This document shows positions 1 to 64,000 of a stretch of 64,000 nucleotides of DNA, in pieces. The position numbers and the translations under genes are program-made. The DNA is from Planctomycetota bacterium (GTDB taxonomy: Bacteria > Planctomycetota > Phycisphaerae > UBA1845 > UTPLA1): assembly GCA_015654675.1 (NCBI GenBank), contig JAATGM010000024.1, forward strand, positions 1-64,000, in the 5' to 3' direction. The notes beneath the pieces were generated by a model, which searched no databases, was not told the DNA's origin, and worked only from the letters and a program-made list of their open reading frames with translations. Within the stretch, counting starts at the first letter, position 1. Each line of letters starts with the position of its first letter.

Positions 1-139
1 CGTGGAACGGACAATTGCGTGGCTCTCGACCTTCCGCCGCCTGGTCGTGCGATATGAACGGAATCTGACCATGTACCAGGCGTTTTTCCATGTCGCGTGC
101 CTGATCATCACCCTGAGGCGGTTATGAAACTGGTTCTAG
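1..139 (+). mobile_element. Right end of an IS5-family insertion sequence
   Basis: The window opens inside an insertion sequence. The transposase tail (2-127) is followed within about 12 bases by sequence that joins the interrupted SIR2-like gene read on the opposite strand. The junction lies near the CTAG at 136-139, which would suit an IS5-type target, but the exact inverted repeat and target duplication cannot be defined because the left end is outside the window. Confidence 0.7.
2..127 (+). CDS. IS5-family transposase, C-terminal fragment (cut by window edge)
   Basis: Frame 2 reads without interruption from the window edge to TGA at 125-127, giving 41 residues. The motifs VERTIAWL, FRRLVVRYERN and the ending LIITLRRL are the standard C-terminal end of IS5-family DDE transposases, including the Glu of the DDE triad in VERT and the downstream RYER signature. 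The N-terminal part lies outside the window. The gene is too short here for a subgroup call. It is oriented against the SIR2-like gene that it interrupts. Confidence 0.85.
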   Translation: MERTIAWLSTFRRLVVRYERNLTMYQAFFHVACLIITLRRL

Positions 140-566
140 TCACAACGACCGGGCGCGGTCCGTTAAATTTGCGCGCCCAGTTTGCAAGCCGAATCAAATA
201 ATTAGCGAGAGACGCGTAGCCGCCGGATTCATCGCCTCTGGTACTCGACCGACGATAGACATCCCAAATTACTCGTTGAATCGACTCCCGCACTGGATCG
301 GCCGCCGGGTCCAAAAGCGATTGGAGGTGAACCTGCGTGAACAAATCTTCGAGATTCTCCCACCAACGGTTGAATACATAGGAAATGCTCAGACACCTCC
401 GACGGAACGCAAATAATTCCTCATAGTGCTTCTTGAGTTCCTCGGCGACAGAAAAGCGGCGATTGGCCGCCACGCGCATGAAATCGCGCATCACTGGCGC
501 GCCACAATCTTGCGAACACCCGGCCCCGAGCACAAATACGATTGTTCCATTGTGTCCGTCATCCAT
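128..566 (-). pseudogene. SIR2-like domain protein, truncated by the insertion sequence
   Basis: The N-terminal part reads VFVLGAGCSQDCGAP, the GAG(x)S nucleotide-binding loop of SIR2-like domains found in prokaryotic SIR2/STAND defence proteins. The start is placed at the ATG at 566 (MDDGHNGTIVF), which puts the domain at the N-terminus; the frame is open further upstream to 626. After about 140 residues the frame runs into the insertion sequence: GPRPVVVT, where SIR2 proteins usually continue to an NYD motif, is followed by residues encoded by IS DNA, and a stop comes at 108-110. The rest of the gene presumably lies on the far side of the IS. SIR2 proteins hydrolyse or bind NAD+; this copy is inferred to be inactive. 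Identification rests on the short motif and domain position. Confidence 0.6.
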
Positions 567-816
567 TTCCCAAGTGTACTCGTTCTGTATTCGAAGCGGA
601 CATATGCTCCTGTCGCGGGCACGCACAACAACGAATCAGGAGTCAAACGCCAAATAAAGGAGTTGCCGCTCACGGGGCAATGAAGCGACGCATTCCGACA
701 ATTACCGATGAAGACAAAAAGATGTGGCCGAACCACACGGCAAGAAGAGGACATTCTACTTTTCTGCTTAGCAACTCCTCGTCGGCGCAGCCCGATATCC
801 GCTCCATTCTTCTACC

Positions 817-860
817 CCTCTCCCTGAGATAGGGAGAGGCCGGGTGAGGGTCGAATTCGC
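817..860. repeat. GC-rich hairpin repeat with GGGTGAGGG tail, copy 1
   Basis: CCTCTCCCT and AGGGAGAGG form a perfect 9-bp stem around GAGAT, followed by CGGGTGAGGG and TCGAATTCGC. Copy 2 at 54704-54749 has a different but equally perfect stem and the same tail. A third relative is at 48565-48597. Stems that change while pairing is kept suggest selection on, or copying of, the hairpin. Confidence 0.7.
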
Positions 861-1194
861 AAAGCCCTCCCCTGCATCCCCCAGCCGCCCGCAACACCCC
901 GAGCCCACCGAAAAAACAATCAGCTTCCCGCCTTGACTTCCGCTACATCGGAACTAGAACTCTACCCAAACATAACCGAGGTCGGTAACGACCGGGGGGC
1001 GATCCGCATGGAACCTGCGCCAATCCCGAAAAACCGGGACCCGCTGAAGGTTCGCGCCAGCAAAGTTCTTTGAAAAGTAAATATCACGAAGCGCAGACTC
1101 CGCAATACCAACGACTTGCGCCTCGTCTCACAAATCTCATCCAGCCGTCTCACCGGCGTCTCACGCTAACGACCCGCGGAGCCCGCTGATTTAG

Positions 1195-1238
1195 ATTGTC
1201 GAATTTCAATTTTCGGTTGTCGGATTTCGGTTGATCGG
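1195..1238. repeat. Degenerate 7-nt repeat array (TTCGGTTG family)
   Basis: Six consecutive 7-base units, including ATTGTCG, ATTTTCG, GTTGTCG and GATTTCG, share the pattern RTTNTCG. The array lies in the intergenic region just downstream of the ABC permease gene. Confidence 0.65.
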
Positions 1239-1280
1239 ATGCCTGATCCACCCGCCTCCCCCTTCCGGCCCGGGTACCGC

Positions 1281-2426
1281 CTAATCAAGCTGCTTCCGAA
1301 ACCGAGTCAGCGAAAAAGTAAGTATCGCTACGCAGCAAACCCCCAGCCCCAGCACCGAAGGCGCAATATCCGCAAAATCCGCCCCGCGCAGAATGACACC
1401 CCGCAGAATCTCAACAAAATAAGTCACCGGCAGCACCGTGCTGATCGCATAAATCGGCAGCGGCATCTCCGACCGCGGAAACATGAAGCCGCTTAAGAGC
1501 ACCGACGGCAGCATCACAAGAAACGAAAACTGCAGCGCCTGAAGCTGCGTCTGCGCAATCGTCGAAATCAGCAGCCCCAACCCCAGCACCGTCACGATAA
1601 ACAACCCCGACAGCCCGAACAGCAATCCCAGGTTCCCATGGATCGGCACGTCAAACAGCCCGACCATCAAAACCAGCACCAGCAGCAATTCCCCCATCGC
1701 CAGCAGCGTGTAAGGCACCAGCTTGCCGAACATCAGCCCCGCCCGCCCCACCGGCGTCACGAAAAGCTGCTCCAGCGTCCCCTGCTCGCGCTCGCGCACG
1801 ATCGAAAAGCTCGTCAAAAACAAAAGCACCAGTTGCAGGATGATCGCCACCAGCCCCGGCACGAAAAAATGCGAACTCTCCAGCGCCGGGTTGAACAGCA
1901 GCCGCGTCCGCGCGTCGATCGGCATCGCCAGCCGCCCCTCCTCCGTCCGCGCCACCGCCGCCTGGATCGACTCCGCCATCGCCTTGCCGCGCTGAATCGA
2001 AAGCTGCGTCACCAGCAGCCCCACCGTGTTCTGCGCCGTGGTCGCAACCTGCGAGTCGCTCCCGTCGATCAGCACCTGCACCGCCGCCTGCTCGCGCCGC
2101 AGCAGCCGCTCCGAATAATTCGCCGGAATGAGCACCCCCACCTTCGCCCGCCCCGCCGCGATCGACCGCCGAAAGCTGTCAAAGTCCGTCACCCGCTCGC
2201 GCACCTTGAAAGTCTTCGTCGCCTCCAGCGCCTCCACCAGCCGCCGGCTGTCCTGCCGCCCGTCGAGGTCCAGCACCACCGTCGGAATGTTCTCGATCGT
2301 CACGCGAATCGCGTAGCCAAAGATGGTGAGCTGCAGTGAAGGCACGATCAGCGCAAAGAAAAGCGTCATCCGCTCCCGTCGCAGATGCGCGAACTCCTTC
2401 CACAAAACCGCCCAGAATCCGTTCAC
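1281..2426 (-). CDS. ABC-2 type transporter permease (YbhR/YbhS/YhhJ-like)
   Basis: 381 residues, with the N-terminal WKEFAHLRRERMTLFFALIVPSLQLTIFGYAI typical of the ABC-2 permease family. One membrane segment is near the N-terminus, then a large extracytoplasmic loop (about residues 45-185), then a block of about five hydrophobic segments containing the conserved REREQGTLEQL turn near residue 215. It forms the membrane channel for the ATPase encoded just upstream, overlapping it by 4 bases (ATGA), so the two are translationally coupled. With the HlyD-like protein at 3396-4556 it makes a tripartite-style exporter resembling YbhFGSR. Only one permease gene is present, so a homodimer or a second permease elsewhere is possible. 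The substrate is unknown. Confidence 0.88.
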   Translation of the reverse strand: MNGFWAVLWKEFAHLRRERMTLFFALIVPSLQLTIFGYAIRVTIENIPTVVLDLDGRQDSRRLVEALEATKTFKVRERVTDFDSFRRSIAAGRAKVGVLIPANYSERLLRREQAAVQVLIDGSDSQVATTAQNTVGLLVTQLSIQRGKAMAESIQAAVARTEEGRLAMPIDARTRLLFNPALESSHFFVPGLVAIILQLVLLFLTSFSIVREREQGTLEQLFVTPVGRAGLMFGKLVPYTLLAMGELLLVLVLMVGLFDVPIHGNLGLLFGLSGLFIVTVLGLGLLISTIAQTQLQALQFSFLVMLPSVLLSGFMFPRSEMPLPIYAISTVLPVTYFVEILRGVILRGADFADIAPSVLGLGVCCVAILTFSLTRFRKQLD

Positions 2427-3385
2427 GCCGCCGCCCCCTGCCGCCGGCTCATCAACACGAAAACATCCTCCAGCGTCGGCGCGATCGGCCGCGCGCTCGC
2501 CGCACCATCCCCCGGCGCGATCGCCGCCAATAGCGCCGCCTCGCTCACCCCCTCATCCACCATCACATGCAGCGCCGTCCCGAACATCGTCGCATCGCGC
2601 ACCCCCACCATCGCCCGCGCCCGAGAAAGCGCCGCCGCCGGCGCCGCGCAGCTCACCTCATACCGCCGCGTCCCCGCCGGCGTTACCTCGGCCAGCCCCT
2701 TCAACTCATCCGGCCGCCCCGACACGATCAGCTTGCCCAGATAGATGTACCCCACATGCGTGCACCGCTCCGCCTCGTCCATGTAGTGCGTGGTCACGAA
2801 CATCGTCACCCCGCGATGCGACAACTCAAACAGCAGGTCCCACAACTCGCGCCGCGCCACCGGATCGATCCCCGCCGTCGGCTCATCCAGAAAGATCACC
2901 TCCGGCTCATGAATGATCGCGCAAGCCAGCGCCAGCCGCTGCTTCCACCCGCCCGACAGATTTCGCGCCAGCCGGTTCGCGTACGCCCCCACGCCGGTCA
3001 GCGCCAACACCGCCGCCTCGCGCTCCTTCTGCCGTTCCGGCGTCAACCCATAGATCCGCGCATAGAACTCAAGGTTCTCCATCACCGACAGATCGCCGTA
3101 CAAACTGAACTTCTGCGACATGTACCCGATCCGCCGCTTGATCCCCTCCGGATCAGCGCGCACATCAATCCCCAGCACCGACCCCGTCCCCGAAGTAGGC
3201 CGCAACACCCCGCACAGAATACGAATTAGAGTGGACTTCCCCGACCCATTCGGCCCCAGCATCCCAAAGATCGCCGACCGCGGCACGGACAAAGAAACAT
3301 CATTCAGCGCAACAACATCCCCAAACCGCCGAGTAAGGTGCTCAGCACAAATAACCCCGTCACCACTCACTTCGCTATTCACCAT
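2423..3385 (-). CDS. ABC transporter ATP-binding protein (YbhF-like half)
   Basis: 320 residues with a Walker A motif GPNGSGKST at about 44-52, the signature LSGGWKQR at 143-150, Walker B VIFLDEP at 163-169, and the switch His in VTTHYMDEAERC. It powers the neighbouring ABC-2 permease. The C-terminal part after residue 230 is the extension common in multidrug or antibiotic exporters of this class. It overlaps the permease gene by 4 bases. The predicted ATG at 3385 lies inside a 7-nt repeat array (3371-3402), so the first eight or so residues (MVNSEVSG) are encoded by repeat DNA; the conserved domain begins at VICAEHLTRRFG, and an internal start cannot be excluded. Confidence 0.92.
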   Translation of the reverse strand: MVNSEVSGDGVICAEHLTRRFGDVVALNDVSLSVPRSAIFGMLGPNGSGKSTLIRILCGVLRPTSGTGSVLGIDVRADPEGIKRRIGYMSQKFSLYGDLSVMENLEFYARIYGLTPERQKEREAAVLALTGVGAYANRLARNLSGGWKQRLALACAIIHEPEVIFLDEPTAGIDPVARRELWDLLFELSHRGVTMFVTTHYMDEAERCTHVGYIYLGKLIVSGRPDELKGLAEVTPAGTRRYEVSCAAPAAALSRARAMVGVRDATMFGTALHVMVDEGVSEAALLAAIAPGDGAASARPIAPTLEDVFVLMSRRQGAAA

Positions 3386-3402
3386 TCGCTATTCACTATT
3401 CC
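3371..3402. repeat. Degenerate 7-nt repeat array spanning a stop and a start codon
   Basis: Four units, TTCGCTA, TTCACCA, TTCGCTA and TTCACTA, then TTCC. On the minus strand the array supplies the TAG stop of the HlyD-like gene (3398-3396) and the ATG of the ATPase gene (3385-3383). It thus sits exactly at an operon junction and contributes coding sequence. Confidence 0.8.
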
Positions 3403-4556
3403 GGCAGATGCACATCCACCGGCATCCCCACCCGCAACTTGTCCCGCCCCTCATCCAGCGTCACCTTCAGCCGAAACACCTGCTTGCTCCGCTCCTCCGG
3501 CGTCTGAATATTCCGCGGCGTAAACTCCGCCTCGCTTGCCACAAACGTCACATGCCCCTTGAACTGCTCCCCTGGAAAGCTGTCGCACGTGATCATCATC
3601 ACCTGGTCAAGCCGCACCCGCCCCAGCCGCGACTCCGGCACATACGTCCGCACCCAGTACCGCGCCTCGTCCAAGAGCGAGGCCGACGGCGCATTCGCCG
3701 CCACCAAATCCCCCGGCCGCAAATCAATCGCCTCCACCACGCTGTCCACCGGCGCTCGCACGTCCAGCTCCCCCACCTGCACCTCCAGCGCCGCCACCTT
3801 CGCCTTGGCCGCTGCCTCCATCGCCGCCGCCTGCGCCACGTCCTCCGCCCGATACCCCGCCTCGAGCAGCGCCGCCGCCGCCGCCGTCTGCGCCAGCGCC
3901 CAAACCGCCGCCGCAATGTACTCCTTGCGCGTCCCCTCTTCCAGCAACTTCAAGTCCTGTTCGGCCGCGTCCACGTCGGCCCGCGTCGCCTTCATCGCCC
4001 GCTCGACCCGGTCCACCTCAATCTGCGCCGCGGTCGACTCCTTCTTCAATCGCATGACCCGCCCATACTCAGTCTCGGCCAGATCCTGATCCGCCTTTCT
4101 CGCCGCCAGCGCCGCCCGCCCCTTCTCGATCTCCTGCTTCCGCGGCCCCGCCTTCAACTTGTCCAGCGTCGCCGCCGCCTGGTCGCGCTTCGCCCGCGCC
4201 TCCGCGATCTCCTCGACGCGATACCCCGCCTTCAACCGCGCATACTCCGCATCTGCCCGCGCCAGCTCGGCCTTCCCCTCCGCCAGTCGCTCCTGCAAAT
4301 CAAACGGATCGATCCGATACAAAATCTCCCCCGACTTCACATGCCGGCCTTCCTCGGCAATCACTTCGCTCACCCGCCCCCCGACGCGCGACCCCACCCG
4401 AATCTGATCCGCCTCGACAAACCCCGACACCACCAACGGCCGCGCCCGATGCTGCTGCCAGTACAACCACGCAATCACCGCAGCGGCCACCGCAACGGCA
4501 ACCACCACCAACCCCCGCCCCGCCGCCCCGCGTCTCAACATTAGCGCCGCGCTCAT
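3396..4556 (-). CDS. HlyD-family periplasmic adaptor (YbhG-like)
   Basis: 386 residues. One N-terminal membrane anchor (about residues 13-32, VVVAVAVAAAVIAWLYW) is followed by a short lipoyl half (VSGFVEADQIRVGSRVGGRVSEVIAEEGRHVKSGEILYRID), a long helical hairpin rich in Ala, Glu and Lys (about 85-235), the second lipoyl half (VQVGELDVRAPVDSVVEAIDLRPGDLV) and a beta-barrel region ending in VDVHLPE. This is the membrane-fusion architecture that links an inner-membrane exporter to the outer envelope. It is the first gene of the three-gene minus-strand operon. No outer-membrane TolC-like gene is adjacent. Confidence 0.88.
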   Translation of the reverse strand: MSAALMLRRGAAGRGLVVVAVAVAAAVIAWLYWQQHRARPLVVSGFVEADQIRVGSRVGGRVSEVIAEEGRHVKSGEILYRIDPFDLQERLAEGKAELARADAEYARLKAGYRVEEIAEARAKRDQAAATLDKLKAGPRKQEIEKGRAALAARKADQDLAETEYGRVMRLKKESTAAQIEVDRVERAMKATRADVDAAEQDLKLLEEGTRKEYIAAAVWALAQTAAAAALLEAGYRAEDVAQAAAMEAAAKAKVAALEVQVGELDVRAPVDSVVEAIDLRPGDLVAANAPSASLLDEARYWVRTYVPESRLGRVRLDQVMMITCDSFPGEQFKGHVTFVASEAEFTPRNIQTPEERSKQVFRLKVTLDEGRDKLRVGMPVDVHLPE

Positions 4557-4729
4557 ATTCGTCCCGTACAGTTAACCGGCCATTTCCATATCGCCCGCGA
4601 AGCATATCGCATCATCCGCGTCCAAGTCAGACCGATTTCTTTGACCCGACAACCCCAAAAGGGTTACTGTGATGACTTCGGGGAGCCATCAACGGGCAAG
4701 CCCATCCAACGCTTCGAGGATCGCAGGTC

Positions 4730-6106
4730 ATGTCCATGCGTCGCGCAATCGTTCAATTCGGCTTGTCTCTCTTCACCGTGGCCTCCATCTGCGCCTCCGC
4801 AACAGCCCAGTGCCAGCACGACTGGTTCCCGGAAACCCCCGCAGGCGCCGATTCGAACATCTCCTGTCTCGCCGAATTCAACGGCGACCTCTATGCCGGC
4901 GGCTCGTTCCAAAATATCGGCGGCGTCAGCGCGAGCTCAGTCGCCCAGCGCGACGCGACTGGCTGGCGTGCGCTCGGAAGCGGCGTCGTGAACGGACAAT
5001 ACCCAGGCCTCGTCATCGCCCTCCAAAGCTACAAAGGCGATCTCATCGCCGGCGGCACCTTCAACTTTGCCGGTGGATTCCCCGTCGCCAACATCGCCCG
5101 CTGGAATGGCGACGAATGGACCGAGCTCGCCGCCGGACTCGACTCACAATGCCTCGCCCTCGCCCGATTCGGAGACGACCTCATCGCCGCCGGCTGGTTC
5201 CTTCACGCCAACGGCCAACCCGCCGCCCACGTCGCCCGCTGGAACGGCGTCGAATGGTCCGCCCTAGGCGCGGGACTGAACTCCGCCCCGCTCGCCCTCA
5301 CGATCTTCAACGGAAAACTGATCGCCGGCGGCTACTTCTCCCAGGGCGTCGCCCGCTGGAACGGATCCGACTGGGAACCGCTCGGGCAGTTCCCCGGATC
5401 CTCCGCCGCCTCCTTCGCCGTCTATCAGGACCAGCTCTTTGTCGGCGAACTCTCCGGCCTCGACTTCTTCACGCACGTCTATCGCTGGGACGATCCCAAC
5501 TGGACGGAAGTCGGCGAATTCTCCGACACCACCGACGACTACGGCGTTTACGCCCTCGCCGTCTACAACGACGAACTCGTCGCATCCTCCGATGCAAGCA
5601 ATCTGGAGGGAGATCAAGTCAACCACATAGCAAGCTGGAACGGCACCTCCTGGAGCCCGCTTGGCCAGGGCCTTAATGGCAGCGCAAGCGCCCTGCTCGC
5701 CTTCGGAGACGACCTCATCGCCGCCGGCGACTTCACCCAGGCGGGCGGACACACCAGCGCCCACATCGCAAGCTGGAAACCAATCCTCCCAACCATCAAC
5801 ACTCAGCCAACACGCCGAAACGTAGTACAAGGCCAGTCAGCCGAGTTCTCCATCGCCGCCACACACGCCACGTCCTACCAATGGCGCCACAACCAGCAGA
5901 TTCTCACTGACAACGCGCACATCACCGGCGCGACAACGCCGACGCTCACAATCAACCACGTCTCCCTCGCCGACGGCGGCAACTACGACTGCGTCCTGAC
6001 CAACGACTGCAGCTCCACAACCACCAACCCCGCCGCCCTCCGAGTCATCGCAACAGTCCCCGGCAAGCCAATCACCGCGCAACCCGCTCAACCCAACCCC
6101 GGCTAA
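4730..6106 (+). CDS. Secreted WNG-repeat protein with C-terminal Ig-like domain (copy 1)
   Basis: 458 residues. A signal peptide (about 1-27, ending ASATAQ) is followed by repeats of about 40-45 residues with the core FNGDLYAGGSF, ASSVAQRD or ANIARWNG, and W..LG.G, probably blades of a beta-propeller. An Ig-like domain follows (about 365-440: TSYQWRHNQQ, TLTINHVSLADGGNYDC, LTNDC), then a short tail ending PAQPNPG. Three paralogues are in this window (6210, 31707, 37440). The function is unknown; surface adhesion or binding is only a guess. The ATG at 4730 is chosen because the signal peptide follows at once; the Shine-Dalgarno sequence is weak. Confidence 0.75.
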   Translation: MSMRRAIVQFGLSLFTVASICASATAQCQHDWFPETPAGADSNISCLAEFNGDLYAGGSFQNIGGVSASSVAQRDATGWRALGSGVVNGQYPGLVIALQSYKGDLIAGGTFNFAGGFPVANIARWNGDEWTELAAGLDSQCLALARFGDDLIAAGWFLHANGQPAAHVARWNGVEWSALGAGLNSAPLALTIFNGKLIAGGYFSQGVARWNGSDWEPLGQFPGSSAASFAVYQDQLFVGELSGLDFFTHVYRWDDPNWTEVGEFSDTTDDYGVYALAVYNDELVASSDASNLEGDQVNHIASWNGTSWSPLGQGLNGSASALLAFGDDLIAAGDFTQAGGHTSAHIASWKPILPTINTQPTRRNVVQGQSAEFSIAATHATSYQWRHNQQILTDNAHITGATTPTLTINHVSLADGGNYDCVLTNDCSSTTTNPAALRVIATVPGKPITAQPAQPNPG

Positions 6107-6209
6107 TCCCGGGAATCCCTCCATTGCACGGCCGTCGCCGCCCGAATTACAATCTGTGCATCGGGCCCCCATCACGCTCAATCACCGCAGCCCGACAGGA
6201 GCACATCAC

Positions 6210-8561
6210 ATGAAGCAGTTCAATAGCGCGTCCGCCCTGATCGCCCTCGCACTCGTCGCTTTGGCTGCCACTGCTTCCGCCGAATGCCCGCACGACTGGA
6301 TTCCCGACAACGGCTTCCCCGGCATCGACGGCTCCGCCAACGCCTCCATCGTTTTTGACGACGGCACTGGCCCGGCCCTCTATGTCGGTGGTCATGCCAA
6401 CCATGCCGGGCGCATCAAGGCCGACGGCGTCGTCCGCTGGAACGGCTCCACCTGGCAGGCGGTCGGCCACGCGTTCGCTCAGGACATCTCCGCCTTCGGA
6501 ATTTACAAAGGCGCGCTCTACGCCGCCGGCCGCGACTTCATGGCGATCCAGGGCAACGCCGGCCGAATCGCCAGGTGGGACGGGCACGACTGGGTCGCCA
6601 TCGGCGAATTCATGCAGGGACCCGATCGGCTCATTTTCATGCAGGCCATCGCCGGCTACAACGGATACCTGTATGTCGCCGGACAATTTGTCGGCGTCGA
6701 GGGAGTTCCCGCCGCAAACATCGCCCGATGGAACGGTTCTCAGTGGTCGGCAGTCGGCGGCGGAATCTCAGGTGGCCGAGTAAACGCCCTTGCGTCCTTT
6801 AACGGCGAACTTTTCGCCGCCGGACGCTTCACTGCCGCCGGCGGTGCTCCCGCCCAGTACCTCGCCCGTTGGAACGGATCGAATTGGTCCGCACCGGTGA
6901 GCGGCTTTTCGGAGGGCGGCAGAATTTCCGCGCTTGCCACAACCAATGACGGCCTAATCATTGGAGGCGATTTCACACACCCGTCGAACCCGGGACTTCG
7001 CAGCATCGGACTGTGGAACGGCACGACCCTCGCCCCCATCGGCCAGGGCATTCCCGCCCCAATTACGGCGATCCGAAAGATGAATAACGAATTGTTCGTC
7101 GCCGCCACGAATTATGTTCTCCGCTTCGACGGCTCCGACTGGCCACCCGCCGGCCCTGGTATGAGTGGCCCGATCCTCTCACTGGCTGCCTTCGACTCAG
7201 AACTCATTGCCGTAGGCGAAATCTACCGCGGCAATCACTATGTCGGAGCCCTCCACTGGAATGGCGTCGCCTGGCGCTCGCTCGACAATGAAACACACAG
7301 TTGGGTCGCACCGCTTACTGTCCACAACGACGAACTGATCGGCGCGGGAGAATTTCTAACACACGACGGTGCCTTCTACATCGACCTCGCACGCTGGGAC
7401 GGCAACGCCTGGCAGCCGCTCACCGTCAACAGTGGCCCGGTTCCCAATGACACGCGATTCAACGCGGCCATCTCGTACAACGGCGACCTCATCATCGCAG
7501 GCAGGTTTACCTCGCTCGGCGGCGTGCCCTGCGCCAACATCGCCATCTGGACCGGCACACAGTGGATCCCGCTCGGTGCTGGCGTCGGCGGCGAGATCAA
7601 ATCAATGATTGAGTACCACGGCGATCTCATCGTCAGCGGCGGTTTCCTCACCGCCGGCGGCGCGCCCGCTAACCTCATCGCCCGCTGGAATGGCGCTGTC
7701 TGGTCGCCCTTGGGAGGCGGCCTCGCCGACATGCCCATCGGCCTCGGCATTCGAAACGACCAACTCTTGGCCGCCAACGGGAATTTCAGCGTCAATGGTC
7801 CCCTCATTGCGAGTTGGAATGGCGTCGCCTGGACGATCAACCCGATCGATTGGGGCCCAATCCTTTCATTCCGCGTCGTCGGCAATACCGCCTACGCCGG
7901 ACAGGATGAAAGCGGCTTCCTGACCACAAACGTCTATGCCTGGGATGGCGCGGACACATCGCTCATCGGTCAATTCGCCGCCCCCTACGACGACGGCCTC
8001 GTTCCAAGTCTCTCTGAATTCAACGGCGACCTCGTCGCCTCCAGCAACAACCCCGACATCGCTGGCCTGAACGCCGGCCACATCGCCCGCTGGAACGGCT
8101 CCGCCTGGTCCGCCTTCGGTTCCGGCCTGGATAATGTCGCACGCAACATTGTCCCCTGGGGCGATTCATTGTTCGTTTCCGGCAACTTCGCGACCGCCGG
8201 CGGCCAAGTCACCAACGGCTCCGCCCGCTGGGCGCCCATCGGCCCCGCCATTGCGCAACAGCCCGAGCGCGAATCAGCCCGCACCGGCCAGCCGGCCGCA
8301 TTCGCCGTGTCATCTGCCGACGCAACGGCCTTCCAGTGGCGACACAACGGCGTCGCCCTTACGGATAGTGGCCACATCACCGGCGCGACAACAGCCAACC
8401 TGACGATTAACTCCGTCGCCCTCGCCGACGGTGGTCAATACGATTGCATCCTGACCAACACCTGCGGCAACACCACCAGCGCAGCGGCGCCGCTCCGCGT
8501 CATCGCGACCGTCCCCGGCAAGCCAACCATTCAACCGATCGGGCAGCCGGCACCGGGCTGA
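6210..8561 (+). CDS. Secreted WNG-repeat protein with C-terminal Ig-like domain (copy 2)
   Basis: 783 residues from the ATG at 6210, which has AGGAG at 6197-6201 eight bases upstream and directly begins a signal peptide (MKQFNSASALIALALVALAATASA). An upstream in-frame ATG at 6156 gives an unlikely leader. The mature protein starts ECPHDWIPDNGFPGIDG, resembling copy 1 (QCQHDWFPE). It has about 13 repeats with cores such as FNGELFAAGRF, AQYLARWNG and SNWSA. A C-terminal Ig-like domain (FQWRHNGVAL, DGGQYDCILTNTCG) is followed by VIATVPGKP and the end QPAPG. It lies about 100 bases behind copy 1 in the same orientation, suggesting local duplication and expansion. Confidence 0.78.
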   Translation: MKQFNSASALIALALVALAATASAECPHDWIPDNGFPGIDGSANASIVFDDGTGPALYVGGHANHAGRIKADGVVRWNGSTWQAVGHAFAQDISAFGIYKGALYAAGRDFMAIQGNAGRIARWDGHDWVAIGEFMQGPDRLIFMQAIAGYNGYLYVAGQFVGVEGVPAANIARWNGSQWSAVGGGISGGRVNALASFNGELFAAGRFTAAGGAPAQYLARWNGSNWSAPVSGFSEGGRISALATTNDGLIIGGDFTHPSNPGLRSIGLWNGTTLAPIGQGIPAPITAIRKMNNELFVAATNYVLRFDGSDWPPAGPGMSGPILSLAAFDSELIAVGEIYRGNHYVGALHWNGVAWRSLDNETHSWVAPLTVHNDELIGAGEFLTHDGAFYIDLARWDGNAWQPLTVNSGPVPNDTRFNAAISYNGDLIIAGRFTSLGGVPCANIAIWTGTQWIPLGAGVGGEIKSMIEYHGDLIVSGGFLTAGGAPANLIARWNGAVWSPLGGGLADMPIGLGIRNDQLLAANGNFSVNGPLIASWNGVAWTINPIDWGPILSFRVVGNTAYAGQDESGFLTTNVYAWDGADTSLIGQFAAPYDDGLVPSLSEFNGDLVASSNNPDIAGLNAGHIARWNGSAWSAFGSGLDNVARNIVPWGDSLFVSGNFATAGGQVTNGSARWAPIGPAIAQQPERESARTGQPAAFAVSSADATAFQWRHNGVALTDSGHITGATTANLTINSVALADGGQYDCILTNTCGNTTSAAAPLRVIATVPGKPTIQPIGQPAPG

Positions 8562-8627
8562 TGCGGCCCGGAAGAATTGTTTCTCACTCATTCATGAGAC
8601 ATGGCTCGCGCCCTCACCCGCGCGATT

Positions 8628-9428
8628 TCATGGCTTCGTCCCCACCACCGCCGGACTCGGCGGAAATACCTCCACGCCCGGAATCCGCCGCCGAACGTCG
8701 CGCAGCCCCGCTTTGCGAAAGTAATCCGCATATTGCCCCGTATTGCGATGATCGACGATGAACAACGTCCCCCCCGGCTTCAATACCCGCACGATTTCGC
8801 CCAGAACCCGGTCGCGTTCGCCGCGATCATAAACATTGTGAATGGCCTGGCACGACAGGATCACATCAAACGTCCCGTCTCCAAATGGCAGCATGCGCGC
8901 ATCGCCCGTCGTGATCGCAACGCGATCCTCCACGCCCTCGCACCGCGCGTTGGCCCGGGTTGCGTCCGCCGAATTCCCCGACAAATCGTACGCCTGCCAC
9001 AAATCGATCCCCACCGACTTGCCGGTGGTCAGCCGCTTCGCGGCCCCGATCAAATACAGTCCCCGGCCGCACCCGATGTCCAGCACGCGCTCATCGCCGC
9101 GCCAATTCCGCCAGCGCAGAATTCGATCGCGAACGCGCACCTTTCCAAAATAGCTGGCCCAGATCATCAGTCCCGCCCCGATCGCGAAACCGATCCCCGG
9201 ACTGAGCATCCAGCGGACGCGTGGAACAAAGAATGCAACCGCAATGCAGCCCGCCGCGCCCAGTAGCATGTTGCGAACCACGACCGGAGCATCCAATCCG
9301 TACGATGCTCTCCGTCGCCCAGCCGCCGCAACTGGTCGCTCAACCTTTGACATGGCCATCATGATAACGCTCGCGCCCTGACTGGACGCAGCGAAAATGC
9401 CCGGGCGAAAGGCCGCGGTTTCACGCAT
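8628..9428 (-). CDS. Class I SAM-dependent methyltransferase with membrane-anchored N-terminus
   Basis: 266 residues. Two hydrophobic segments (about 52-92: MLLGAAGCIAVAFFV and GIGFAIGAGLMIWAS) precede a Rossmann methyltransferase domain with motif I VLDIGCGRG (about 115-123), SVGIDLW, and the post-motif DVILSCQAIHNV. It resembles UbiE/MenG-like small-molecule methyltransferases; the substrate is unknown. The start at 9428 lies two bases after the stop of the glycosyltransferase gene, so the two are probably co-translated; MAMSKVERP about 23 residues in is an alternative start. Confidence 0.82.
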   Translation of the reverse strand: MRETAAFRPGIFAASSQGASVIMMAMSKVERPVAAAGRRRASYGLDAPVVVRNMLLGAAGCIAVAFFVPRVRWMLSPGIGFAIGAGLMIWASYFGKVRVRDRILRWRNWRGDERVLDIGCGRGLYLIGAAKRLTTGKSVGIDLWQAYDLSGNSADATRANARCEGVEDRVAITTGDARMLPFGDGTFDVILSCQAIHNVYDRGERDRVLGEIVRVLKPGGTLFIVDHRNTGQYADYFRKAGLRDVRRRIPGVEVFPPSPAVVGTKP

Positions 9429-9430
9429 GT

Positions 9431-11482
9431 CTAACGTTGCACGTCCGGCACGCGCGTCCCACCCGTTGAACTGTTGAGCGTCGCCCCCAGGGCCTCGCTC
9501 GCATCCAAGCGCCCCGGCGAAATCTCAAGCACCCGCCCGAAACACTCCGCCGCCCGCGTCCGATTCCCGCGCGAATATTCCGTCACGCCCAGATTGAACC
9601 ACGCGTCGCCATACCGCGGCCGAATCGCCGTCGCCCGCTCGAAACACCGCGCCGCCTCCTCAGTTCGCCCCATCGTCAGAAGCGTATTCCCGTAATTCAA
9701 CCACGCCTCCAAATAACTCGGCTCGTCCGTGACGAGTGCCGCAAATTGCCCAATTGCATCTTCAAACCGCCCCTGCCGCGCCGCCGCAGTCGCAACCCCG
9801 CGCCGCGCCGTCCGATCGCTCGAGTAGATCCGCAACGCCGCCTCGTATGAACCCGCTGCCTCTGAAATCCGCCCCAGCCCGATCAGCGCATTTCCAATCC
9901 CCGTTTCAGCCCGCACAAATTGCCCGTCCATCGCCGCGACGCGCCGATAGTGCATCAATGCCTCTTTAAAGCGCCCCAACTCCACCAGCTCGTCCCCAAC
10001 CGCCACGTCCGCGTCCAGATCGTCCGGCCAGCCGTTCAGCGCCCGCTGCGCCTCCGTCAGCGCATCCTCATGCCGCCCAACCGCTCCAAGTGCCGTTGCC
10101 ACGTTCACGTAAGATCGCGGTGCAGTCCGTCGCTCGCCAAATACTCGTACGTTTGCCCCAATTAATGCGACCACCCATACGATTCCCGCACCGGCTTTCG
10201 TCCAGTTACCGCTCGAGGTCCGTCTCTCGCGCGCCCGAGCCCGACATAGAGTTTCGCCGACGACCGCCACGATCTCTCCCGCAAACAAGCAGATCACGGG
10301 CAGCGAAACCGCCCGATACCTCGCAAACACCACGAATACCGCCGTCGCGGCCGCGTTCACGAGCAGCCAGCCATACAGCACCCACAATATCCGCCATCGC
10401 CGCCAGCTCAGCACCATTCCCGCCGCCGCCAGCGGACACAGAACCCCGAAGTGGAGCACGCGATCGAGCCACCGCAGCAGCGCCGACCGCTCCGCATAAA
10501 GGTAATAGTCCTCCGTGTCGTAAGCTTCGTATGCGTTCCACACCATTATCCACTTCTTCGCCAGCAGCCGCGCCCACGCAACAGGGTTCGCCTGAACCCA
10601 CGACCAGCCAGACTGCAAATAGTGATCCGACACCTCGCGCGGCGTCATCCGTCGCCCCTCGTCGCGCTCCGCCTCGCGCGTCCACGCCCGCTGCTCATCC
10701 TCTCCATTGCCGACGCCGCGCCGCAGTTCCACGTATGTCCCGTTCGCCCGCGCCGAGTTCCCCATCCAGAAGTTCTGCCCCACATTCGGCGTGCCCAGCG
10801 CAAACTCCCCCAGCACCACCCGATTCCGAATTACCCACGGCGCAACAGTCAAAACAAATCCAAGTAAACAGGCCGCGCATTCAGCCCCGCGCCGCGCACC
10901 GCCACGCGTCCTAATCCAAACCAGCACCACCGGCAGCAACACCGGCGCTAACTGCCGCGTCAACGACAGCAATCCCAGGACAATCCCGATCGCGCCAACC
11001 GAAACCAATGTCCGCCGCTCGCCGGCCCGCGCAAGCAACCAGATGCAAAGCGCCGCCAGAAAAACCTCCAGCGACGTCTTCTGAATCAACCCATCGGAAA
11101 AAATCGCCGCGGGACAAACCGCCAGAAACATCCCCGCCGCCAACCCCACCCGTCCGCAAAAAAATCGCCGCCCCGCCGCCGCTGTCAACCCGCAGGCCGC
11201 CGCCCCCAGCCCCGCCTGCAAGACCCGCAGCGCCCACCACGGCTCCGGCCCCGCCACGCGCATCACCGCGCCGACGAAATACGCATACAACGGCGCATGC
11301 ACGAAGTCCGCCGGCCCGGCCAACTCTCCGCGCGCTATCCCCCGCCCGCGCTCCACATACACCGCCGCGTCCGAAATCGGCGAATCCCAGAACCCGATCG
11401 ACCTGATCTCCCCCAGATAAGCCAGCCGCGCCCCCAGCGCAATCAGCGCCACCAGCACGACGCACGCCGACCACCGGCTCAC
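9431..11482 (-). CDS. Membrane glycosyltransferase (GT39/PMT-like) fused to C-terminal TPRs
   Basis: 683 residues, GTG start overlapping the preceding stop by 4 bases (GTGA). About ten membrane segments fill residues 1-450. The first loop has the acidic pair in SDAAVYVERGRG and later PLYAYFVG, a layout typical of dolichyl- or undecaprenyl-phosphate-sugar-using GT-C enzymes. From about residue 475 the protein carries around six TPR units (for example YLEAWLNYGNTLLTMGRTEEAARCFERA). GT-C plus TPR fusions resemble TMTC-type O-mannosyltransferases. The donor and acceptor are unknown. It sits between a hypothetical gene and a methyltransferase. Confidence 0.78.
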   Translation of the reverse strand: MSRWSACVVLVALIALGARLAYLGEIRSIGFWDSPISDAAVYVERGRGIARGELAGPADFVHAPLYAYFVGAVMRVAGPEPWWALRVLQAGLGAAACGLTAAAGRRFFCGRVGLAAGMFLAVCPAAIFSDGLIQKTSLEVFLAALCIWLLARAGERRTLVSVGAIGIVLGLLSLTRQLAPVLLPVVLVWIRTRGGARRGAECAACLLGFVLTVAPWVIRNRVVLGEFALGTPNVGQNFWMGNSARANGTYVELRRGVGNGEDEQRAWTREAERDEGRRMTPREVSDHYLQSGWSWVQANPVAWARLLAKKWIMVWNAYEAYDTEDYYLYAERSALLRWLDRVLHFGVLCPLAAAGMVLSWRRWRILWVLYGWLLVNAAATAVFVVFARYRAVSLPVICLFAGEIVAVVGETLCRARARERRTSSGNWTKAGAGIVWVVALIGANVRVFGERRTAPRSYVNVATALGAVGRHEDALTEAQRALNGWPDDLDADVAVGDELVELGRFKEALMHYRRVAAMDGQFVRAETGIGNALIGLGRISEAAGSYEAALRIYSSDRTARRGVATAAARQGRFEDAIGQFAALVTDEPSYLEAWLNYGNTLLTMGRTEEAARCFERATAIRPRYGDAWFNLGVTEYSRGNRTRAAECFGRVLEISPGRLDASEALGATLNSSTGGTRVPDVQR

Positions 11483-12072
11483 GCCTCATCCTCGCCGCGC
11501 TCGCGCTCCAGCAGCGTCCCCAGATGCAGCCGATACACCACGTGCGGCGGCAGCTCGCATCGCCGATAGAACCCCGGCGGCGCGTCGCGCGTCAGCGCGT
11601 ACACATCCTCGCCCCCGATCCGGCACCGGCAAACCGCGTGCATCTCCTCCCCCGCCCTAAACATCGCCGCGACGCTCACGTCCTCCACCGCCGCCCCCGG
11701 CGCCGCCTGCCCGGCCATCCGCTCAACATCCGCGCGCGGATCATAAGCCCCCGTTTCAGCCGCGCTGGCCTGCGCAATCCCAACCACCAGCATGAACCGC
11801 GTCCCCAGATGAACGCGAAACTGCTCCTCGGCCGTCAGCGTCCAGCGCGGATAATAATTCGGCTCGGTCTGCCCGATGACAACGTAATACGCGCCGCGCT
11901 CACCGCCCCCCGGCGACGCCTCGAAAGGAAAAACCGCAACCCGCCCCTCCCCCTCCAGCACCGACGCATCAAAAAAGCTCGCGGCCCCAAGTTCCGCCGG
12001 CGCGTGCGGACCCAACTGCGCGCCCAGATAATCCAGCGCGCCCACCCGCAGCTCCGATTCGTCGCGATTCAT
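11479..12072 (-). CDS. Hypothetical protein, 197 aa
   Basis: Not recognised. The protein is soluble by composition, with no signal peptide or membrane segment. It contains YYVVIGQTEPNYYPRW and two similar stretches, EEQFRVHLGTRFMLVVG and HVVYRLHLGTLLERE, which may be an internal duplication (about residues 83-100 and 175-190). It has two Cys in MHAVCRCRIGG. It begins nine bases after the M1 aminopeptidase stop and overlaps the GT39 gene by 4 bases, so it is probably co-transcribed with both. Confidence 0.65.
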   Translation of the reverse strand: MNRDESELRVGALDYLGAQLGPHAPAELGAASFFDASVLEGEGRVAVFPFEASPGGGERGAYYVVIGQTEPNYYPRWTLTAEEQFRVHLGTRFMLVVGIAQASAAETGAYDPRADVERMAGQAAPGAAVEDVSVAAMFRAGEEMHAVCRCRIGGEDVYALTRDAPPGFYRRCELPPHVVYRLHLGTLLERERGEDEA

Positions 12073-12081
12073 CCCCCGAGC

Positions 12082-14427
12082 TTAGAACCCGGGATAAAGA
12101 TTGACAAACGCCTGAACGTCGTCGCCATCCACGAGCACGTTCCCGTCGATGTCGCTCCGCGCGACATGCCCCGCGTCCGTGTCGACCCCCAGCAGCACAT
12201 CGATCAACAGCTGCAGGTCCGTCCCATTCACGCTTCCGCTCTGATCAATGTCACCCGCAACCGGAATGACCGGCGTCACCGCGCTGAATCGGATCACCGC
12301 GTTCCCGCCCGACACGCCGTCGCCCGACGGCAACGAAGCCGGACTATTCGCCACGGCCACCTCGCCGTCCAGACCCTGTCCGCTGTTCACGGCCGTCACA
12401 CCCGTCGTCACCGTCAGCGTGTAGTTGTCCGTCGGCAGCGCGGTCGGCAGGTTCAGCACCACCGGGTTCACGTTGCTCCCGCTCGCCAGCGAAAACGACT
12501 GCGGCCCGGTCACGTCGCCCACCAGCGTAAAGTTCGCGGCGGTCGCATTCACGTTCGTATGGAACCACACGCTCACCGAGCTCGGCGAAGCCGCCGCCTC
12601 GCCAGGCGCGGGAACCGTCGAAATAATCTTCGGCGGCCCGGGCGCGTAAGCCACATTGCTCGCCGCGGTTCGCAGGATCCACTGATCCGGATCAAACGCC
12701 AGCGCCGTCACCGGTCCGCTCGTGGGAATCACATACCACTCGGCCCGCGCGTTGTTCCACGCCGAGTAAGTCGTCGGCGTCCCGCCGATCGTCGCCCGCA
12801 AATCCACTGGCGCGTTGAACACGCTCGGATACCCCGCCGTCGTATGCGTCTGCGCGATCCGCGCCAGCAGATAATTCTGCCCGTTCACGTTCACCGCCTG
12901 CCACCCATACTGGTAAGCCGGCGCGCCAATCCCATACACCCACTGCTGGAAGAACCAGCTCATGTCCTGCCCGGTCGTCGCGCTCGCCGCCGCCTTGAAG
13001 TCCTCCGTGTCGGCCGCGCCATATGCAAACCCGGCCCGGTAGTTGGCCAGAATCTGGAAAAACATCGCGTCGCCCACCACGTGCCGCAACTGGTGCAGTA
13101 CCCATCCGCCCTTGAAGTAGGTCGTGTCCTGCGAAAAGATCCGATTCATGTCGGCCGTGTCAGCCGCCGGCACGTACACCGACTGCCCCACGTCGGAAGG
13201 TTTCCGCGCCTGGATCGCGCTGAAGTAGGCCGCCGAATTGAGCGCCCCCGTCTTCCGCTCCGCCCACAAACATTCCGTGTAATCCGCGAACCCTTCGTTC
13301 AGCCAGATGTCGCTCCACGTCTTGCACGTGATCATGTCGCCCCACCACTGGTGTCCCAGCTCGTGCGCCGTCACGCTCTCGTCAAACGTCCCCTCGCCCG
13401 TGATCGTCTGATGCTCCATCCCGCCGCCAAAATTGAACTGATAAATGCCATACTTCTCGTTGACGAACGGATACTCGCCATAAATCCCGCGATAAGTCGC
13501 GAGCATCGTCAAACACTTCTCCCACGCCAACCGGTTCCCGGCCGAGTCGCTGTTCGGATAAATATAGAAATTCACCGGCATCGACCCGCCCGGATAGTTG
13601 TACGTCTGCGACCACGTGTTGTAGTTCGTCGCCGCGAAGCTCACGAGATACGTCGCGATCGGATAATTCGACGCCCACCGATACCGCTTCCGGCTCCCCG
13701 AAAGCACGTCCACGCCCTGCAGCACGCCGTTCGACGGCACCACAAACGTGCTCGGAACCGTCACCGCCAGACTCACCAGCGCCTTGTCCGAGTTGTCCCC
13801 CGGAACGAACGTATCTCCATCCTTCGCCGGCCACCACGTATAAGCAAAATACGCCTCGCTCAAGGTCTCGACGATCGCCGTGCTCCCGCCCGACTGATTG
13901 GCGACATCAATCGACCCGAATCCGCGCGAAACGGTCGTCCCCGTGTAGGCGATCGTCAGCGTAAACACCTCGTCCATGCCATAAGCGCGATCCAGCGTCG
14001 CCACGCGCGTGGTCGTCGTCGGGTTCGAAACGCTCACCGGCGTCGCCCCGTTGATCAACGCGCTGGTTATCGTAAAGTTATTTCGAAGTCGAAAGGTAAA
14101 CTGCGTCAGCGCCGCCGACTTGCTCTTGATCGTGATCACGTTCGTGCCGGCCAGCGTGCAGTTGCCCGACGCCGTGCTGATGTTCGTCACCTCAATATCG
14201 AGGTTGTACGACAGCACATCCGTCTCGCCCATCGCCTCGCGAGCAAACGGAACGTCCTCGCGCTCATCGAGCATCACCCGCGCCATCGTCCGCGCGTGCC
14301 CGCATCCAAACACCGGCTCGCAGATCGCCGCTTCCTGCGCCGCCGCAAAACCCGCGCAAACCAAAACCACCGTCGCGACCGCAATCTTCAGCGCGGCCTC
14401 GCGCTTCGCTCGAAAGCCCATTTCCAA
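12082..14427 (-). CDS. Secreted M1-family zinc aminopeptidase with dockerin-like C-terminus
   Basis: 781 residues with a signal peptide (about 1-30, ending AGFAAAQ). The catalytic zinc motif HELGH is at 355-359 with the third ligand Glu in NEGFADY about 18 residues on (378). The exopeptidase motif GAMEN appears as GGMEH (335-339). After the catalytic domain a beta-sandwich (about 600-700) leads to a duplicated calcium-loop segment: GDIDQSGSVNGTDLQLLID and DIDGNVLVDGDDVQAFV. Similar C-terminal segments are on four other secreted proteins in the window. It probably releases N-terminal residues from peptides outside the cytoplasm. It heads a minus-strand run. Confidence 0.88.
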   Translation of the reverse strand: MEMGFRAKREAALKIAVATVVLVCAGFAAAQEAAICEPVFGCGHARTMARVMLDEREDVPFAREAMGETDVLSYNLDIEVTNISTASGNCTLAGTNVITIKSKSAALTQFTFRLRNNFTITSALINGATPVSVSNPTTTTRVATLDRAYGMDEVFTLTIAYTGTTVSRGFGSIDVANQSGGSTAIVETLSEAYFAYTWWPAKDGDTFVPGDNSDKALVSLAVTVPSTFVVPSNGVLQGVDVLSGSRKRYRWASNYPIATYLVSFAATNYNTWSQTYNYPGGSMPVNFYIYPNSDSAGNRLAWEKCLTMLATYRGIYGEYPFVNEKYGIYQFNFGGGMEHQTITGEGTFDESVTAHELGHQWWGDMITCKTWSDIWLNEGFADYTECLWAERKTGALNSAAYFSAIQARKPSDVGQSVYVPAADTADMNRIFSQDTTYFKGGWVLHQLRHVVGDAMFFQILANYRAGFAYGAADTEDFKAAASATTGQDMSWFFQQWVYGIGAPAYQYGWQAVNVNGQNYLLARIAQTHTTAGYPSVFNAPVDLRATIGGTPTTYSAWNNARAEWYVIPTSGPVTALAFDPDQWILRTAASNVAYAPGPPKIISTVPAPGEAAASPSSVSVWFHTNVNATAANFTLVGDVTGPQSFSLASGSNVNPVVLNLPTALPTDNYTLTVTTGVTAVNSGQGLDGEVAVANSPASLPSGDGVSGGNAVIRFSAVTPVIPVAGDIDQSGSVNGTDLQLLIDVLLGVDTDAGHVARSDIDGNVLVDGDDVQAFVNLYPGF

Positions 14428-14703
14428 CTGCTCCGATCAGCCCCCAAGCCGATATCCAGAACAAACGCGGCGCGATACCTTCAACGCGCCGCATCGCAAT
14501 GTGTCTGATCAAGTATAGCGATACCCCACCTCGCCAATAAAGCGCATAAAGCCCGATCGCAGCCGCTCTCCCGCATGGCTGTGCGTCCAGACACACCGGC
14601 TAACTTGCCGCGCCCCGTCCTTCCCGCAAGAATCCTCCCGCGTGCCCTTACGCCGCCCGCTTTTTCGGGCCGCGCCATTCCACCCGCGAGACGACGCCGC
14701 CCG

Positions 14704-15714
14704 ATGTCCAAAATCCGCTCCCTTCCCCACGACCCCGACGAAGTCCGAATGTCCTTCGGCGATCACCTCGACGAACTCCGCCGCTGTCTTATCCGCGCCA
14801 TCCTCGGGCTCGTCATCGCCTCCATCCTCTGTTTCTACTTCGGCGACCGCATCATCTCCGTGCTCACCGCCCCCTATTACGCCGCCATGAAAGACCGCGG
14901 ATTCGATCCGCAGATGATCCAGCTCGACCCCACCGAGGCCTTCCTCCAATACTTCACCATCGCGCTCAAGTTTGGCTTCGTCGTCGCCGCACCCTGGATC
15001 CTCTACCAGATCTGGCGCTTCGTCGCCGTCGGCCTCTATCCCTCCGAGCGCCGCATGATCCGCGTCTTCGCGCCGGCCTCCATCGTCCTCTTCATCACCG
15101 GCGCGTCCTTCATGGTCCTCGTCGTCCTCACCGGCCTGCTCGGCTATCTCATCAGCGTCGCCGCCTGGTTCCCCGTCCCCGGCCCCGACAGCTCCCTCAT
15201 GAAATTCCTCCAGCACACCCCGACGCCCGTCACCACCCAGCCCACCACGCTTCCAGCCGCTATCCCCGTCCTGAATGATGACCCGCGCACGCCGCGCCAG
15301 GGCGACGCCTGGTTCCGCCGCGCCGACAACTCCCTCAATGTCTTTGTCGACGGCGAGCGCTATACCCTCCCGCTCAAAGCCGCCAACCGCGAGCAATTCG
15401 TCCAGCCCTTCTTCAGCATCACCGACTATCTCGACTTCGTCACCGGCATGGCCCTCGCCTTCGGCCTCGGTTTTCAGCTCCCCATCGTCGTCATCTTCAT
15501 CATCAACGCCGGCATCATCACCTCGGCCCAGTTCCGCGGCGCAAGGCGCTACATCATCCTCGGCATCGTCATAGCCGCCGCCTTCATCACCCCCTCGCCC
15601 GACATCCCCAGCATGCTTATGCTCGCTGTCCCCATGTTCGTCCTCTTCGAGTCCGGTCTCATCATCGGCCGCTCCCTAGAACGCCGAAAAGCCGCAGCCC
15701 CACAACCCGAGTAG
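14704..15714 (+). CDS. tatC: Sec-independent protein translocase subunit TatC
   Basis: 336 residues from the ATG at 14704 (MSKIRSLPHDPDEVRMSFGDHLDELRRCLI); the frame is open upstream to 14575, but the conserved MSFGDHLDELR shows the N-terminus. The conserved FxxP-like turn and the Glu in LDPTEAFLQYF (about residue 78) are present, with six membrane segments. The third periplasmic loop carries a long insertion (about residues 155-240, polar, with TPTPVTTQPTTLPA) not present in short TatC proteins. TatC is the receptor for twin-arginine signal peptides. No tatA or tatB is adjacent. Confidence 0.92.
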   Translation: MSKIRSLPHDPDEVRMSFGDHLDELRRCLIRAILGLVIASILCFYFGDRIISVLTAPYYAAMKDRGFDPQMIQLDPTEAFLQYFTIALKFGFVVAAPWILYQIWRFVAVGLYPSERRMIRVFAPASIVLFITGASFMVLVVLTGLLGYLISVAAWFPVPGPDSSLMKFLQHTPTPVTTQPTTLPAAIPVLNDDPRTPRQGDAWFRRADNSLNVFVDGERYTLPLKAANREQFVQPFFSITDYLDFVTGMALAFGLGFQLPIVVIFIINAGIITSAQFRGARRYIILGIVIAAAFITPSPDIPSMLMLAVPMFVLFESGLIIGRSLERRKAAAPQPE

Positions 15715-15766
15715 GGTGCGTGCTATGCACGCACCGCCGCATCGCCACTTGGCGTGCCCTACAACG
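15711..15766. repeat. Palindromic element directly after tatC
   Basis: GGTGCGTGC and GCACGCACC pair around TAT (about 15715-15735), and an outer GTAGGG (15711-15716) can pair with CCCTAC (about 15757-15762). The element overlaps the tatC stop. There is no U-run, so it is an intergenic palindrome rather than a classical terminator. Confidence 0.55.
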
Positions 15767-15779
15767 CCAGCAATTGCTT

Positions 15780-15801
15780 GTGCGAGAATCCCTTCTCGCA
15801 C
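15780..15801. repeat. Perfect GTGCGAGAA hairpin, copy 1
   Basis: GTGCGAGAA and TTCTCGCAC form a perfect 9-bp stem around TCCC. The same 22-base element recurs exactly at 15824-15845, and a decayed copy lies at 19091-19110. Confidence 0.8.
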
Positions 15802-15823
15802 GCCTTATTGCGATCTCTCGCTG

Positions 15824-15845
15824 GTGCGAGAATCCCTTCTCGCAC
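15824..15845. repeat. Perfect GTGCGAGAA hairpin, copy 2
   Basis: Identical to the element at 15780-15801, 22 bases downstream of it. It is followed within about 100 bases by the start of the small membrane protein gene at 15941. Confidence 0.8.
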
Positions 15846-15940
15846 CCCCCATTGCGATGTCGCTACCCGACTTGGAATAATCCCGCCCGAGGCCACAATA
15901 CCCCTCAGGCCCCACGAGGGCCGCGACGGAGACCGAAACC

Positions 15941-16147
15941 ATGCTGTCCGAATTCATCTGGAACACGAGCAACCTCACCATCATCCTCATCTTCGGCCTG
16001 CCGATCGTCTCCGTCATCGGCTACTTCTGGTACTCAATCGAAAAGACCCGCTCCGACAACGCCCTCAAACAAAGCATGATCGACCGCGGCATGTCCCCCG
16101 AAGACATCCAGAAGGTCTTGGAAGCCCAAACCCCCGAAAAGAAATAA
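15941..16147 (+). CDS. Small membrane protein, 68 aa
   Basis: One membrane helix (about residues 10-29, NLTIILIFGLPIVSVIGYFWY) is followed by a charged helix and the segment KQSMIDRGMSPEDIQKVLEA. Short membrane proteins with a similar SMIxRGMSxxEI element are widespread in bacteria; the function is unknown. GGAG lies about nine bases before the ATG. It is downstream of tatC but separated from it by about 225 bases of hairpin repeats. Confidence 0.75.
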   Translation: MLSEFIWNTSNLTIILIFGLPIVSVIGYFWYSIEKTRSDNALKQSMIDRGMSPEDIQKVLEAQTPEKK

Positions 16148-16193
16148 GCCGCGCCCGACGCGCACCAGCCCAATCCCGCAAGGCGACCGGTAA

Positions 16194-16232
16194 ATTGGAT
16201 ATTATATATTACTAATTATCAATTATTAATTA
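16194..16232. repeat. AT-rich 7-nt repeat array (ATTNNNN family)
   Basis: Five successive units beginning ATT: ATTGGAT, ATTATAT, ATTACTA, ATTATCA, ATTATTA. It is a striking AT island in GC-rich DNA. Relatives lie at 20326, 21824, 35844 and 39889. Confidence 0.85.
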
Positions 16233-16304
16233 GCCACGACACGCACTCATTCCACCGACCGAAGCCGCAGACCCGCAAAAGAAATCATCGCCGACTTCCA
16301 ATCA

Positions 16305-17279
16305 ATGCCAACCAAAGTTGAACCAGCACCGCGCCGCAGGCACCGCCGACGCAACATCGCGCTCGCCCTCTTCGTCGTCCTCGCCGCGTCAGCAATCACC
16401 GCATGGAACTTCAGCTGGTGGTCCCCTGCCGAATACACCCCCGCTGCAACCATCGCGCCCAAAGGCACCCCGCTCACACCCGCCGGCCACGACGCTCGCG
16501 TCTCCCTCCTCGACGACTCTCCGTACATCCTCCACATCGAGCCCACCCCGGACCAGCAAAGGCAAGGCGCCCTGCTCTTCTTCGGATCGCGCCACACCAA
16601 AGACCCCGATCACCCGCAACAAGCCGCCCTGCAACGCGCATGGACCGGCTTCCGCCCCACCGTCGCCCTCGTCGAAGGCCGCATGAGCTTCTTCGTCGGC
16701 ACCGCCCGACAGGGAATCCAGGTCTTCGGCGAAGGCGCAGCCGTCTACTCACTGGCCAAGCAGGCAAACATCCCGCTCTTCACCCTCGAACCCCCGCTCG
16801 AAATCGAAATCGCCGCCCTCGACGAAATCGGCGACCGCAAACAAGTCGCCATCTTCCGCTTCCTCAGCGGCTTTATGAGCGCCAAGCGCGGCGGCCAGGT
16901 CAGCGACTTCAAAATCAACCGCCTGCTGAGCAAACGCGCTGCCCCGCTGACCGATGCCCTGCCCGACATCCCCGCCCTCGACAATTACTTCGCCGCCCAA
17001 TTCCCCCAGTTCAAAGAATGGCGTGACCTGCCCGAGCAAGCCCTATGGCCCGGCCGCACCGACACCTGGCTCAACCAAATGGCAACGCAATCAAACCAGG
17101 CCCGCGACGCCCACTTCACCCGCACCATGCTGGATCTGGTAGCGCGCGGCGAGCGAGTCCTGGCCATCGCCGGCCGAAGCCACACCATCAACCTCGAACC
17201 CGTCCTATGGACTTCCATGCAACCGGCCACGCGCGGCCAATTCTCATCGCGACGGCCGTGGGAGGCACGCACGGACTAA
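16305..17279 (+). CDS. Membrane-anchored protein, possibly TraB/ChaN-like
   Basis: 324 residues. A basic N-terminus and one membrane anchor (about 14-33, IALALFVVLAASAITAWNF) precede an extracytoplasmic domain. The motif ALLFFGSRHTKDPDH (about 84-98), the following TVALVEGR, and the C-terminal RVLAIAGRSHTINLEP match the general plan of the EreA/ChaN/TraB (TIKI-like) superfamily, where a GxxH motif near the N-terminus and a GxxH motif near the C-terminus help form the active site. This is a weak, motif-level assignment. No clear Shine-Dalgarno sequence precedes the ATG. Confidence 0.55.
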   Translation: MPTKVEPAPRRRHRRRNIALALFVVLAASAITAWNFSWWSPAEYTPAATIAPKGTPLTPAGHDARVSLLDDSPYILHIEPTPDQQRQGALLFFGSRHTKDPDHPQQAALQRAWTGFRPTVALVEGRMSFFVGTARQGIQVFGEGAAVYSLAKQANIPLFTLEPPLEIEIAALDEIGDRKQVAIFRFLSGFMSAKRGGQVSDFKINRLLSKRAAPLTDALPDIPALDNYFAAQFPQFKEWRDLPEQALWPGRTDTWLNQMATQSNQARDAHFTRTMLDLVARGERVLAIAGRSHTINLEPVLWTSMQPATRGQFSSRRPWEARTD

Positions 17280-17475
17280 TTCGTGACTGACAACCCACCG
17301 CCAAATCCCTCCCGCTTGCCCGATCACCTGTTCTACTGCTCCCCTCTTTCGGCGGCGACTCACCAGTGCGACGGGCGCGTCGGAATGCGCCTGCGATTTC
17401 CCGCAGACTTCGGATACAATGAGCGTGTCTAATTTTTTGGCCGGCCGCAGCATCTATTTAGGGGAGATCATTTTC

Positions 17476-19059
17476 ATGGCGCAAAATCACCGAATTAAAG
17501 TGGCCAGTCTGGTTATCTGCGCAGCAGCTATTGTGCCATCTCAACGGGCCGTCGCCGACGGCCGCATGGGTGGCGGACCAATTGCGACCACAACGCCCTG
17601 CGTCACCCCGGCCGAAAAGCTGCACATCCAGGACCTCATCCACGCCTATCAGGAGGCCCACGTCAGGGGCGCTTCGGTCCCGCCGCACAAATATCCTTTC
17701 TACCCGATGGGCGGCACCCTCTATCGCGACCTCTTCACCGCGAACTTCAATGACCTCGACCCCGGCCCCGGCGTCCTCGATTGGGACTGCACCGACTTCA
17801 CCTACGACGGCCACGACGCCACCGACGTCGTGCTTCGCACCTTCGGCGAGCAACAGATCGGCGTGCCCATCTTCGCCGCCCTCGACGGCACCGTCCTCGT
17901 CACGCATGACGGCGAAGACGACATGCACACCAGTTGCGTGGGAGACGCGAACTTTGTCATCATCGATCACGGCGGCGGGCGCTTCTGCTATTACTGGCAC
18001 ATGCGACGCAACAGCGTAGCCGTGACCGATTTACAATTTGTCCACGCCGGCCAGCAGATCGGCATGGTCGGTTCGAGCGGATGCAGCAGCGCTCCGCATC
18101 TCCACTTCGCCACCTACGATAACTCCGGCACCTCATTGACCGAGCCCTATCACGGAGCATGTCAGCCCGCCGAAAGCCAGTGGATCACGCAGACCCCGAT
18201 CAATCGCACCCTCTACCTGCGCGATTTCAACATCACCAATGCCCTCCTCGAGAACTACCCCGGCCTTCCGTTCGACATGCCGCGCACCGGAACTTTCCCG
18301 AGCGGTGTCCAGGGCGTCTCGTTCTGGGCGAGTATCATGAACATGCCCGCCAATACAACCTGGCGCGTTCGCTACCAGCGTCCCAATGCGTCGATTGCAT
18401 TTGATTCGGGAACCGGCGATTTCGGAGGCAACCCGTTCTATCGCGAGGCATGGTCGTGGTGGCGATACAACATTGATCTGAATGCGTTGGGAACCTGGAA
18501 CATCCTCTTCGACCTCAACGGCCAGACCATCATCACAGCGCCGTTCACCGTGGTCGCCACGGCCGGCCAGATTGTGAATCGCCCGCCCAATCCGATCACC
18601 GTCGCCTTTGACACGTCCCACCCACGCATCGAGGACGCGATTTTCTGCCGCGTGCAAACATCGCTCACGCTCGACGAGCCCGACTATGAGATTGTTCGAT
18701 ACCACTACGTCTGGACGGTCAATGGCTCGGAAGTTCGCAACGTAGCGACCGCCGGCCGCGCCGACGCCATCCCTCGTTTCGGTGTCTGCAGCGGCGATCT
18801 GGTGGCATGCACGGTGACACCATCCGACGGAGTCGCAAGCGGCCCGCCATCCAGCGCATCCATGGTCCTCGCGCCAATAGCCCCGCTTCCCGGCGACATG
18901 AACGCCGACGGCGTGCTCGACACGGCCGACGTCCCTCAATTCGTAACCGTCCTGCTGGGCCTGCCGACGGATTGCGAAAGCCGAATCACCGCCGACATGA
19001 ACAACGACACAAAGGTCGACGGACGCGACATCAGGCTGTTTGTTGTGGGATTGCAATAA
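17476..19059 (+). CDS. Secreted M23 (LytM-type) peptidase with dockerin-like C-terminus
   Basis: 527 residues from the ATG at 17476, which has AGGGGAGA about nine bases upstream and starts a signal peptide (KVASLVICAAAIVPSQRAVA). The LytM core has the first zinc-ligand region (GVPIFAALDGTV), FVIIDHGGGRFCYYWHM, GQQIGMVGSSG and the HLHF motif that supplies the catalytic and zinc-binding His. The middle region (about 250-450) is beta-rich and Ig-like. The C-terminus carries GDMNADGVLDTADVPQFV and DMNNDTKVDGRDIRLFV, a dockerin-like pair of calcium loops. The likely role is cleavage of peptide cross-links or glycine-rich proteins outside the cell. Confidence 0.82.
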   Translation: MAQNHRIKVASLVICAAAIVPSQRAVADGRMGGGPIATTTPCVTPAEKLHIQDLIHAYQEAHVRGASVPPHKYPFYPMGGTLYRDLFTANFNDLDPGPGVLDWDCTDFTYDGHDATDVVLRTFGEQQIGVPIFAALDGTVLVTHDGEDDMHTSCVGDANFVIIDHGGGRFCYYWHMRRNSVAVTDLQFVHAGQQIGMVGSSGCSSAPHLHFATYDNSGTSLTEPYHGACQPAESQWITQTPINRTLYLRDFNITNALLENYPGLPFDMPRTGTFPSGVQGVSFWASIMNMPANTTWRVRYQRPNASIAFDSGTGDFGGNPFYREAWSWWRYNIDLNALGTWNILFDLNGQTIITAPFTVVATAGQIVNRPPNPITVAFDTSHPRIEDAIFCRVQTSLTLDEPDYEIVRYHYVWTVNGSEVRNVATAGRADAIPRFGVCSGDLVACTVTPSDGVASGPPSSASMVLAPIAPLPGDMNADGVLDTADVPQFVTVLLGLPTDCESRITADMNNDTKVDGRDIRLFVVGLQ

Positions 19060-19090
19060 GCTCTGCAGGATGCAATAAACCGGTACACTT

Positions 19091-19110
19091 GTGCGAGAAT
19101 CCATTCTCAC
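19091..19110. repeat. Decayed copy of the GTGCGAGAA hairpin
   Basis: GTGCGAGAATCCATTCTCAC differs from the two intact copies at 15780 and 15824 by one substitution and one deletion. It sits just after the M23 peptidase gene. Confidence 0.55.
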
Positions 19111-19195
19111 CTAAACCGACAGCACAATCCCCGTCTATACAAGCAGTTGATCGGATAGAGTGTGCCGGCAAAGCCCGCTTGCCCACGCTTCCCCC

Positions 19196-19660
19196 TCAAC
19201 GCTGCCGAAAAACAAGTATCGCACCTATCAAGGCAAACAGGCAAATGACCAGGGAAATCAAGAATCCGGAAAGGCGCATCGATAGCGCCGAACTCCCTTT
19301 CGATCCCCCGCTAACAAGTTTCCCATTCTCGAAGCGTTCCAAATACACACAAGGTGTCCAAGCCCAGTCTCCGTCTCCTTCGGCACTCGCAACAATCTCA
19401 ACGGACACACGTCGCCTCAGAAGCCCCAATTCGTTTACCAGAACCGTAAGTCGAACGGGAGTGCCGTGCCAGGTTCGGTCTACGAACGACAATTCCCCGT
19501 TGGGACCGTTGGCGATTTCCCGAAGCTCTGCGTACGTCTTGGTTTTGTACGAGCATGCTTCATGCTCGACGCAATCGTCGGCTTCTTGAACTGTCATCAT
19601 TGGCATTGCCCTGACCACGAACTCTTGTCGCGCCCAATAATGCCGGGGCCCTAAACTCAC
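19196..19660 (-). CDS. Hypothetical membrane-anchored protein, 154 aa
   Basis: Not recognised. A GTG start at 19660 overlaps the upstream stop by 4 bases (GTGA), indicating translational coupling; MPMMTVQEAD is an internal alternative. The protein is hydrophilic until one C-terminal membrane helix (about 133-151, LSGFLISLVICLFALIGAILVF), giving a tail-anchored layout. It contains two Cys near residues 30-36. It is probably a partner of the protein encoded at 19657-20217. Confidence 0.6.
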   Translation of the reverse strand: MSLGPRHYWARQEFVVRAMPMMTVQEADDCVEHEACSYKTKTYAELREIANGPNGELSFVDRTWHGTPVRLTVLVNELGLLRRRVSVEIVASAEGDGDWAWTPCVYLERFENGKLVSGGSKGSSALSMRLSGFLISLVICLFALIGAILVFRQR

Positions 19661-20217
19661 TCATACCACTCGCTCGGAACTGAACGAATAATCGCTGACG
19701 ATTCCACCTGTGTAAGCTTCATCGAAAACACAAACGCCTCAAGCTCGGACATCCCGGACTCAGCGGCCGGCTTCGCCGCGTTGATCGGCTCGACACGCGA
19801 AATGACGCCCTTTTCGCTTCGAAACCGTAGAACATAACCACCACCATCGACCGGAATGGAATCTCCCGCGGGAAGTTTTGCCGCCGTCGCTTCCAGGCGC
19901 TCCAGCAGCCGCGATCGGTCCTGCGGATTCATCACGCCGCGAACGTACGACGACCCAACAGCATCCGCCGCGCTCGCCCTGACAAACGTGCCATCATCCC
20001 AAACGGCGAAAATCAGTCCTGGATCGATGCGTGGGCCTTTCTCCCCAGGATAATTCCCTTCCCGCAAAAGAAACGCCCACGGCCGCCTCACCGCCGCGCT
20101 TGCTGGTTTCTCAGCGCTTCGACACCCACAATGCCCAGCAAGACCAAAGATCAAAACAAGCGTCGCATAAGCAGCGCCGAATCGATGCGTCAACACAGAC
20201 ACGCTCCTCGCGACCAA
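19657..20217 (-). CDS. Hypothetical exported protein, 186 aa
   Basis: Not recognised. The N-terminal hydrophobic segment (about 12-30, AAYATLVLIFGLAGHCGC) looks like a signal peptide, with Cys residues near the cleavage site; the match to a lipobox is poor, so a lipoprotein call is uncertain. The rest is soluble, with WAFLLREGNYPGEKGPRIDPGLIFAVWDDGTF. It is the first gene of a coupled pair with the tail-anchored protein downstream. Confidence 0.6.
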   Translation of the reverse strand: MVARSVSVLTHRFGAAYATLVLIFGLAGHCGCRSAEKPASAAVRRPWAFLLREGNYPGEKGPRIDPGLIFAVWDDGTFVRASAADAVGSSYVRGVMNPQDRSRLLERLEATAAKLPAGDSIPVDGGGYVLRFRSEKGVISRVEPINAAKPAAESGMSELEAFVFSMKLTQVESSAIIRSVPSEWYE

Positions 20218-20325
20218 ACAAGCGACGCGACGCCCGCCACGCCTCGGCCGCGCCTCAAAGCATTCTAACCCCGTCCCGCTTGCCTACCCGACGAACCGCG
20301 AAACCATTCAACCCCAAACCGCCAA

Positions 20326-20365
20326 ATTGAAAATGACGTATTATTTATTACCAATTACCAATCAG
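20326..20365. repeat. AT-rich 7-nt repeat array (ATTNNNN family)
   Basis: Units ATTGAAA, ATGACGT, ATTATTT, ATTACCA, ATTACCA, then ATCAGCC. It lies between the hypothetical pair and the end of the GH1 gene. Confidence 0.8.
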
Positions 20366-20369
20366 CCGG

Positions 20370-21740
20370 TCACCGACCGCGTTCCGCATCCACAAAGTTC
20401 GCCGCGATGAGTGAGCGATAAAGCCCCGCCGAATCCTTCGCCACCAGCGCCTTCGTCCCCGGCGCCACCGAATAAAGCCCCATCCGCGGCTCATATCCCG
20501 TCATCCACTCATAGTCGTCCATCAGCGTCCAATGGAAGTACCCGCGCACGTCGTAACCCGCCTGCCGCGCATGCCGCACCGCCAGCAGATGGCGAATCAG
20601 AAAAAGCTGCCGCTTGCGGTCGCCGTGGTCGTCCACCCCGTTCTCGGTAATGACCAGCGGCTTCCCATATCGCCGGCTCAAATCCACGATCTCGGCCTCC
20701 AACCCATCCGGGTCGATCAGCCAGCCCGAATCGCTGACCTCCTCGCCGCCGGAAGCCGCCCGCGCCCGACTCGCCTGCGCCAGCGGCGCCGCGATCGAAG
20801 CCACCTCGCGCTGGTAATAGTTGAACCCCAGATAATCAATCGTCCCGGCGATGGCGTCGAGGTGGCCGTGGTTGTATTCAAGCGCCTTGGAATAGGTCTG
20901 CCCAAACAGGTCGCCCGGATCGCGCTCCCAATGAATAATGTTCTGCACGCTCACGATCTTCGCGTCCGGATCGGCCGACCGAATGATGCCCGCCGCGGTT
21001 TTGAACGCCTCCGCCTCGGCCAGAATGATGCGATCAAAATACGCCGCGCTCATCAGCCGCCCGGGCGGAAACGCGCCGAAGCACACGCCCAGCGCATAGG
21101 CATTGGGCTCATTCTGTGGCGCATAGAGCTGGACATACGGCGCAAGCCGCGGAACCACTTTGCGAACATAGCCAGCCCACGCCTCGCCTGCGCCAGGGTT
21201 CAGCCACCCGTGCCGCTCCGGATTCTGAAAATCACACAGCCAGTCCGGCAGCGAGAAATGCCACAGGCACACAACCGGCGTAATGCCATTCTCGCGAAGC
21301 AGGCGTGCCATCTCAACGTAGTGCTCGATCGCCGCCTCGTCGAATTGCCCCGGCCGCGGCTCAACCCGCGCCCACTCAATGCTGAAACGGTAATGCGTAA
21401 CGCCCAGCGACTTCAGCGCCGCCAGGTCGCGCGGAAAATGCGAATAGCTCGCAACCCGCCCATCGCGCCCCGCACACTTACCCGCCCGGCTGAGCAAATC
21501 CCAGTCAGTAGTAAAACCGGCCGCAGCAGGCGGCTCCTCGGTCTGGTAAGAAGCAACGGAAACACCCCACCAGAACGGCTCAACCAACGAATTGACGGAT
21601 GTAGGCTGCGTCGCAACAGGAATGGAAAACTCGCGCCGCGGAGGCGCCGGCCCGCACCCAACCACCCCAATAATCCAGAGCAAGAAAGAAAAACGCCAAG
21701 CCGGTAACCATCTAGAGGCGAAACGATTCATACAAAGCAA
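20370..21740 (-). CDS. GH1-family glycoside hydrolase, lipoprotein
   Basis: 456 residues. The N-terminus WIIGVVGCG gives a lipobox with Cys at 29, so the enzyme is probably attached to a membrane outside the cytoplasm. The TIM-barrel motifs of family 1 are all visible: WGVSVASYQTE, HYRFSIEWARVEP, the acid/base Glu in QNEPNAY (211; usually TNEP), LGFNYYQ, and the nucleophile Glu in VITENGVDDHGD (366). GH1 enzymes cleave beta-glucosides, beta-galactosides and related bonds; the specificity here is open. It is a single gene flanked by two AT-rich heptamer arrays. Confidence 0.88.
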   Translation of the reverse strand: MLCMNRFASRWLPAWRFSFLLWIIGVVGCGPAPPRREFSIPVATQPTSVNSLVEPFWWGVSVASYQTEEPPAAAGFTTDWDLLSRAGKCAGRDGRVASYSHFPRDLAALKSLGVTHYRFSIEWARVEPRPGQFDEAAIEHYVEMARLLRENGITPVVCLWHFSLPDWLCDFQNPERHGWLNPGAGEAWAGYVRKVVPRLAPYVQLYAPQNEPNAYALGVCFGAFPPGRLMSAAYFDRIILAEAEAFKTAAGIIRSADPDAKIVSVQNIIHWERDPGDLFGQTYSKALEYNHGHLDAIAGTIDYLGFNYYQREVASIAAPLAQASRARAASGGEEVSDSGWLIDPDGLEAEIVDLSRRYGKPLVITENGVDDHGDRKRQLFLIRHLLAVRHARQAGYDVRGYFHWTLMDDYEWMTGYEPRMGLYSVAPGTKALVAKDSAGLYRSLIAANFVDAERGR

Positions 21741-21823
21741 ATCTTAGGGACGCTATGCTCAAGATGGGTAACAACTTGAAGAATTGCAATGAAGCAAAAT
21801 CAACCGGCCTCGACAGAATGAAA

Positions 21824-21865
21824 ATTGGATATTATGTATTACTAATTACCAATTATTAATCAATT
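21824..21865. repeat. AT-rich 7-nt repeat array (ATTNNNN family)
   Basis: Units ATTGGAT, ATTATGT, ATTACTA, ATTACCA, ATTATTA, then ATCAATT. It lies between the GH1 and arnD genes, both on the minus strand. Confidence 0.85.
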
Positions 21866-21903
21866 CAGTCGCGCCAAACGCAATTCACACCACCCCATGA
21901 CAA

Positions 21904-22806
21904 TCACAACCCACGCGCGACTAACCGAGCTTCACAAGCAACAAGCCCTTCTCTACCATCCAACTCGCGTTGCTCAACCCGCCCCAAAGGAATCTCGCGC
22001 GATGCCCCAACAATCTCCCCCAGCGTACAAAACGAACACCCGCGCGCCTTTGCCCGCGAAACAAAATCCTCAAACATCCCCGCCCGCGAGCATCCTTCCA
22101 CCTCCGCATGAATCGTCAGCACGTTCAGCCCCGCCGGCCGCACCAGCGACAGGATATGCTCGTTGTAATTCGAATCATCAATCCCGTCCCGCCCCACCGC
22201 CTCATCCCACGTCGGCAAAGTCACCGGAACCTGCGGCTGCGAAAGCTCGCGCCCGCCCACCACCGGCCGAAACACCCCCGCCCCGCGACAGTCGCTGTTA
22301 TACACAAACCCCAGCCGCTCCTTCTCCAGCAGCACGCGATCATTGCACCGCCACCCCGGCACCGCCGAGCAGGTCACCTCGCGCCCCACAATCTCGCGCA
22401 GTGCATCCAGCCCGCGAACAATCGCCCCGCGAACCTCCTCCGCGCTCCAGTCATCCACGTGCTTCTGCCACGCATGATGGTCCCACGCGTGAATCCCCAC
22501 CTCATGCCCCGCGTCCGCCGCCGCCCGGATCACGTCGCGCAGCCCCGCCCCGATCAGCGGCCCCGGCCACAGCGTCCCGCGCAGGATAATGTCCCACCCA
22601 TAAGTGCTCGCCGCCCGCGTCCGCAGCATCTTCCACGCAAACGCCGGCCGCGCCATCCGCCAGAGATGCCGCCCCATATTGTCCGGCCCGACCGTGAAAA
22701 AGAATGTCCCCCGAATCCCATGCCGCGCCATCGTGCGACAAAGCTCAGGCACGCCGTCCCGCGTCCCCCGGAACGTATCAACATCAATCCGCAGCCCGAT
22801 CCTCAC
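21904..22806 (-). CDS. arnD: 4-deoxy-4-formamido-L-arabinose-phosphoundecaprenol deformylase ArnD
   Basis: 300 residues of the polysaccharide-deacetylase (NodB) fold. It removes the formyl group from undecaprenyl-phosphate-L-Ara4FN before transfer to lipid A. The sequence follows ArnD closely: GLRIDVDTFRGTRDGVP at 4-20 with the metal/catalytic Asp pair, TFFFTVGPDNMGRHLW, YGWDIILRGT, and GHEVGIHAWDHHAWQKH with the metal-binding His residues. It is on the same strand as the other arn genes but separated from arnA by an oppositely oriented PEP-CTERM gene, so it needs its own promoter, probably in 22807-23204. Confidence 0.92.
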   Translation of the reverse strand: MRIGLRIDVDTFRGTRDGVPELCRTMARHGIRGTFFFTVGPDNMGRHLWRMARPAFAWKMLRTRAASTYGWDIILRGTLWPGPLIGAGLRDVIRAAADAGHEVGIHAWDHHAWQKHVDDWSAEEVRGAIVRGLDALREIVGREVTCSAVPGWRCNDRVLLEKERLGFVYNSDCRGAGVFRPVVGGRELSQPQVPVTLPTWDEAVGRDGIDDSNYNEHILSLVRPAGLNVLTIHAEVEGCSRAGMFEDFVSRAKARGCSFCTLGEIVGASREIPLGRVEQRELDGREGLVACEARLVARGL

Positions 22807-23204
22807 AAGCTGCCCCGACCGACGATCACGCCCGCCCCACCACCAGCGAAACCGTTAAACGATTGCTCAGTTCGGTACAAGTCCTGAGTTCCTTTTCTCT
22901 TGACTCGCTCGCCGAGGAAAATAGGATAGTTGAATCGAGCAGCACGCTCTCAGCCGCTCGGCCAGCGCTCCCTGAATCCCGCCTCAACCTGGATGTCGCA
23001 CATGATCCCCATTCTCTCGGATTTCGCGCACACTGCCAGAGCATCGCGCGATCAGAACACCGCCGCCCGGTGCGACAAGCGGGGCGCTCCGGCTAACGAC
23101 CAGCGCGCTTGGGAAAAATCCATCGTCACGATTGAACCCACGGTGGCGACTCACAGAGCTTGGTTTACGCTACCGCCACTGATTACCATCACGAGGGCCT
23201 TTAA
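22807..23204. other. Divergent intergenic region between arnD and a PEP-CTERM gene
   Basis: About 400 bases with no supported gene. It must hold promoters for arnD (minus) and the gene at 23205 (plus). No convincing -35/-10 pair, palindrome or repeat array stood out. Confidence 0.5.
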
Positions 23205-23870
23205 ATGAATAAAATATCCATCCTACTCGCTGTCATCCTCGCGTCGGCGTCTCCCTGCGCCGCCCAGTTCATCGTCGACCAGCAGCCGACGCGGTTCGGT
23301 GGACAAAACTCCGACACCGCATTCGTAATATTTCCCGGCCACGTTCAGGGATTCCTCGTCGCCGATGACTTCACACTTGCGGTTGCTGACGAATTACGCG
23401 CCGTCCGATGGTGGGGCTTCTATTCCAATGACATTCCTCCACCAGTCGAGCAGTTGCGACTTCGCGTTTTCTCCGCGCGGACGAGCGACGGATTGCCCGG
23501 TGAAGTGTTGTACGATGAGTCGTTCTCTGATGCGGATCGAACGCCGACGGGCCGGACGATCATCGTCTCTGGCTCGCCTCACGAATTTCGCTACAAGGTG
23601 AACCTAAGCCAGCCGCTACCACTGGACGCGGGTGTCCGCTATTGGATCGAGTTGGCCCAGATCGGCGACCCGGATTCCGCCTTTCACTGGGAAAATGCGT
23701 TCCCCGGTAGTGGCTTCGCCGCCGGAATAAACCCCGGCTTTACCGATTGGTTCTATTTGCAAAGCCCAAGCGGTGGCGTCGATCAGGCCTTCCAGCTCAT
23801 AGCCCCCGAACCCGCCACCCTCGCCCTCATCGCACTCGCCGCCGCCCTGCGGCCTCGAAAAATGCGCTGA
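23205..23870 (+). CDS. Secreted PEP-CTERM protein, 221 aa
   Basis: A signal peptide (about 1-20, ISILLAVILASASPCAAQ) leads to a beta-rich domain (DQQPTRFGGQNSDTAFVIFPGHVQGFLVADDFTL, later VRYWIELAQ). The C-terminus PEPATLALIALAAALRPRKMR has the PEP motif, hydrophobic helix and basic tail of the PEP-CTERM sorting signal, recognised by exosortase systems; no exosortase gene is in the window. Its function is unknown. It lies on the opposite strand between arnA and arnD and is probably unrelated to lipid A modification. Confidence 0.82.
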   Translation: MNKISILLAVILASASPCAAQFIVDQQPTRFGGQNSDTAFVIFPGHVQGFLVADDFTLAVADELRAVRWWGFYSNDIPPPVEQLRLRVFSARTSDGLPGEVLYDESFSDADRTPTGRTIIVSGSPHEFRYKVNLSQPLPLDAGVRYWIELAQIGDPDSAFHWENAFPGSGFAAGINPGFTDWFYLQSPSGGVDQAFQLIAPEPATLALIALAAALRPRKMR

Positions 23871-23889
23871 CCGGGCCAGCGCCCTGTCC

Positions 23890-25902
23890 TCACGCGCCGC
23901 GCGGGCCCGCCGACTCACCCGCCCACGTCCGCGCCATCTCGCGCAGAAAAAAGTCCAGCGTCTTCTCCACCGACTGCTCCAGCGGAACCTTCGGCGTCCA
24001 CCCCACTAGCTTCTGCGCCTTGCGAATGCTCGGCCGGCGATGCTGAACGTCCTGGTAGCCCTGCCCGTAATACGCCCCGCTCTCCAGCTCGCGATACCCC
24101 GCGAACGCCGGAAACCGCGACCGCAGCGGATGCTTGTCGAACTTGTCAACCAGCATTTCTGCCAGTTCGCGGATGCTCGCCTCATTGGTCGGATTGCCGA
24201 TGTTCAAAATCTGCCCGTCGCAGACGCCGTCCTTGTTCTCAATAATGCGGAACAGACACTCGATCCCCTCGCCCACGTCGGTAAAGCACCGCTTCTGCGC
24301 CCCGCCGTCGATAAGCTGAATCGGTGACCCCTCGGTCAGATTCAAAATAAGCTGCGTAATCGCCCGCGAACTCCCGATCCGCGCCGCATCCAGACTATCC
24401 AGCCGCGGCCCGATCCAGTTGAACGGCCGGAACAGCGTGAACTTCAGCCCCTCCTTCACGCCATAGGCCCAGATCACACGATCGAGCAACTGCTTGCAGC
24501 AAGAGTAAATCCACCGCTGCTTGTTGATCGGCCCCAGAACGAGCTTCGACTTGTCCTCGTCAAAAGTCTCCTCGTCGCACATCCCGTAAACTTCGCTGGT
24601 CGACGGAAACACGATCCGCTTCTTCCGCCGCACGCAGTATCGCACGATCCGCAGGTTCTCTTCAAAATCCAGCTCGAACACCCGCAGCGGGTTCCGCGTG
24701 TACTCAATCGGCGTCGCGATCGCCACCAGCGGTACGACCACGTCCGCCTTGTTGATATGAAACTCGAGCCACTCGCGGTGGATCGAAATATCGCCCTCGC
24801 AGAAGTGAAACCGCGGCCGATCCAGCAGCCCCGCCAGATTGTTCGACCAAAGGTCCATCCCGAAGACTTCGAACTTATCGCTCTCCAGCAGCCGCTCCGA
24901 CAGCGCGCTGCCGATGAACCCGTTCACACCGAGAATCAAAACGCTCTGCTTCCGCGTCCGCGCCGAATGCTTCGCCGCGTTCGGCCCAAACGTCAGCCCC
25001 TTCACCAGGTTCAGCTCGCGACCAAGCTGCGTCCCGCTCACAAACACGCCGTCCGCCGTCTGCCCCGAGCGAACCTCGATCTGCCCCTGCCCGCACGAAA
25101 CCACCAGCGGATCGACCGAAGTCACCGTCCCCGGCCGCACCGACTCGCCCTTGCTCGCCTGCGTCGCCACATCCCAGAAAAAGATCTTCGTCATCCCCAG
25201 ATGGCTGTACGCCCCCGGGTAAGGCCGCGACACAGCCCGCACCAGGTTGCGAATCTCCGTCGCGCTATTCCGCCAGTCGATGTCACCATCCTCCGGCCGC
25301 CGCCCGCCGAAGTAAGTCGCCTTCGACTCGTCTTGCACCGTCCGCGGCGCGTTGCCCGCGCGAATCTTCGGCAGCACCTCATCCAACATCGCGCCGGCCG
25401 CCTCGGTCGCCTTGTGCATCAGCGTCTTGGCCGTGTCCTCGTCCGCGATCTCAATCCGCTTCTGCGCGACAATGTCCCCCGCATCCGGCTTCACCGTCAT
25501 GTAATGCAGCGAAACCCCGGTCTCCTTCTCGCCATGCAAAACCGCCCAGTTGATCGGTGCCCGCCCGCGATACTTCGGCAGTAGCGACCCATGCAGGTTC
25601 ATCGCCCCGCTCGCCGGAATATCCAGAATCGCCTTCCCCACCATCTTGCGATAGTAAAACGAAAAGATGACGTCCGGCTTCATCTCCGCGATCCGCTTCA
25701 CCCACAGCGGATGGTTGATGTCCTCCGGCGCATAAGTCGGAATCCCGCGCCCCGTCGCCGTCTCGGCCACCGAGCGAAACCAGCAATTCTCGTGCGGATC
25801 ATCGCGATGCGTGAACACCGCCGCGATCTCGAACTTGTGCCGCAGCAGAGCCTCAATCCCCACGCACCCGATGTCGTGATACGCCAGTACGACCGCCTTC
25901 AT
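23890..25902 (-). CDS. arnA: Bifunctional UDP-L-Ara4N formyltransferase / UDP-glucuronate decarboxylase ArnA
   Basis: 670 residues with both ArnA domains. The N-terminal 10-formyl-THF-dependent formyltransferase has Asn102 and His104 in [13 protein letters not shown] and Asp140 in [10 protein letters not shown], at the same numbers as in the E. coli enzyme. The C-terminal short-chain dehydrogenase domain starts near 315 ([14 protein letters not shown]), with [11 protein letters not shown] and the late HRRPSIRKA Arg needed for decarboxylation. It converts UDP-GlcA to UDP-Ara4O and formylates UDP-Ara4N. It starts one base after the arnC stop with GGAGG before the ATG. Similarity to the enterobacterial protein is visible along the whole length. 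Confidence 0.95.
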
Positions 25903-25903
25903 C

Positions 25904-26944
25904 TCATCCTCCCGCCGCCGTCGTCGCCAGCGCCTCGCGCCGCCCGCCCGTCACGGCCGGCGCAGAAATCGGCGCTGCCGGCTCGGTCACTTCTCCGCCG
26001 CGCATCCGCCCGACCACCTTCGCCACGAAATACCGCGGCCGCGCCCGAACATCCACGTAAATGCGCCCGATGTACTCGCCCAGCAGCCCCATCCCGATGA
26101 ACTGCGCACCGACAAAGATGAACAAGATGGCAAACAGCGTAAACGTCCCCTCAACCGCCCACTTCGGACCATAGTAGAGTCGAAGTGCGAACAACAACGC
26201 CGCAAACGCAAACCCCGCCATCGAAATCAACACGCCCACCACGCTCAACACCCGCAGCGGAAACGTGGTCGTGCAGGTCGTCAGATCAAACAGCAGATTC
26301 ACCAGCCGCCACGGACTGTACTTCGAAGTCCCGGCCGATCGCTCCGCGTGCTGAACCTCCACTTCGCCCGTCGTCCGCGCAAACGTGTTCGCCAAGACAG
26401 GGATAAACGTGCTCCGCTCGTTGCACTGCAACATCGCGAAAACGATCTCGCGCTTATAAGCCCGCAACATGCAGCCATAGTCGCGCATCGTGACGCCGGT
26501 CACCTGCCGCACCATCTTGTTGATCAGCAACGAAGGCATCGTGCGCAGCAAGGAGTCGCGCCGGTTCACCCGCACGCTCCCCACCACGTCGCACCCCGCG
26601 TCGATCTTCTCGAGCAGCCGCGGAATTTCCTCGGGCGGATTCTGCAAATCCGCGTCCAGCGTCACGATGATGTCCCCGGTCGCCTCCGCGAAACCAGCCA
26701 TGATCGCCGAATGCTGCCCATAGTTCCGATTCAGCAGGACGCCGACCACCCGCCCGCGATGCTTCGCCGCCGCCGCGACGATCTTCTGCTCCGACGAGTC
26801 CCGGCTCCCGTCGTCCACCAGCACAATCTCGTAAGGCCGCCCCAGCCGCTCGCACGTCGCCACGCAACGCGCAACCAGCTCCTCCAGGTTCGCCTCTTCG
26901 TTGTATACAGGGATAACCAGTGAAACCCGCGAGTCCATGCTCAT
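25904..26944 (-). CDS. arnC: Undecaprenyl-phosphate 4-deoxy-4-formamido-L-arabinose transferase ArnC
   Basis: About 346 residues from [21 protein letters not shown] at 26938 is an equally good start, and the frame is open to 26983 inside arnT. It is a GT2 glycosyltransferase with [27 protein letters not shown] and the DxD-type [16 protein letters not shown]. Two C-terminal membrane helices (about 235-290) are followed by [29 protein letters not shown], matching ArnC closely. It transfers L-Ara4FN from UDP to undecaprenyl phosphate on the cytoplasmic face. The last 30 residues are a low-complexity tail not seen in the enterobacterial protein. It is followed directly by arnA. Confidence 0.94.
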
Positions 26945-26957
26945 CCCACCGGCCGCC

Positions 26958-28715
26958 TCACGACGGCGCCCGCCGATCCCCATGCCCCGACGCCGGAACG
27001 CCCGGCTCGAGGATGTAAACCGCCAGTTTTCCGCTCCGGTTCAACTCCCACGGGTACGACGTCTCGATCAGGTCCGGCTGCTTCACAATCGCATCCGCCA
27101 ACCCGGCGTCACGCAGGTAACTAGGATAATCGTTGTAAGTCAACAGCACACGCGTCCGGCCCACGTCCGAGAAGAACTCCCGGAGCATCGCCTCCGACCA
27201 CAATCGCGGCATCGGCCGCTGCCGATCCATGTAAAATAAAGCCCCCGCCGCCGCCTTCCAATCCCGATAGATCGCCAGTGAATACGACCCCTCCGGCATG
27301 GCCGCCAGCCGGTCGCGCAGCGCCAGCGCAAACGGCTTCTCCGGGCTGAACCGATCCACCATCGGATACTGCAAACAGAAGAACCCACCCAGCACGATCG
27401 CCGCCGACAACGCCGCCCCCGCCATCCCGCCCATCACCGTCCGCGACCACCGCGTCAGCACAAAAGGCAACAGCGCCACCAGCCCGATCACCGGCGTCAG
27501 CCAGACCAGCTCCGACGGCGCCTCAAACTTGGTCATCCTCCGCACGATCGGCCATGCCAGCGGGCTGATCACCAGCAGCGCCGCCACGATGATAATCAAT
27601 AGATTCTGCAGCCGAACCGTCAGCCGCCGCGCCTTCTCATCCGCCGGCGCAAACAGGAACGCCGCCGACATGCACGCGCACAACGGCACGATCGGCAGGA
27701 TGTAATAATCCCGCCGCGACCCCGACAAAGTAAAAAACAGAAAGATGATCGCAAACGCCGTCATCGCCCAGCGCATGCCGCCATCGAGCGACCGCCAGCG
27801 CCGAACCGCATCAGCCATCGCCACGATCAGCAGCGGACTCCACGGCAGGAACAAAAACGGCACCGCCCAGAAATAGGTATGCCACCCACCCTTGTGATCA
27901 AACGCATCCGAGTACCGCGTAAAGTTTTCGCGATACACCATCATCAGCCCGCTCTGTTCATACGTTGCTGGCCGCTTCCAGTCTGCCAGCGCCAACGGCG
28001 CGGCAAACGCCGCCAGCCCGATCACGAGCGCCGCCGCATGCGACAACTTCAAATGCGACCGCCACCGCCCGCCGCGAATAATGTCCGCGAATACCGCCAG
28101 CGCCGGCACAACAAACGAAGCCAGCCCCTTCGTCTGCGCCCCCACCGCGCAAATCAGATAGAAAACCAGATACGTCCCGAACGAGCGCCTATCGCGCCGC
28201 GCCCAATACCACGCAATCGCCGCCGTCGTCGCCGCCAACTGCTCAACGTCCGCCATCCCCTGCCGCGAAAAAAATAAGAACCCATAGCACGTCAGCAACA
28301 ACCACCCCGCCGCCTGCCCCACCTGCTCCGACCACAACCGCCGCCCCAGCGAAATCGTCGCGCCCAGCGCGATCAACCCGCACACCGCCCCCGGTACGCG
28401 AACCACAAACTCATCCAGCCGCCCCAGCACCCGCGCCGCACCGACGATCAGCCAATACCCCAGCAGCGGCTTATCAAAATACGGCCCGCCATTAATCGTC
28501 GGATGCAGGTAATCCCCGCTCCGCATCATCTCCCGGCTGACCTCTCCCCACCGCGCCTCCGACTTCCAAAGCCCGCGCGCCCCCAACCCGCCAAACAGCA
28601 GCCCCACCGCGCAAGCCCAGAATACGATCGACCCCACTCGCCCCCCGCCCACCGCGCGAACCGCCGGCCGCGCCCCCGTGTCCATCGCCGACTGCTCGAC
28701 CGTCAGTTCCGTCAT
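26958..28715 (-). CDS. arnT: Lipid A L-Ara4N transferase-like GT39 enzyme (ArnT)
   Basis: About 585 residues. The ATG at 28715 overlaps the arnB stop (TGATG); a GTG one codon earlier is also possible. A first membrane helix (about 29-48) leads to the periplasmic loop [35 protein letters not shown], whose Glu and Asp-Lys-Pro match the catalytic first loop of ArnT/PMT enzymes. Around eleven further membrane segments and a C-terminal soluble domain follow. ArnT moves L-Ara4N from undecaprenyl phosphate to lipid A phosphates on the periplasmic side. The position between arnB and arnC supports the call over a generic GT39. Confidence 0.85.
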
Positions 28716-29875
28716 CACGCCGCGCCCGTTAACACCTCTTTGATCGCCGCCACCACCTCATCCACATCGCCCTCCTTCATATCCGGGAACAGCGGCAGCG
28801 AGCAAATCCTATCCGAGTTCCACTCCGTGTTCGGCAGCGACCCGCGCCGAAAACCCATGACATCCGCGTAATACTTTTGCAAATGCGCGGCCACAAAGTG
28901 AATCCCCGACCCGATGTTCCGCTTCTTCAATTCCTCCATGAACTTCGCCCGGTCAATGCCGCGCTTCTCCGCGCACACCCGCACGATGAACAGATGCCAC
29001 GCATGCTTGAACGGATACTTCGGCTCTCCGAGCGGCATCACCTCATCTACGCCCGCCAGCTTCTCGCGATAGCGCATCGCCAATGCCCGCCGCCGCTCGT
29101 TCATCGCGTCCACCCGCGCCAGCTGCCTTACCCCCAGCACCGCCAGCATGTCCGGCAGGTTGTACTTGAACCCCGGCTGCATCACCTGCGCCTGAGGCGA
29201 CCGCCCCTGCATCTTCCGGTCAAACGCATCCACCCCCAGCCCGTGGAACTTCAGCCGCTTCACCTCATCCAGAAACGCCGCGTCGTCCGACACCACCATG
29301 CCGCCCTCCCCGGTGGTGATGTTCTTGATCGGATGAAACGAAAAAACGCTCGTCCCGCGCCGCCCGACGCGCTCCCCGCGATACTCCGTCCCGATCGAGT
29401 GCGCCGCGTCCTCGATCACCGCCACCCCCTTCGCCGCCGCCAGCTTCCGGATCGGCTCCATGTCCGCCGCCGCCCCCGCATAGTGCACCGGAATGATCGC
29501 CTTCGTCCGCGAAGTCACCGCCGCCTCGATCCGCTCCGGCGTCGCGATCAAGGTATCCTTGTCTACATCCACAAACACCGGCCGCGCCCCCGCCAGCACG
29601 ATCAGGTTCACCGTCGACACCCACGTCAGCGACGGCGTAATCACCTCGTCCCCCGGCCCGATCTTCAGCGCCGCCAGCGCAACGTGCATCCCGCCCGTCG
29701 CCGACATCACGGCCACCGCCCCGCCCTCATTGCCGACGTACTTCAGCAGGTTCGTTTCAAACTCCGCCGCCTTCGGCCCCGTCGTGATCCAGCCCGACCG
29801 CATCACCTCGCCGACCGCCGCCACGTCCTCATCCGTGATCGAAGGCCGCGAAAACGGCAGAAAATCCTTACGCAC
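28715..29875 (-). CDS. arnB: UDP-4-amino-4-deoxy-L-arabinose aminotransferase ArnB
   Basis: 386 residues of the DegT/DnrJ/EryC1 PLP-dependent aminotransferase family, following ArnB closely: FLPFSRPSITDEDV, SGWITTGPK, DEVITPSLTWVSTVN, IIPVHYAGAAADME, IEDAAHSIGT, and the PLP Lys184 in SFHPIKNITTGEGG. The C-terminal LPNTEWNSDRICSLPLFPDM is also characteristic. It converts UDP-Ara4O to UDP-Ara4N using glutamate. The gene order here is GT39-arnB-arnT-arnC-arnA, unlike the enterobacterial arnBCADTEF; no arnE/arnF flippase genes are seen. Confidence 0.95.
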   Translation of the reverse strand: MRKDFLPFSRPSITDEDVAAVGEVMRSGWITTGPKAAEFETNLLKYVGNEGGAVAVMSATGGMHVALAALKIGPGDEVITPSLTWVSTVNLIVLAGARPVFVDVDKDTLIATPERIEAAVTSRTKAIIPVHYAGAAADMEPIRKLAAAKGVAVIEDAAHSIGTEYRGERVGRRGTSVFSFHPIKNITTGEGGMVVSDDAAFLDEVKRLKFHGLGVDAFDRKMQGRSPQAQVMQPGFKYNLPDMLAVLGVRQLARVDAMNERRRALAMRYREKLAGVDEVMPLGEPKYPFKHAWHLFIVRVCAEKRGIDRAKFMEELKKRNIGSGIHFVAAHLQKYYADVMGFRRGSLPNTEWNSDRICSLPLFPDMKEGDVDEVVAAIKEVLTGAA

Positions 29876-29881
29876 GATTCA

Positions 29882-31567
29882 TTACTCCCGGGGTGTCACG
29901 GCCGTATCCGCCGTGCCTTGCCGCTTCTCAAACACAATCCACTCGTCCCCGCCGATCCGGCCGCGCACCCGCTCCTCCATCTGCCCGCGTACCTCGCCCG
30001 GAATCATCCGATACATCTCCTCGCGCGCCACAAAGTATGCACCACCCTCCGCCAACAGTCGATCCGTCGCATGAATGAAAAGCGGCGTCTCCGGCCGCTC
30101 CAGGTTCACCACAAACTTCATCTCCGCCTGATCCGGAAACACGCCATAAAATGCCAGCCGCCCCGGCCGCGCGCGCCGCAGCGCCTCGATCTTCGCCACC
30201 AGCGGCCCGGCCCGCTCGCGAGAAAACACCGCCGGCCCCGCCACACCCGCCATCACCAAGACAAACGCGACCGCTGCCGTCGCAAGCGAGAGCAAGTCTC
30301 GATCCCCCGTCCGTCGCCGCAGCCACTCACCGACAAATCCCACCACAGCCAGCCCAACCGCCGTCACCAGAAACGGCCCCTCCAGAGCCGGCGTCATCCG
30401 CCCGCGAATCAAATACACTACGACGGCCCCAACCGCCGCCGCCCACGGCACAACCCGACACAAGCGCACCACCACGTCGCGCGATCGGCGCAAAACCTCC
30501 CCCGCATTCACCGCCACGATCGCGTACGCCGCGATCAGCGCCGCCGCCGGCGCGATCGGCAGCACATACCGCACCGCCTTCTTGCTCGGAATCGACATCC
30601 CCGCCAAAACCACCACCACCCACGCCGCCAGGCAAGCCAGCAGCAACCCATCCGCCCCTTCGCGCCGCACCGCCCGCCGCCAGCAAGCAACAACAACCAC
30701 TACCGCGATCGGATAACTCAGCGCATAAGTCCCCAAACACCCAAACCAATATTCCAGCGCACTGCTCGACCGCGACCGCGCGATCCCCTCACCCACCCGC
30801 CCCGCCGCCTGAAGCTCGATCACGTCGCGAACGAATTCCTTCCCGCCTTGCTGCTGTGCAGCCCACAACAACCCCGCCACGCACAACCCGCCCACGGCGG
30901 CCATGACACACGAAGCAATCCCCAGCATCCGCCACTCGCCGCGCACCAGGTAGTAAGTCCCCACCACCGCCGCCGGCACCACCAACCCAATCGGCCCGCG
31001 ACAAGCAAACCCAAACACCAGCAGCACCACCACCCACCACAACCGGCCGCGTCGCTTCAACACGTTCGCCGAATAGCAAACATAAAAGCACCCGACAGCC
31101 GCCAGCGCCGTAAACTGATCCGGCGAAATCGACCGAGCCGAAAACAAAAACCCATAAGTAAGAAAAAGCATGAGCGCAGCCGCAATCCCCCACCGTCGCG
31201 ACCGCAAAGCCCCGATCCAATAGGTAACCACCAGAATCAGCGATGAAGCAATCGACGTAGGCAACACCGCCGCCAAAGGCGAAACCCGCCCCACCCCGCG
31301 CGCAATCAACCAGATGAAAAAAGTAGGCAACCCCGGATAATCCCCATAAGGCCGCCCATACAAAGTAGGAAACCAGCTCGGCCCGTCGCGCAACATATTC
31401 TGCGCAAACACCGCAAACCGAGTCTGAAACGCAATAAACTCCGGCGAAAGCCCCGCACAGAATGCGACCATCCCGATCGCAAAGATCACCAGCGAATCCA
31501 GAACCCCACCGCCACGCCGTTGAGCGTCGTCCCCCGCCATCCACTCGGAACCACCGGCCACCGACAA
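29882..31567 (-). CDS. GT39-family membrane glycosyltransferase, second copy at the arn operon
   Basis: 561 residues, about eleven to twelve membrane segments. The first loop RFAVFAQNMLRDGPSWFPTLYGRPYGDYPGLPTFFIW matches the ArnT/PMT first-loop plan (basic start, then a YxDYPGLPTF-like element). It is followed six bases later by arnB, so it is probably the first gene of the arn operon. It may use another undecaprenyl-phosphate sugar, or act on another acceptor than ArnT; the sequence does not decide. The ORF start at 31567 may be slightly upstream of the true start, since the first 25 residues (GGSEWMAGDDAQRRGG) are not hydrophobic. Confidence 0.78.
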   Translation of the reverse strand: MSVAGGSEWMAGDDAQRRGGGVLDSLVIFAIGMVAFCAGLSPEFIAFQTRFAVFAQNMLRDGPSWFPTLYGRPYGDYPGLPTFFIWLIARGVGRVSPLAAVLPTSIASSLILVVTYWIGALRSRRWGIAAALMLFLTYGFLFSARSISPDQFTALAAVGCFYVCYSANVLKRRGRLWWVVVLLVFGFACRGPIGLVVPAAVVGTYYLVRGEWRMLGIASCVMAAVGGLCVAGLLWAAQQQGGKEFVRDVIELQAAGRVGEGIARSRSSSALEYWFGCLGTYALSYPIAVVVVVACWRRAVRREGADGLLLACLAAWVVVVLAGMSIPSKKAVRYVLPIAPAAALIAAYAIVAVNAGEVLRRSRDVVVRLCRVVPWAAAVGAVVVYLIRGRMTPALEGPFLVTAVGLAVVGFVGEWLRRRTGDRDLLSLATAAVAFVLVMAGVAGPAVFSRERAGPLVAKIEALRRARPGRLAFYGVFPDQAEMKFVVNLERPETPLFIHATDRLLAEGGAYFVAREEMYRMIPGEVRGQMEERVRGRIGGDEWIVFEKRQGTADTAVTPRE

Positions 31568-31689
31568 CGCGCGCCACCCTCAAACCAGCCGAATCCTACA
31601 CGATCAACCAACCAGCGCGCCGTTTACCATTGAATCGCCCCGACAACTCGTCTAGCATATTGTCGCGCCTCACTCTCCCGCCCAACGCC

Positions 31690-31709
31690 TCGCAGGAGTA
31701 CCACCATTG
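31690..31709 (+). promoter_or_regulatory. Shine-Dalgarno sequence deciding a TTG start
   Basis: CAGGAG at about 31691-31696, eight to ten bases before TTG at 31707, favours TTG as start codon of the following gene over the ATG at 31731, which has no such signal. Confidence 0.55.
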
Positions 31710-33539
31710 ATCTCGCGCGCCACTACAACAATGGTCACCATCGCCATATTTCTCGCCGCCGCCGGCCTAGTCAATGGACAACCTTGCCAGCCCACCTGGG
31801 GCCTCGAAATCCTTCCGCCAACCGGCGGTCTCGCCGGTGGGATCGGTGCCGAACGCGTCTACGCTCAGGCGGCCTACAACGATGGCTCTGGGCCGGCCCT
31901 CTATGTCGGCGGCGCTTTCGGCACCGCCGGACCCGCCCATATCCCTTTCCTGGCTCGCTGGAACGGTTCGGAGTTCTCAGCCGTTGGCTCCGGCGTGTCG
32001 AGTATCGTCACTTCCCTGTGCACCTTCGACGACGGCTCAGGACCAGCTCTATACGCGGGCGGAAACTTCTTCACTGCGGGTGGTATCCCCGCCCGCTGCA
32101 TCGCCCGCTGGAACGGTGCCGCCTGGTCCGCGCTCGGAAGCGGGATTGGCAATACCAACGCTGACGTCGTCTGGGCACTCGAACCATTCGACGACGGCAC
32201 CGGCCCCGCCCTCTACGCCGCTGGTTCGTTCGCTGTCGCGGGCGGCCGGCCCGCTCGCAACATTGCCCGATGGAATGGGAAGCTTTGGTCTGCAGTCGAC
32301 AATGGAACTGACGATGTCATCTATAGACTCAAGTCCTTTGCCGACACGAACGGCGCATTCCTCTATGCCGCTGGCCGATTTTTCTCTGCCGGCGTCATCG
32401 ACGCCCGCGCGCTGGCCCGCTGGAACGGTAAGGCCTGGTCCGCTGTCGGCTCCGGCCTCACCTTCCCTACTGAAGACGGCTGCACAGGAATGGGGATCTT
32501 CGACGATGGTGTAGGCGCATCGCTCTACGTGAGTGGCGCGTTCATAGCCGCCGGCGGCGTCCCCACGCAACACATCGCCCGGTGGAATGGCTCCACCTGG
32601 TCCGCAGTCGGCGGCGGTCTTGACGGTGTCGCGTGGGATTTGACGGGCTTCGACGACGGCTCCGGCACGGCCCTCTATGCCGGCGGCTTCTTTAGCGGCG
32701 CGGGCGGCTCCGCCGCCTCGAACATTGCCAGATGGGACGGCCACGCCTGGCGCCCCATCGGCACTGGGGTCGAACTCGATCCCAGCGACCCAGATATATA
32801 TCAGACAGTCGTGTTTTCGCTGCAGCCTCTTAACGACGGCGACGGGCTCGGCCTTTTCCTTGGCGGGCATTTCATCACCATCGACGCTTACCCATTTCAT
32901 AACATCGCCAAGCTTCTTTACCCCGCTCCCGATTCACCCACGATCGTCAATGCAACGGGCGGCGTCCTCACTTTCTGCGCCCCATCCCCAGTTGTCCTCT
33001 CAGTCACCGCGGTCGGCACTCCCCCGATCACCTATCAATGGCGAAAAAACTCCGGAAACCTCACAGACGGCCCGGGTATCTCCGGCGCAACCACGCCGCA
33101 ACTCACGCTGACAAACCTCGCGCCGAACGCAGAAGGCACCTACGATTGCGTCGTCGCCGATGCCCTCTGTCAGGTCACTTCGCGCCCCGCCTACGTCTCA
33201 GTCACAACCTCAACGCCAGTGATCACTCAACAGCCGGCCAGCCAGGTCGTGCACGCGGGTGCTCAGGTGGCACTCATCATTGCGGGAGGTTTTGGTCCGC
33301 AGAATACATATCAGTGGCGAAAAAATGGCGCGCCGGTCCCGCCGTCCGTCCGAGTCTGGGGCACCGACTCGACCTACCTGTCAATTTCCGATGCAAGAGT
33401 CTCCGACGCCGGCCTCTACGACTGCGTCATCACCAACGCCTGCGGCAGCACCACCAGCAACCCCGCCCGCCTCACCGTACTGGGAACCGTCTCACCACCC
33501 GGAAAGCCCGCCGGCCCCCTCCCCGCCAACCCCGGCTGA
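31707..33539 (+). CDS. Secreted WNG-repeat protein with two C-terminal Ig-like domains (copy 3)
   Basis: 610 residues from a TTG start; a later ATG at 31731 would still keep the signal peptide (TIAIFLAAAGLVNGQ). The repeats have the core FDDGSGPALYAGGNFFTAGGI, ARCIARWNG and AWSALGSG. Two Ig-like domains follow, at about 410-495 (YQWRKNSGN, EGTYDCVV) and 500-590 (YQWRKNGAPV, DAGLYDCVITNACG). The end is SPPGKPAGPLPANPG. The blades add an FDDG(S/T)GxALY element, also seen once near the N-terminus of copy 2. A divergent promoter region of about 140 bases is shared with the GT39/arn operon. Confidence 0.75.
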   Translation: MISRATTTMVTIAIFLAAAGLVNGQPCQPTWGLEILPPTGGLAGGIGAERVYAQAAYNDGSGPALYVGGAFGTAGPAHIPFLARWNGSEFSAVGSGVSSIVTSLCTFDDGSGPALYAGGNFFTAGGIPARCIARWNGAAWSALGSGIGNTNADVVWALEPFDDGTGPALYAAGSFAVAGGRPARNIARWNGKLWSAVDNGTDDVIYRLKSFADTNGAFLYAAGRFFSAGVIDARALARWNGKAWSAVGSGLTFPTEDGCTGMGIFDDGVGASLYVSGAFIAAGGVPTQHIARWNGSTWSAVGGGLDGVAWDLTGFDDGSGTALYAGGFFSGAGGSAASNIARWDGHAWRPIGTGVELDPSDPDIYQTVVFSLQPLNDGDGLGLFLGGHFITIDAYPFHNIAKLLYPAPDSPTIVNATGGVLTFCAPSPVVLSVTAVGTPPITYQWRKNSGNLTDGPGISGATTPQLTLTNLAPNAEGTYDCVVADALCQVTSRPAYVSVTTSTPVITQQPASQVVHAGAQVALIIAGGFGPQNTYQWRKNGAPVPPSVRVWGTDSTYLSISDARVSDAGLYDCVITNACGSTTSNPARLTVLGTVSPPGKPAGPLPANPG

Positions 33540-33657
33540 GCGACTCTCGACTCCCGGATTCCAAGATCGCAATCCACCCTTAACACAACCGACCCGACAC
33601 TGAATTGATCCAATCGGCGGCAGCTTTTTCCTATTCCAGACCAAAGAGCAATCTCCT

Positions 33658-33663
33658 TATAAT
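33658..33663 (+). promoter_or_regulatory. Probable -10 element (TATAAT)
   Basis: A perfect TATAAT, rare in this GC-rich DNA, 105 bases upstream of the start of the Ig/HAF protein gene. The -35 region 17-18 bases upstream (TCCAGA) is a poor match, so the assignment rests mainly on the -10 hexamer. Confidence 0.4.
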
Positions 33664-33768
33664 CACGATTACCAGGAGGGAACTAATCCGCGACCGCACG
33701 CCATGCACCGGGCGACAACGCGGACCCCAGCCGCTCAAGCAAAGAAAAACCGCTGAAAAGGAGAAGCC

Positions 33769-35229
33769 ATGAACCGCACCACGCTCACGGTCCTAGTTGT
33801 CCTCCTCGCCACCGCCCTTCCCGCACTCGGCGGTAGCCCATGCACCGCCCCCGTCATTACCCAGCAGCCCGCCTCGACCAGCGCCTGCGTCGGCGGCACC
33901 GCCGTCCTCACCGTCAGCGTCACCGGCCCCGGACCCTTTACCTACCAGTGGTACAAACACACGATCGACTTCCTCAGTCTTCCCGTCATCACGCCCCTGA
34001 CCGACGACGCCCACCGCACCGGCACACAAACGCCGACGCTCACCATTAACCCCGCTGGCCCCGCCGACGCCGGCGGCTATACGGTCCATGTCTCGCCAGT
34101 TTGCAACAGTAGTCTCGTTACCGGAACTCAAACCCGCGTGCTCAGTGTCGGCCAAGCGTCGATCAACTGCCCCTCGTCGCCATTCTCCACCTGTTTCTCA
34201 GGCCTCGGTTTCCTCCATAACAACACCTCCGGGTTCCCGGTCCCCGCGCCGGCCAGCCGCGCATTCGGAATCTCCGCCGACGGCGCGACCGTCGTCGGCA
34301 ATGCCAGCGTCGACTTTGAAACCTCCGATGGCTCGCCCCAGGCCTTCCGCTGGACTCGCGGCGATTGCGCCATCGAGTGCCTCAACCCGCTCTCTCAGAC
34401 CAGCATCTGGCGCGCCGGCGCTCGGTGCGCCTCGGCCGACGGTTCGATCCTCGGCGGCCAGAGTGAAGACTTCCCCACCGAGCCGTCGGGAGTGCGCTGG
34501 ACCGGAACGACAAGTGTCCACGACATCGGACTCCCCTTGCCCTTCGGCGAAACACAGAGCTCTACGACCGCCGTCTCCGCCGATGGCGCCGTGATGGCCG
34601 GGTACTCCGCCACCTCTCAAGAGCAACGCGCTTGGCGTTGGATCGCCGCCACCGGTCCCGTCGCACTCGATCCAACCCCCGGAATCACCCAGCGCAGTGC
34701 AGCCACCGGTATCTCCGCCGACGGCTCCATCATTGTCGGCGTCAAATCCAATCAAGCCATGCGCTGGACCAGCGCCACCGGCATGGTCGGCATCGGCTTC
34801 CTCGCCGGCGGCTCCATCAATAGTCAGGCCAACGCGATTTCCGGCGACGGCTCAGTCATCGTCGGCTTCAGCTCGAGCTCCCTCGCCCCCAACGGCGAAG
34901 CATTCCGTTGGAAGGCAAACACCATGACCGGCCTCGGCCTGCTATCTGGCTTCACCACCAGCTCCGCCAACGCCGTCTCCGCCAACGGCAACATCATCGT
35001 TGGCGATTGCGGTGGCGGAGTTGCCTTCATCTGGGACTCCAAGTCTGGTATGCGCAACCTTCAAACCGTCTTGACCAACAACTTTGGCCTGAACCTCACC
35101 GGATGGACCCTCAAATCCGCCACCGGCATCTCCGCCGACGGAAAAACCATCGTCGGCTACGGCACCAACCCCAACGGCAGAACCGAGGCCTGGATCGCCA
35201 GTTTGGGCGCCATCAGCAAGGCCCCCTAG
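33769..35229 (+). CDS. Secreted Ig-like/HAF-repeat protein
   Basis: 486 residues. A signal peptide (about 1-21, LTVLVVLLATALPALG) precedes one N-terminal Ig-like domain (APVITQQPASTSACVGGTAVLTV, FTYQWYK, LTINPAGPADAGGYTV). Seven or so HAF-type repeats follow from about residue 160, each with the pattern GISADGATVVGNAS and AFRWT, ending in GISADGKTIVGYGTNPNG and AWIASLG. HAF repeats are found in secreted proteins of unknown function and probably form a beta-propeller. Unlike the HAF protein at 35944, this one has no PEP-CTERM tail. AAAAGGAGAAG precedes the ATG. Confidence 0.8.
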   Translation: MNRTTLTVLVVLLATALPALGGSPCTAPVITQQPASTSACVGGTAVLTVSVTGPGPFTYQWYKHTIDFLSLPVITPLTDDAHRTGTQTPTLTINPAGPADAGGYTVHVSPVCNSSLVTGTQTRVLSVGQASINCPSSPFSTCFSGLGFLHNNTSGFPVPAPASRAFGISADGATVVGNASVDFETSDGSPQAFRWTRGDCAIECLNPLSQTSIWRAGARCASADGSILGGQSEDFPTEPSGVRWTGTTSVHDIGLPLPFGETQSSTTAVSADGAVMAGYSATSQEQRAWRWIAATGPVALDPTPGITQRSAATGISADGSIIVGVKSNQAMRWTSATGMVGIGFLAGGSINSQANAISGDGSVIVGFSSSSLAPNGEAFRWKANTMTGLGLLSGFTTSSANAVSANGNIIVGDCGGGVAFIWDSKSGMRNLQTVLTNNFGLNLTGWTLKSATGISADGKTIVGYGTNPNGRTEAWIASLGAISKAP

Positions 35230-35389
35230 ACGCGACCGTAAACTCGAAGCACTTCATAGCAGGCACGGCGGTGGATCACGAGATCAATCGCACGATCGGA
35301 GCCCCGCGCTCCCATAACCAAAGCCGCTCGATCTGCCCCGCCAACTTTCCGTTCCAGATTCCGCCCCGCACGTGCCTACAATAAGGATA

Positions 35390-35794
35390 ATGGCTGACCG
35401 ACCCGCCTACTGGATTCGCCAAGCCCTCAAAAACCTCGACTACGCCGCCGATTCCGCCAACACCGGCCAGCACGACTCCGCCTGCTTCGCCGCCCAGCAG
35501 GCCGCCGAACTCGCCGTCAAAGCCGTTCACGAGCGCCTCGGCCACCCTCACGGACGCCCCACCGACCCTCACGACGTCTGGGATCTGCTCCGAGAGTTAC
35601 CCCCGCGTATCGCCGTGCCGCATCCCATCTACGACGCCGCCCGAACCGTCGACCACCTACACCTCGCCGTCCGCTGCCACAAGCCGGACGCCCCCGAATG
35701 GGAAGCCGACCTCAGCGACGAAGACAGCGAAAACGCCATCCGCTGCGCCGAGTCCATCATAGACTTCTGCAAAACCGCCTCCGGCGTCCGCTAG
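35390..35794 (+). CDS. HEPN-domain protein
   Basis: 134 residues from the ATG at 35390; a GTG 18 bases upstream is also possible. The sequence YWIRQALKNLDYAADSANTGQHDSACFAAQQAAELAVKAVHERLG, then HDVWDLLRELP and later ENAIRCAESIIDF, matches the HEPN family (PF05168). A candidate RNase motif R(x5)H lies in AARTVDHLH (around residue 84). HEPN genes commonly sit next to an MNT nucleotidyltransferase gene as toxin-antitoxin pairs; none is adjacent here. It may be a solitary HEPN protein or the remnant of a pair. Confidence 0.75.
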   Translation: MADRPAYWIRQALKNLDYAADSANTGQHDSACFAAQQAAELAVKAVHERLGHPHGRPTDPHDVWDLLRELPPRIAVPHPIYDAARTVDHLHLAVRCHKPDAPEWEADLSDEDSENAIRCAESIIDFCKTASGVR

Positions 35795-35843
35795 AAAATG
35801 ACGGCGTGCCCCGAAGGACAAACTCTGCTATATAAATGGATAT

Positions 35844-35875
35844 ATTGGATATTATGTATTACCAATTATCAATGA
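35844..35875. repeat. AT-rich 7-nt repeat array (ATTNNNN family)
   Basis: Units ATTGGAT, ATTATGT, ATTACCA, ATTATCA, then ATGATCG. It lies between convergent genes (HEPN and HAF/PEP-CTERM). Confidence 0.82.
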
Positions 35876-35943
35876 TCGACCGCCACCCGCGTAACGAATC
35901 GGCGATCGCAGTCCCCAACTCGGAAGCCGCCCGCCCCCTCCAA

Positions 35944-37056
35944 TCATCTCCCCCGCCGCCGCATTCGCAGCCCCACTCCAACAACGCCCATCAGAAAAAT
36001 CGTCCCCGGCTCAGGAATGTGAAGCAGGAATCCCTCGGTCCGTCCACTCGTCCCGGCTACATTTCCATATCCAACGATGTACTGTCCGTCCGGCGTCATG
36101 TCGGCCGGGAAAATCTGCTCCCAGTGCGACAAATCCAGCCCGTATTCGCCGGTCAGAACATCCGTCAGCGTTCTCATCCCATGCACCGGATCCCAGATCG
36201 ATCCTTCGTAGTGGTCACGAAATCCGGTTCCCAGAACCAGCATTCCATCGGCCGACACGCATGCCGCCGTCCCGTCCAGTTCGCCGCCGGGCAAGTCGCC
36301 CAGGTTGTCCACCCCACCGGACCGATTTGCTCGCGTCGCGACGCCCGCAAAGTTGGATTCAGACCGTCCCACTAGAAAGTCTCCGCCGGATGAAATGTGA
36401 GCGGCGATCACCCGGGTCAGGTTCCCGCTGATGTTGCCGCCATCAACTATGCCCGTATCTCCTCGCCAGAAGAAATAATCTCTCGCAGACCCCGCGAGAC
36501 TCGCATAGCCCCCGATCGTCAACCCGTCATCCGAAATCCCGGTCCCCCGCGAAAATCCATTCGCCGACAGGAACCCAAGCCCCACCATTCCCGTCCCCGA
36601 GGTCCACTTGAACGCTTGATCGCGCGACGTTCCCGACGTGCCCGAGATCACCGACCCATCAGCCGAGATCCCCGTCGCAGAGCCGCTGATCGCCGGGAAT
36701 CCCGGAATCTCTCCCAATCCCACCATCCCCGCCCCCTCCGTCCACCGGAATGGCCGGTTGCTGGAGTTGCCCACGCTCTGCCCTACGACGACACCCGTGT
36801 TCGAAACGTCCGCTCCGGTACTCGATACATCGCCGGCAATCACTCCCAGATTCAGCAACCCGCCTGATCGAGTCCAGCGAAAGGCCTGAGCCAGTCCGTT
36901 GCCGCCCGTCCCGCTCACGTATTGTCCATTCGGAGAGATACCATTCGCCCGCGTATCGAGCTGCCCGAGCCCCATGATAAACGGCGCCTCAGCCGAGGCC
37001 GACCCAGCGACCACGAACATCGCACCGATAGCAATAAGCAATCTTGGCTTCGACAT
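35944..37056 (-). CDS. Secreted HAF-repeat protein with PEP-CTERM signal
   Basis: 370 residues from the ATG at 37056, which has GGAGGGAAC about nine bases upstream and starts a signal peptide (MSKPRLLIAIGAMFVVAGSASA). The frame is open to 37182 but without a sensible leader. Six or so HAF repeats follow (GISADGSVISGTSGTSRDQAFKWT, GISDDGLTIGGYASL and similar), ending PDGQYIVGYGN and GRTEGFLLHI. The C-terminus IPEPGTIFLMGVVGVGLRMRRRGR is a PEP-CTERM sorting signal. The function is unknown. It is transcribed divergently from the WNG protein at 37440. Confidence 0.82.
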   Translation of the reverse strand: MSKPRLLIAIGAMFVVAGSASAEAPFIMGLGQLDTRANGISPNGQYVSGTGGNGLAQAFRWTRSGGLLNLGVIAGDVSSTGADVSNTGVVVGQSVGNSSNRPFRWTEGAGMVGLGEIPGFPAISGSATGISADGSVISGTSGTSRDQAFKWTSGTGMVGLGFLSANGFSRGTGISDDGLTIGGYASLAGSARDYFFWRGDTGIVDGGNISGNLTRVIAAHISSGGDFLVGRSESNFAGVATRANRSGGVDNLGDLPGGELDGTAACVSADGMLVLGTGFRDHYEGSIWDPVHGMRTLTDVLTGEYGLDLSHWEQIFPADMTPDGQYIVGYGNVAGTSGRTEGFLLHIPEPGTIFLMGVVGVGLRMRRRGR

Positions 37057-37439
37057 GTGACCGTTCCCTCCGGATTTAGGACATGCTCCGAGAAGAGTGA
37101 CCTTCCCGACTGTCGTCATCGTACTAAACCACCAGATGCAAGACAATGGAATCCGCCAATTCACGTCTGCCACGTGTTCCAATTATCAATGAACGATCCG
37201 GCAATCGCGTGACGCAGTGCCAACCCCTGGCGCGAAGTCCAAAACTGATCGATCCGACCCAATTCCGGACCGCCCCGTCTCCCCCTTTCACCCTCGTTTC
37301 CCGCATCCACTAAAGCCCTGTTGCGCTAATTTTTCCCAACTCCGCCAGCCAGCCGATTCATACTTGCAACGCAACAATTCCCGGGTTTAGACTAATCCCA
37401 ACTGGAACACTTCATCTCAACACTAAAGGAGGACCGCAC
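37057..37439. other. Divergent intergenic region between HAF and WNG-repeat genes
   Basis: About 380 bases with no supported gene. A short CCAATTATCAATGAAC at about 37178-37193 is a remnant of the ATTNNNN heptamer arrays. A possible promoter for the plus-strand gene is listed separately. Confidence 0.5.
37364..37393 (+). promoter_or_regulatory. Possible sigma-70-type promoter for the WNG gene
   Basis: TTGCAA (37364-37369) and TAGACT (37388-37393) are 18 bases apart and 46 bases upstream of the start codon. Both hexamers match the consensus at four of six positions. Confidence 0.3.
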
Positions 37440-39845
37440 ATGCTCCGTAACCTCCGGCTCGGCACTGCCTTCACTTCGGTCGCCTTAGTCGTCCACGCGT
37501 CGACTACGCTCGCCAACGATCAAGTGTCCTGCACCGCCGCCTGGCGCCCCGGCGACGGCATCCCCGGTGTGGACGGTTTCCCCGTGCTCGCCGCGACATC
37601 CTGGGACCCCGACGGCCCGGGTCCGCTTCCTCCGCAGCTGGTGGTCGGAGGAGAATTCGGCGTCGCCGGCGGCTCAAACGCCCTCAACGTCGCCACCTTT
37701 GACGGCTCCGCTTGGAAGCCCTTGGGCGACGGCTTCGACCAAACAGTCCAGGCCCTCACAGTTTGGAATGGCATGCTCGTCGCGGGCGGAAGATTCGGGT
37801 TGTCCGGCAGCACGCCGCTCAACCGGATCGCAATGTGGAACGGCTCGTCCTGGGTGCCTCTCGGCAGCGGAATCGAACAAGGCGTGGTGAACGCCCTCGC
37901 CGTCTACAATGGCGAGCTGATCGCCTCTGGAAATTTCGCCATCGCGGGCGGCGCCCCCATGAGGAACATCGCCCGCTGGAACGGCGCAACATGGCAGCCA
38001 CTCGGTAGCGGAGCCGGAACGTCTTCAAACAGTGTATTTGCACTCACCATTTACGACAGCAACCTCGTGGCCGGCGGAGATTTCCTGACCGCCGGCGGCG
38101 TCAGCGTAACTCGTGTCGCCAAGTGGGACGGCGCAAACTGGGCTCGCGTGAGCGGCGCGGACTCGACCGTCCGCGCCATGTGCACTCACAATACGAACCT
38201 GATGATCGTTGGTGACCTCGGCGCAATACAGTTTAACGGCACAAACAATCAGTATCTGGGCGTCCTCACGAATGTCAAAGGCGTCGCTTCCTACGCCGGC
38301 TCGATCTTTATTGGTGGATTCTTCTTCATCCCCGATGGAAACACCCTGACCTTTGACATGGCCCGCTGGGACGGATCCGCTTGGCGCCCGCTTGGCATCG
38401 GCATGCGCGGCCTGTCGAACGCCGCGACCGTCTACTGCCTCACCACCCACGACGGAAAGCTCATCGCAGGCGGCAACTTCGCGGTCGCCGGCGGCAAATC
38501 CGCCAGAAATGTCGCTCAGTGGGACTTATCAAGCTGGTCCTCGATCGGCCGCGGCACCGATGCTCGCGTCATCACATTCGGCCGCTACAACGGCAAGCTC
38601 GTCGCCGGCGGTGAGTTCAACATGATCGGTGGAACCGATGCCCGCAAAATCGCTTGGTGGGATGGCGCTGCATGGCAAACCTTCGGTACAGGATTCGATC
38701 GCCTGAATGACCAGCCGCAGTACGTCTACATTCAGGCCCTCGCCGAATTTAACGGAAAGCTGATCGCCGCGGGCAGCTTTGGCACTGCCGGAGGCGTCCC
38801 CGCCAAGAACATAGCGCAATGGAACGGCGCTTCCTGGCAACCGCTCGGCCCGGGCATGGACGACGGTTTCGTGACTTCCTTGTCCGTATACCAGGGAAAG
38901 CTCATTGCCGGCGGAGGATTCAAGAACATCGGCGGTGTCTTGGTCGGACAGGTCGCTCAATGGGACGGAGCGTCGTGGCAACCCATGTCGGCCGGCCTGC
39001 CCGAAAGCTGTCAGCTCAACATGCTTGCCGTGGAAGGTGCCGGACCGGTTGGCGCTGGCTATTTCAATAATACCGATCCCCTCCGCGGGTGGGATGGGTC
39101 CCAATGGAATATGAGCGGTCTTGACGCGCGCGGCTGCTCCTCGGCGTCCCGCCCGATCGCGTATGCGGCTGTCATTCATAACGGCCATCTTGAAGTGGGT
39201 GGGGAATTTTGCACGCCAACCGGAGTCCCGCGGGGTCTATTGTTCGGCGGCGGTCTAAACGGAACCGTCCGTGCGCTCGGCAGTTATCAGGGCGATCTCA
39301 TCGCCGGCGGAGCTTTCAATCTTGCCGGTGGAGTCCCCGCCAACGGAATCGCTCGTCGCCAAGACAGCGCGGGTGGCGGCTGGTCCGCCCTGGGTGCGGG
39401 AATGACGAACGTGTTGGCGATCGATTCCTTCAACGGCGATCTCTTCGTTGGCGGCGATTTCCGCCACGCCTCCGACTCCAACTCCGCCTTTCTCGCTCGC
39501 TGGCGCCTCACGCCCGAACCCCCGTCGATCGCCCAGCAACCCGCGCCGCGAAAAATCTCTGTCGGCGGCAGCGCATCCTTCCACGTCACCACCTTCGGCG
39601 GCCAGCCACAAACCTACCAGTGGCGGAAAAACGGCGCGACGCTCACAGACGACGCCCACATCACCGGCGCACTGACCGATACCCTCAACATCTCTACAGT
39701 TAGTCTCGTCGACAACGGCCTCTACGACTGCGTCATCACCAACGCCTGCGGCGCAGCCACCTCTAACCAGGCCCGACTCACCGTCATAGGCCAGGCCCCA
39801 ACTTTCAACCCAATCCAGCCCATTGGACCAGGAAACCCGGGGTGA
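37440..39845 (+). CDS. Secreted WNG-repeat protein with C-terminal Ig-like domain (copy 4)
   Basis: 801 residues, ATG preceded by AAAGGAGG at ideal spacing. A signal peptide (about 1-25) is followed by SCTAAWRPGDGIPGVDG, matching the mature start of copy 2. It has about 13 repeats with cores such as YNGELIASGNFAIAGGAPMRNIARWNGATWQPLG. The C-terminal Ig-like domain (about 700-780: YQWRKNGATLTDDAHITGA, DNGLYDCVITNACG) leads into the tail NPIQPIGPGNPG. The layout and length are close to copy 2. The role is unknown. Confidence 0.78.
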   Translation: MLRNLRLGTAFTSVALVVHASTTLANDQVSCTAAWRPGDGIPGVDGFPVLAATSWDPDGPGPLPPQLVVGGEFGVAGGSNALNVATFDGSAWKPLGDGFDQTVQALTVWNGMLVAGGRFGLSGSTPLNRIAMWNGSSWVPLGSGIEQGVVNALAVYNGELIASGNFAIAGGAPMRNIARWNGATWQPLGSGAGTSSNSVFALTIYDSNLVAGGDFLTAGGVSVTRVAKWDGANWARVSGADSTVRAMCTHNTNLMIVGDLGAIQFNGTNNQYLGVLTNVKGVASYAGSIFIGGFFFIPDGNTLTFDMARWDGSAWRPLGIGMRGLSNAATVYCLTTHDGKLIAGGNFAVAGGKSARNVAQWDLSSWSSIGRGTDARVITFGRYNGKLVAGGEFNMIGGTDARKIAWWDGAAWQTFGTGFDRLNDQPQYVYIQALAEFNGKLIAAGSFGTAGGVPAKNIAQWNGASWQPLGPGMDDGFVTSLSVYQGKLIAGGGFKNIGGVLVGQVAQWDGASWQPMSAGLPESCQLNMLAVEGAGPVGAGYFNNTDPLRGWDGSQWNMSGLDARGCSSASRPIAYAAVIHNGHLEVGGEFCTPTGVPRGLLFGGGLNGTVRALGSYQGDLIAGGAFNLAGGVPANGIARRQDSAGGGWSALGAGMTNVLAIDSFNGDLFVGGDFRHASDSNSAFLARWRLTPEPPSIAQQPAPRKISVGGSASFHVTTFGGQPQTYQWRKNGATLTDDAHITGALTDTLNISTVSLVDNGLYDCVITNACGAATSNQARLTVIGQAPTFNPIQPIGPGNPG

Positions 39846-39888
39846 CAAATCCAAACCCGCGGATCTCTCCATCACGCAGACTGCGTAT

Positions 39889-39936
39889 ATTGGATATTAT
39901 GTATTATAAATTACCAATTAGTAATTGAATATTGAG
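39889..39936. repeat. AT-rich 7-nt repeat array (ATTNNNN family)
   Basis: Six units: ATTGGAT, ATTATGT, ATTATAA, ATTACCA, ATTAGTA, ATTGAAT, then ATTGAG. This is the longest array of the AT-rich family here, between the convergent WNG and kinase genes. Confidence 0.85.
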
Positions 39937-39946
39937 TGACTCGCAC

Positions 39947-42508
39947 TCACTCCGCCCCGCCCCCATTCCGCCACCGCTCCGCCTTCTCGCCCGCCCCGGC
40001 CTCCGGGTCGGCCTTGTCCCACGCCTCATACAACCCGACAAACGCCGCCCGCGTCTGCTCCAGATGCGCCGGCGGAAGCCCGCGTGTCTGCTTCAACATG
40101 TCATAAGCCGACTGAATCTCCCCCTCCGCCTCCGGAAAACGCCCCAGCCGGATCAGGCAGTTCCCGATGTTCCGATGAATCAGCCCGATCTGAAAATGCC
40201 CCGCCGGAAGCGACTTCTCCGCGATCCCCAGCGCCTCGCGATACAGCGGCTCCGCCTCCTCCGCCCGCCCGGTGTCGCGCAGCAGCGACGCCAGGTTGTT
40301 CAAACTCTGCGCCACGCTCTCGTGCGTCGCCGGCAACAGCTTCTTTCTCATCGCAAGCGAAGCCCGCAGCAGTGTCTCCGCCTCGCCTTGTTCCTTGCGC
40401 GCCCGCAGCGCCAGCGCCTTGTTGTTCATCACCGTCGCGATCGACGCGTGCTCCTCCCCATACGCCGCTCGCAACGACGCCAGCGCCTCGTCGGCCGTAA
40501 CGATCGCACCCGCGAAATCGCCGCGCTGCCGCTGCAGCTCCCCCAGGTTGCTCAAAACCCGCCCGCGCTGCCCCGCCAATACCGGCTTCTTCGGCCGCAC
40601 GCTCAACGCCAGCCGATACATCCGCTCCGCCCCGTCCAGGTCGCCCGTCGCTCGCAGCAGCTCGGCGTAGTTATTGCACAGCGTCGAGTAGATCTCCTCC
40701 TGGACATACCTCCCGTCTTTCTGCATCGCGTCCAGCGCCTCGCGAAACAGCGCCGCCGACCCCGGAAAATTCCCCTTCATGTGCAGAATCGTCGCGAGAT
40801 TCCCCATTGACCCGTACAACTGCGGATCGACCGGCGACGGGCTCGCCTTCCCAAGCTCCAGCGCCCGCCGCATGTTCTTCTCCGCGTCGTCGTATCGCCC
40901 GAACGACATCGCCAGTTGGCCAAGTTGCAGCCGCACCGCCGCCTCGGCCGCCGGCTTCTTTTCCAGCGCTCCGTCGTCTATTCGCTTCTGCGCCCGCAAA
41001 ACGACGTCGCTGATCCGCGCGTCCCGCTCCTCGGGCCGGCGGTTCGGATCGTCTCCGCCCAGTAGGTCCGCCGTGACAAACATCGTCACCGCCTCTGCCA
41101 GATCCCGCTGCCGCTCGGCCTCCCCCTGACCCGCTACTGCCAGTCTTCGCTGCGCCCGCGCCTCAATCAGGCCCACCGTCGTCCCCACCACCGCGGCAAT
41201 CAGCAGCACCACAATCGCCGCGCCGGCCGCAACCAGCGCACGGTTCCGTCGCACCATCTTCTTCAGGCGATACACCCGGCTGGGCGGAGCCGCCTCCACC
41301 GGCTCGTCGCGTAAAAACCGCTCCACGTCCTCCGCCAGCGCAATCGCCGACGCATACCGCCGCGTGCGATCCTTCTCCAGACACTTCATCACGATTGCGT
41401 CTAGGTCACCGCGCAGCGACGGAACAAACCGGCTCGGCGGCCGCGGCTCAACCTCGCGAATCGTCCGCAGCAGCTCCGCCAGTCCGGCCCGCCCCGGACG
41501 CGTAAACTCTTCCCCGGCCCAGGGCGTCGCCCCAGTAAGCAATTCGTACAGCAACATCCCCAGCGAATAGACATCGCTTCGCGTGTCGACATCCTCCCCG
41601 CGCAGGTCCGCCTGCTCCGGACTCATATACGCCGGCGTCCCGATGAAAAACCCCTCCATCGTCACCAGCGAGTCCGCCGTCGCGCGCTGCCGCGCCGCCT
41701 TCGCAATGCCGAAGTCGATCACCTTCGGCCCGGCCCGCCCCTCGTGCTCAACCACCAAAACGTTCGACGGCTTGATATCCCGGTGAATGACCCCCTTCTG
41801 ATGCGCGTGCTGCACCGCCTGGCACACTTGCACAAAAAGCTCGAGTCGCCGCCGCAGCGGCAACCGCCGCTCGTTCGCGTACTGCGTGATCGCCGCGCCG
41901 CGCACCAGCTCCATCACAAAGTACGGCCGCCCCGCCGGGGTCGCACCCGCGTCATACACCTGCGCGATCCCCGGATGATCCATCAGCGCCAGCGTCTGCC
42001 GCTCGGCCTCGAACCGCGCAATGACCTGCCGCGTGTCCATCCCCGGCTTGACGATTTTGAGCGCCACCTCGCGCACCAGCGGTGCAAGCTGCCGCGCGCG
42101 ATACACAGTACCGAATCCCCCCTCCCCAATCCGCTCCAGCAACTCGTATCGATCGATCCGCGTCCCGGCCGATTCCTCAACGAACCGCGCCGGCATCCCC
42201 GATTGCCGAAAGTTCAACGTCTCGCGCGGGTCCAGCCCCGCCCCCGCGCTCGAGCCGGGCTTCGTCTCGCGCAGTAGCGGCTTGAGATCGTCCCGCAGCC
42301 GCGGTTGCGCGACCGCCGCCCGCTCCAGCCAGTCCGACTGCAACGGATCGGCCGCGCTCTCATAGTGCATCAGCAACGACTGCACCCGCCCACGCAACTC
42401 ATCGTCCGCGCCGCAAGCCGCTTTCAGGTATGCCGCTCGCTCCCCTACCGGCCGGCTCGACGCTGCTTCAAAGAGTTCCGCCATCCGTCGAAATTTTTGC
42501 GGGTCCAC
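39947..42508 (-). CDS. Ser/Thr protein kinase with TPR sensor region
   Basis: 853 residues from a GTG at 42508, chosen because AAGGAG lies eight bases upstream and only five bases separate it from the sigma factor stop; a GTG at 42517 or an ATG at 42544 overlapping the sigma gene are alternatives. The kinase domain (about 120-390) has IGEGGFGTVY, VALKIV, HRDIKPSNVLV, DFGIAK, GTPAYMSPEQ and DVYSLGMLLYELL. One membrane helix (about 420-440, ALVAAGAAIVVLLIAAVVGTTVG) separates it from 8-9 TPRs (about 500-820). The coupling with an ECF sigma gene is common in Planctomycetes and suggests that the kinase controls, or responds with, that sigma factor. Confidence 0.9.
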   Translation of the reverse strand: MDPQKFRRMAELFEAASSRPVGERAAYLKAACGADDELRGRVQSLLMHYESAADPLQSDWLERAAVAQPRLRDDLKPLLRETKPGSSAGAGLDPRETLNFRQSGMPARFVEESAGTRIDRYELLERIGEGGFGTVYRARQLAPLVREVALKIVKPGMDTRQVIARFEAERQTLALMDHPGIAQVYDAGATPAGRPYFVMELVRGAAITQYANERRLPLRRRLELFVQVCQAVQHAHQKGVIHRDIKPSNVLVVEHEGRAGPKVIDFGIAKAARQRATADSLVTMEGFFIGTPAYMSPEQADLRGEDVDTRSDVYSLGMLLYELLTGATPWAGEEFTRPGRAGLAELLRTIREVEPRPPSRFVPSLRGDLDAIVMKCLEKDRTRRYASAIALAEDVERFLRDEPVEAAPPSRVYRLKKMVRRNRALVAAGAAIVVLLIAAVVGTTVGLIEARAQRRLAVAGQGEAERQRDLAEAVTMFVTADLLGGDDPNRRPEERDARISDVVLRAQKRIDDGALEKKPAAEAAVRLQLGQLAMSFGRYDDAEKNMRRALELGKASPSPVDPQLYGSMGNLATILHMKGNFPGSAALFREALDAMQKDGRYVQEEIYSTLCNNYAELLRATGDLDGAERMYRLALSVRPKKPVLAGQRGRVLSNLGELQRQRGDFAGAIVTADEALASLRAAYGEEHASIATVMNNKALALRARKEQGEAETLLRASLAMRKKLLPATHESVAQSLNNLASLLRDTGRAEEAEPLYREALGIAEKSLPAGHFQIGLIHRNIGNCLIRLGRFPEAEGEIQSAYDMLKQTRGLPPAHLEQTRAAFVGLYEAWDKADPEAGAGEKAERWRNGGGAE

Positions 42509-42513
42509 GGCAC

Positions 42514-43077
42514 TCACTCCTTGCTGAGTTCCGACCGAAGCCACGCCTTCGCCATCCGCCAGTCCGCCTCCACCGTCGAAAGCGAAATATCCAGTTCGCG
42601 TGCCGCCTCTTCCGAAGTCAGCCCGCCAAAAAACCGCAACTCAACCACCCGAACCTTCCGCTCATCAAGTTCCGCCAGCCGCCGCAGCGCCTCATCCAGC
42701 GCTTCGACGTCCAGATCCGCCCGAAGTCCATCCGGCGTGTCCGCGTCCAGCGAGAGCACGGTGCACCCGCCGCCGCGCTTGTCGGCCTTCTTCGCCACCG
42801 CATGGTCGACCAGCACATGCCGCATCACCCGCGCCGCCATCGCGCGAAAGTGCACCGGATCAATCCGATCGCCCGCCGATGCGGCCAGCCGCAGATACGC
42901 CTCATGCACCAGCGCCGTGGGTTGCAGCGTGTGCCCTTTGCGTTCGCTGATTAGATAGCGCTCCGCAAGGCCGCGCAGCTCGTCATAAAGGCCCGCAAAC
43001 AGCGCCGCCGCCTGCCCCGCCTCGCCGCGAGATTGGCTGGAACCCCCGTGAACGGAATTGGCTCTCGGTTCGGACAA
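42514..43077 (-). CDS. ECF-type RNA polymerase sigma factor (TIGR02999-like)
   Basis: About 187 residues from a TTG at 43077 with GGAG ten bases upstream; this length suits the family, while the open frame reaches 43356 into the divergent gene. Region 2 reads LYDELRGLAERYLISERKGHTLQPTALVHEAYLRL, typical of the TIGR02999 group, followed by FRAMAARVMRHVLVDHA. Region 4 has the helix-turn-helix LTSEEAARELDISLSTVEADWRMAKAWLR. It is followed directly by the kinase/TPR gene, with no anti-sigma factor gene visible. Confidence 0.88.
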   Translation of the reverse strand: MSEPRANSVHGGSSQSRGEAGQAAALFAGLYDELRGLAERYLISERKGHTLQPTALVHEAYLRLAASAGDRIDPVHFRAMAARVMRHVLVDHAVAKKADKRGGGCTVLSLDADTPDGLRADLDVEALDEALRRLAELDERKVRVVELRFFGGLTSEEAARELDISLSTVEADWRMAKAWLRSELSKE

Positions 43078-43201
43078 GGCGGATTTGCTCCAGGTACGCC
43101 GGAGAGAAATCCAAGGGTGCGGGACGGAAATCTCGCCCTCTATGTTAACCGGGCCCGGCGCGCGTTGCGCCCCCGTATCGCTCGATCCAAGGGAGAACCC
43201 C

Positions 43202-44620
43202 ATGCATATCCGCGTACTCCGAACCGCCGCCCTGCTCCTCGTCATCGCCATTCCCGCACTCGCTGGCGACCTCAACCCGCCGCCCGGCCCCGTCGCACCG
43301 ACGATGAAGACCCTCACCGAAGTCGAACCACGCATCCCGATCTCCGCGACCACCACGCCCGGCGACGCCGACTCGCTCTACCGCATCGCTCAATCCGGAT
43401 CGTACTACCTCACTGGCAACGTCACCGGCGTGGCCGGCAAGCACGGCATCGAAGTCGCCGCCAACGACGTCACCATCGACCTCCGCGGCCACGCGCTCAT
43501 CGGCGTCGGCGGCTCGCTCTCCGGCTTCGCGATCAACGGCTTCTTCGGCATCGTCATCCACGATGGAAACATCAGCGGCTGGGGCGGCAGTGGCATCCTC
43601 GGCGACATGAGCGGCGCCGATCACTTTCATCACCTCTACGTCCACCACGTCAGCGCCTTCGGAATCACCGTCAACTCCGGCTCGATCATCGAACACTGCC
43701 GCGTGCAGTCCTGCAGCACCGGCGGAATCAGCACCAGCAACAACGTCGTCATTCATAACACCGTCGCAACCAACAACGGCGGCGCCGGCATCGCCGCCGG
43801 AACCGCTTCCACGCTCGTCAGTTGCGAAGGAACTTCAAACAGCGGCCCCGGCCTTATCATCTCAGGCGGACACGGCTCGATCTCCTACTCGAACGCAACT
43901 CTGAACCTCTCCACCGGCATCGACGCCGGCGACGGCGGGCAATTCACCCATTGCCACGCCAATCGCAACGCCAATGGCATCGTCGTCGGTGAGGCCGGCC
44001 ACGTCGCGAACTCCACCGCCGACGAAAACTCGCTCACCGGAATCGTCGCGGGTGCGACCTCCACCATCGTGAGCTGCTCCTCCTGGAACAACGACGTCCA
44101 CGGCATCAGCGTCACCGCCGGCACCGTCACCGGCTGCACCGCCCGCGAAAACACCAGCGACGGAATCAACGTCACCAGCGGCTCGCTCGTCGACGGCTGC
44201 ACCGCCGCCTCGAACACGCGCGACGGCATCGCCGCCGGCTCCGGCTGCATCGTCACGCGCTGCACCGCCTCGTCGAATACCGGCGATGGCATTCAGGCCT
44301 CGGGCGACTGCCGCATCTCCGACAACAACTGCGACAACAACGGCTTCATCACCGGCGACGGCGCCGGCATCCACATCACCAGCAGCGACTGCCGCATCCA
44401 GGGCAACAACGTCACCGACAACGATCGCGGCATCGACGTAGACGTCTCCGGAAACCTCGTCATCCAGAACTCAGCCAGCGGTAACGGCACCAACTACGAG
44501 ATCGTCGCCAACAACAAAGTCGCCCCCATCCTCCTCGCACCGGACAGTCTCGCCATCAGCGGCGACACCGGCGGCGCAGGCGTCGGCACCACCAACCCCT
44601 GGGCCAATCTCAGCTACTAA
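43202..44620 (+). CDS. Secreted right-handed parallel beta-helix protein
   Basis: 472 residues from the ATG at 43202 (AGGGAGA upstream). The signal peptide is about 1-21 (LRTAALLLVIAIPALAG). The mature start LNPPPGPVAPTMKTLTEVEPRIPIS is a block often seen before beta-helix domains in planctomycete proteins. From about residue 70 the protein has short repeats such as NGGAGIAAGTASTLVSCEGTSN and TRDGIAAGSGCIVTRCTASSN, the pattern of NosD/pectate-lyase-like right-handed helices. No catalytic residues can be assigned. It begins a run of three plus-strand secreted genes with close spacing. Confidence 0.8.
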   Translation: MHIRVLRTAALLLVIAIPALAGDLNPPPGPVAPTMKTLTEVEPRIPISATTTPGDADSLYRIAQSGSYYLTGNVTGVAGKHGIEVAANDVTIDLRGHALIGVGGSLSGFAINGFFGIVIHDGNISGWGGSGILGDMSGADHFHHLYVHHVSAFGITVNSGSIIEHCRVQSCSTGGISTSNNVVIHNTVATNNGGAGIAAGTASTLVSCEGTSNSGPGLIISGGHGSISYSNATLNLSTGIDAGDGGQFTHCHANRNANGIVVGEAGHVANSTADENSLTGIVAGATSTIVSCSSWNNDVHGISVTAGTVTGCTARENTSDGINVTSGSLVDGCTAASNTRDGIAAGSGCIVTRCTASSNTGDGIQASGDCRISDNNCDNNGFITGDGAGIHITSSDCRIQGNNVTDNDRGIDVDVSGNLVIQNSASGNGTNYEIVANNKVAPILLAPDSLAISGDTGGAGVGTTNPWANLSY

Positions 44621-44636
44621 CGCGGAGGCACGAGTC

Positions 44637-45704
44637 ATGAAACAAATACGACGGTCCGCGCTGACGGCAACCCTCATGAGTTTTGTTACCGCCACCACCA
44701 CCCACGCCGGCTTTTCTCAGTCGACTCTCGCCCCACCCGGCGGCTTCATCCAGGCCGGCGCCTACCAGTCGACCAGCTCCGGCCTGATTCCCGGCCAGGA
44801 CCTATCCACCGGCTTTGGCATCCCCAACGACTTTCACGAACAGGCCTTCGCTGGTAACTCAGCCGCGCAAGCTTCTGCCGCGACGTCAAACCCGCCCATC
44901 ACGGTCTCCGTCTTAGCCAGCGCAGACCTCGGACGCTTTCGCGCCGCGACAAACAACACGCATCTCGATTCATCTCACTTCGTCGCCGGCGTCGCCAACG
45001 GCGGCTGGAAAGAAACATTCACCGTCAGTCACCCATCGTTTGACGGCCAGGCCGGTTTCATGGTCTTCCAGGTCCGTGTCCGCGGCTTTCTGAGCGCCAC
45101 CGGCATCACCGGTTCGGCATCGGTCCTGACAACCGGCTACAAGAACAATCTCGAGCTGCAAGTCAATTCCTACTTCAGCAGGGTCAACTCCGACCCCATC
45201 GGAACCGACCGCCAGCGCGCCCAGTGGGGACTCGGCTCGTCCGGAGCCGAGCAGACACGCACGGTCGACGGCTCGGTCAACATGTCCGTCCCGATCACCT
45301 TCGGACAGTCATTCACCGTCGGTTTCTACGCCATGGCGCTCGCCGGCCAGAGAAGTCAGGGCAGTTTCCCCAACCCAAGCAGCAGCACGCTCGACTTCTC
45401 CGATGAAGGCGTGACCTGGAACGGAATCGTAAACGTCTACGCCGCCGGCGCACCGATCGCCGGCTACACGATCGTGTCAGGATCAGGCATCGACTGGAGC
45501 CAGCCCTTCGGCACTTGTCTCGCCGCAGGCAACGGCGACGGTAATGGCGACGGTTCCGCCAACGGACTCGATACGCCCGGCATGACCACGTTGCTGATCA
45601 GCGGTCCGACACCCAGCACCGGCCACTGCGCCTACGACATGAACGCCGACGGAATGGTCAATCTCACCGACCTGCCGCTCTACATCGCAAGATTGCTTAA
45701 CTGA
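44637..45704 (+). CDS. Secreted protein with dockerin-like C-terminus, 355 aa
   Basis: The N-terminal 280 residues are not recognised. A signal peptide (about 1-24, LTATLMSFVTATTTHA) is followed by a beta-rich region with many Ser, Thr and Asn. The C-terminus has GNGDGNGDGSANGLDTPGMTTLL and YDMNADGMVNLTDLPLYIARLL, a pair of dockerin-like calcium loops. The ATG follows GGAGG and lies 16 bases after the beta-helix gene, so the two are probably one transcript. Confidence 0.75.
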   Translation: MKQIRRSALTATLMSFVTATTTHAGFSQSTLAPPGGFIQAGAYQSTSSGLIPGQDLSTGFGIPNDFHEQAFAGNSAAQASAATSNPPITVSVLASADLGRFRAATNNTHLDSSHFVAGVANGGWKETFTVSHPSFDGQAGFMVFQVRVRGFLSATGITGSASVLTTGYKNNLELQVNSYFSRVNSDPIGTDRQRAQWGLGSSGAEQTRTVDGSVNMSVPITFGQSFTVGFYAMALAGQRSQGSFPNPSSSTLDFSDEGVTWNGIVNVYAAGAPIAGYTIVSGSGIDWSQPFGTCLAAGNGDGNGDGSANGLDTPGMTTLLISGPTPSTGHCAYDMNADGMVNLTDLPLYIARLLN

Positions 45705-45724
45705 CAGAATCGGAGACGCCACAA

Positions 45725-46444
45725 ATGAACGCCCTGAACCGCTCAATGCTCGTACTGCTCCTCGCCGCGACCGCCGCGTATGCCAGCAGCAACATCAACA
45801 CCATCAACAAATGGGCCTGGTCGGAAAACGCCGGCTGGCTCAACTGGCGCGACGCCGGCAGCCCACCCGCCGCCCATGGCGCCCGCATCCACACGCGCTT
45901 TCTCTCAGGTTTCATCTGGGCCGAAAACGTCGGCTGGATCAATCTCGGCGATGGTGATCCCGGCGCGCCCGGCGGCGTCGAATTGCAATACGCCAACGCC
46001 GACAGCTCCGATTTCGGCGTCAACCTCGAACCCTTCAGCGGAGTGCTTTCCGGATATGCCTGGGGAGAGAACGTCGGCTGGATCAACTTCGCCGCCGGCG
46101 CGCAGGCCAATCCGCCCAATCCCGCCCGCGTCGACTCGCTCATCGGCGCCTGCCGCCTCCGCGGCGTGGTCTGGTCGGAGAACCTCGGCTGGATCTCACT
46201 CGACGACGCGACTCACTTTGTCGGCACGCCCTGCGGCGGCCGCCCCGGTGACATGAACTGCGACGGCCTCGTCAACGGCCTCGATATCCAGACCTTCGAA
46301 CTCGCCATGCTCGCCCCCGCCACCTACGCCGCGACCTATCCCGACTGCAACGCCAGCAACGGCGACATCGACGCCAACGGCGCAGTCACCTCCGCCGACG
46401 CCGCCCCATTCGTCGCCTGCGTCCTCATTGGGGGGTGTCCCTGA
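45725..46444 (+). CDS. Secreted WSENxGW-repeat protein with dockerin-like C-terminus
   Basis: 239 residues with a signal peptide (about 1-19). The body has four repeats of the pattern WAWSENAGWLNW, FIWAENVGWINLG, YAWGENVGWINF and VVWSENLGWISL, spaced 33-50 residues apart. These are seen in other secreted bacterial proteins, with unknown function. The C-terminus GDMNCDGLVNGLDIQTFELAML and GDIDANGAVTSADAAPFVACV is a dockerin-like pair. GGAGA precedes the ATG, 20 bases after the previous gene. Confidence 0.78.
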   Translation: MNALNRSMLVLLLAATAAYASSNINTINKWAWSENAGWLNWRDAGSPPAAHGARIHTRFLSGFIWAENVGWINLGDGDPGAPGGVELQYANADSSDFGVNLEPFSGVLSGYAWGENVGWINFAAGAQANPPNPARVDSLIGACRLRGVVWSENLGWISLDDATHFVGTPCGGRPGDMNCDGLVNGLDIQTFELAMLAPATYAATYPDCNASNGDIDANGAVTSADAAPFVACVLIGGCP

Positions 46445-46474
46445 CTCAACGAATAGCCGCCACGGCCCGGCCAG

Positions 46475-46708
46475 CTAAACCCGGTCCACCGCCTGTGGCG
46501 CCCCCGAGCGCTGCGCGCAATACGCACAACAAAAATAAGTCCCCTCGCCCTCCACGCCATGCCCGATGATCCGGCATCCGCACGCCGTGCACGTCGGCGC
46601 CAGCCGATGGATCGCGCATTCAAAACTATCAAACGTATGCGTCTCGCCGTCGATGAAAACATCAAACGACTTGTCATATTCATTCTGACACACTTCACAA
46701 CGGCCCAT
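46475..46708 (-). CDS. Small Cys-rich metal-binding protein (metallothionein-like)
   Basis: 77 residues with nine Cys: CEVC near the N-terminus, then FDSFECAIHRLAPTCTACGCRIIGHGVEGEGTYFCCAYCA. The CxxC spacings and the conserved GCRIIGHGVE block match small proteins annotated as prokaryotic metallothionein-like in many bacteria. It probably binds zinc. It is transcribed divergently from the chitinase-like gene and convergently with the dockerin-like gene before it. Confidence 0.75.
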   Translation of the reverse strand: MGRCEVCQNEYDKSFDVFIDGETHTFDSFECAIHRLAPTCTACGCRIIGHGVEGEGTYFCCAYCAQRSGAPQAVDRV

Positions 46709-46865
46709 AGATCACCTCTCCGGTTGGACTGTTTGCCGGATCGTAGGCCGCCCATCCGACTCGGGTGAATGAAAGTGAATTCATGCACACCCCCCCGTGC
46801 ACGCAGGCACACAAATACCGCAAATTGAATCCGCCTACGCGATTTCTGGACCTCATTTAGCGGAT

Positions 46866-46894
46866 TTGACTTTGGCACGCACCGTGCCAAATAT
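46866..46894 (+). promoter_or_regulatory. Possible promoter with a perfect palindrome in the spacer
   Basis: TTGACT (46866-46871) and AAATAT (46889-46894) are 17 bases apart. A perfect inverted repeat, TTTGGCACG-CAC-CGTGCCAAA (46871-46891), fills the spacer and would place a dimeric repressor or activator over the promoter. The start codon of the GH18 gene is 67 bases further on. Confidence 0.45.
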
Positions 46895-46960
46895 TGGACT
46901 ACCTGCCCCCCGTTCCCGGCCGGAAGCGCCGGACACTTTTCTCGCCTCACGGAGCCGCTG

Positions 46961-48559
46961 ATGCCCGGCCATTCGCACCGATTCCGCGCGCTCGTTTTTT
47001 TCGCAGTCCCCCTCGCCTTCAATGTCATAGCTCATGCCCAACCCAACACTGTCACGCTCTCTCTAACGAACACCTCCGACTGGACCACGGCCTGGCAGGC
47101 CGCCGGCGCTATCACGAACAATGCCCCCTGGGCCATCAACAACTGGCAGCTCGAGTTCGACTGCAACTGGACCATCACAAGCATCTGGGACGCGCGCATC
47201 GTGTCGCATGCGGGTACGCGGTACGTCATTGCAGCCGTCGATGCTTCGTGGGAGGACGGCGATCTCTCCCCCGGCGAGACAAAGGGATTCGGATTCATCG
47301 CGACGCCTGGCGGCGGTGCATCCATCCCGACCAGCGGACTGCTGAATCGTTCAGCCGTTCTGCTCAATGGCGTCTCGCCGGCGCCGCCACCTCCTCCCGT
47401 CGTCCCCGCGCCCCCATGGCCCAGCCGCGTCTTCGCCCCCTACGTCGACGCGACTGGCTGGCCGCCCCTCAACTACACCGCAGCGACCAACGCCTCCAAC
47501 ACGAAGTTCTTCTCACTCGGCTTCATCGTCGGCAACCCGGCCGATTGCTCCCCAAGCTGGGGCGGCTACTACTCCATGTCCTCCGGCTTCCTCAAAGATG
47601 AAATCAACGCCATCCGTACCACCGGCGGCGACGTCGTCGTCTCATTCGGCGGCGCAGCCAACGACGAACTCGCCCTCTGCACCCCCGACATCACCACCCT
47701 CAAAAACAAATACCTCGCCGTCATCAACGAATACGCCCTGACCCACATCGACTTCGACATCGAAGGCGCCGCCACCACCGACGCGCCCTCCGTCGACCGC
47801 CGCAGCCGCGCCGTCGCCCTGCTCCAGCAGGAACTCGCCGCCGCCGGCCGACCGCTCTCCGTCTCCCTCACCCTCCCCGTCCTCCCCACCGGCCTCACCG
47901 CCGATGGCGTCGCCGTCGTCTCCAGCGCCATCATCCGCGGCGTCAACGTCGAGTGCGTCAACGTCATGGCTATGGACTACGGCCAGGGCCCCGCACCCAA
48001 CGGCGGAACTGACATGGGCCTCTACGCGATTCAAGCCGCGAGCAGCACCCAGGCCCAGGTCAAATCCGCCTACGCCTCCGCCGGCCAGCCCATCTCCGAC
48101 GCCGTCGCGTGGCACAAGATCGGCGTCACCCCCATGATCGGCGTCAACGACTTCGAAGACGAAATCTTCCGCATCGCCGACGCCGCCATGCTCCGCGACT
48201 TCGCCATCCAGCAAAATATGTCGCGCCTCGCATTCTGGTCGGCCAACCGCGACGCCCAATGCTCGGCCGCCGGCATGGGCCACGTCGCCAACGATTGCAG
48301 CGGCATCCCGCAACAACCGTGGGAGTTCTCGATCACGCTCCAACCCTTCACCACCGCCGCCCCCTCACCTCAGGGAGACATGAACTGCGACGGCGTAGTG
48401 AACAGCAACGACGCCCCCGCAATGGCCCTCGCACTGACAAACCCATCCGCATGGACCGCCACGCATGCGTGCAACATTCAGAACGGAGACTTCAACAACG
48501 ACCACCAACTAACCGGCCAGGACATCCCCGGCTTCATAACCCGCCTCGTGGGCGGATAA
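46961..48559 (+). CDS. Secreted GH18 chitinase-like enzyme with CBM2-like and dockerin-like domains
   Basis: 532 residues. A signal peptide (about 1-26) precedes a CBM2-like domain (about 27-135: LSLTNTSDWTTAWQAAGAITNNAPWAINNWQLEFDCNW), a Pro-rich linker (PAPPPPPVVPAPPWP) and a GH18 domain (about 155-440). The GH18 motif appears as THIDFDIEG with Asp264, Asp266 and the catalytic Glu268; SFGG before it and MAMDYG after it complete the family pattern. The C-terminus GDMNCDGVVNSNDAPAMAL and GDFNNDHQLTGQDIPGFI is dockerin-like. The likely activity is cleavage of chitin or related beta-1,4-GlcNAc polymers outside the cell. Confidence 0.85.
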   Translation: MPGHSHRFRALVFFAVPLAFNVIAHAQPNTVTLSLTNTSDWTTAWQAAGAITNNAPWAINNWQLEFDCNWTITSIWDARIVSHAGTRYVIAAVDASWEDGDLSPGETKGFGFIATPGGGASIPTSGLLNRSAVLLNGVSPAPPPPPVVPAPPWPSRVFAPYVDATGWPPLNYTAATNASNTKFFSLGFIVGNPADCSPSWGGYYSMSSGFLKDEINAIRTTGGDVVVSFGGAANDELALCTPDITTLKNKYLAVINEYALTHIDFDIEGAATTDAPSVDRRSRAVALLQQELAAAGRPLSVSLTLPVLPTGLTADGVAVVSSAIIRGVNVECVNVMAMDYGQGPAPNGGTDMGLYAIQAASSTQAQVKSAYASAGQPISDAVAWHKIGVTPMIGVNDFEDEIFRIADAAMLRDFAIQQNMSRLAFWSANRDAQCSAAGMGHVANDCSGIPQQPWEFSITLQPFTTAAPSPQGDMNCDGVVNSNDAPAMALALTNPSAWTATHACNIQNGDFNNDHQLTGQDIPGFITRLVGG

Positions 48560-48942
48560 CCACCCCCTCTCCCAGCGGGAGAGGGCCAGGGGCGAGGGCC
48601 AAACCCAACGCCAGTGCAACGGCCGCCGACAAGCTAAGAACAACACACTCACAAACTTCCAACTCTCCTCCTTTTCCTCCCCCCTTCCGGCCGCCCTAAA
48701 AGAGCGCCGGAAGGGCCTCCTTGCGCAAATATGTCCGAACCCCAAGCGCCAGCGCGGGCCGCGAAAACGTCAGACAACCAGCGACGCCCAATCCTCCCCA
48801 GTCGACTCACAATGCCACGATTCTTCCCGTCGCGCTGCAGGATTCGCTCCGCGCCTCCTCAAATCGGCCCCAACTAAAACGCGCCACGCGACAAAGCCCG
48901 CCACTCCGCGCAATCCCCACCGCGCCCAATTAAACTACATCC
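48560..48942. other. Intergenic region with a hairpin repeat, no gene seen
   Basis: CCCTCTCCC (48565-48573) and GGGAGAGGG (48577-48585) form a perfect 9-bp stem around AGC, followed by CCAGGGGCGAGGG; this is the third member of the GC-rich hairpin family (see 817 and 54704). It could act as a structure at the 3' end of the chitinase-like mRNA. The remainder, about 350 bases, shows no coding or repeat signal. Confidence 0.55.
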
Positions 48943-49836
48943 GTGTCACACACCGACGCGCGACCATCAACTACCGTCCCGCTCACCCCAGACCCCAACC
49001 GCATCTACTACTTCTGCGGACTGCGAAAAAAAACTGAGTTTTCATTCAACATGGCCCAGCGCCGAGGATTGGCGTCGAGCGTCGAAGGGTGCGTGCGCGT
49101 CATAGCATGCCTGGTGCTCATCGGCGTCCTCCGGCTGCTTGGGTTCAGTATCGTGGTATCGCTCATTGCCACGGTAATCGTGGTCTCATTGGTGTCTGGG
49201 ATCTTCTATCTTGTTCGTTGGATACGCGAGTATCGACTGGTCACGAGGCTCGCCGCTGAGTTGCCCCCTTATCCCGAAGAGCTTACGCGCTTGGCCTGCA
49301 TCGGCGAGCCGCAAATATGGATGGGCGCGCCACCATTCGAAGACGTGCCGTTTGAGCCAACCATTGTTCGCGGTGGCTTCGGCGTCTGGCCGACCGCAGG
49401 TTGGGCGGCAACAGCAACCGTCGTCATCTTCGGCTGCCTGCTATTCGTTGCACTCATGATCTTGGTGCGGTTTCGCTTCGCGCAGTTACTTCCGGGAATC
49501 ACAATTGCCTGCATCACCATATCCATCGTCGCCGCCCAGGCCACTCGCGCCTTCCTCTGGCCCATCTACCTCCGCCTCGTCCCCGGCCGGCTCGACGTCA
49601 TGCACTTCAGCGCCTTCGGCCGCAAAGTCAAAAAACTCGAACGCGTCCCCCTCCGCGACGCAAAAATCCTCGTCAACCTCATCGACCGCTATGCCATCAT
49701 CGACGCCGCCGACAAACGCCACGAACTCTCCCTACTCCTCATGCCCGAATTTAAATCCTTCGCCCACACCCTCTTCCTCGCTGCCATCTCCACCTACACC
49801 CCACCCCCGCTCCCCGACGACCACCTCCTCGGCTGA
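48943..49836 (+). CDS. Hypothetical multi-pass membrane protein, 297 aa
   Basis: Not recognised. Membrane segments lie at about 48-85 (two), 153-176 and 180-200. A soluble C-terminal part (MHFSAFGRKVKKLERVPLRDAKILVNLIDRYAIIDAADKRHELSLLLMPEFKSF) resembles a PH-like cytoplasmic domain in composition. The GTG at 48943 has no clear Shine-Dalgarno sequence; ATG at 49051 is an alternative that starts just before the first helix. It precedes the zinc-ribbon paralogues on the same strand. Confidence 0.6.
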   Translation: MSHTDARPSTTVPLTPDPNRIYYFCGLRKKTEFSFNMAQRRGLASSVEGCVRVIACLVLIGVLRLLGFSIVVSLIATVIVVSLVSGIFYLVRWIREYRLVTRLAAELPPYPEELTRLACIGEPQIWMGAPPFEDVPFEPTIVRGGFGVWPTAGWAATATVVIFGCLLFVALMILVRFRFAQLLPGITIACITISIVAAQATRAFLWPIYLRLVPGRLDVMHFSAFGRKVKKLERVPLRDAKILVNLIDRYAIIDAADKRHELSLLLMPEFKSFAHTLFLAAISTYTPPPLPDDHLLG

Positions 49837-49890
49837 CACACACGCCCCGTCCGCCGATCGCCGTCCTCTCTCCGCTACAATGAAGCCGCC

Positions 49891-51342
49891 ATGCTCCTCA
49901 CCGCCCTCACACTCCTGCTCCTCGCCCTCGCCCTCCTCGCGCACGGCCTCCGCGGACGCCGCATCGGAGACGAACCCCGCTGCCGAAAATGCAACTACAA
50001 CCTCACCGGCGTCGAAACCAACAAATGCCCCGAGTGCGGCCGAATCTGGAACAGCGACACCACCCCGCGCGGCATCCGCCACCGCAACCGCAAAACCATC
50101 GTCGCCGGCCTCGTCCTCCTGCTCGCATCCGCCGCCCTCCGCGCCCCAACCTGGATCGCTTGGTCCAAAACCTTCAACCCCTACCAGCTCCTCCCCACCG
50201 GCTGGCTTCTCGACTCCGCCCTCTCCGGCACACCCCGCGCCTTTGACGCCCTCCACGCCCGCGCCCTCTTCGACGACATCCCGCCCGCCCGCCTCCGCAG
50301 CATCATCGCCGCCGCACTCGTCGTTCAGTCATCCAACACCGTCGTCCCCCTCCACCAGAATTGGATCGACCTGCTCAACCAGCTCGACACGCTCCACCGC
50401 CTCACCCCGGACGAGCGCCGCCGCTACCGCGAACAGCGCATCCACCGCATCGCCATCCGCTCCCGCCCCACCGTCCGCAGCGGAGATCACCTCCCCCTCG
50501 AAGTCGATTGCTCCTTCCGCATCCCCAGAGGTTCCTACGTCAACATCTTCGTCGACGTCCAGCGCCCCGGCTCGTCCGACAACGCCCATGAAATCACCTA
50601 CGCCACGCCATCCCTCGGCAACCAGATCATCGCCTCATCCCTCGAAACCACCGGCCTCTCGCCCGGCCCCACCGTCCTTCCCCTGAGTTGCACCGTCGGC
50701 ATCTGGGACATCGCCGACAGCGAAGCCGGCGAAACCGTCGCGCAGGCCACCAAACACACCGTCGAACTCACCGCCGCCGTCAACGTCCTGCCGCCCAACA
50801 AGCCGCCCGTCAAACTCCTCCGCAACGAAACGCTCGACCGATTCTTCCTCACTCAGCTCGACTACCGGCTGGCCCTCGTCCCCATCCCGCCCCGCACCGA
50901 CCCATCCTCCGGAATCAGCAGCCCAAGCGGCGCGACCCGCCTCGAGCTCACTCTCTTCGCCGACCAACCGCCGCCCGCCGCCGCCGCCTTCCGCGTCTAC
51001 TCCATCCAGGCCGATGGCACGCGCCGCGCCCAGGGCCGATTCGTCCTCCGCACCACCGACCACTGGCCCGTCCGCTTCGAAACCTTCGAACCCTTCTGGC
51101 TCCCGTCCGACGTCACCGCCCAACTCGCCGTCGAACTCGTCTACGACCCGGACACTGCCGCCGCAACCCTCGACGTCCAATCCATCTGGGCCGGCCGCGT
51201 CTCGCTCGCACCCATCAGCCCGTCTCTCAACCCCACCAGCGCCACAGTCCGGCTCGAAGCCCAGCAACCCGAATCCCCCGGCCCCACACGCGCCCTCGTC
51301 TTCGAAGCCATCGAACGCGACCGCGCTCGCCGCCGTGAGTGA
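49891..51342 (+). CDS. Zinc-ribbon membrane protein, paralogue 1 (483 aa)
   Basis: An N-terminal membrane helix (1-18) is followed by GLRGRRIGDEPRCRKCNYNLTGVETNKCPECG, a zinc ribbon of two CxxC pairs (about residues 31-50). A second helix (about 67-85) leads into a large, probably extracytoplasmic region of about 390 residues with beta-rich character. The same plan and the block GRRIGDEPxCRKCxYNLTG are in the genes at 51561 and 53131. Function unknown; the zinc ribbon lies on the cytoplasmic side if the first helix points outward. Confidence 0.75.
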   Translation: MLLTALTLLLLALALLAHGLRGRRIGDEPRCRKCNYNLTGVETNKCPECGRIWNSDTTPRGIRHRNRKTIVAGLVLLLASAALRAPTWIAWSKTFNPYQLLPTGWLLDSALSGTPRAFDALHARALFDDIPPARLRSIIAAALVVQSSNTVVPLHQNWIDLLNQLDTLHRLTPDERRRYREQRIHRIAIRSRPTVRSGDHLPLEVDCSFRIPRGSYVNIFVDVQRPGSSDNAHEITYATPSLGNQIIASSLETTGLSPGPTVLPLSCTVGIWDIADSEAGETVAQATKHTVELTAAVNVLPPNKPPVKLLRNETLDRFFLTQLDYRLALVPIPPRTDPSSGISSPSGATRLELTLFADQPPPAAAAFRVYSIQADGTRRAQGRFVLRTTDHWPVRFETFEPFWLPSDVTAQLAVELVYDPDTAAATLDVQSIWAGRVSLAPISPSLNPTSATVRLEAQQPESPGPTRALVFEAIERDRARRRE

Positions 51343-51345
51343 TGC

Positions 51346-51381
51346 ATCCGAGCCCGAGGCGTAAGCCCGGGTACGGTGCCA
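51346..51381. repeat. 36-bp intergenic repeat, copy 1
   Basis: Begins ATCCGAGCCCGAGGCG and ends GTACGGTGCCA; identical over all 36 bases to 53005-53040. It contains a GC-rich imperfect palindrome around GCGTAAGC. Both copies follow the ends of paralogous zinc-ribbon genes. Confidence 0.85.
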
Positions 51382-51560
51382 CATTCGAATAGAGGATCCC
51401 ACATTTGAGCGCGCGACCGTCAGTCCCATCGCGTTGAGTCTGCCAATCTTCGTGAGTCCGGGACTCGCCGAGCCGAGCGTTTCATCTCCGGATCAACAAC
51501 CCCGTTATTTCTGATGCGTCCGAATCCAGCCGCCGAATCGATACAATGCCGGGGAGTCTC

Positions 51561-52952
51561 ATGCTGGCACTCACCCTCACACTCCTGCTCCTCGGCCTCA
51601 CCCTCCTCGCCGTCGGTCTCCGCGGCCGCCGCATCGGCGACGAACCCCGCTGCCGAAAATGCAAATACAACCTCACCGGCGTCGAGTCCAAAACCTGCCC
51701 CGAGTGCGGCCGCACCTGGACGCCCGACTCCGCCGCACGCGGCCTCCGCATCAAACGCAAACGCCCCCTCGCAATCGGTGCCGCCCTGCTCCTGCTCGGC
51801 AGCGTCCTCACAGCCGGCCTCACCACCGGCTACCTGCAAAGAACAAACTGGTTCACCCGTCTCCCCACCAACTGGATCATCCCCTTCGCCGCCCGAGGCA
51901 ACACCGACGCCTTCACCGTCCTCGCCGATCGATTCGACAACGGCAAACTCACTCCAACCAACATCACACAAATCATCGAAGCTGCCCTGTCAGTCCAGGC
52001 CGACCCGCAACTGCGAGCAACGACGCAAGACTGGATCGAACTCCTCGCCCGCCTAGAAGCCCGCGGCACCCTCACCACCCAACAACGCGACCGCTATTAC
52101 AGCCAGATGGTCACGCTCGACCTCGCGATTCGACGCCCACTCTCTCGCGCCGATTACATTGAAGGCGAGGTGCACAAACGCTGGCGAGCCCCGAACAAAA
52201 CCTATCTGATATGGCAATTCGAGGCGAAATCGGCCACCTTGGACGGCCATCCGCTCCACCTACGGCCAACGATTTTCGGCCAGGACACCAACTACGTGAA
52301 CGTCCGAGGGAGTCGTGGTTATTATGACGCGTCCGACCCTCTCATCGTCGGCCCTTTCACTCCTGCGTCGCCGGGTAGCCACACGATTGAGTTCAAGTGT
52401 CGATCCGAATTTCGACCGCTCACCAGCCGAACTCGCAAACCGATTTGGGAGGGAGAGCAAACGCTTCGCTCCACCATCGAAATCGCCGATTCGAAAAAGC
52501 CGTTGCCGGTGGCGCCCACCGGGGACCCAAGGACAATTCAACGGGTCATCGATTCGCTGGAATTCACCGTCACCATAGTTCCTGGTGGTCGCGGTGACCC
52601 AAGAAGACTCTTTATCGACTGGCAACTTACTCGCCCCGCCCCTTGCGACGCATGGATTGAAATTCGAACACGTCCCAGGCGCGGCAGATTGGCCGGATTC
52701 TTCGACTTCGACAAAACGATCTACCTGCCGCAGGGCGTACAACACGAAGTCCTCACCGAACTCGGCTCCTTCGAGTCATCCAAGTTCGCCCCTGGCGACA
52801 AACTCACCCTCTGGCTCTATTCCGAGGATCGAGACAATTCCCGGAGTGGAGTCGGCACCACGCGCCTAAAACCCGGCATCCTGCTCGGCCAGGTCCAGGT
52901 CCCGATTCAACCCAACACCCCGCCCACGACCCCACGCGCAACCGGCAGCTAA
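51561..52952 (+). CDS. Zinc-ribbon membrane protein, paralogue 2 (463 aa)
   Basis: The start at 51561 (MLALTLTLLLLGL) is chosen over 51546 because it aligns with the start of paralogue 1 and has GGGGAG just upstream. The zinc ribbon PRCRKCKYNLTGVESKTCPECG is at about 31-50. A second helix (about 68-85) precedes the extracytoplasmic region, which carries FEFTVTIVPGGRGDPRRLFIDWQLTRPAPCDAWIEI-like sequence also recognisable in paralogue 3 (VRRLLEVRWRMRSKAPCDAVLSV). Paralogues 2 and 3 have the same length after start correction. Confidence 0.76.
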   Translation: MLALTLTLLLLGLTLLAVGLRGRRIGDEPRCRKCKYNLTGVESKTCPECGRTWTPDSAARGLRIKRKRPLAIGAALLLLGSVLTAGLTTGYLQRTNWFTRLPTNWIIPFAARGNTDAFTVLADRFDNGKLTPTNITQIIEAALSVQADPQLRATTQDWIELLARLEARGTLTTQQRDRYYSQMVTLDLAIRRPLSRADYIEGEVHKRWRAPNKTYLIWQFEAKSATLDGHPLHLRPTIFGQDTNYVNVRGSRGYYDASDPLIVGPFTPASPGSHTIEFKCRSEFRPLTSRTRKPIWEGEQTLRSTIEIADSKKPLPVAPTGDPRTIQRVIDSLEFTVTIVPGGRGDPRRLFIDWQLTRPAPCDAWIEIRTRPRRGRLAGFFDFDKTIYLPQGVQHEVLTELGSFESSKFAPGDKLTLWLYSEDRDNSRSGVGTTRLKPGILLGQVQVPIQPNTPPTTPRATGS

Positions 52953-53004
52953 CCCAACTCAAACACCACATGCCCCCTCCCCACACCACTGCGCCGCACA
53001 ACAA

Positions 53005-53040
53005 ATCCGAGCCCGAGGCGTAAGCCCGGGTACGGTGCCA
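53005..53040. repeat. 36-bp intergenic repeat, copy 2
   Basis: Identical to 51346-51381. It lies 52 bases after paralogue 2 and 90 bases before the end of the convergent paralogue 3. Confidence 0.85.
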
Positions 53041-53130
53041 ACGACGAATCGATAACGCTATATCGGGCGCGCGACCCCCAACCACCAACGCCTCGTCGCG
53101 CCCCATCACCCCGCCCCATTCGATCGAGAA

Positions 53131-54522
53131 TCAATCCGCATCGCGGACGTCTTCCGCATCTTCAACCTTCAGCGTCCTGCAACCCAGTTCAATCCCGCCA
53201 TCAATCTGCAATGCGCCACAGCCAAATTCGTCGTACCGGTCAACCGATTCGACCCGCACTTTGACGCTGTCACCGACCTCTGCAAACAATCCCGACGGAC
53301 ACATCAAGTTGCGAAACGACGATTGAACTTCACCCTCATGAAGCCGCACGTCGTCGATTAATATACACTTGCATACGGACGGAACCACGCCCGCCCCCCG
53401 CTGTTCTAGGCACACCGACTCGACTATGACGGACAATACCGCGTCACAGGGCGCCTTCGATCTCATGCGCCATCGGACCTCCAACAGTCGCCGTACACCT
53501 ACCCATGGAGGTCTTGAGATGGCATGAATTTCAAGATGACGCCATACTTCCTCCGCGGCATCGAGCATCCGCACGTCAGTCGCCGGCGTTGGGTCGCTGG
53601 CAACTATTTCGATGGTACTCGCGATGTCCCGCTGGATGCGCACCCAGGAATCCGGCCGGCCGGCTGAACTTTGCTTCATGTCCATCTCCAGCCGGCAGCC
53701 CAACGCATGGTGGCCGAGTGACAGGCCGCTCGTATCCATCGCCCGCTCACGTCCGAGGCACCTCAAAGGCCCTTGGGGCCACACCCTCGCTTCTTCCAGC
53801 AGTGCTGTACCGAAATCGATCGTCGAGGGCATGCTGGACCCTGCAACGGTGGTCTGAACGCACCGAATGTGAGCGAGCACAACCCCGGACAAGGGAGCGT
53901 AAGAACGAAGGCGTAACTCAAATGGAGTTCGCCGACCGATGAGTGTCCGAGGCCGCGTTATCAGTTCAACGTCCACCATCTGCGACAGGAACCGCTCTTG
54001 GTCTGCAAGGGACATCTGGCCCGCCCTTTGAATCCTGGCGAGCAGATCGAGCCATCGAAGCGCGCGAGGCAAGTTGCATTCACGCTGCCGCCCGAGCCCG
54101 AGCCGGATGATGGTTTGCGCCGATTCAGTCGTGACCTGATTCGAAGCGACGCGCTGGTAAAGGATGCACATTGCATCAATCGAGTCGTTGGCTGCAAGAA
54201 TCGACAACAATCCGGTTGGACCATGCCAAAGCGCGTGCGCTCGAATGGGATCCGAGAAGATTCCGGCCAGGATCGCCGAGCCGAAGACAATCGGGACAAG
54301 CCCACCTGCCAATAACCCCAACCGCCGTCGTCTGACGCCTGTCCTGACATTGGACCGATCCCACGTGCAACCGCATTCGGGACAGGGACCGGGTTCGCTC
54401 GCGACAAGGTTGTATTCGCACTGTGGACACGTCGGCTCTTCGCCGATTCGCCGCCCCACGAGCCCGAAATACGCTGACACAATCCCGGCGACGACAACCA
54501 CACTCGAGATGACGACAAGCAT
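53131..54522 (-). CDS. Zinc-ribbon membrane protein, paralogue 3 (463 aa)
   Basis: The start at 54522 (MLVVISSVVVVAGIVSAYFG) is supported by GGAGAG eight bases upstream and by alignment with the paralogues; the frame stays open to 54639. The zinc ribbon reads PTCPQCEYNLVASEPGPCPECG (about 30-50), then a second helix (about 72-90). Codon choice is less C/G-biased than in paralogues 1 and 2, so it may be an older or differently acquired copy. It is convergent with paralogue 2. Confidence 0.76.
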   Translation of the reverse strand: MLVVISSVVVVAGIVSAYFGLVGRRIGEEPTCPQCEYNLVASEPGPCPECGCTWDRSNVRTGVRRRRLGLLAGGLVPIVFGSAILAGIFSDPIRAHALWHGPTGLLSILAANDSIDAMCILYQRVASNQVTTESAQTIIRLGLGRQRECNLPRALRWLDLLARIQRAGQMSLADQERFLSQMVDVELITRPRTLIGRRTPFELRLRSYAPLSGVVLAHIRCVQTTVAGSSMPSTIDFGTALLEEARVWPQGPLRCLGRERAMDTSGLSLGHHALGCRLEMDMKQSSAGRPDSWVRIQRDIASTIEIVASDPTPATDVRMLDAAEEVWRHLEIHAISRPPWVGVRRLLEVRWRMRSKAPCDAVLSVIVESVCLEQRGAGVVPSVCKCILIDDVRLHEGEVQSSFRNLMCPSGLFAEVGDSVKVRVESVDRYDEFGCGALQIDGGIELGCRTLKVEDAEDVRDAD

Positions 54523-54703
54523 CGTGAATGCTCTCCGCCCATCCGAGAATCGCGGCTCGAAAGGCGTCCGGCCCGATTCTATCCCAACAGATTCAAGCCG
54601 CGAGCGTATCCAAAACAGGATGCCGCGTAATAAACCCAATCACCCCTCGCCCTAACTCCCCGAATTGACCGCGCGCCACGCATTCCCCCCATTCGAATAT
54701 GCC

Positions 54704-54749
54704 CCCGCTCCCTGGACAGGGAGCGGGCCGGGGTGAGGGTCGAATTCGC
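54704..54749. repeat. GC-rich hairpin repeat with GGGTGAGGG tail, copy 2
   Basis: CCCGCTCCCT (54704-54713) and AGGGAGCGGG (54718-54727) pair perfectly around GGAC, followed by CCGGGGTGAGGG and TCGAATTCGC as in copy 1 at 817-860. Confidence 0.7.
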
Positions 54750-55106
54750 GCTCTTAACGAATCCCGCCAGCCCCCCCCTCGACCACACTCGGCACACCTC
54801 CCAGAAACAAAATCCCAAGCGACTCTTGACTTCCCAATCCCACCCGACTAAACAATATCCGAACAATTGCTCCTGCAAGAAACAAAGAGGGAGCAATCCG
54901 GGGTCAACGTGCGCAATAGCCCGACTAAAGGGGAAGCGCCCATTCCCCACCCGTTCTTTGACAAGTAAATCCAGAGTGGCAGCAGCCGATGACTTGCCCT
55001 GAGCTTGTCGAAGGGTCACTTTTATCACCTGTGGTCTGGCGGCCTGTAGTCTGCGGCGAATCGGGCCGCCCCGAATCTCACCAATCTCATCGCCCGCCGC
55101 GGCAAC

Positions 55107-55141
55107 CCTATTTCCGATTTCCGTTATCCAATATCGTCCCA
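55107..55141. repeat. 7-nt repeat array (CCNNTTT family)
   Basis: Units CCTATTT, CCGATTT, CCGTTAT, CCAATAT, then CGTCCCA. First of four heptamer arrays before the kinase gene. Confidence 0.65.
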
Positions 55142-55225
55142 CCAATTCCACGCCCCCGCGCATCTTCCGAAAAACAAGGAACTTGCCGCGTCTCACAAAT
55201 CTCATCGCAACGTTCCCCCGCGATC

Positions 55226-55267
55226 TGGTCCCTGGTCCCTGCTCACTGGTCGCGGACCGATTATCAC
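55226..55267. repeat. 7-nt repeat array (TGGTCCC family)
   Basis: Units TGGTCCC, TGGTCCC, TGCTCAC, TGGTCGC, GGACCGA, TTATCAC. This family differs in sequence from the others but keeps the 7-base step. Confidence 0.75.
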
Positions 55268-55350
55268 TTTTATCACCGCCCGGTTCCCAGTTCCCCCAGA
55301 CTTAGCCCGCTGTTCCCAGCTCGCCACCCGCTCACGAGTTTCGTCGCCCA

Positions 55351-55378
55351 TTATCCATCATCAATTGTCCATTGATGA
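55351..55378. repeat. 7-nt repeat array (TTGTCCA family), part 1
   Basis: Units TTATCCA, TCATCAA, TTGTCCA, TTGATGA. Confidence 0.75.
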
Positions 55379-55404
55379 ACCCCGCCTCCCCCGTCTCGCC
55401 CCCG

Positions 55405-55437
55405 TTGTCCATTGTCCACTATCCATTGTCCATTGCC
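55405..55437. repeat. 7-nt repeat array (TTGTCCA family), part 2
   Basis: Units TTGTCCA, TTGTCCA, CTATCCA, TTGTCCA, then TTGCC. It is separated from part 1 by about 26 GC-rich bases and lies 82 bases before the kinase start. Confidence 0.82.
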
Positions 55438-55518
55438 GCGCCAGCGAGCCCATTACCGGCCCCTTTCATTCAAAAATTGATTCAACCCTCGGCCATCCAT
55501 AGAGTAATATTGCGACCC

Positions 55519-56967
55519 ATGACCCCGCCCCAACCCCCTGCCGCCGACCACCCAACACCCGGCCCCGGCCAACCGGCCGGTCCAGCCCAACCCGTCGGCC
55601 CGACCCCACTGCAACCAGCCGCCAAAACCCAAACCCCGCTCACCCAGACATCGCCGCCCCAAACGCCCGGCCACCCAGTTCCACCCCACCCCGCCGGCCC
55701 CAGCCCGGCCGACTCCGTCGCCGGCGTCCTGGCCCGCGAGTTCTCCGACGAATCCTACTTCGGCCGCGTCGTCTCCGAGCAGCGCCTCGCCACCCCGGAC
55801 GAAGTCCAGCTCTGCCTCACCAAACAGAAAGAGCTCGAAAAGCAGGGCCGCAAGGCCCGCCTGATGGACATCATGCTCCAGGCCGGCTTCATCACCCAGT
55901 CCCAGCTCCGCCGCCTGGCCCGCTCGATGGACGACTCGATGACCCGCCCGGCCCAGCAGATCCCGGGCTTCCAGATCATCAAGCGTGTCGGGGCCGGCGC
56001 CATGGCCACCGTCTATCAGGCCCGCCAGATCTCGCTCGACCGCACCGTCGCCATCAAGGTCCTCCCCAAGCGCCTCAGCGAAAACCAGGAGTTCGTCGAG
56101 CGCTTCTACAAGGAAGGCAAGGCCGCCGCCAAGCTCAACCACGCCAACATCGTCCAGGCCATCGACGTCGGCGAGTACGGCGGCTTCCACTACTTCGTGA
56201 TGGAGTTCATCGACGGCAAGACCGTCTACGACGATCTCATTAAGAACAAGCGCTACCCCGAAAAGGACGCACTCCATCTCGTCATCCAGATCGCCCGCGC
56301 CTTGGAGCACTCCCACCACCGCGGCCTCATCCACCGCGACGTGAAGCCCAAGAACATCATGATCGCCGCCCAGGGCGTCGCCAAACTGGCCGACATGGGA
56401 CTCGCCCGCGAAGCATCTGACGAAAAAGCCGCCCTCGCCGAAGCCGGCCGCGCCTACGGAACCCCCTACTACATCGCCCCCGAACAGATCCGCGGCGAAC
56501 TCAACATCGATTTCAGGGCTGATATCTATTCGCTCGGCGCGACCTTCTATCACATGGTCACCGGCAAGGTCCCCTTCGACGGCCCCACGCCCTCCGCCGT
56601 CATGCACAAACACCTGAAGGAACCCCTGATTCCCCCCGATCACCTCGTGAAGAACCTCTCGTCCGGCGTCGCCGAGGTGATCGAGACCATGATGGCCAAG
56701 GACCCTAACGCGCGCTATGCCAGCACGGCCGACATGATTCAGGACCTCGAGGCCGTCCAGCGCGGCGACGCTCCCCCGATCGCCCGCCAGCGCTACGACG
56801 CCGGCCTGCTCGCCGGCCTCGCCGACGGCACCCACTCCGAAGGCCGCGCCCTCGTCGAGAAGGACGACTCGTCCACTGGCCCCGGCTGGAACCTGATCGT
56901 CGGAATTGCCGCGCTGCTCATCGCCTCGCTCGTCGTCAACGTCGTCCTGCTCGTCACGCGACACTGA
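55519..56967 (+). CDS. Ser/Thr protein kinase with C-terminal membrane anchor
   Basis: 482 residues from the ATG at 55519; the frame is open upstream to 55372 but that part is heptamer-repeat DNA. A Pro-rich N-terminus (1-60) leads to a helical module (about 70-135: FGRVVSEQRLATPDEVQLCL and LMDIMLQAGFITQSQLRRLA), then the kinase domain (about 147-400) with VGAGAMATVYQA, VAIKVLPK, HRDVKPKNIMI, LADMGLA in place of DFG, GTPYYIAPEQ and DIYSLGATFYHM. The C-terminal helix (about 458-478) is followed by only a few residues, so the kinase is cytoplasmic and tail-anchored with no external sensor. The target is unknown. Confidence 0.9.
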   Translation: MTPPQPPAADHPTPGPGQPAGPAQPVGPTPLQPAAKTQTPLTQTSPPQTPGHPVPPHPAGPSPADSVAGVLAREFSDESYFGRVVSEQRLATPDEVQLCLTKQKELEKQGRKARLMDIMLQAGFITQSQLRRLARSMDDSMTRPAQQIPGFQIIKRVGAGAMATVYQARQISLDRTVAIKVLPKRLSENQEFVERFYKEGKAAAKLNHANIVQAIDVGEYGGFHYFVMEFIDGKTVYDDLIKNKRYPEKDALHLVIQIARALEHSHHRGLIHRDVKPKNIMIAAQGVAKLADMGLAREASDEKAALAEAGRAYGTPYYIAPEQIRGELNIDFRADIYSLGATFYHMVTGKVPFDGPTPSAVMHKHLKEPLIPPDHLVKNLSSGVAEVIETMMAKDPNARYASTADMIQDLEAVQRGDAPPIARQRYDAGLLAGLADGTHSEGRALVEKDDSSTGPGWNLIVGIAALLIASLVVNVVLLVTRH

Positions 56968-56973
56968 TCACTC

Positions 56974-57000
56974 GCGCGAATTTTCGGACGCGCAATTTTT
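56974..57000 (+). terminator. Possible intrinsic terminator of the kinase gene
   Basis: GCGCG (56974-56978) and CGCGC (56989-56993) form a short stem, followed by AATTTTT. The stem is only 5 bp with a 10-base loop, so the call is tentative. Confidence 0.45.
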
Positions 57001-57236
57001 GACCGAAAAATCCGGCGGATTTCACTGGCAACCTGCCGAGGCGTTCGTTAGCATCCGCGGTCGCCTCAACGAGCGCAAGGATTTGCTCGTCGGCAACCAA
57101 AAGGCACGAGCCGGCATGGACGCTGGACGAATCAATCACGCCGTTCTCTCCCCTTCAACATCGCAATCTCTCTATCCGCACGGAAGCGGATTCGCTTTTC
57201 GCGAAGCGGTGCTTTTCGAACAAAGGAGTGTTCGTG

Positions 57237-58016
57237 ATGAAGACGGTCCGATCATCAACCCCTGATCGACTCTGGAAAGTCTATCTCAAAACTCAGGAGG
57301 TAAAGCTCCGCAACGAGCTCGTCGACCACTATCGCCCGCTCGTCCACATGCTCGCGGCGCGCCTCGCACAAAAGCTTCCGGCGCAGGTCAGCTACGACGA
57401 AATCTGCTCCGCCGGCTACGACGGACTCATCGAAGCCGTCGAGGCCTACGACCCCAAGCACAAGGCCAAGTTCGAAACCTTCTGCCAGCAGCGCATCCAC
57501 GGCGCCGTCATGGATTGGCTCCGCGCCCTCGACGGTCAGTCGCGAACGGTCCGCAGTTTTGAAAAGAAGCGGATGAACGTCCGCGAGCGGATGGATGCCG
57601 ATCTCGGCCGCCCCCCGACCGAGGAAGAACTCGCCGGCGGTATGGGCATCACCGCCGACCGCTTCTCCGAGCTTTCGCGCCTCTCGCGCCTCGGCCGAGA
57701 AGTTCATCTCTCCGCCGTGCAGGGCGAAGACGATGGCCGCGGCCGCACCAACGGCGGCGGCTGGGACTTCCGCGACGTGAAGTGCGCCGATCCGTCCAAC
57801 CGCGTCAGCCGCAAACTCCTCACCGAGTACATCACCCGCGGCCTCAACCGCGAAGAACGCCTCGTCCTCGTCCTTTATTACTACGAAGGTTTGACGATGG
57901 CCGAAATCGGATTGGTCCTGAACCTCTCCGAATCACGCGTCAGCCAGATCCACAAAGACGTGATCGAGCGCCTCCGCCGTCGCTTCGACGACGAAGGCGT
58001 CGAAATGGTCGCCTGA
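57237..58016 (+). CDS. RNA polymerase sigma factor of the FliA/WhiG (sigma-28) group
   Basis: 259 residues from the ATG at 57237, with AAAGGAG eight bases upstream; a GTG at 57228 overlaps that Shine-Dalgarno sequence and is less likely. Region 2 reads LVDHYRPLVHMLAARLAQKLPAQVSYDEICSAGYDGLIEAVEAYDP and FETFCQQRIHGAVMDWLRALD; region 3 ERMDADLGRPPTEEELAGGMGI; region 4 LNREERLVLVLYYYEGLTMAEIGLVLNLSESRVSQIHKDVIERLRRR. The match to FliA/WhiG-type factors is strong. No flagellar genes or anti-sigma factor gene adjoin it, so a non-flagellar regulon is possible. Confidence 0.92.
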   Translation: MKTVRSSTPDRLWKVYLKTQEVKLRNELVDHYRPLVHMLAARLAQKLPAQVSYDEICSAGYDGLIEAVEAYDPKHKAKFETFCQQRIHGAVMDWLRALDGQSRTVRSFEKKRMNVRERMDADLGRPPTEEELAGGMGITADRFSELSRLSRLGREVHLSAVQGEDDGRGRTNGGGWDFRDVKCADPSNRVSRKLLTEYITRGLNREERLVLVLYYYEGLTMAEIGLVLNLSESRVSQIHKDVIERLRRRFDDEGVEMVA

Positions 58017-58043
58017 CGACCACGGATACTTTCGAAGACCCCC

Positions 58044-58080
58044 GCGAAGCGTCCGACCAGCTCGGACGCTTTGCTTTTTA
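58044..58080 (+). terminator. Intrinsic terminator of the sigma factor gene
   Basis: GCGAAGCGTCCG (58044-58055) pairs with CGGACGCTTTGC (58063-58074) in a 12-bp stem with one G-U pair and a 7-base loop, followed by TTTTTA. The stem ends just before the stop of the convergent msrA gene. Confidence 0.9.
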
Positions 58081-58716
58081 CTTCTTACGCGGCGTCCGCA
58101 GGTGGCACGACCCGGCCATGCCGTGCTTCTCGAAGTACTTCTGGTGGTAATCCTCAGCGGGGTAGAAGGTCACCGCCGGAACGATCTGCGTCACGATCGG
58201 ATTCCTGAACTCGCCCGACTTCCCGAGCCGCTCCTTGGTCGCCTTGGCAATCCGCTCCTGTTCCGGCGAACTGAAGAAGACGACCGACCGATACTGATCG
58301 CCCACGTCCGGCCCCTGCCGATTGAGCGTCGTCGGATCGTGCAGCTCAAAGAAAATGTCCACCAGTTCCTGGTAAGTCACCTTCGTCGGATCAAACTTGA
58401 TCTGCACCACCTCGGCATGCCCGGTTTCGTGGCTGCAAACGTCGCGATACGTCGGGTTCGTCGTCTTACCGCCGCAATACCCGACGGCCGTCGACTTAAC
58501 GCCCGGTATTTTCGCAAACTCGGCCTCGACGCCCCAAAAGCATCCCGCTCCAAACGTCGCGGTTTCGAGATTCATATTCTTCCCTTCGTCACTCGGGCGA
58601 GTCGTCGTCGATGCCGACGGCGCAGCCGGCGCATCCTGATTCGCACATCCACCCAACGCAGCCGCCATCGCGGCCAGTCCGATCGTTCGACCCAATCGTA
58701 GAGTCATTTGGCTCAT
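58078..58716 (-). CDS. msrA: Peptide methionine-S-sulfoxide reductase MsrA, lipoprotein form
   Basis: 212 residues. The signal sequence ends in a lipobox, ALGGC with Cys24, so this MsrA is exported and lipid-anchored rather than cytoplasmic. The catalytic Cys59 is in GAGCFWGVE; GYCGGKTTNPTYRDVCSHETGHAEVV and FFELHDPTTLNRQGPDVGDQYRS complete the family signature. A C-terminal Cys in GMAGSCHLRTPRKK may serve as a recycling residue. It reduces methionine S-sulfoxide in oxidised envelope proteins. AGGGAG precedes the ATG closely. Confidence 0.95.
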   Translation of the reverse strand: MSQMTLRLGRTIGLAAMAAALGGCANQDAPAAPSASTTTRPSDEGKNMNLETATFGAGCFWGVEAEFAKIPGVKSTAVGYCGGKTTNPTYRDVCSHETGHAEVVQIKFDPTKVTYQELVDIFFELHDPTTLNRQGPDVGDQYRSVVFFSSPEQERIAKATKERLGKSGEFRNPIVTQIVPAVTFYPAEDYHQKYFEKHGMAGSCHLRTPRKK

Positions 58717-58785
58717 CGTCTCCCTTCAGCTCGCATTGGAAATCGCCTTGTTGGATGGCCCCGGCCACGCGCCAGTCGCAGAACT

Positions 58786-59013
58786 CTAAATCGGCGTCCG
58801 ATACCCCATCGCCCGGGCCACGCACCACCCCGCCCACGCCTCAAACAATTGAAATCCACCGAGCACAACCAGCGCCGATCCGCCCAGCCATCGCCACACG
58901 CCGACCTCTGGCCAGCCGCTCCACACAACCGCCGCGCCGGCCAGCGTCACCAACGCCCCGCTCACCGCTCGCGCCACGCGCCCTTTGCCATTGATGTTGC
59001 AAGCCATTCCCAT
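58786..59013 (-). CDS. DUF2892/YgaP-like small membrane protein
   Basis: 75 residues from the ATG at 59013 (GGAG seven bases upstream); the frame opens at 59052. MACNINGKGRVARAVSGALVTLAGAAVV and GGSALVVLGGFQLFEAWAGWCVARAMGYRTPI follow the DUF2892 plan: a short N-terminal MxCN-like start, two membrane helices and a C-terminal GWCxxxxxGxxTP. Function unknown. Confidence 0.7.
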   Translation of the reverse strand: MGMACNINGKGRVARAVSGALVTLAGAAVVWSGWPEVGVWRWLGGSALVVLGGFQLFEAWAGWCVARAMGYRTPI

Positions 59014-59068
59014 CGAACTGCTCCGATATCCGTAATCCGACTCGCGGATCATAGCCGCGATTTTGGGC

Positions 59069-60913
59069 TCAATTTGGCCCCGATTTCTTCTGTTCCAATT
59101 GCATCAGGCAGCCGCGCACCGTCGCATCCGTTGGCCGGGCACGAACCGCCGCCGCTAATCGCGATCGCGCTTCCTCGCCGCGTCCCAGTGCATCCAGGAC
59201 AAACGCCAGATTGCAGAGCGAATTCGAATCGTCCGGTGCGCGCCGCAGCTCAGTCTCAAAGCACGCTGCCGCCTCCAGCAATCGACCGCCCTGTGCCTCA
59301 ATCAACCCAAGATAGAAGCTCGCATGCGGAAACGCCGGAGACACCCTGAGCGTCTCGACGAATGCGGCACGCGCCCCCGCTCCATCCCCCGTCTGGATCA
59401 GCGCCTGCCCCAACGCAAGCTGAAACTGCGGCCGCGTCGGCTCCTCACCAACACATTGCCGCAGATCGCTTACGGCCGCATCAAGCCGCCCCAGGTCGCG
59501 CAGCGCGCACCCTCGGTTGTATCGCGCCAGCAGAAAATCGGGCTTCAGCTCAAGACACCGATCAAAGCAGGCCAGCGCCAGATCATTCCGTCCGGCCGCT
59601 TCCTGCGACCGTCCCAGCGCATTGTGCGCCCGAGGATTCGACGGCCATTTCGACACCTGATCGGTCCAAAATGTAATCTCGGATGCATACACCCAATTCT
59701 GCCGAAACGTGAGCACGCCCAGCGCGCCAGTACAAACGAGCGATCCCATCAGAATAACTCGCGCCGCGCCGCGACCTGCCGCCAGCACGGTAATCGAATA
59801 CGCCCAGCAAACGACGAGCGTTACCACCGCCGCCAACGGCAAATACATCCGCCGCTCTGCCGCCAGCTCTGTTGAGAACGGAAAAACACTCGAACTCGGC
59901 GCGATGATCAGGAAAAACCATGCCCCCAATAATCCCACCGGCATGCACCGAATCAGCGCCCATCCAGTCAGCCCAACCAGCCCGACAACAATCAACACCT
60001 GCGGCCAGACTGCACCCACCGACCTCGCCAACGGCCACGCGAAGTAATCGACCAGCAGCGGACTCGGCCAGAATGTCAGCTTCAGGTAATGCACAATCGC
60101 GCCGAATTGCGTCAGCCCATATCGCCACGGCGTCACGTCCGCCGCCCCGCCCTGCGTCAGCCGCAACTTTGAACCCGTCGCGAACAGCAAACCCAGTACC
60201 AACCACGAAGCCATGAGCTCCGCATACAATCGCCCGCGCGCCCGCCACATCTCCCGCCACGACCCAAAGCACAGAATGCGATCAAACAGCACCACAAACA
60301 CCGGCGCCGACGCGATGTTCTCCTTGCAAAGCACCCCGCACGCGCACGCGACCATCGCAAGCGCATTCCACTTCGCCGCGCGCCCCGGCTCCAGCGCACG
60401 AATAGCCCCATAGAGTGTCAGCAAGTAGCAAAGCCCCATCATCGACTCCGTCCGAGTCGTGATATACGTTACGCTCTCCGTCTGAAGCGGATGCACCGCC
60501 CAGATCATTGCGATCGCAAGCGCCAGTGCATCCGCCGCCGCTCCAAATGACCCCGCAAGCCGCGGCAGCGAAAATGCCCGCCTCAACACGCCCAACAGCG
60601 CCGCCGCCGCTGCGCAGTGCACCATCACATTGAATGCGTGATAGCTCCAGGCCCGCTCCCCGCTGATCGCATAGTTCAGCGCCAGCGAAAGCGAAACCAG
60701 CGGCCGCCCGCCCGGCGCCGTATTCGGATTCGCCCACGCCGCCCGCCAGATCGGCCACAGCGAACGAAGATTTGGCGAATCCTCGAACGTCACCCGATCA
60801 TCAAAAACAAACGCCCCGTTGAAACTGTTGGAATAAGCCGCAAGCACCGCAAGCAAAAGGATAGCCGGCGCAAATCGCCCCCACACCGGCCGCGCGTTCA
60901 AACCGGGCTGCAC
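59069..60913 (-). CDS. TMTC-like membrane protein with C-terminal TPRs
   Basis: 614 residues. The N-terminal AAYSNSFNGAFVFDDRVTFEDSPNLRSLWPIWRAAWANP, then GRPLVSLSLALNYAISGERAWSYHAFNVMVHCAAAAAL and AIMIWAVHPLQTESVTYITTRTE, match the DUF1736/TMTC O-mannosyltransferase-like plan, with FDDR as first-loop acidic motif. About ten membrane segments are followed from about residue 430 by four to five TPRs (NPRAHNALGRSQEAAGRNDLALACFDRCLELKPDF). It may glycosylate exported proteins. The start overlaps the mqnE end by 16 bases, suggesting co-transcription. Confidence 0.8.
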   Translation of the reverse strand: MQPGLNARPVWGRFAPAILLLAVLAAYSNSFNGAFVFDDRVTFEDSPNLRSLWPIWRAAWANPNTAPGGRPLVSLSLALNYAISGERAWSYHAFNVMVHCAAAAALLGVLRRAFSLPRLAGSFGAAADALALAIAMIWAVHPLQTESVTYITTRTESMMGLCYLLTLYGAIRALEPGRAAKWNALAMVACACGVLCKENIASAPVFVVLFDRILCFGSWREMWRARGRLYAELMASWLVLGLLFATGSKLRLTQGGAADVTPWRYGLTQFGAIVHYLKLTFWPSPLLVDYFAWPLARSVGAVWPQVLIVVGLVGLTGWALIRCMPVGLLGAWFFLIIAPSSSVFPFSTELAAERRMYLPLAAVVTLVVCWAYSITVLAAGRGAARVILMGSLVCTGALGVLTFRQNWVYASEITFWTDQVSKWPSNPRAHNALGRSQEAAGRNDLALACFDRCLELKPDFLLARYNRGCALRDLGRLDAAVSDLRQCVGEEPTRPQFQLALGQALIQTGDGAGARAAFVETLRVSPAFPHASFYLGLIEAQGGRLLEAAACFETELRRAPDDSNSLCNLAFVLDALGRGEEARSRLAAAVRARPTDATVRGCLMQLEQKKSGPN

Positions 60914-62154
60914 ACCGCCGCCTCAACCGCCCCCACCTCCCCTTCAACGCGCCACCCCGCCTCATCCCGAATCACCCGCCGATACAGCGTATCGCGCTCC
61001 ACCGGCACACACCCCGCCTCGAGGATCAACCGCTGCATGCGGTCCACCGTCAATTCCTGGTGCGTATTCCCCGACCCACCCTCGCGCTTCGTGATGTCGT
61101 AATACACCACCGTCCCGTCCATGTCGTCGCAGCCCCAGCGCAGTGCCACCTGCGCCAACTTCGCCGACTGCATGATCCAGAACGCCTTGATGTGCGGCAC
61201 GTTGTCCAGCATCAGCCGGCTCACCGCCAGCGTCCGCAGATCATCCAGCCCCGTCGGCCCCGGCAGACTCGCAAGCTCGCTCCCCTCCGGCACAAACGAC
61301 AGCGGAATGCAGCAATTGAAGTGCGCCGCTCGCTCACGCAGCGAAACATCCTGATGCTCGCGCAGCTTGATCAAATGCCCGATCCGCTCCTCCGGCCGCT
61401 CAACATGCCCATAGAGCATCGTCGCATTTGTAAACATCCCCAGCTCATGCGCCGTGCGATGCACGTCAAACCACCCCTGCTCACCAACCTTGTTCTTGTA
61501 CGCCTCGTCGTGTACCCGATCGTCAAAGATCTCCGCCCCGCCGCCCGGCAGACTCCCCAGCCCCGCCGCGCGCAGCTGCTCCAGCACCTCGCGAATGCTC
61601 AATCGTGGCTTGCTGATCCGGGTGAAATGCACAATCTCAATCGCGGTGAACGCCTTGATATGAATCCGCGGACAGGCATCCCGGATCGCCGCACACATTT
61701 CGATGTAGTAAGAGAAAGGCAGCTTCGGGTGCAACCCGCCGACGATATGCACCTCCGTCGCACCCGCCGCATGCGCCTCGCGCGCTCGAGCAACCATCTG
61801 ATCGACGCTCAACTCATAAGTGTCCGGTTTCGCCGGCGCTTCGCTCTCCCCGAAGATCGGCAAGCGCGCACCTGCCGCGCCGTTCCCAGCCCCCTTCTCA
61901 TAAGGCCGATAGAACGAACAGAACTTGCACCGCAGCACGCAGAAATTCGTGTAGTTGATATGCCGGTTGACGTTGTAATACGCGGCGTCCCCATGCCATC
62001 GCCGTCGCACCGCATCCGCCAGCGCCCCCAGACTGTGAACATGCGGCGTGCGATACAACCGCACCCCATCCTCCAACGAAAGCCGCTCGCCGGCCTCCAC
62101 CCGCGTCGCGATATCCGCCAGCGAAACGTCGACGCGATCCCGAAGTTGCTTCAT
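60898..62154 (-). CDS. mqnE: Aminodeoxyfutalosine synthase MqnE
   Basis: 418 residues from the ATG at 62154; the frame stays open through the tRNA to 62499, but that is not coding. It is a radical SAM enzyme of the futalosine menaquinone pathway, joining SAM with 3-[(1-carboxyvinyl)oxy]benzoate. The NRHINYTNFCVLRCKFCSFYR block carries the CxxxCxxC iron-sulfur cluster ligands (Cys72, 76, 79); VGGLHPKLPFSYYIEM, GLGSLPGGGAEIFDDRVH and TNATMLYGHVERPEER are also typical. A small Gly/Ala-rich insertion follows the cluster motif. The other mqn genes are not in the window. Confidence 0.93.
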   Translation of the reverse strand: MKQLRDRVDVSLADIATRVEAGERLSLEDGVRLYRTPHVHSLGALADAVRRRWHGDAAYYNVNRHINYTNFCVLRCKFCSFYRPYEKGAGNGAAGARLPIFGESEAPAKPDTYELSVDQMVARAREAHAAGATEVHIVGGLHPKLPFSYYIEMCAAIRDACPRIHIKAFTAIEIVHFTRISKPRLSIREVLEQLRAAGLGSLPGGGAEIFDDRVHDEAYKNKVGEQGWFDVHRTAHELGMFTNATMLYGHVERPEERIGHLIKLREHQDVSLRERAAHFNCCIPLSFVPEGSELASLPGPTGLDDLRTLAVSRLMLDNVPHIKAFWIMQSAKLAQVALRWGCDDMDGTVVYYDITKREGGSGNTHQELTVDRMQRLILEAGCVPVERDTLYRRVIRDEAGWRVEGEVGAVEAAVCSPV

Positions 62155-62218
62155 GGTGGGAGATACTACGGCGGCCGAACCCCTTCGACCGGCATTCAGA
62201 ACTTTCACAGCAGACGAA

Positions 62219-62292
62219 CGATCCCGAGTGGGTTCGAACCACCAACCTCCGGCTTCGCAGGCCGACGCTCTATCCAATTGAGCTACGGGATC
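62219..62292 (-). tRNA. tRNA-Arg, anticodon GCG
   Basis: All four arms fold: acceptor GATCCCG/CGGGATC, D stem GCTC/GAGC with GG and A20 in the loop (an arginine identity base), anticodon stem TCGGC/GCCGG with loop CTGCGAA (anticodon GCG, reading CGC/CGU), and T stem GGTGG/CCACT with TTCGAAC. Length is 74 including discriminator G; CCA is not encoded. Most bacteria use an ACG anticodon converted to inosine for these codons, so GCG is unusual. Confidence 0.93.
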
Positions 62293-62440
62293 CGGCTTTC
62301 GCGCGGGCAAACTTGCCGCAGCGCCCGGCCTGAGCATAAGGCCCAAAGGGTTCAAGTCAACCCTGACGGCCAACCCGCCTGGAAGCTCCAAAAATCCGCA
62401 ACTTGTCACCTGTTGACGGCGTAGAATCTGATGGAATAGG
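62293..62440. other. Intergenic region upstream of the tRNA
   Basis: Presumed promoter region of tRNA-Arg and mqnE on the minus strand and of the structured RNA unit on the plus strand. TTGACG at 62414-62419 could be a plus-strand -35 element, with a weak -10 near GAATAG (62435-62440). Confidence 0.4.
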
Positions 62441-62601
62441 GGACCGATAGCCCAAAAGCCACACTCCCGGCGGCGTGCGACGCCTTGGTGCGTCGCCATA
62501 AACAGCCAAAGGAAAACGATTTACGGGAAACTCCACATGCCGCCGTGCAGCCCGACACCATTTTGGACGATAAGACTTGAATCCGGGAGTGCAAGGTTAT
62601 A

Positions 62602-62676
62602 TGAATCTAATGGCTTCCGAGTTTTGGGACACACTCACTCCCGCGGCACGGATTTATAGGAGGATCGCGACCTAAC
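62602..62676 (+). CDS. Possible 24-aa small ORF inside the structured RNA
   Basis: The ATG at 62602 is four bases after AAGG, which touches the 3' strand of the closing stem of the RNA. The peptide MNLMASEFWDTLTPAAR ends in IYRRIAT, with tandem AGG-AGG codons that also form an internal Shine-Dalgarno-like TAGGAGGATC. The stop is 38 bases before the terminator stem. Translation is unproven; a second ATG at 62611 is in frame. Confidence 0.3.
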
Positions 62677-62713
62677 CCGTCGCATTCGTTCGTACGGCTT
62701 CTTTCCCCTCCGG

Positions 62714-62758
62714 AAAGCACTAGGATTGCCCTTGCGGCTCCTGGTGCTTTCTTTTTTG
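62714..62758 (+). terminator. Strong intrinsic terminator
   Basis: A 13-bp stem with one U-G pair (GAAAGCACTAGGA at 62714-62726 with TCCTGGTGCTTTC at 62740-62752), extended by GCC/GGC in the loop and followed by six T. It ends transcription from the left; the nearest gene to the right is convergent. Confidence 0.92.
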
Positions 62759-62831
62759 TACCCAGCCAAAAGAAGGGTTTCAGAGGGCGTATTGCGCCCC
62801 CCCCAGAGCATATGAGCCGATCGCCCCGGAC

Positions 62832-64000
62832 CTAGTTGACCGAGCCGCCCGCCGGCTTGCCGCTGGCGTCCGGCTGGATCTTCCCCGTGAGCATGTCCGG
62901 GAACTTCGCAATAATCGAGCCGGCCGGCGCCTTCGCGGCGGCGCGTTGCAGCTCCTTCAAACCCACGTCGCGAAGGCCCGAATAATACTCGAGGTATCCC
63001 AACAGGAAGCGTAGCTCGTACGAGTCTACCCGCGCAAGCTGCTTTTCCAGATCAGCCCGTCGCAAGTCGAACACGTCTTTCCCGCCAACCAGTGCCGGCA
63101 GGTCCAGGTCAAACGCAACGATATCCGGAAATCGAGCGATGCCGCGCTGCAGGAACAAAACGGCCGAGATGTAGTCGCCCGCCGCGGCCAACGCGTTTCC
63201 GCGACCGATCAGCGGAAGCGGATTGCCCGGCGCAACCTGCGACGCCAGCCCGAACTGCCCGGCCGCGTTGTAATACTCACCCGACCGCAAATACGTCTCC
63301 GCCGACATCAAATATTGATTCAGCTCGTCCTGGCCCTTACCCGCGAACGTCGTCACCGGCCGGCTGATCATCTCGCGGGCCCAGTCTTTCATGCGCTGGG
63401 CACGATCCATCTGCCGCGCCTCGCGCGAGTCACGCGGAAGCGCCTGCGGTCCCTCGGTGGGGGCCGGTCCGCCCGCCGCACCCGGTCCCACAGTCCCCGG
63501 CTGCCCGGGCTTCGGCTGAATGGGCGAAATCGGCGAAAGCGCCGGATTCATAGGCGTGTTCTGCGGCTGCTGCGGTCGATCCATGAGCGGCCCGCCGGCC
63601 TTGCCCGTCACGCGCGATGTATTGATTTTCGTGATGAAATCCGGCTCGGCCTTCTGCGCCTCGTGAACCGCCCCGAGCATGTCCGCGAATCGATCAGATC
63701 CCACTTGCTCCGGCGCGATCGTCTCCGTCCGCGGAGCAATGTCCGTGGGGAGCACACCGCGTGCATCCACGGACGCCATCTGGTCCGCGTTCGGCTGCCC
63801 CTGATCCGGCTGCGCATTCCCCGGGGCGTTCCGCCCGCGAATCGAATTCGCCAGTGTCGACGGCGTGAGCCGCGCATCCAATCCGGTCGGCCCAAACAGC
63901 GGCGACTGCACCGCCGACATATAGTCACGCTGCCAGTTCGGGACGCTCGTCGTCCCCACGCTGTCGTACGCCAGCGGAGTCCCGGGAGTGTTAAGCGGCT
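62832..64000 (-). CDS. TPR-containing protein, N-terminus cut by window edge
   Basis: A GTG start at 63959 is possible, but the frame continues without a stop to the window edge (LNTPGTPLAYDSV before the GTG), so the gene probably begins outside. The visible 389 residues have a low-complexity Gln/Pro/Asn/Gly-rich half (for example PQQPQNTPMNPALSPISP) and then TPR-like helices (LMSAETYLRSGEYYNAAGQFGLASQVAPGNPLPLIGRGNALAAAGDYISAVLFLQRGIARFP). It ends GKPAGGSVN. The function is unknown. Its stop is about 75 bases from the terminator of the convergent RNA unit. Confidence 0.65.
   Translation of the reverse strand, partial: PLNTPGTPLAYDSVGTTSVPNWQRDYMSAVQSPLFGPTGLDARLTPSTLANSIRGRNAPGNAQPDQGQPNADQMASVDARGVLPTDIAPRTETIAPEQVGSDRFADMLGAVHEAQKAEPDFITKINTSRVTGKAGGPLMDRPQQPQNTPMNPALSPISPIQPKPGQPGTVGPGAAGGPAPTEGPQALPRDSREARQMDRAQRMKDWAREMISRPVTTFAGKGQDELNQYLMSAETYLRSGEYYNAAGQFGLASQVAPGNPLPLIGRGNALAAAGDYISAVLFLQRGIARFPDIVAFDLDLPALVGGKDVFDLRRADLEKQLARVDSYELRFLLGYLEYYSGLRDVGLKELQRAAAKAPAGSIIAKFPDMLTGKIQPDASGKPAGGSVN

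Follow-up and report, generated by a model that had tools for sequence, protein, structure and literature searches.

The window analyzed here comprises 64,000 nt of a contig from a Planctomycetota bacterium, and its segment at 62441–62758 raises the question of what kind of RNA the plus strand might encode. An earlier note had interpreted this segment as a riboswitch or attenuator in which mutually exclusive stems control a tiny 24-codon ORF. We favor another reading, to which we assign a probability of about 0.7: the region encodes one of three genomic copies of a trans-acting base-pairing sRNA with a C-rich seed at its 3′ end. The sRNA of this region is previously undescribed. In the literature searched, we came across no conserved family of trans-acting sRNAs described for Planctomycetota, and Rfam contains none either.

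Conservation of the 3′ end and the proposed riboswitch

A BLASTN search with 62420–62760 as the query detected a relative in 96 of 101 genomes belonging to the same order as the window. Save for a few marginal places, the alignments in these genomes cover only approximately positions 270–340 of the query, which correspond to about the last 62 nt of the region. This conserved part, 62696–62757 (+), consists of GGCUUCUUUCCCCUCCG followed by an intrinsic terminator, and it is the portion common to all members recovered by BLASTN and by the covariance model. Genomes carry one to three copies of the element, with three in the own genome, usually two in the genomes of the family and often two in the order. 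Extra copies with lower scores within the order vary in their flanks and stem and keep a C-rich strand and CCUCCGG.

The covariance model (R1), which was built from an alignment of 66 members, matches in 90 of the 198 genomes sampled from the class Phycisphaerae. When 294 genomes of the phylum were searched with this model, nothing convincing was found outside Phycisphaerae, where two matches were marginal. The exact 25-mer GGCTTCTTTCCCCTCCGGAAAGCAC occurs in 83 stretches among the named genomes scanned, nearly all of them from Phycisphaerae, UBA1845 included, or from unclassified Planctomycetota MAGs. The viral contigs and plasmids searched contained no copy of the element. Two Patescibacteria MAGs of 0.6 and 0.8 Mb harbor one copy each, with the exact 25-mer and a near-identical terminator (L101, 1492–1516, plus strand; L112, 4208–4232, minus strand). 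Judging from inspection of predicted ORFs, both of these copies appear to be flanked by a DHH-type phosphoesterase-like gene on one side and by a GerMN-like gene on the other. Horizontal transfer and a wider family are both possible origins of the Patescibacteria copies.

The earlier note had treated the 3′ end only as a terminator, and the conserved and probably functional part lies exactly there. The elements of its proposed switch do exist in the sequence, namely the 8-mer CACTCCCG at 62462–62469 and 62636–62643, its complement CGGGAGTG at 62584–62591 (each 1 nt lower than the note had placed them), the AAGG at 62593–62596 and the 24-codon ORF running from the ATG at 62601 to the TAA at 62675. 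The 8-mers and the ORF fall within the unconserved 5′ leader of the window copy (62457–62695, plus strand). A riboswitch should possess a conserved aptamer domain with compensatory changes, but BLASTN with 62420–62693 yields no relative at this locus among 100 related genomes, and neither 8-mer is present in any of 13 orthologous copies of the locus that were examined. As for the mutually exclusive stems, the upstream one (62462/62584) is predicted to form with a probability of ~0.86 while the alternative one (62584/62636) reaches 0.02, and therefore no balanced switch is predicted. The upstream domain, described as multi-helix, is no more stable than shuffled sequences (z = −0.26; z = −0.88 for the whole RNA). 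Triples of 8-mers in this layout are found four times in the window and zero to two times in 20 shuffles, so that the layout is uncommon but not unique. Nor is there a gene downstream on the same strand that could be regulated, the next gene being convergent, and the tiny ORF itself belongs to the unconserved part. Taken together, a riboswitch or attenuator is extremely unlikely at this locus.

Other claims of the earlier note were borne out. The unit is independent, its strong terminator and the gene converging on it can both be confirmed, and the putative plus-strand RNA matches no known family. In Rfam 15, only tRNAs scored over the gathering threshold in the window and in 13 loci with homologues, and the relaxed thresholds returned nothing beyond chance matches. 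The sole tRNA or tmRNA found is a tRNA-Arg gene at 62219–62292 on the minus strand. A peptide encoded by the conserved 25-mer was also considered and rejected by inspection: the third codon positions are invariant, the length changes in the terminator are not multiples of three, and the start codon is not common to the members.

Seed, terminator and GGAGG lid

The element is an independent intergenic unit that ends in an intrinsic terminator and contains a conserved unpaired seed, both of which are expected of an sRNA. The seed GGCUUCUUUCCCCUCCG at 62696–62712 (+) is C-rich and complementary to Shine-Dalgarno-type sequences, with CCUCC at 62707–62711. Columns 4–20 of the alignment and the strand 5′ of the terminator, GCUUCUUUCCCCUCCGG, are invariant among the 66 aligned members, many of which were chosen via the exact 25-mer, a selection that accounts for part of the invariance. 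The core of this strand, UUYYCCCCUCCGG, is almost invariant, unpaired and anti-Shine-Dalgarno-like, and CUCCCCUCCGG is kept in 25 of 26 distant members even though the flanking stem changes completely.

The terminator hairpin at 62713–62751 (+) is composed of the 5′ arm GAAAGCACUAGG (62713–62724) and the 3′ arm CCUGGUGCUUUC (62740–62751), and is followed by a U-tract at 62752–62757 (+) that is kept in nearly all aligned members. In the 66-member alignment, 98.9% of the cells in the GAAAGCACCG/CGGUGCUUUC helix are paired, and compensatory changes on both sides occur at 6 of the 10 pairs, which none of 500 shuffles reached. The terminators of distant members have been rewritten, as exemplified by GAAAACAUCG/CGAUGUUUUC, GAAGACACCG/CGGUGUCUUC and GUAGGCGAGC/GCUCGCCUAC; their terminator cells are 100% paired in an alignment fitted by the covariance model, which leans towards the model. 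Since GAAAG covaries with the CUUUC of the terminator, a CUUUCC/GGAAAG stem presenting CCUCC in its loop does not qualify as the main fold. A scan with promoter and terminator consensus sequences detected no plus-strand sigma70 site, and the same scan also missed the terminator at 62713–62757.

Upstream of the seed, a GGAGG at 62659–62663 (+) is predicted to pair with the CCUCC at 62707–62711 with a probability of 0.84–0.99 and thereby to mask the seed as a lid. Within the lid helix, the minimum-energy fold contains a small GCGAC/GUCGC hairpin (62667–62683, plus strand), the sequence of which varies between copies. Of 105 copies of the order, 74 are predicted to fold with CCUCC paired to an upstream sequence, compared with 29–40 when the leaders were shuffled. 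CGGAGG is enriched in the upstream sequences of the order (49 of 102, counted over 300 nt, versus 12.5) and clusters at −35 to −52, and TCAT-N0-4-GGAGG was observed 27 times against 0.7. The distant members do not carry the lid, as a 6-nt complement is found in 2 of 26, not above chance; 22 of their 26 predicted folds leave the seed free, whereas most folds of the own order are lid-capped.

Promoter-like motifs and genomic loci

Promoters recognized by sigma28 (FliA) have the consensus TAAA/GCCGATAA. A tentative sigma28-like promoter of the window copy is located at 62422–62449 (+), where TAGAATCT at 62422–62429 is followed by a ACCGATAG-type −10 box, CCGATA, at 62444–62449. If transcription started from this promoter, the transcript would be ~300 nt in length. 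The site is an imperfect match to a motif of the AAG-N16-18-YCGATA type, which is carried by 36 of 104 copies against an expectation of 0.4, and by 6 of 26 distant members against an expectation of 0.1. GCCGATA alone occurs in 38 of 102 upstream sequences versus 2.3 expected, and A-A-G is prominent at −20 to −18 when these sequences are anchored on GCCGATA. In most orthologues of the window copy, [CT]CGATA is positioned near −118. A TATAAT at about −85, which follows the CCGATA box with constant spacing, was noticed in several window orthologues (L005, L013, L018 and others) and suggests a second, tandem promoter. In several distant members, the promoter-like motif is only ~20–30 nt upstream of the seed, and therefore their RNA would be only ~75 nt long.

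The AAG-N16-18-YCGATA motif resembles sigma28 promoters, but the assignment is tentative because the genome-wide count of the pattern is not above the control: TAAAG-N15-17-GCCGATA showed no genome-wide enrichment in four genomes, where the counts were near chance and no flagellar genes were found downstream. Three of the family's genomes (L221, L223 and L235) have flagellin genes preceded by GAAAG-N16-CCGATAG, in which the spacer is 1 nt shorter than that of the sRNA set, and this pattern was not seen at most other flagellins. The distribution of FliA is uninformative because it is present in all 198 class genomes. A gene for a FliA/WhiG-family sigma factor is located at 57228–58016, 5 kb from the sRNA, with a score of 184.9 bits that is below the cut-off of 189.6, and the own genome contains five flagellin-like genes.

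The copies fall into conserved loci. Of 95 copies in the own order, 54 follow a gene of one particular cluster, on the same strand and ~200 nt past the stop codon, and the sequence of this gene carries motifs of class II ribonucleotide reductase (nrdJ); the upstream homologue at a distant copy (L191) scores as a B12-dependent ribonucleotide reductase. One group has its copy between nrdJ and rpsP, and some genomes have one copy ahead of the rpsP operon in the same orientation, for which a local cis role is conceivable. A second set, which includes the window copy, comprises 14 loci sharing a conserved convergent gene, and the mqnE cluster is divergent upstream at 12 loci; the divergent mqnE arrangement also occurs in another Phycisphaerae family (L153). 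Next to the window copy, the tRNA-Arg gene and mqnE are situated upstream on the minus strand, and the convergent gene downstream has no NCBIfam match. Across the loci the direction of the downstream gene is inconsistent, with 53 convergent and 37 codirectional.

Proposed function, rival explanations and known sRNAs

In the proposed mechanism, the working part would be the C/U-rich single strand CUUCUUUCCCCUCCG immediately 5′ of the terminator hairpin. By base complementarity, this seed should bind Shine-Dalgarno regions of the GGAGG(GGAAA) type in target mRNAs, and such pairing would prevent the initiation of translation. In the order of the window, where the upstream GGAGG is predicted to fold back on CCUCC, the lid would have to open before a target could be paired, and it could hold the RNA inactive until then. 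When the own genome was scanned for near-complements of a 15-mer, their frequency was about that of a control pattern. Among these matches, whose number is about that expected by chance, GGAGGGGAGAGAAAC is found directly upstream of the GTG start of a predicted secreted protein (G000:C60:67893–67907, minus strand; L151), and this site is a possible candidate target of the seed. No match to Hfq (PF17209) was found in the own genome; sRNAs that work independently of Hfq are known.

Alternatively, the conserved strand might act in cis, as a terminator or 3′-end element to which a protein binds or at which the RNA is processed, for example in connection with mRNA stability or with factors of transcription termination, and might lack any activity in trans. 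Such a role would be in line with the element always being joined to an intrinsic terminator and with the finding that more than half of the copies in the own order are situated ~200 nt past nrdJ in the same orientation. However, copies of the window type follow no same-strand gene, many copies are separated from nrdJ by a promoter-like motif of their own, and a nearly invariant strand of 13–17 nt complementary to the Shine-Dalgarno sequence exceeds what a terminator needs; we consider a purely cis-acting element unlikely, a minor contender. Since the RNA contains both Shine-Dalgarno-like and anti-Shine-Dalgarno-like sequences, GGAGG and CCUCC could also titrate other sRNAs or contact the ribosome instead of specific mRNAs. 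This cannot be the core function because the GGAGG part is missing in distant members, and we judge a sponge or ribosome-directed RNA to be highly unlikely. A broader form of the trans-acting sRNA reading, namely an ancient class-wide Phycisphaerae family combining the near-invariant anti-Shine-Dalgarno seed, the GGAGG lid, flagellar sigma control and independence from Hfq, and shared horizontally with Patescibacteria, appears rather doubtful as a whole.

The trans-acting sRNA reading finds parallels in other bacteria. In Gram-positive bacteria, the UCCCC seed of the RsaE/RoxS sRNAs blocks binding of the 30S subunit by pairing with Shine-Dalgarno sequences, and one seed is normally masked in a stem-loop (PMC9217828). 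The planctomycete sRNA is similar in its C-rich seed and may function by analogy, and we do not claim membership of that family: it comes from another phylum, has a single seed abutting the terminator, matches nothing in Rfam and has targets that are only predicted. The CcsR or cuckoo RNAs of Alphaproteobacteria are short, occur in several copies and carry the anti-Shine-Dalgarno-like motif CCUCCUCCC, whereas the core of the planctomycete sRNA is CCCCUCCGG. CcsR RNAs arise by processing of the 3′UTR of the DUF1127 gene ccaF1 (PMC8625941, PMC10253847). In contrast, the planctomycete copies are dispersed; each has a terminator of its own, and many also have a separate promoter-like motif. No Rfam match points to homology with RsaE/RoxS or CcsR, although Rfam may not hold both families.

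The sigma28-dependent sRNAs of E. coli work with Hfq. Possible control by the flagellar sigma factor, suggested here by the promoter-like motif, likens the planctomycete sRNA to UhpU, MotR, FliX and FlgO, which are sigma28-dependent sRNAs of E. coli (PMC10578931). It differs from them in that the own genome yielded no Hfq match, and a relation in sequence is not expected.

The proposed sRNA family is represented in nearly every genome of the order and in roughly half of those sampled from the class, and its 13-nt core is almost invariant. The covariance model makes this family testable in cultured Phycisphaerae. If the reading is true, it would provide a strong entry to post-transcriptional regulation in a phylum where, at least in the own genome, Hfq was not detected.
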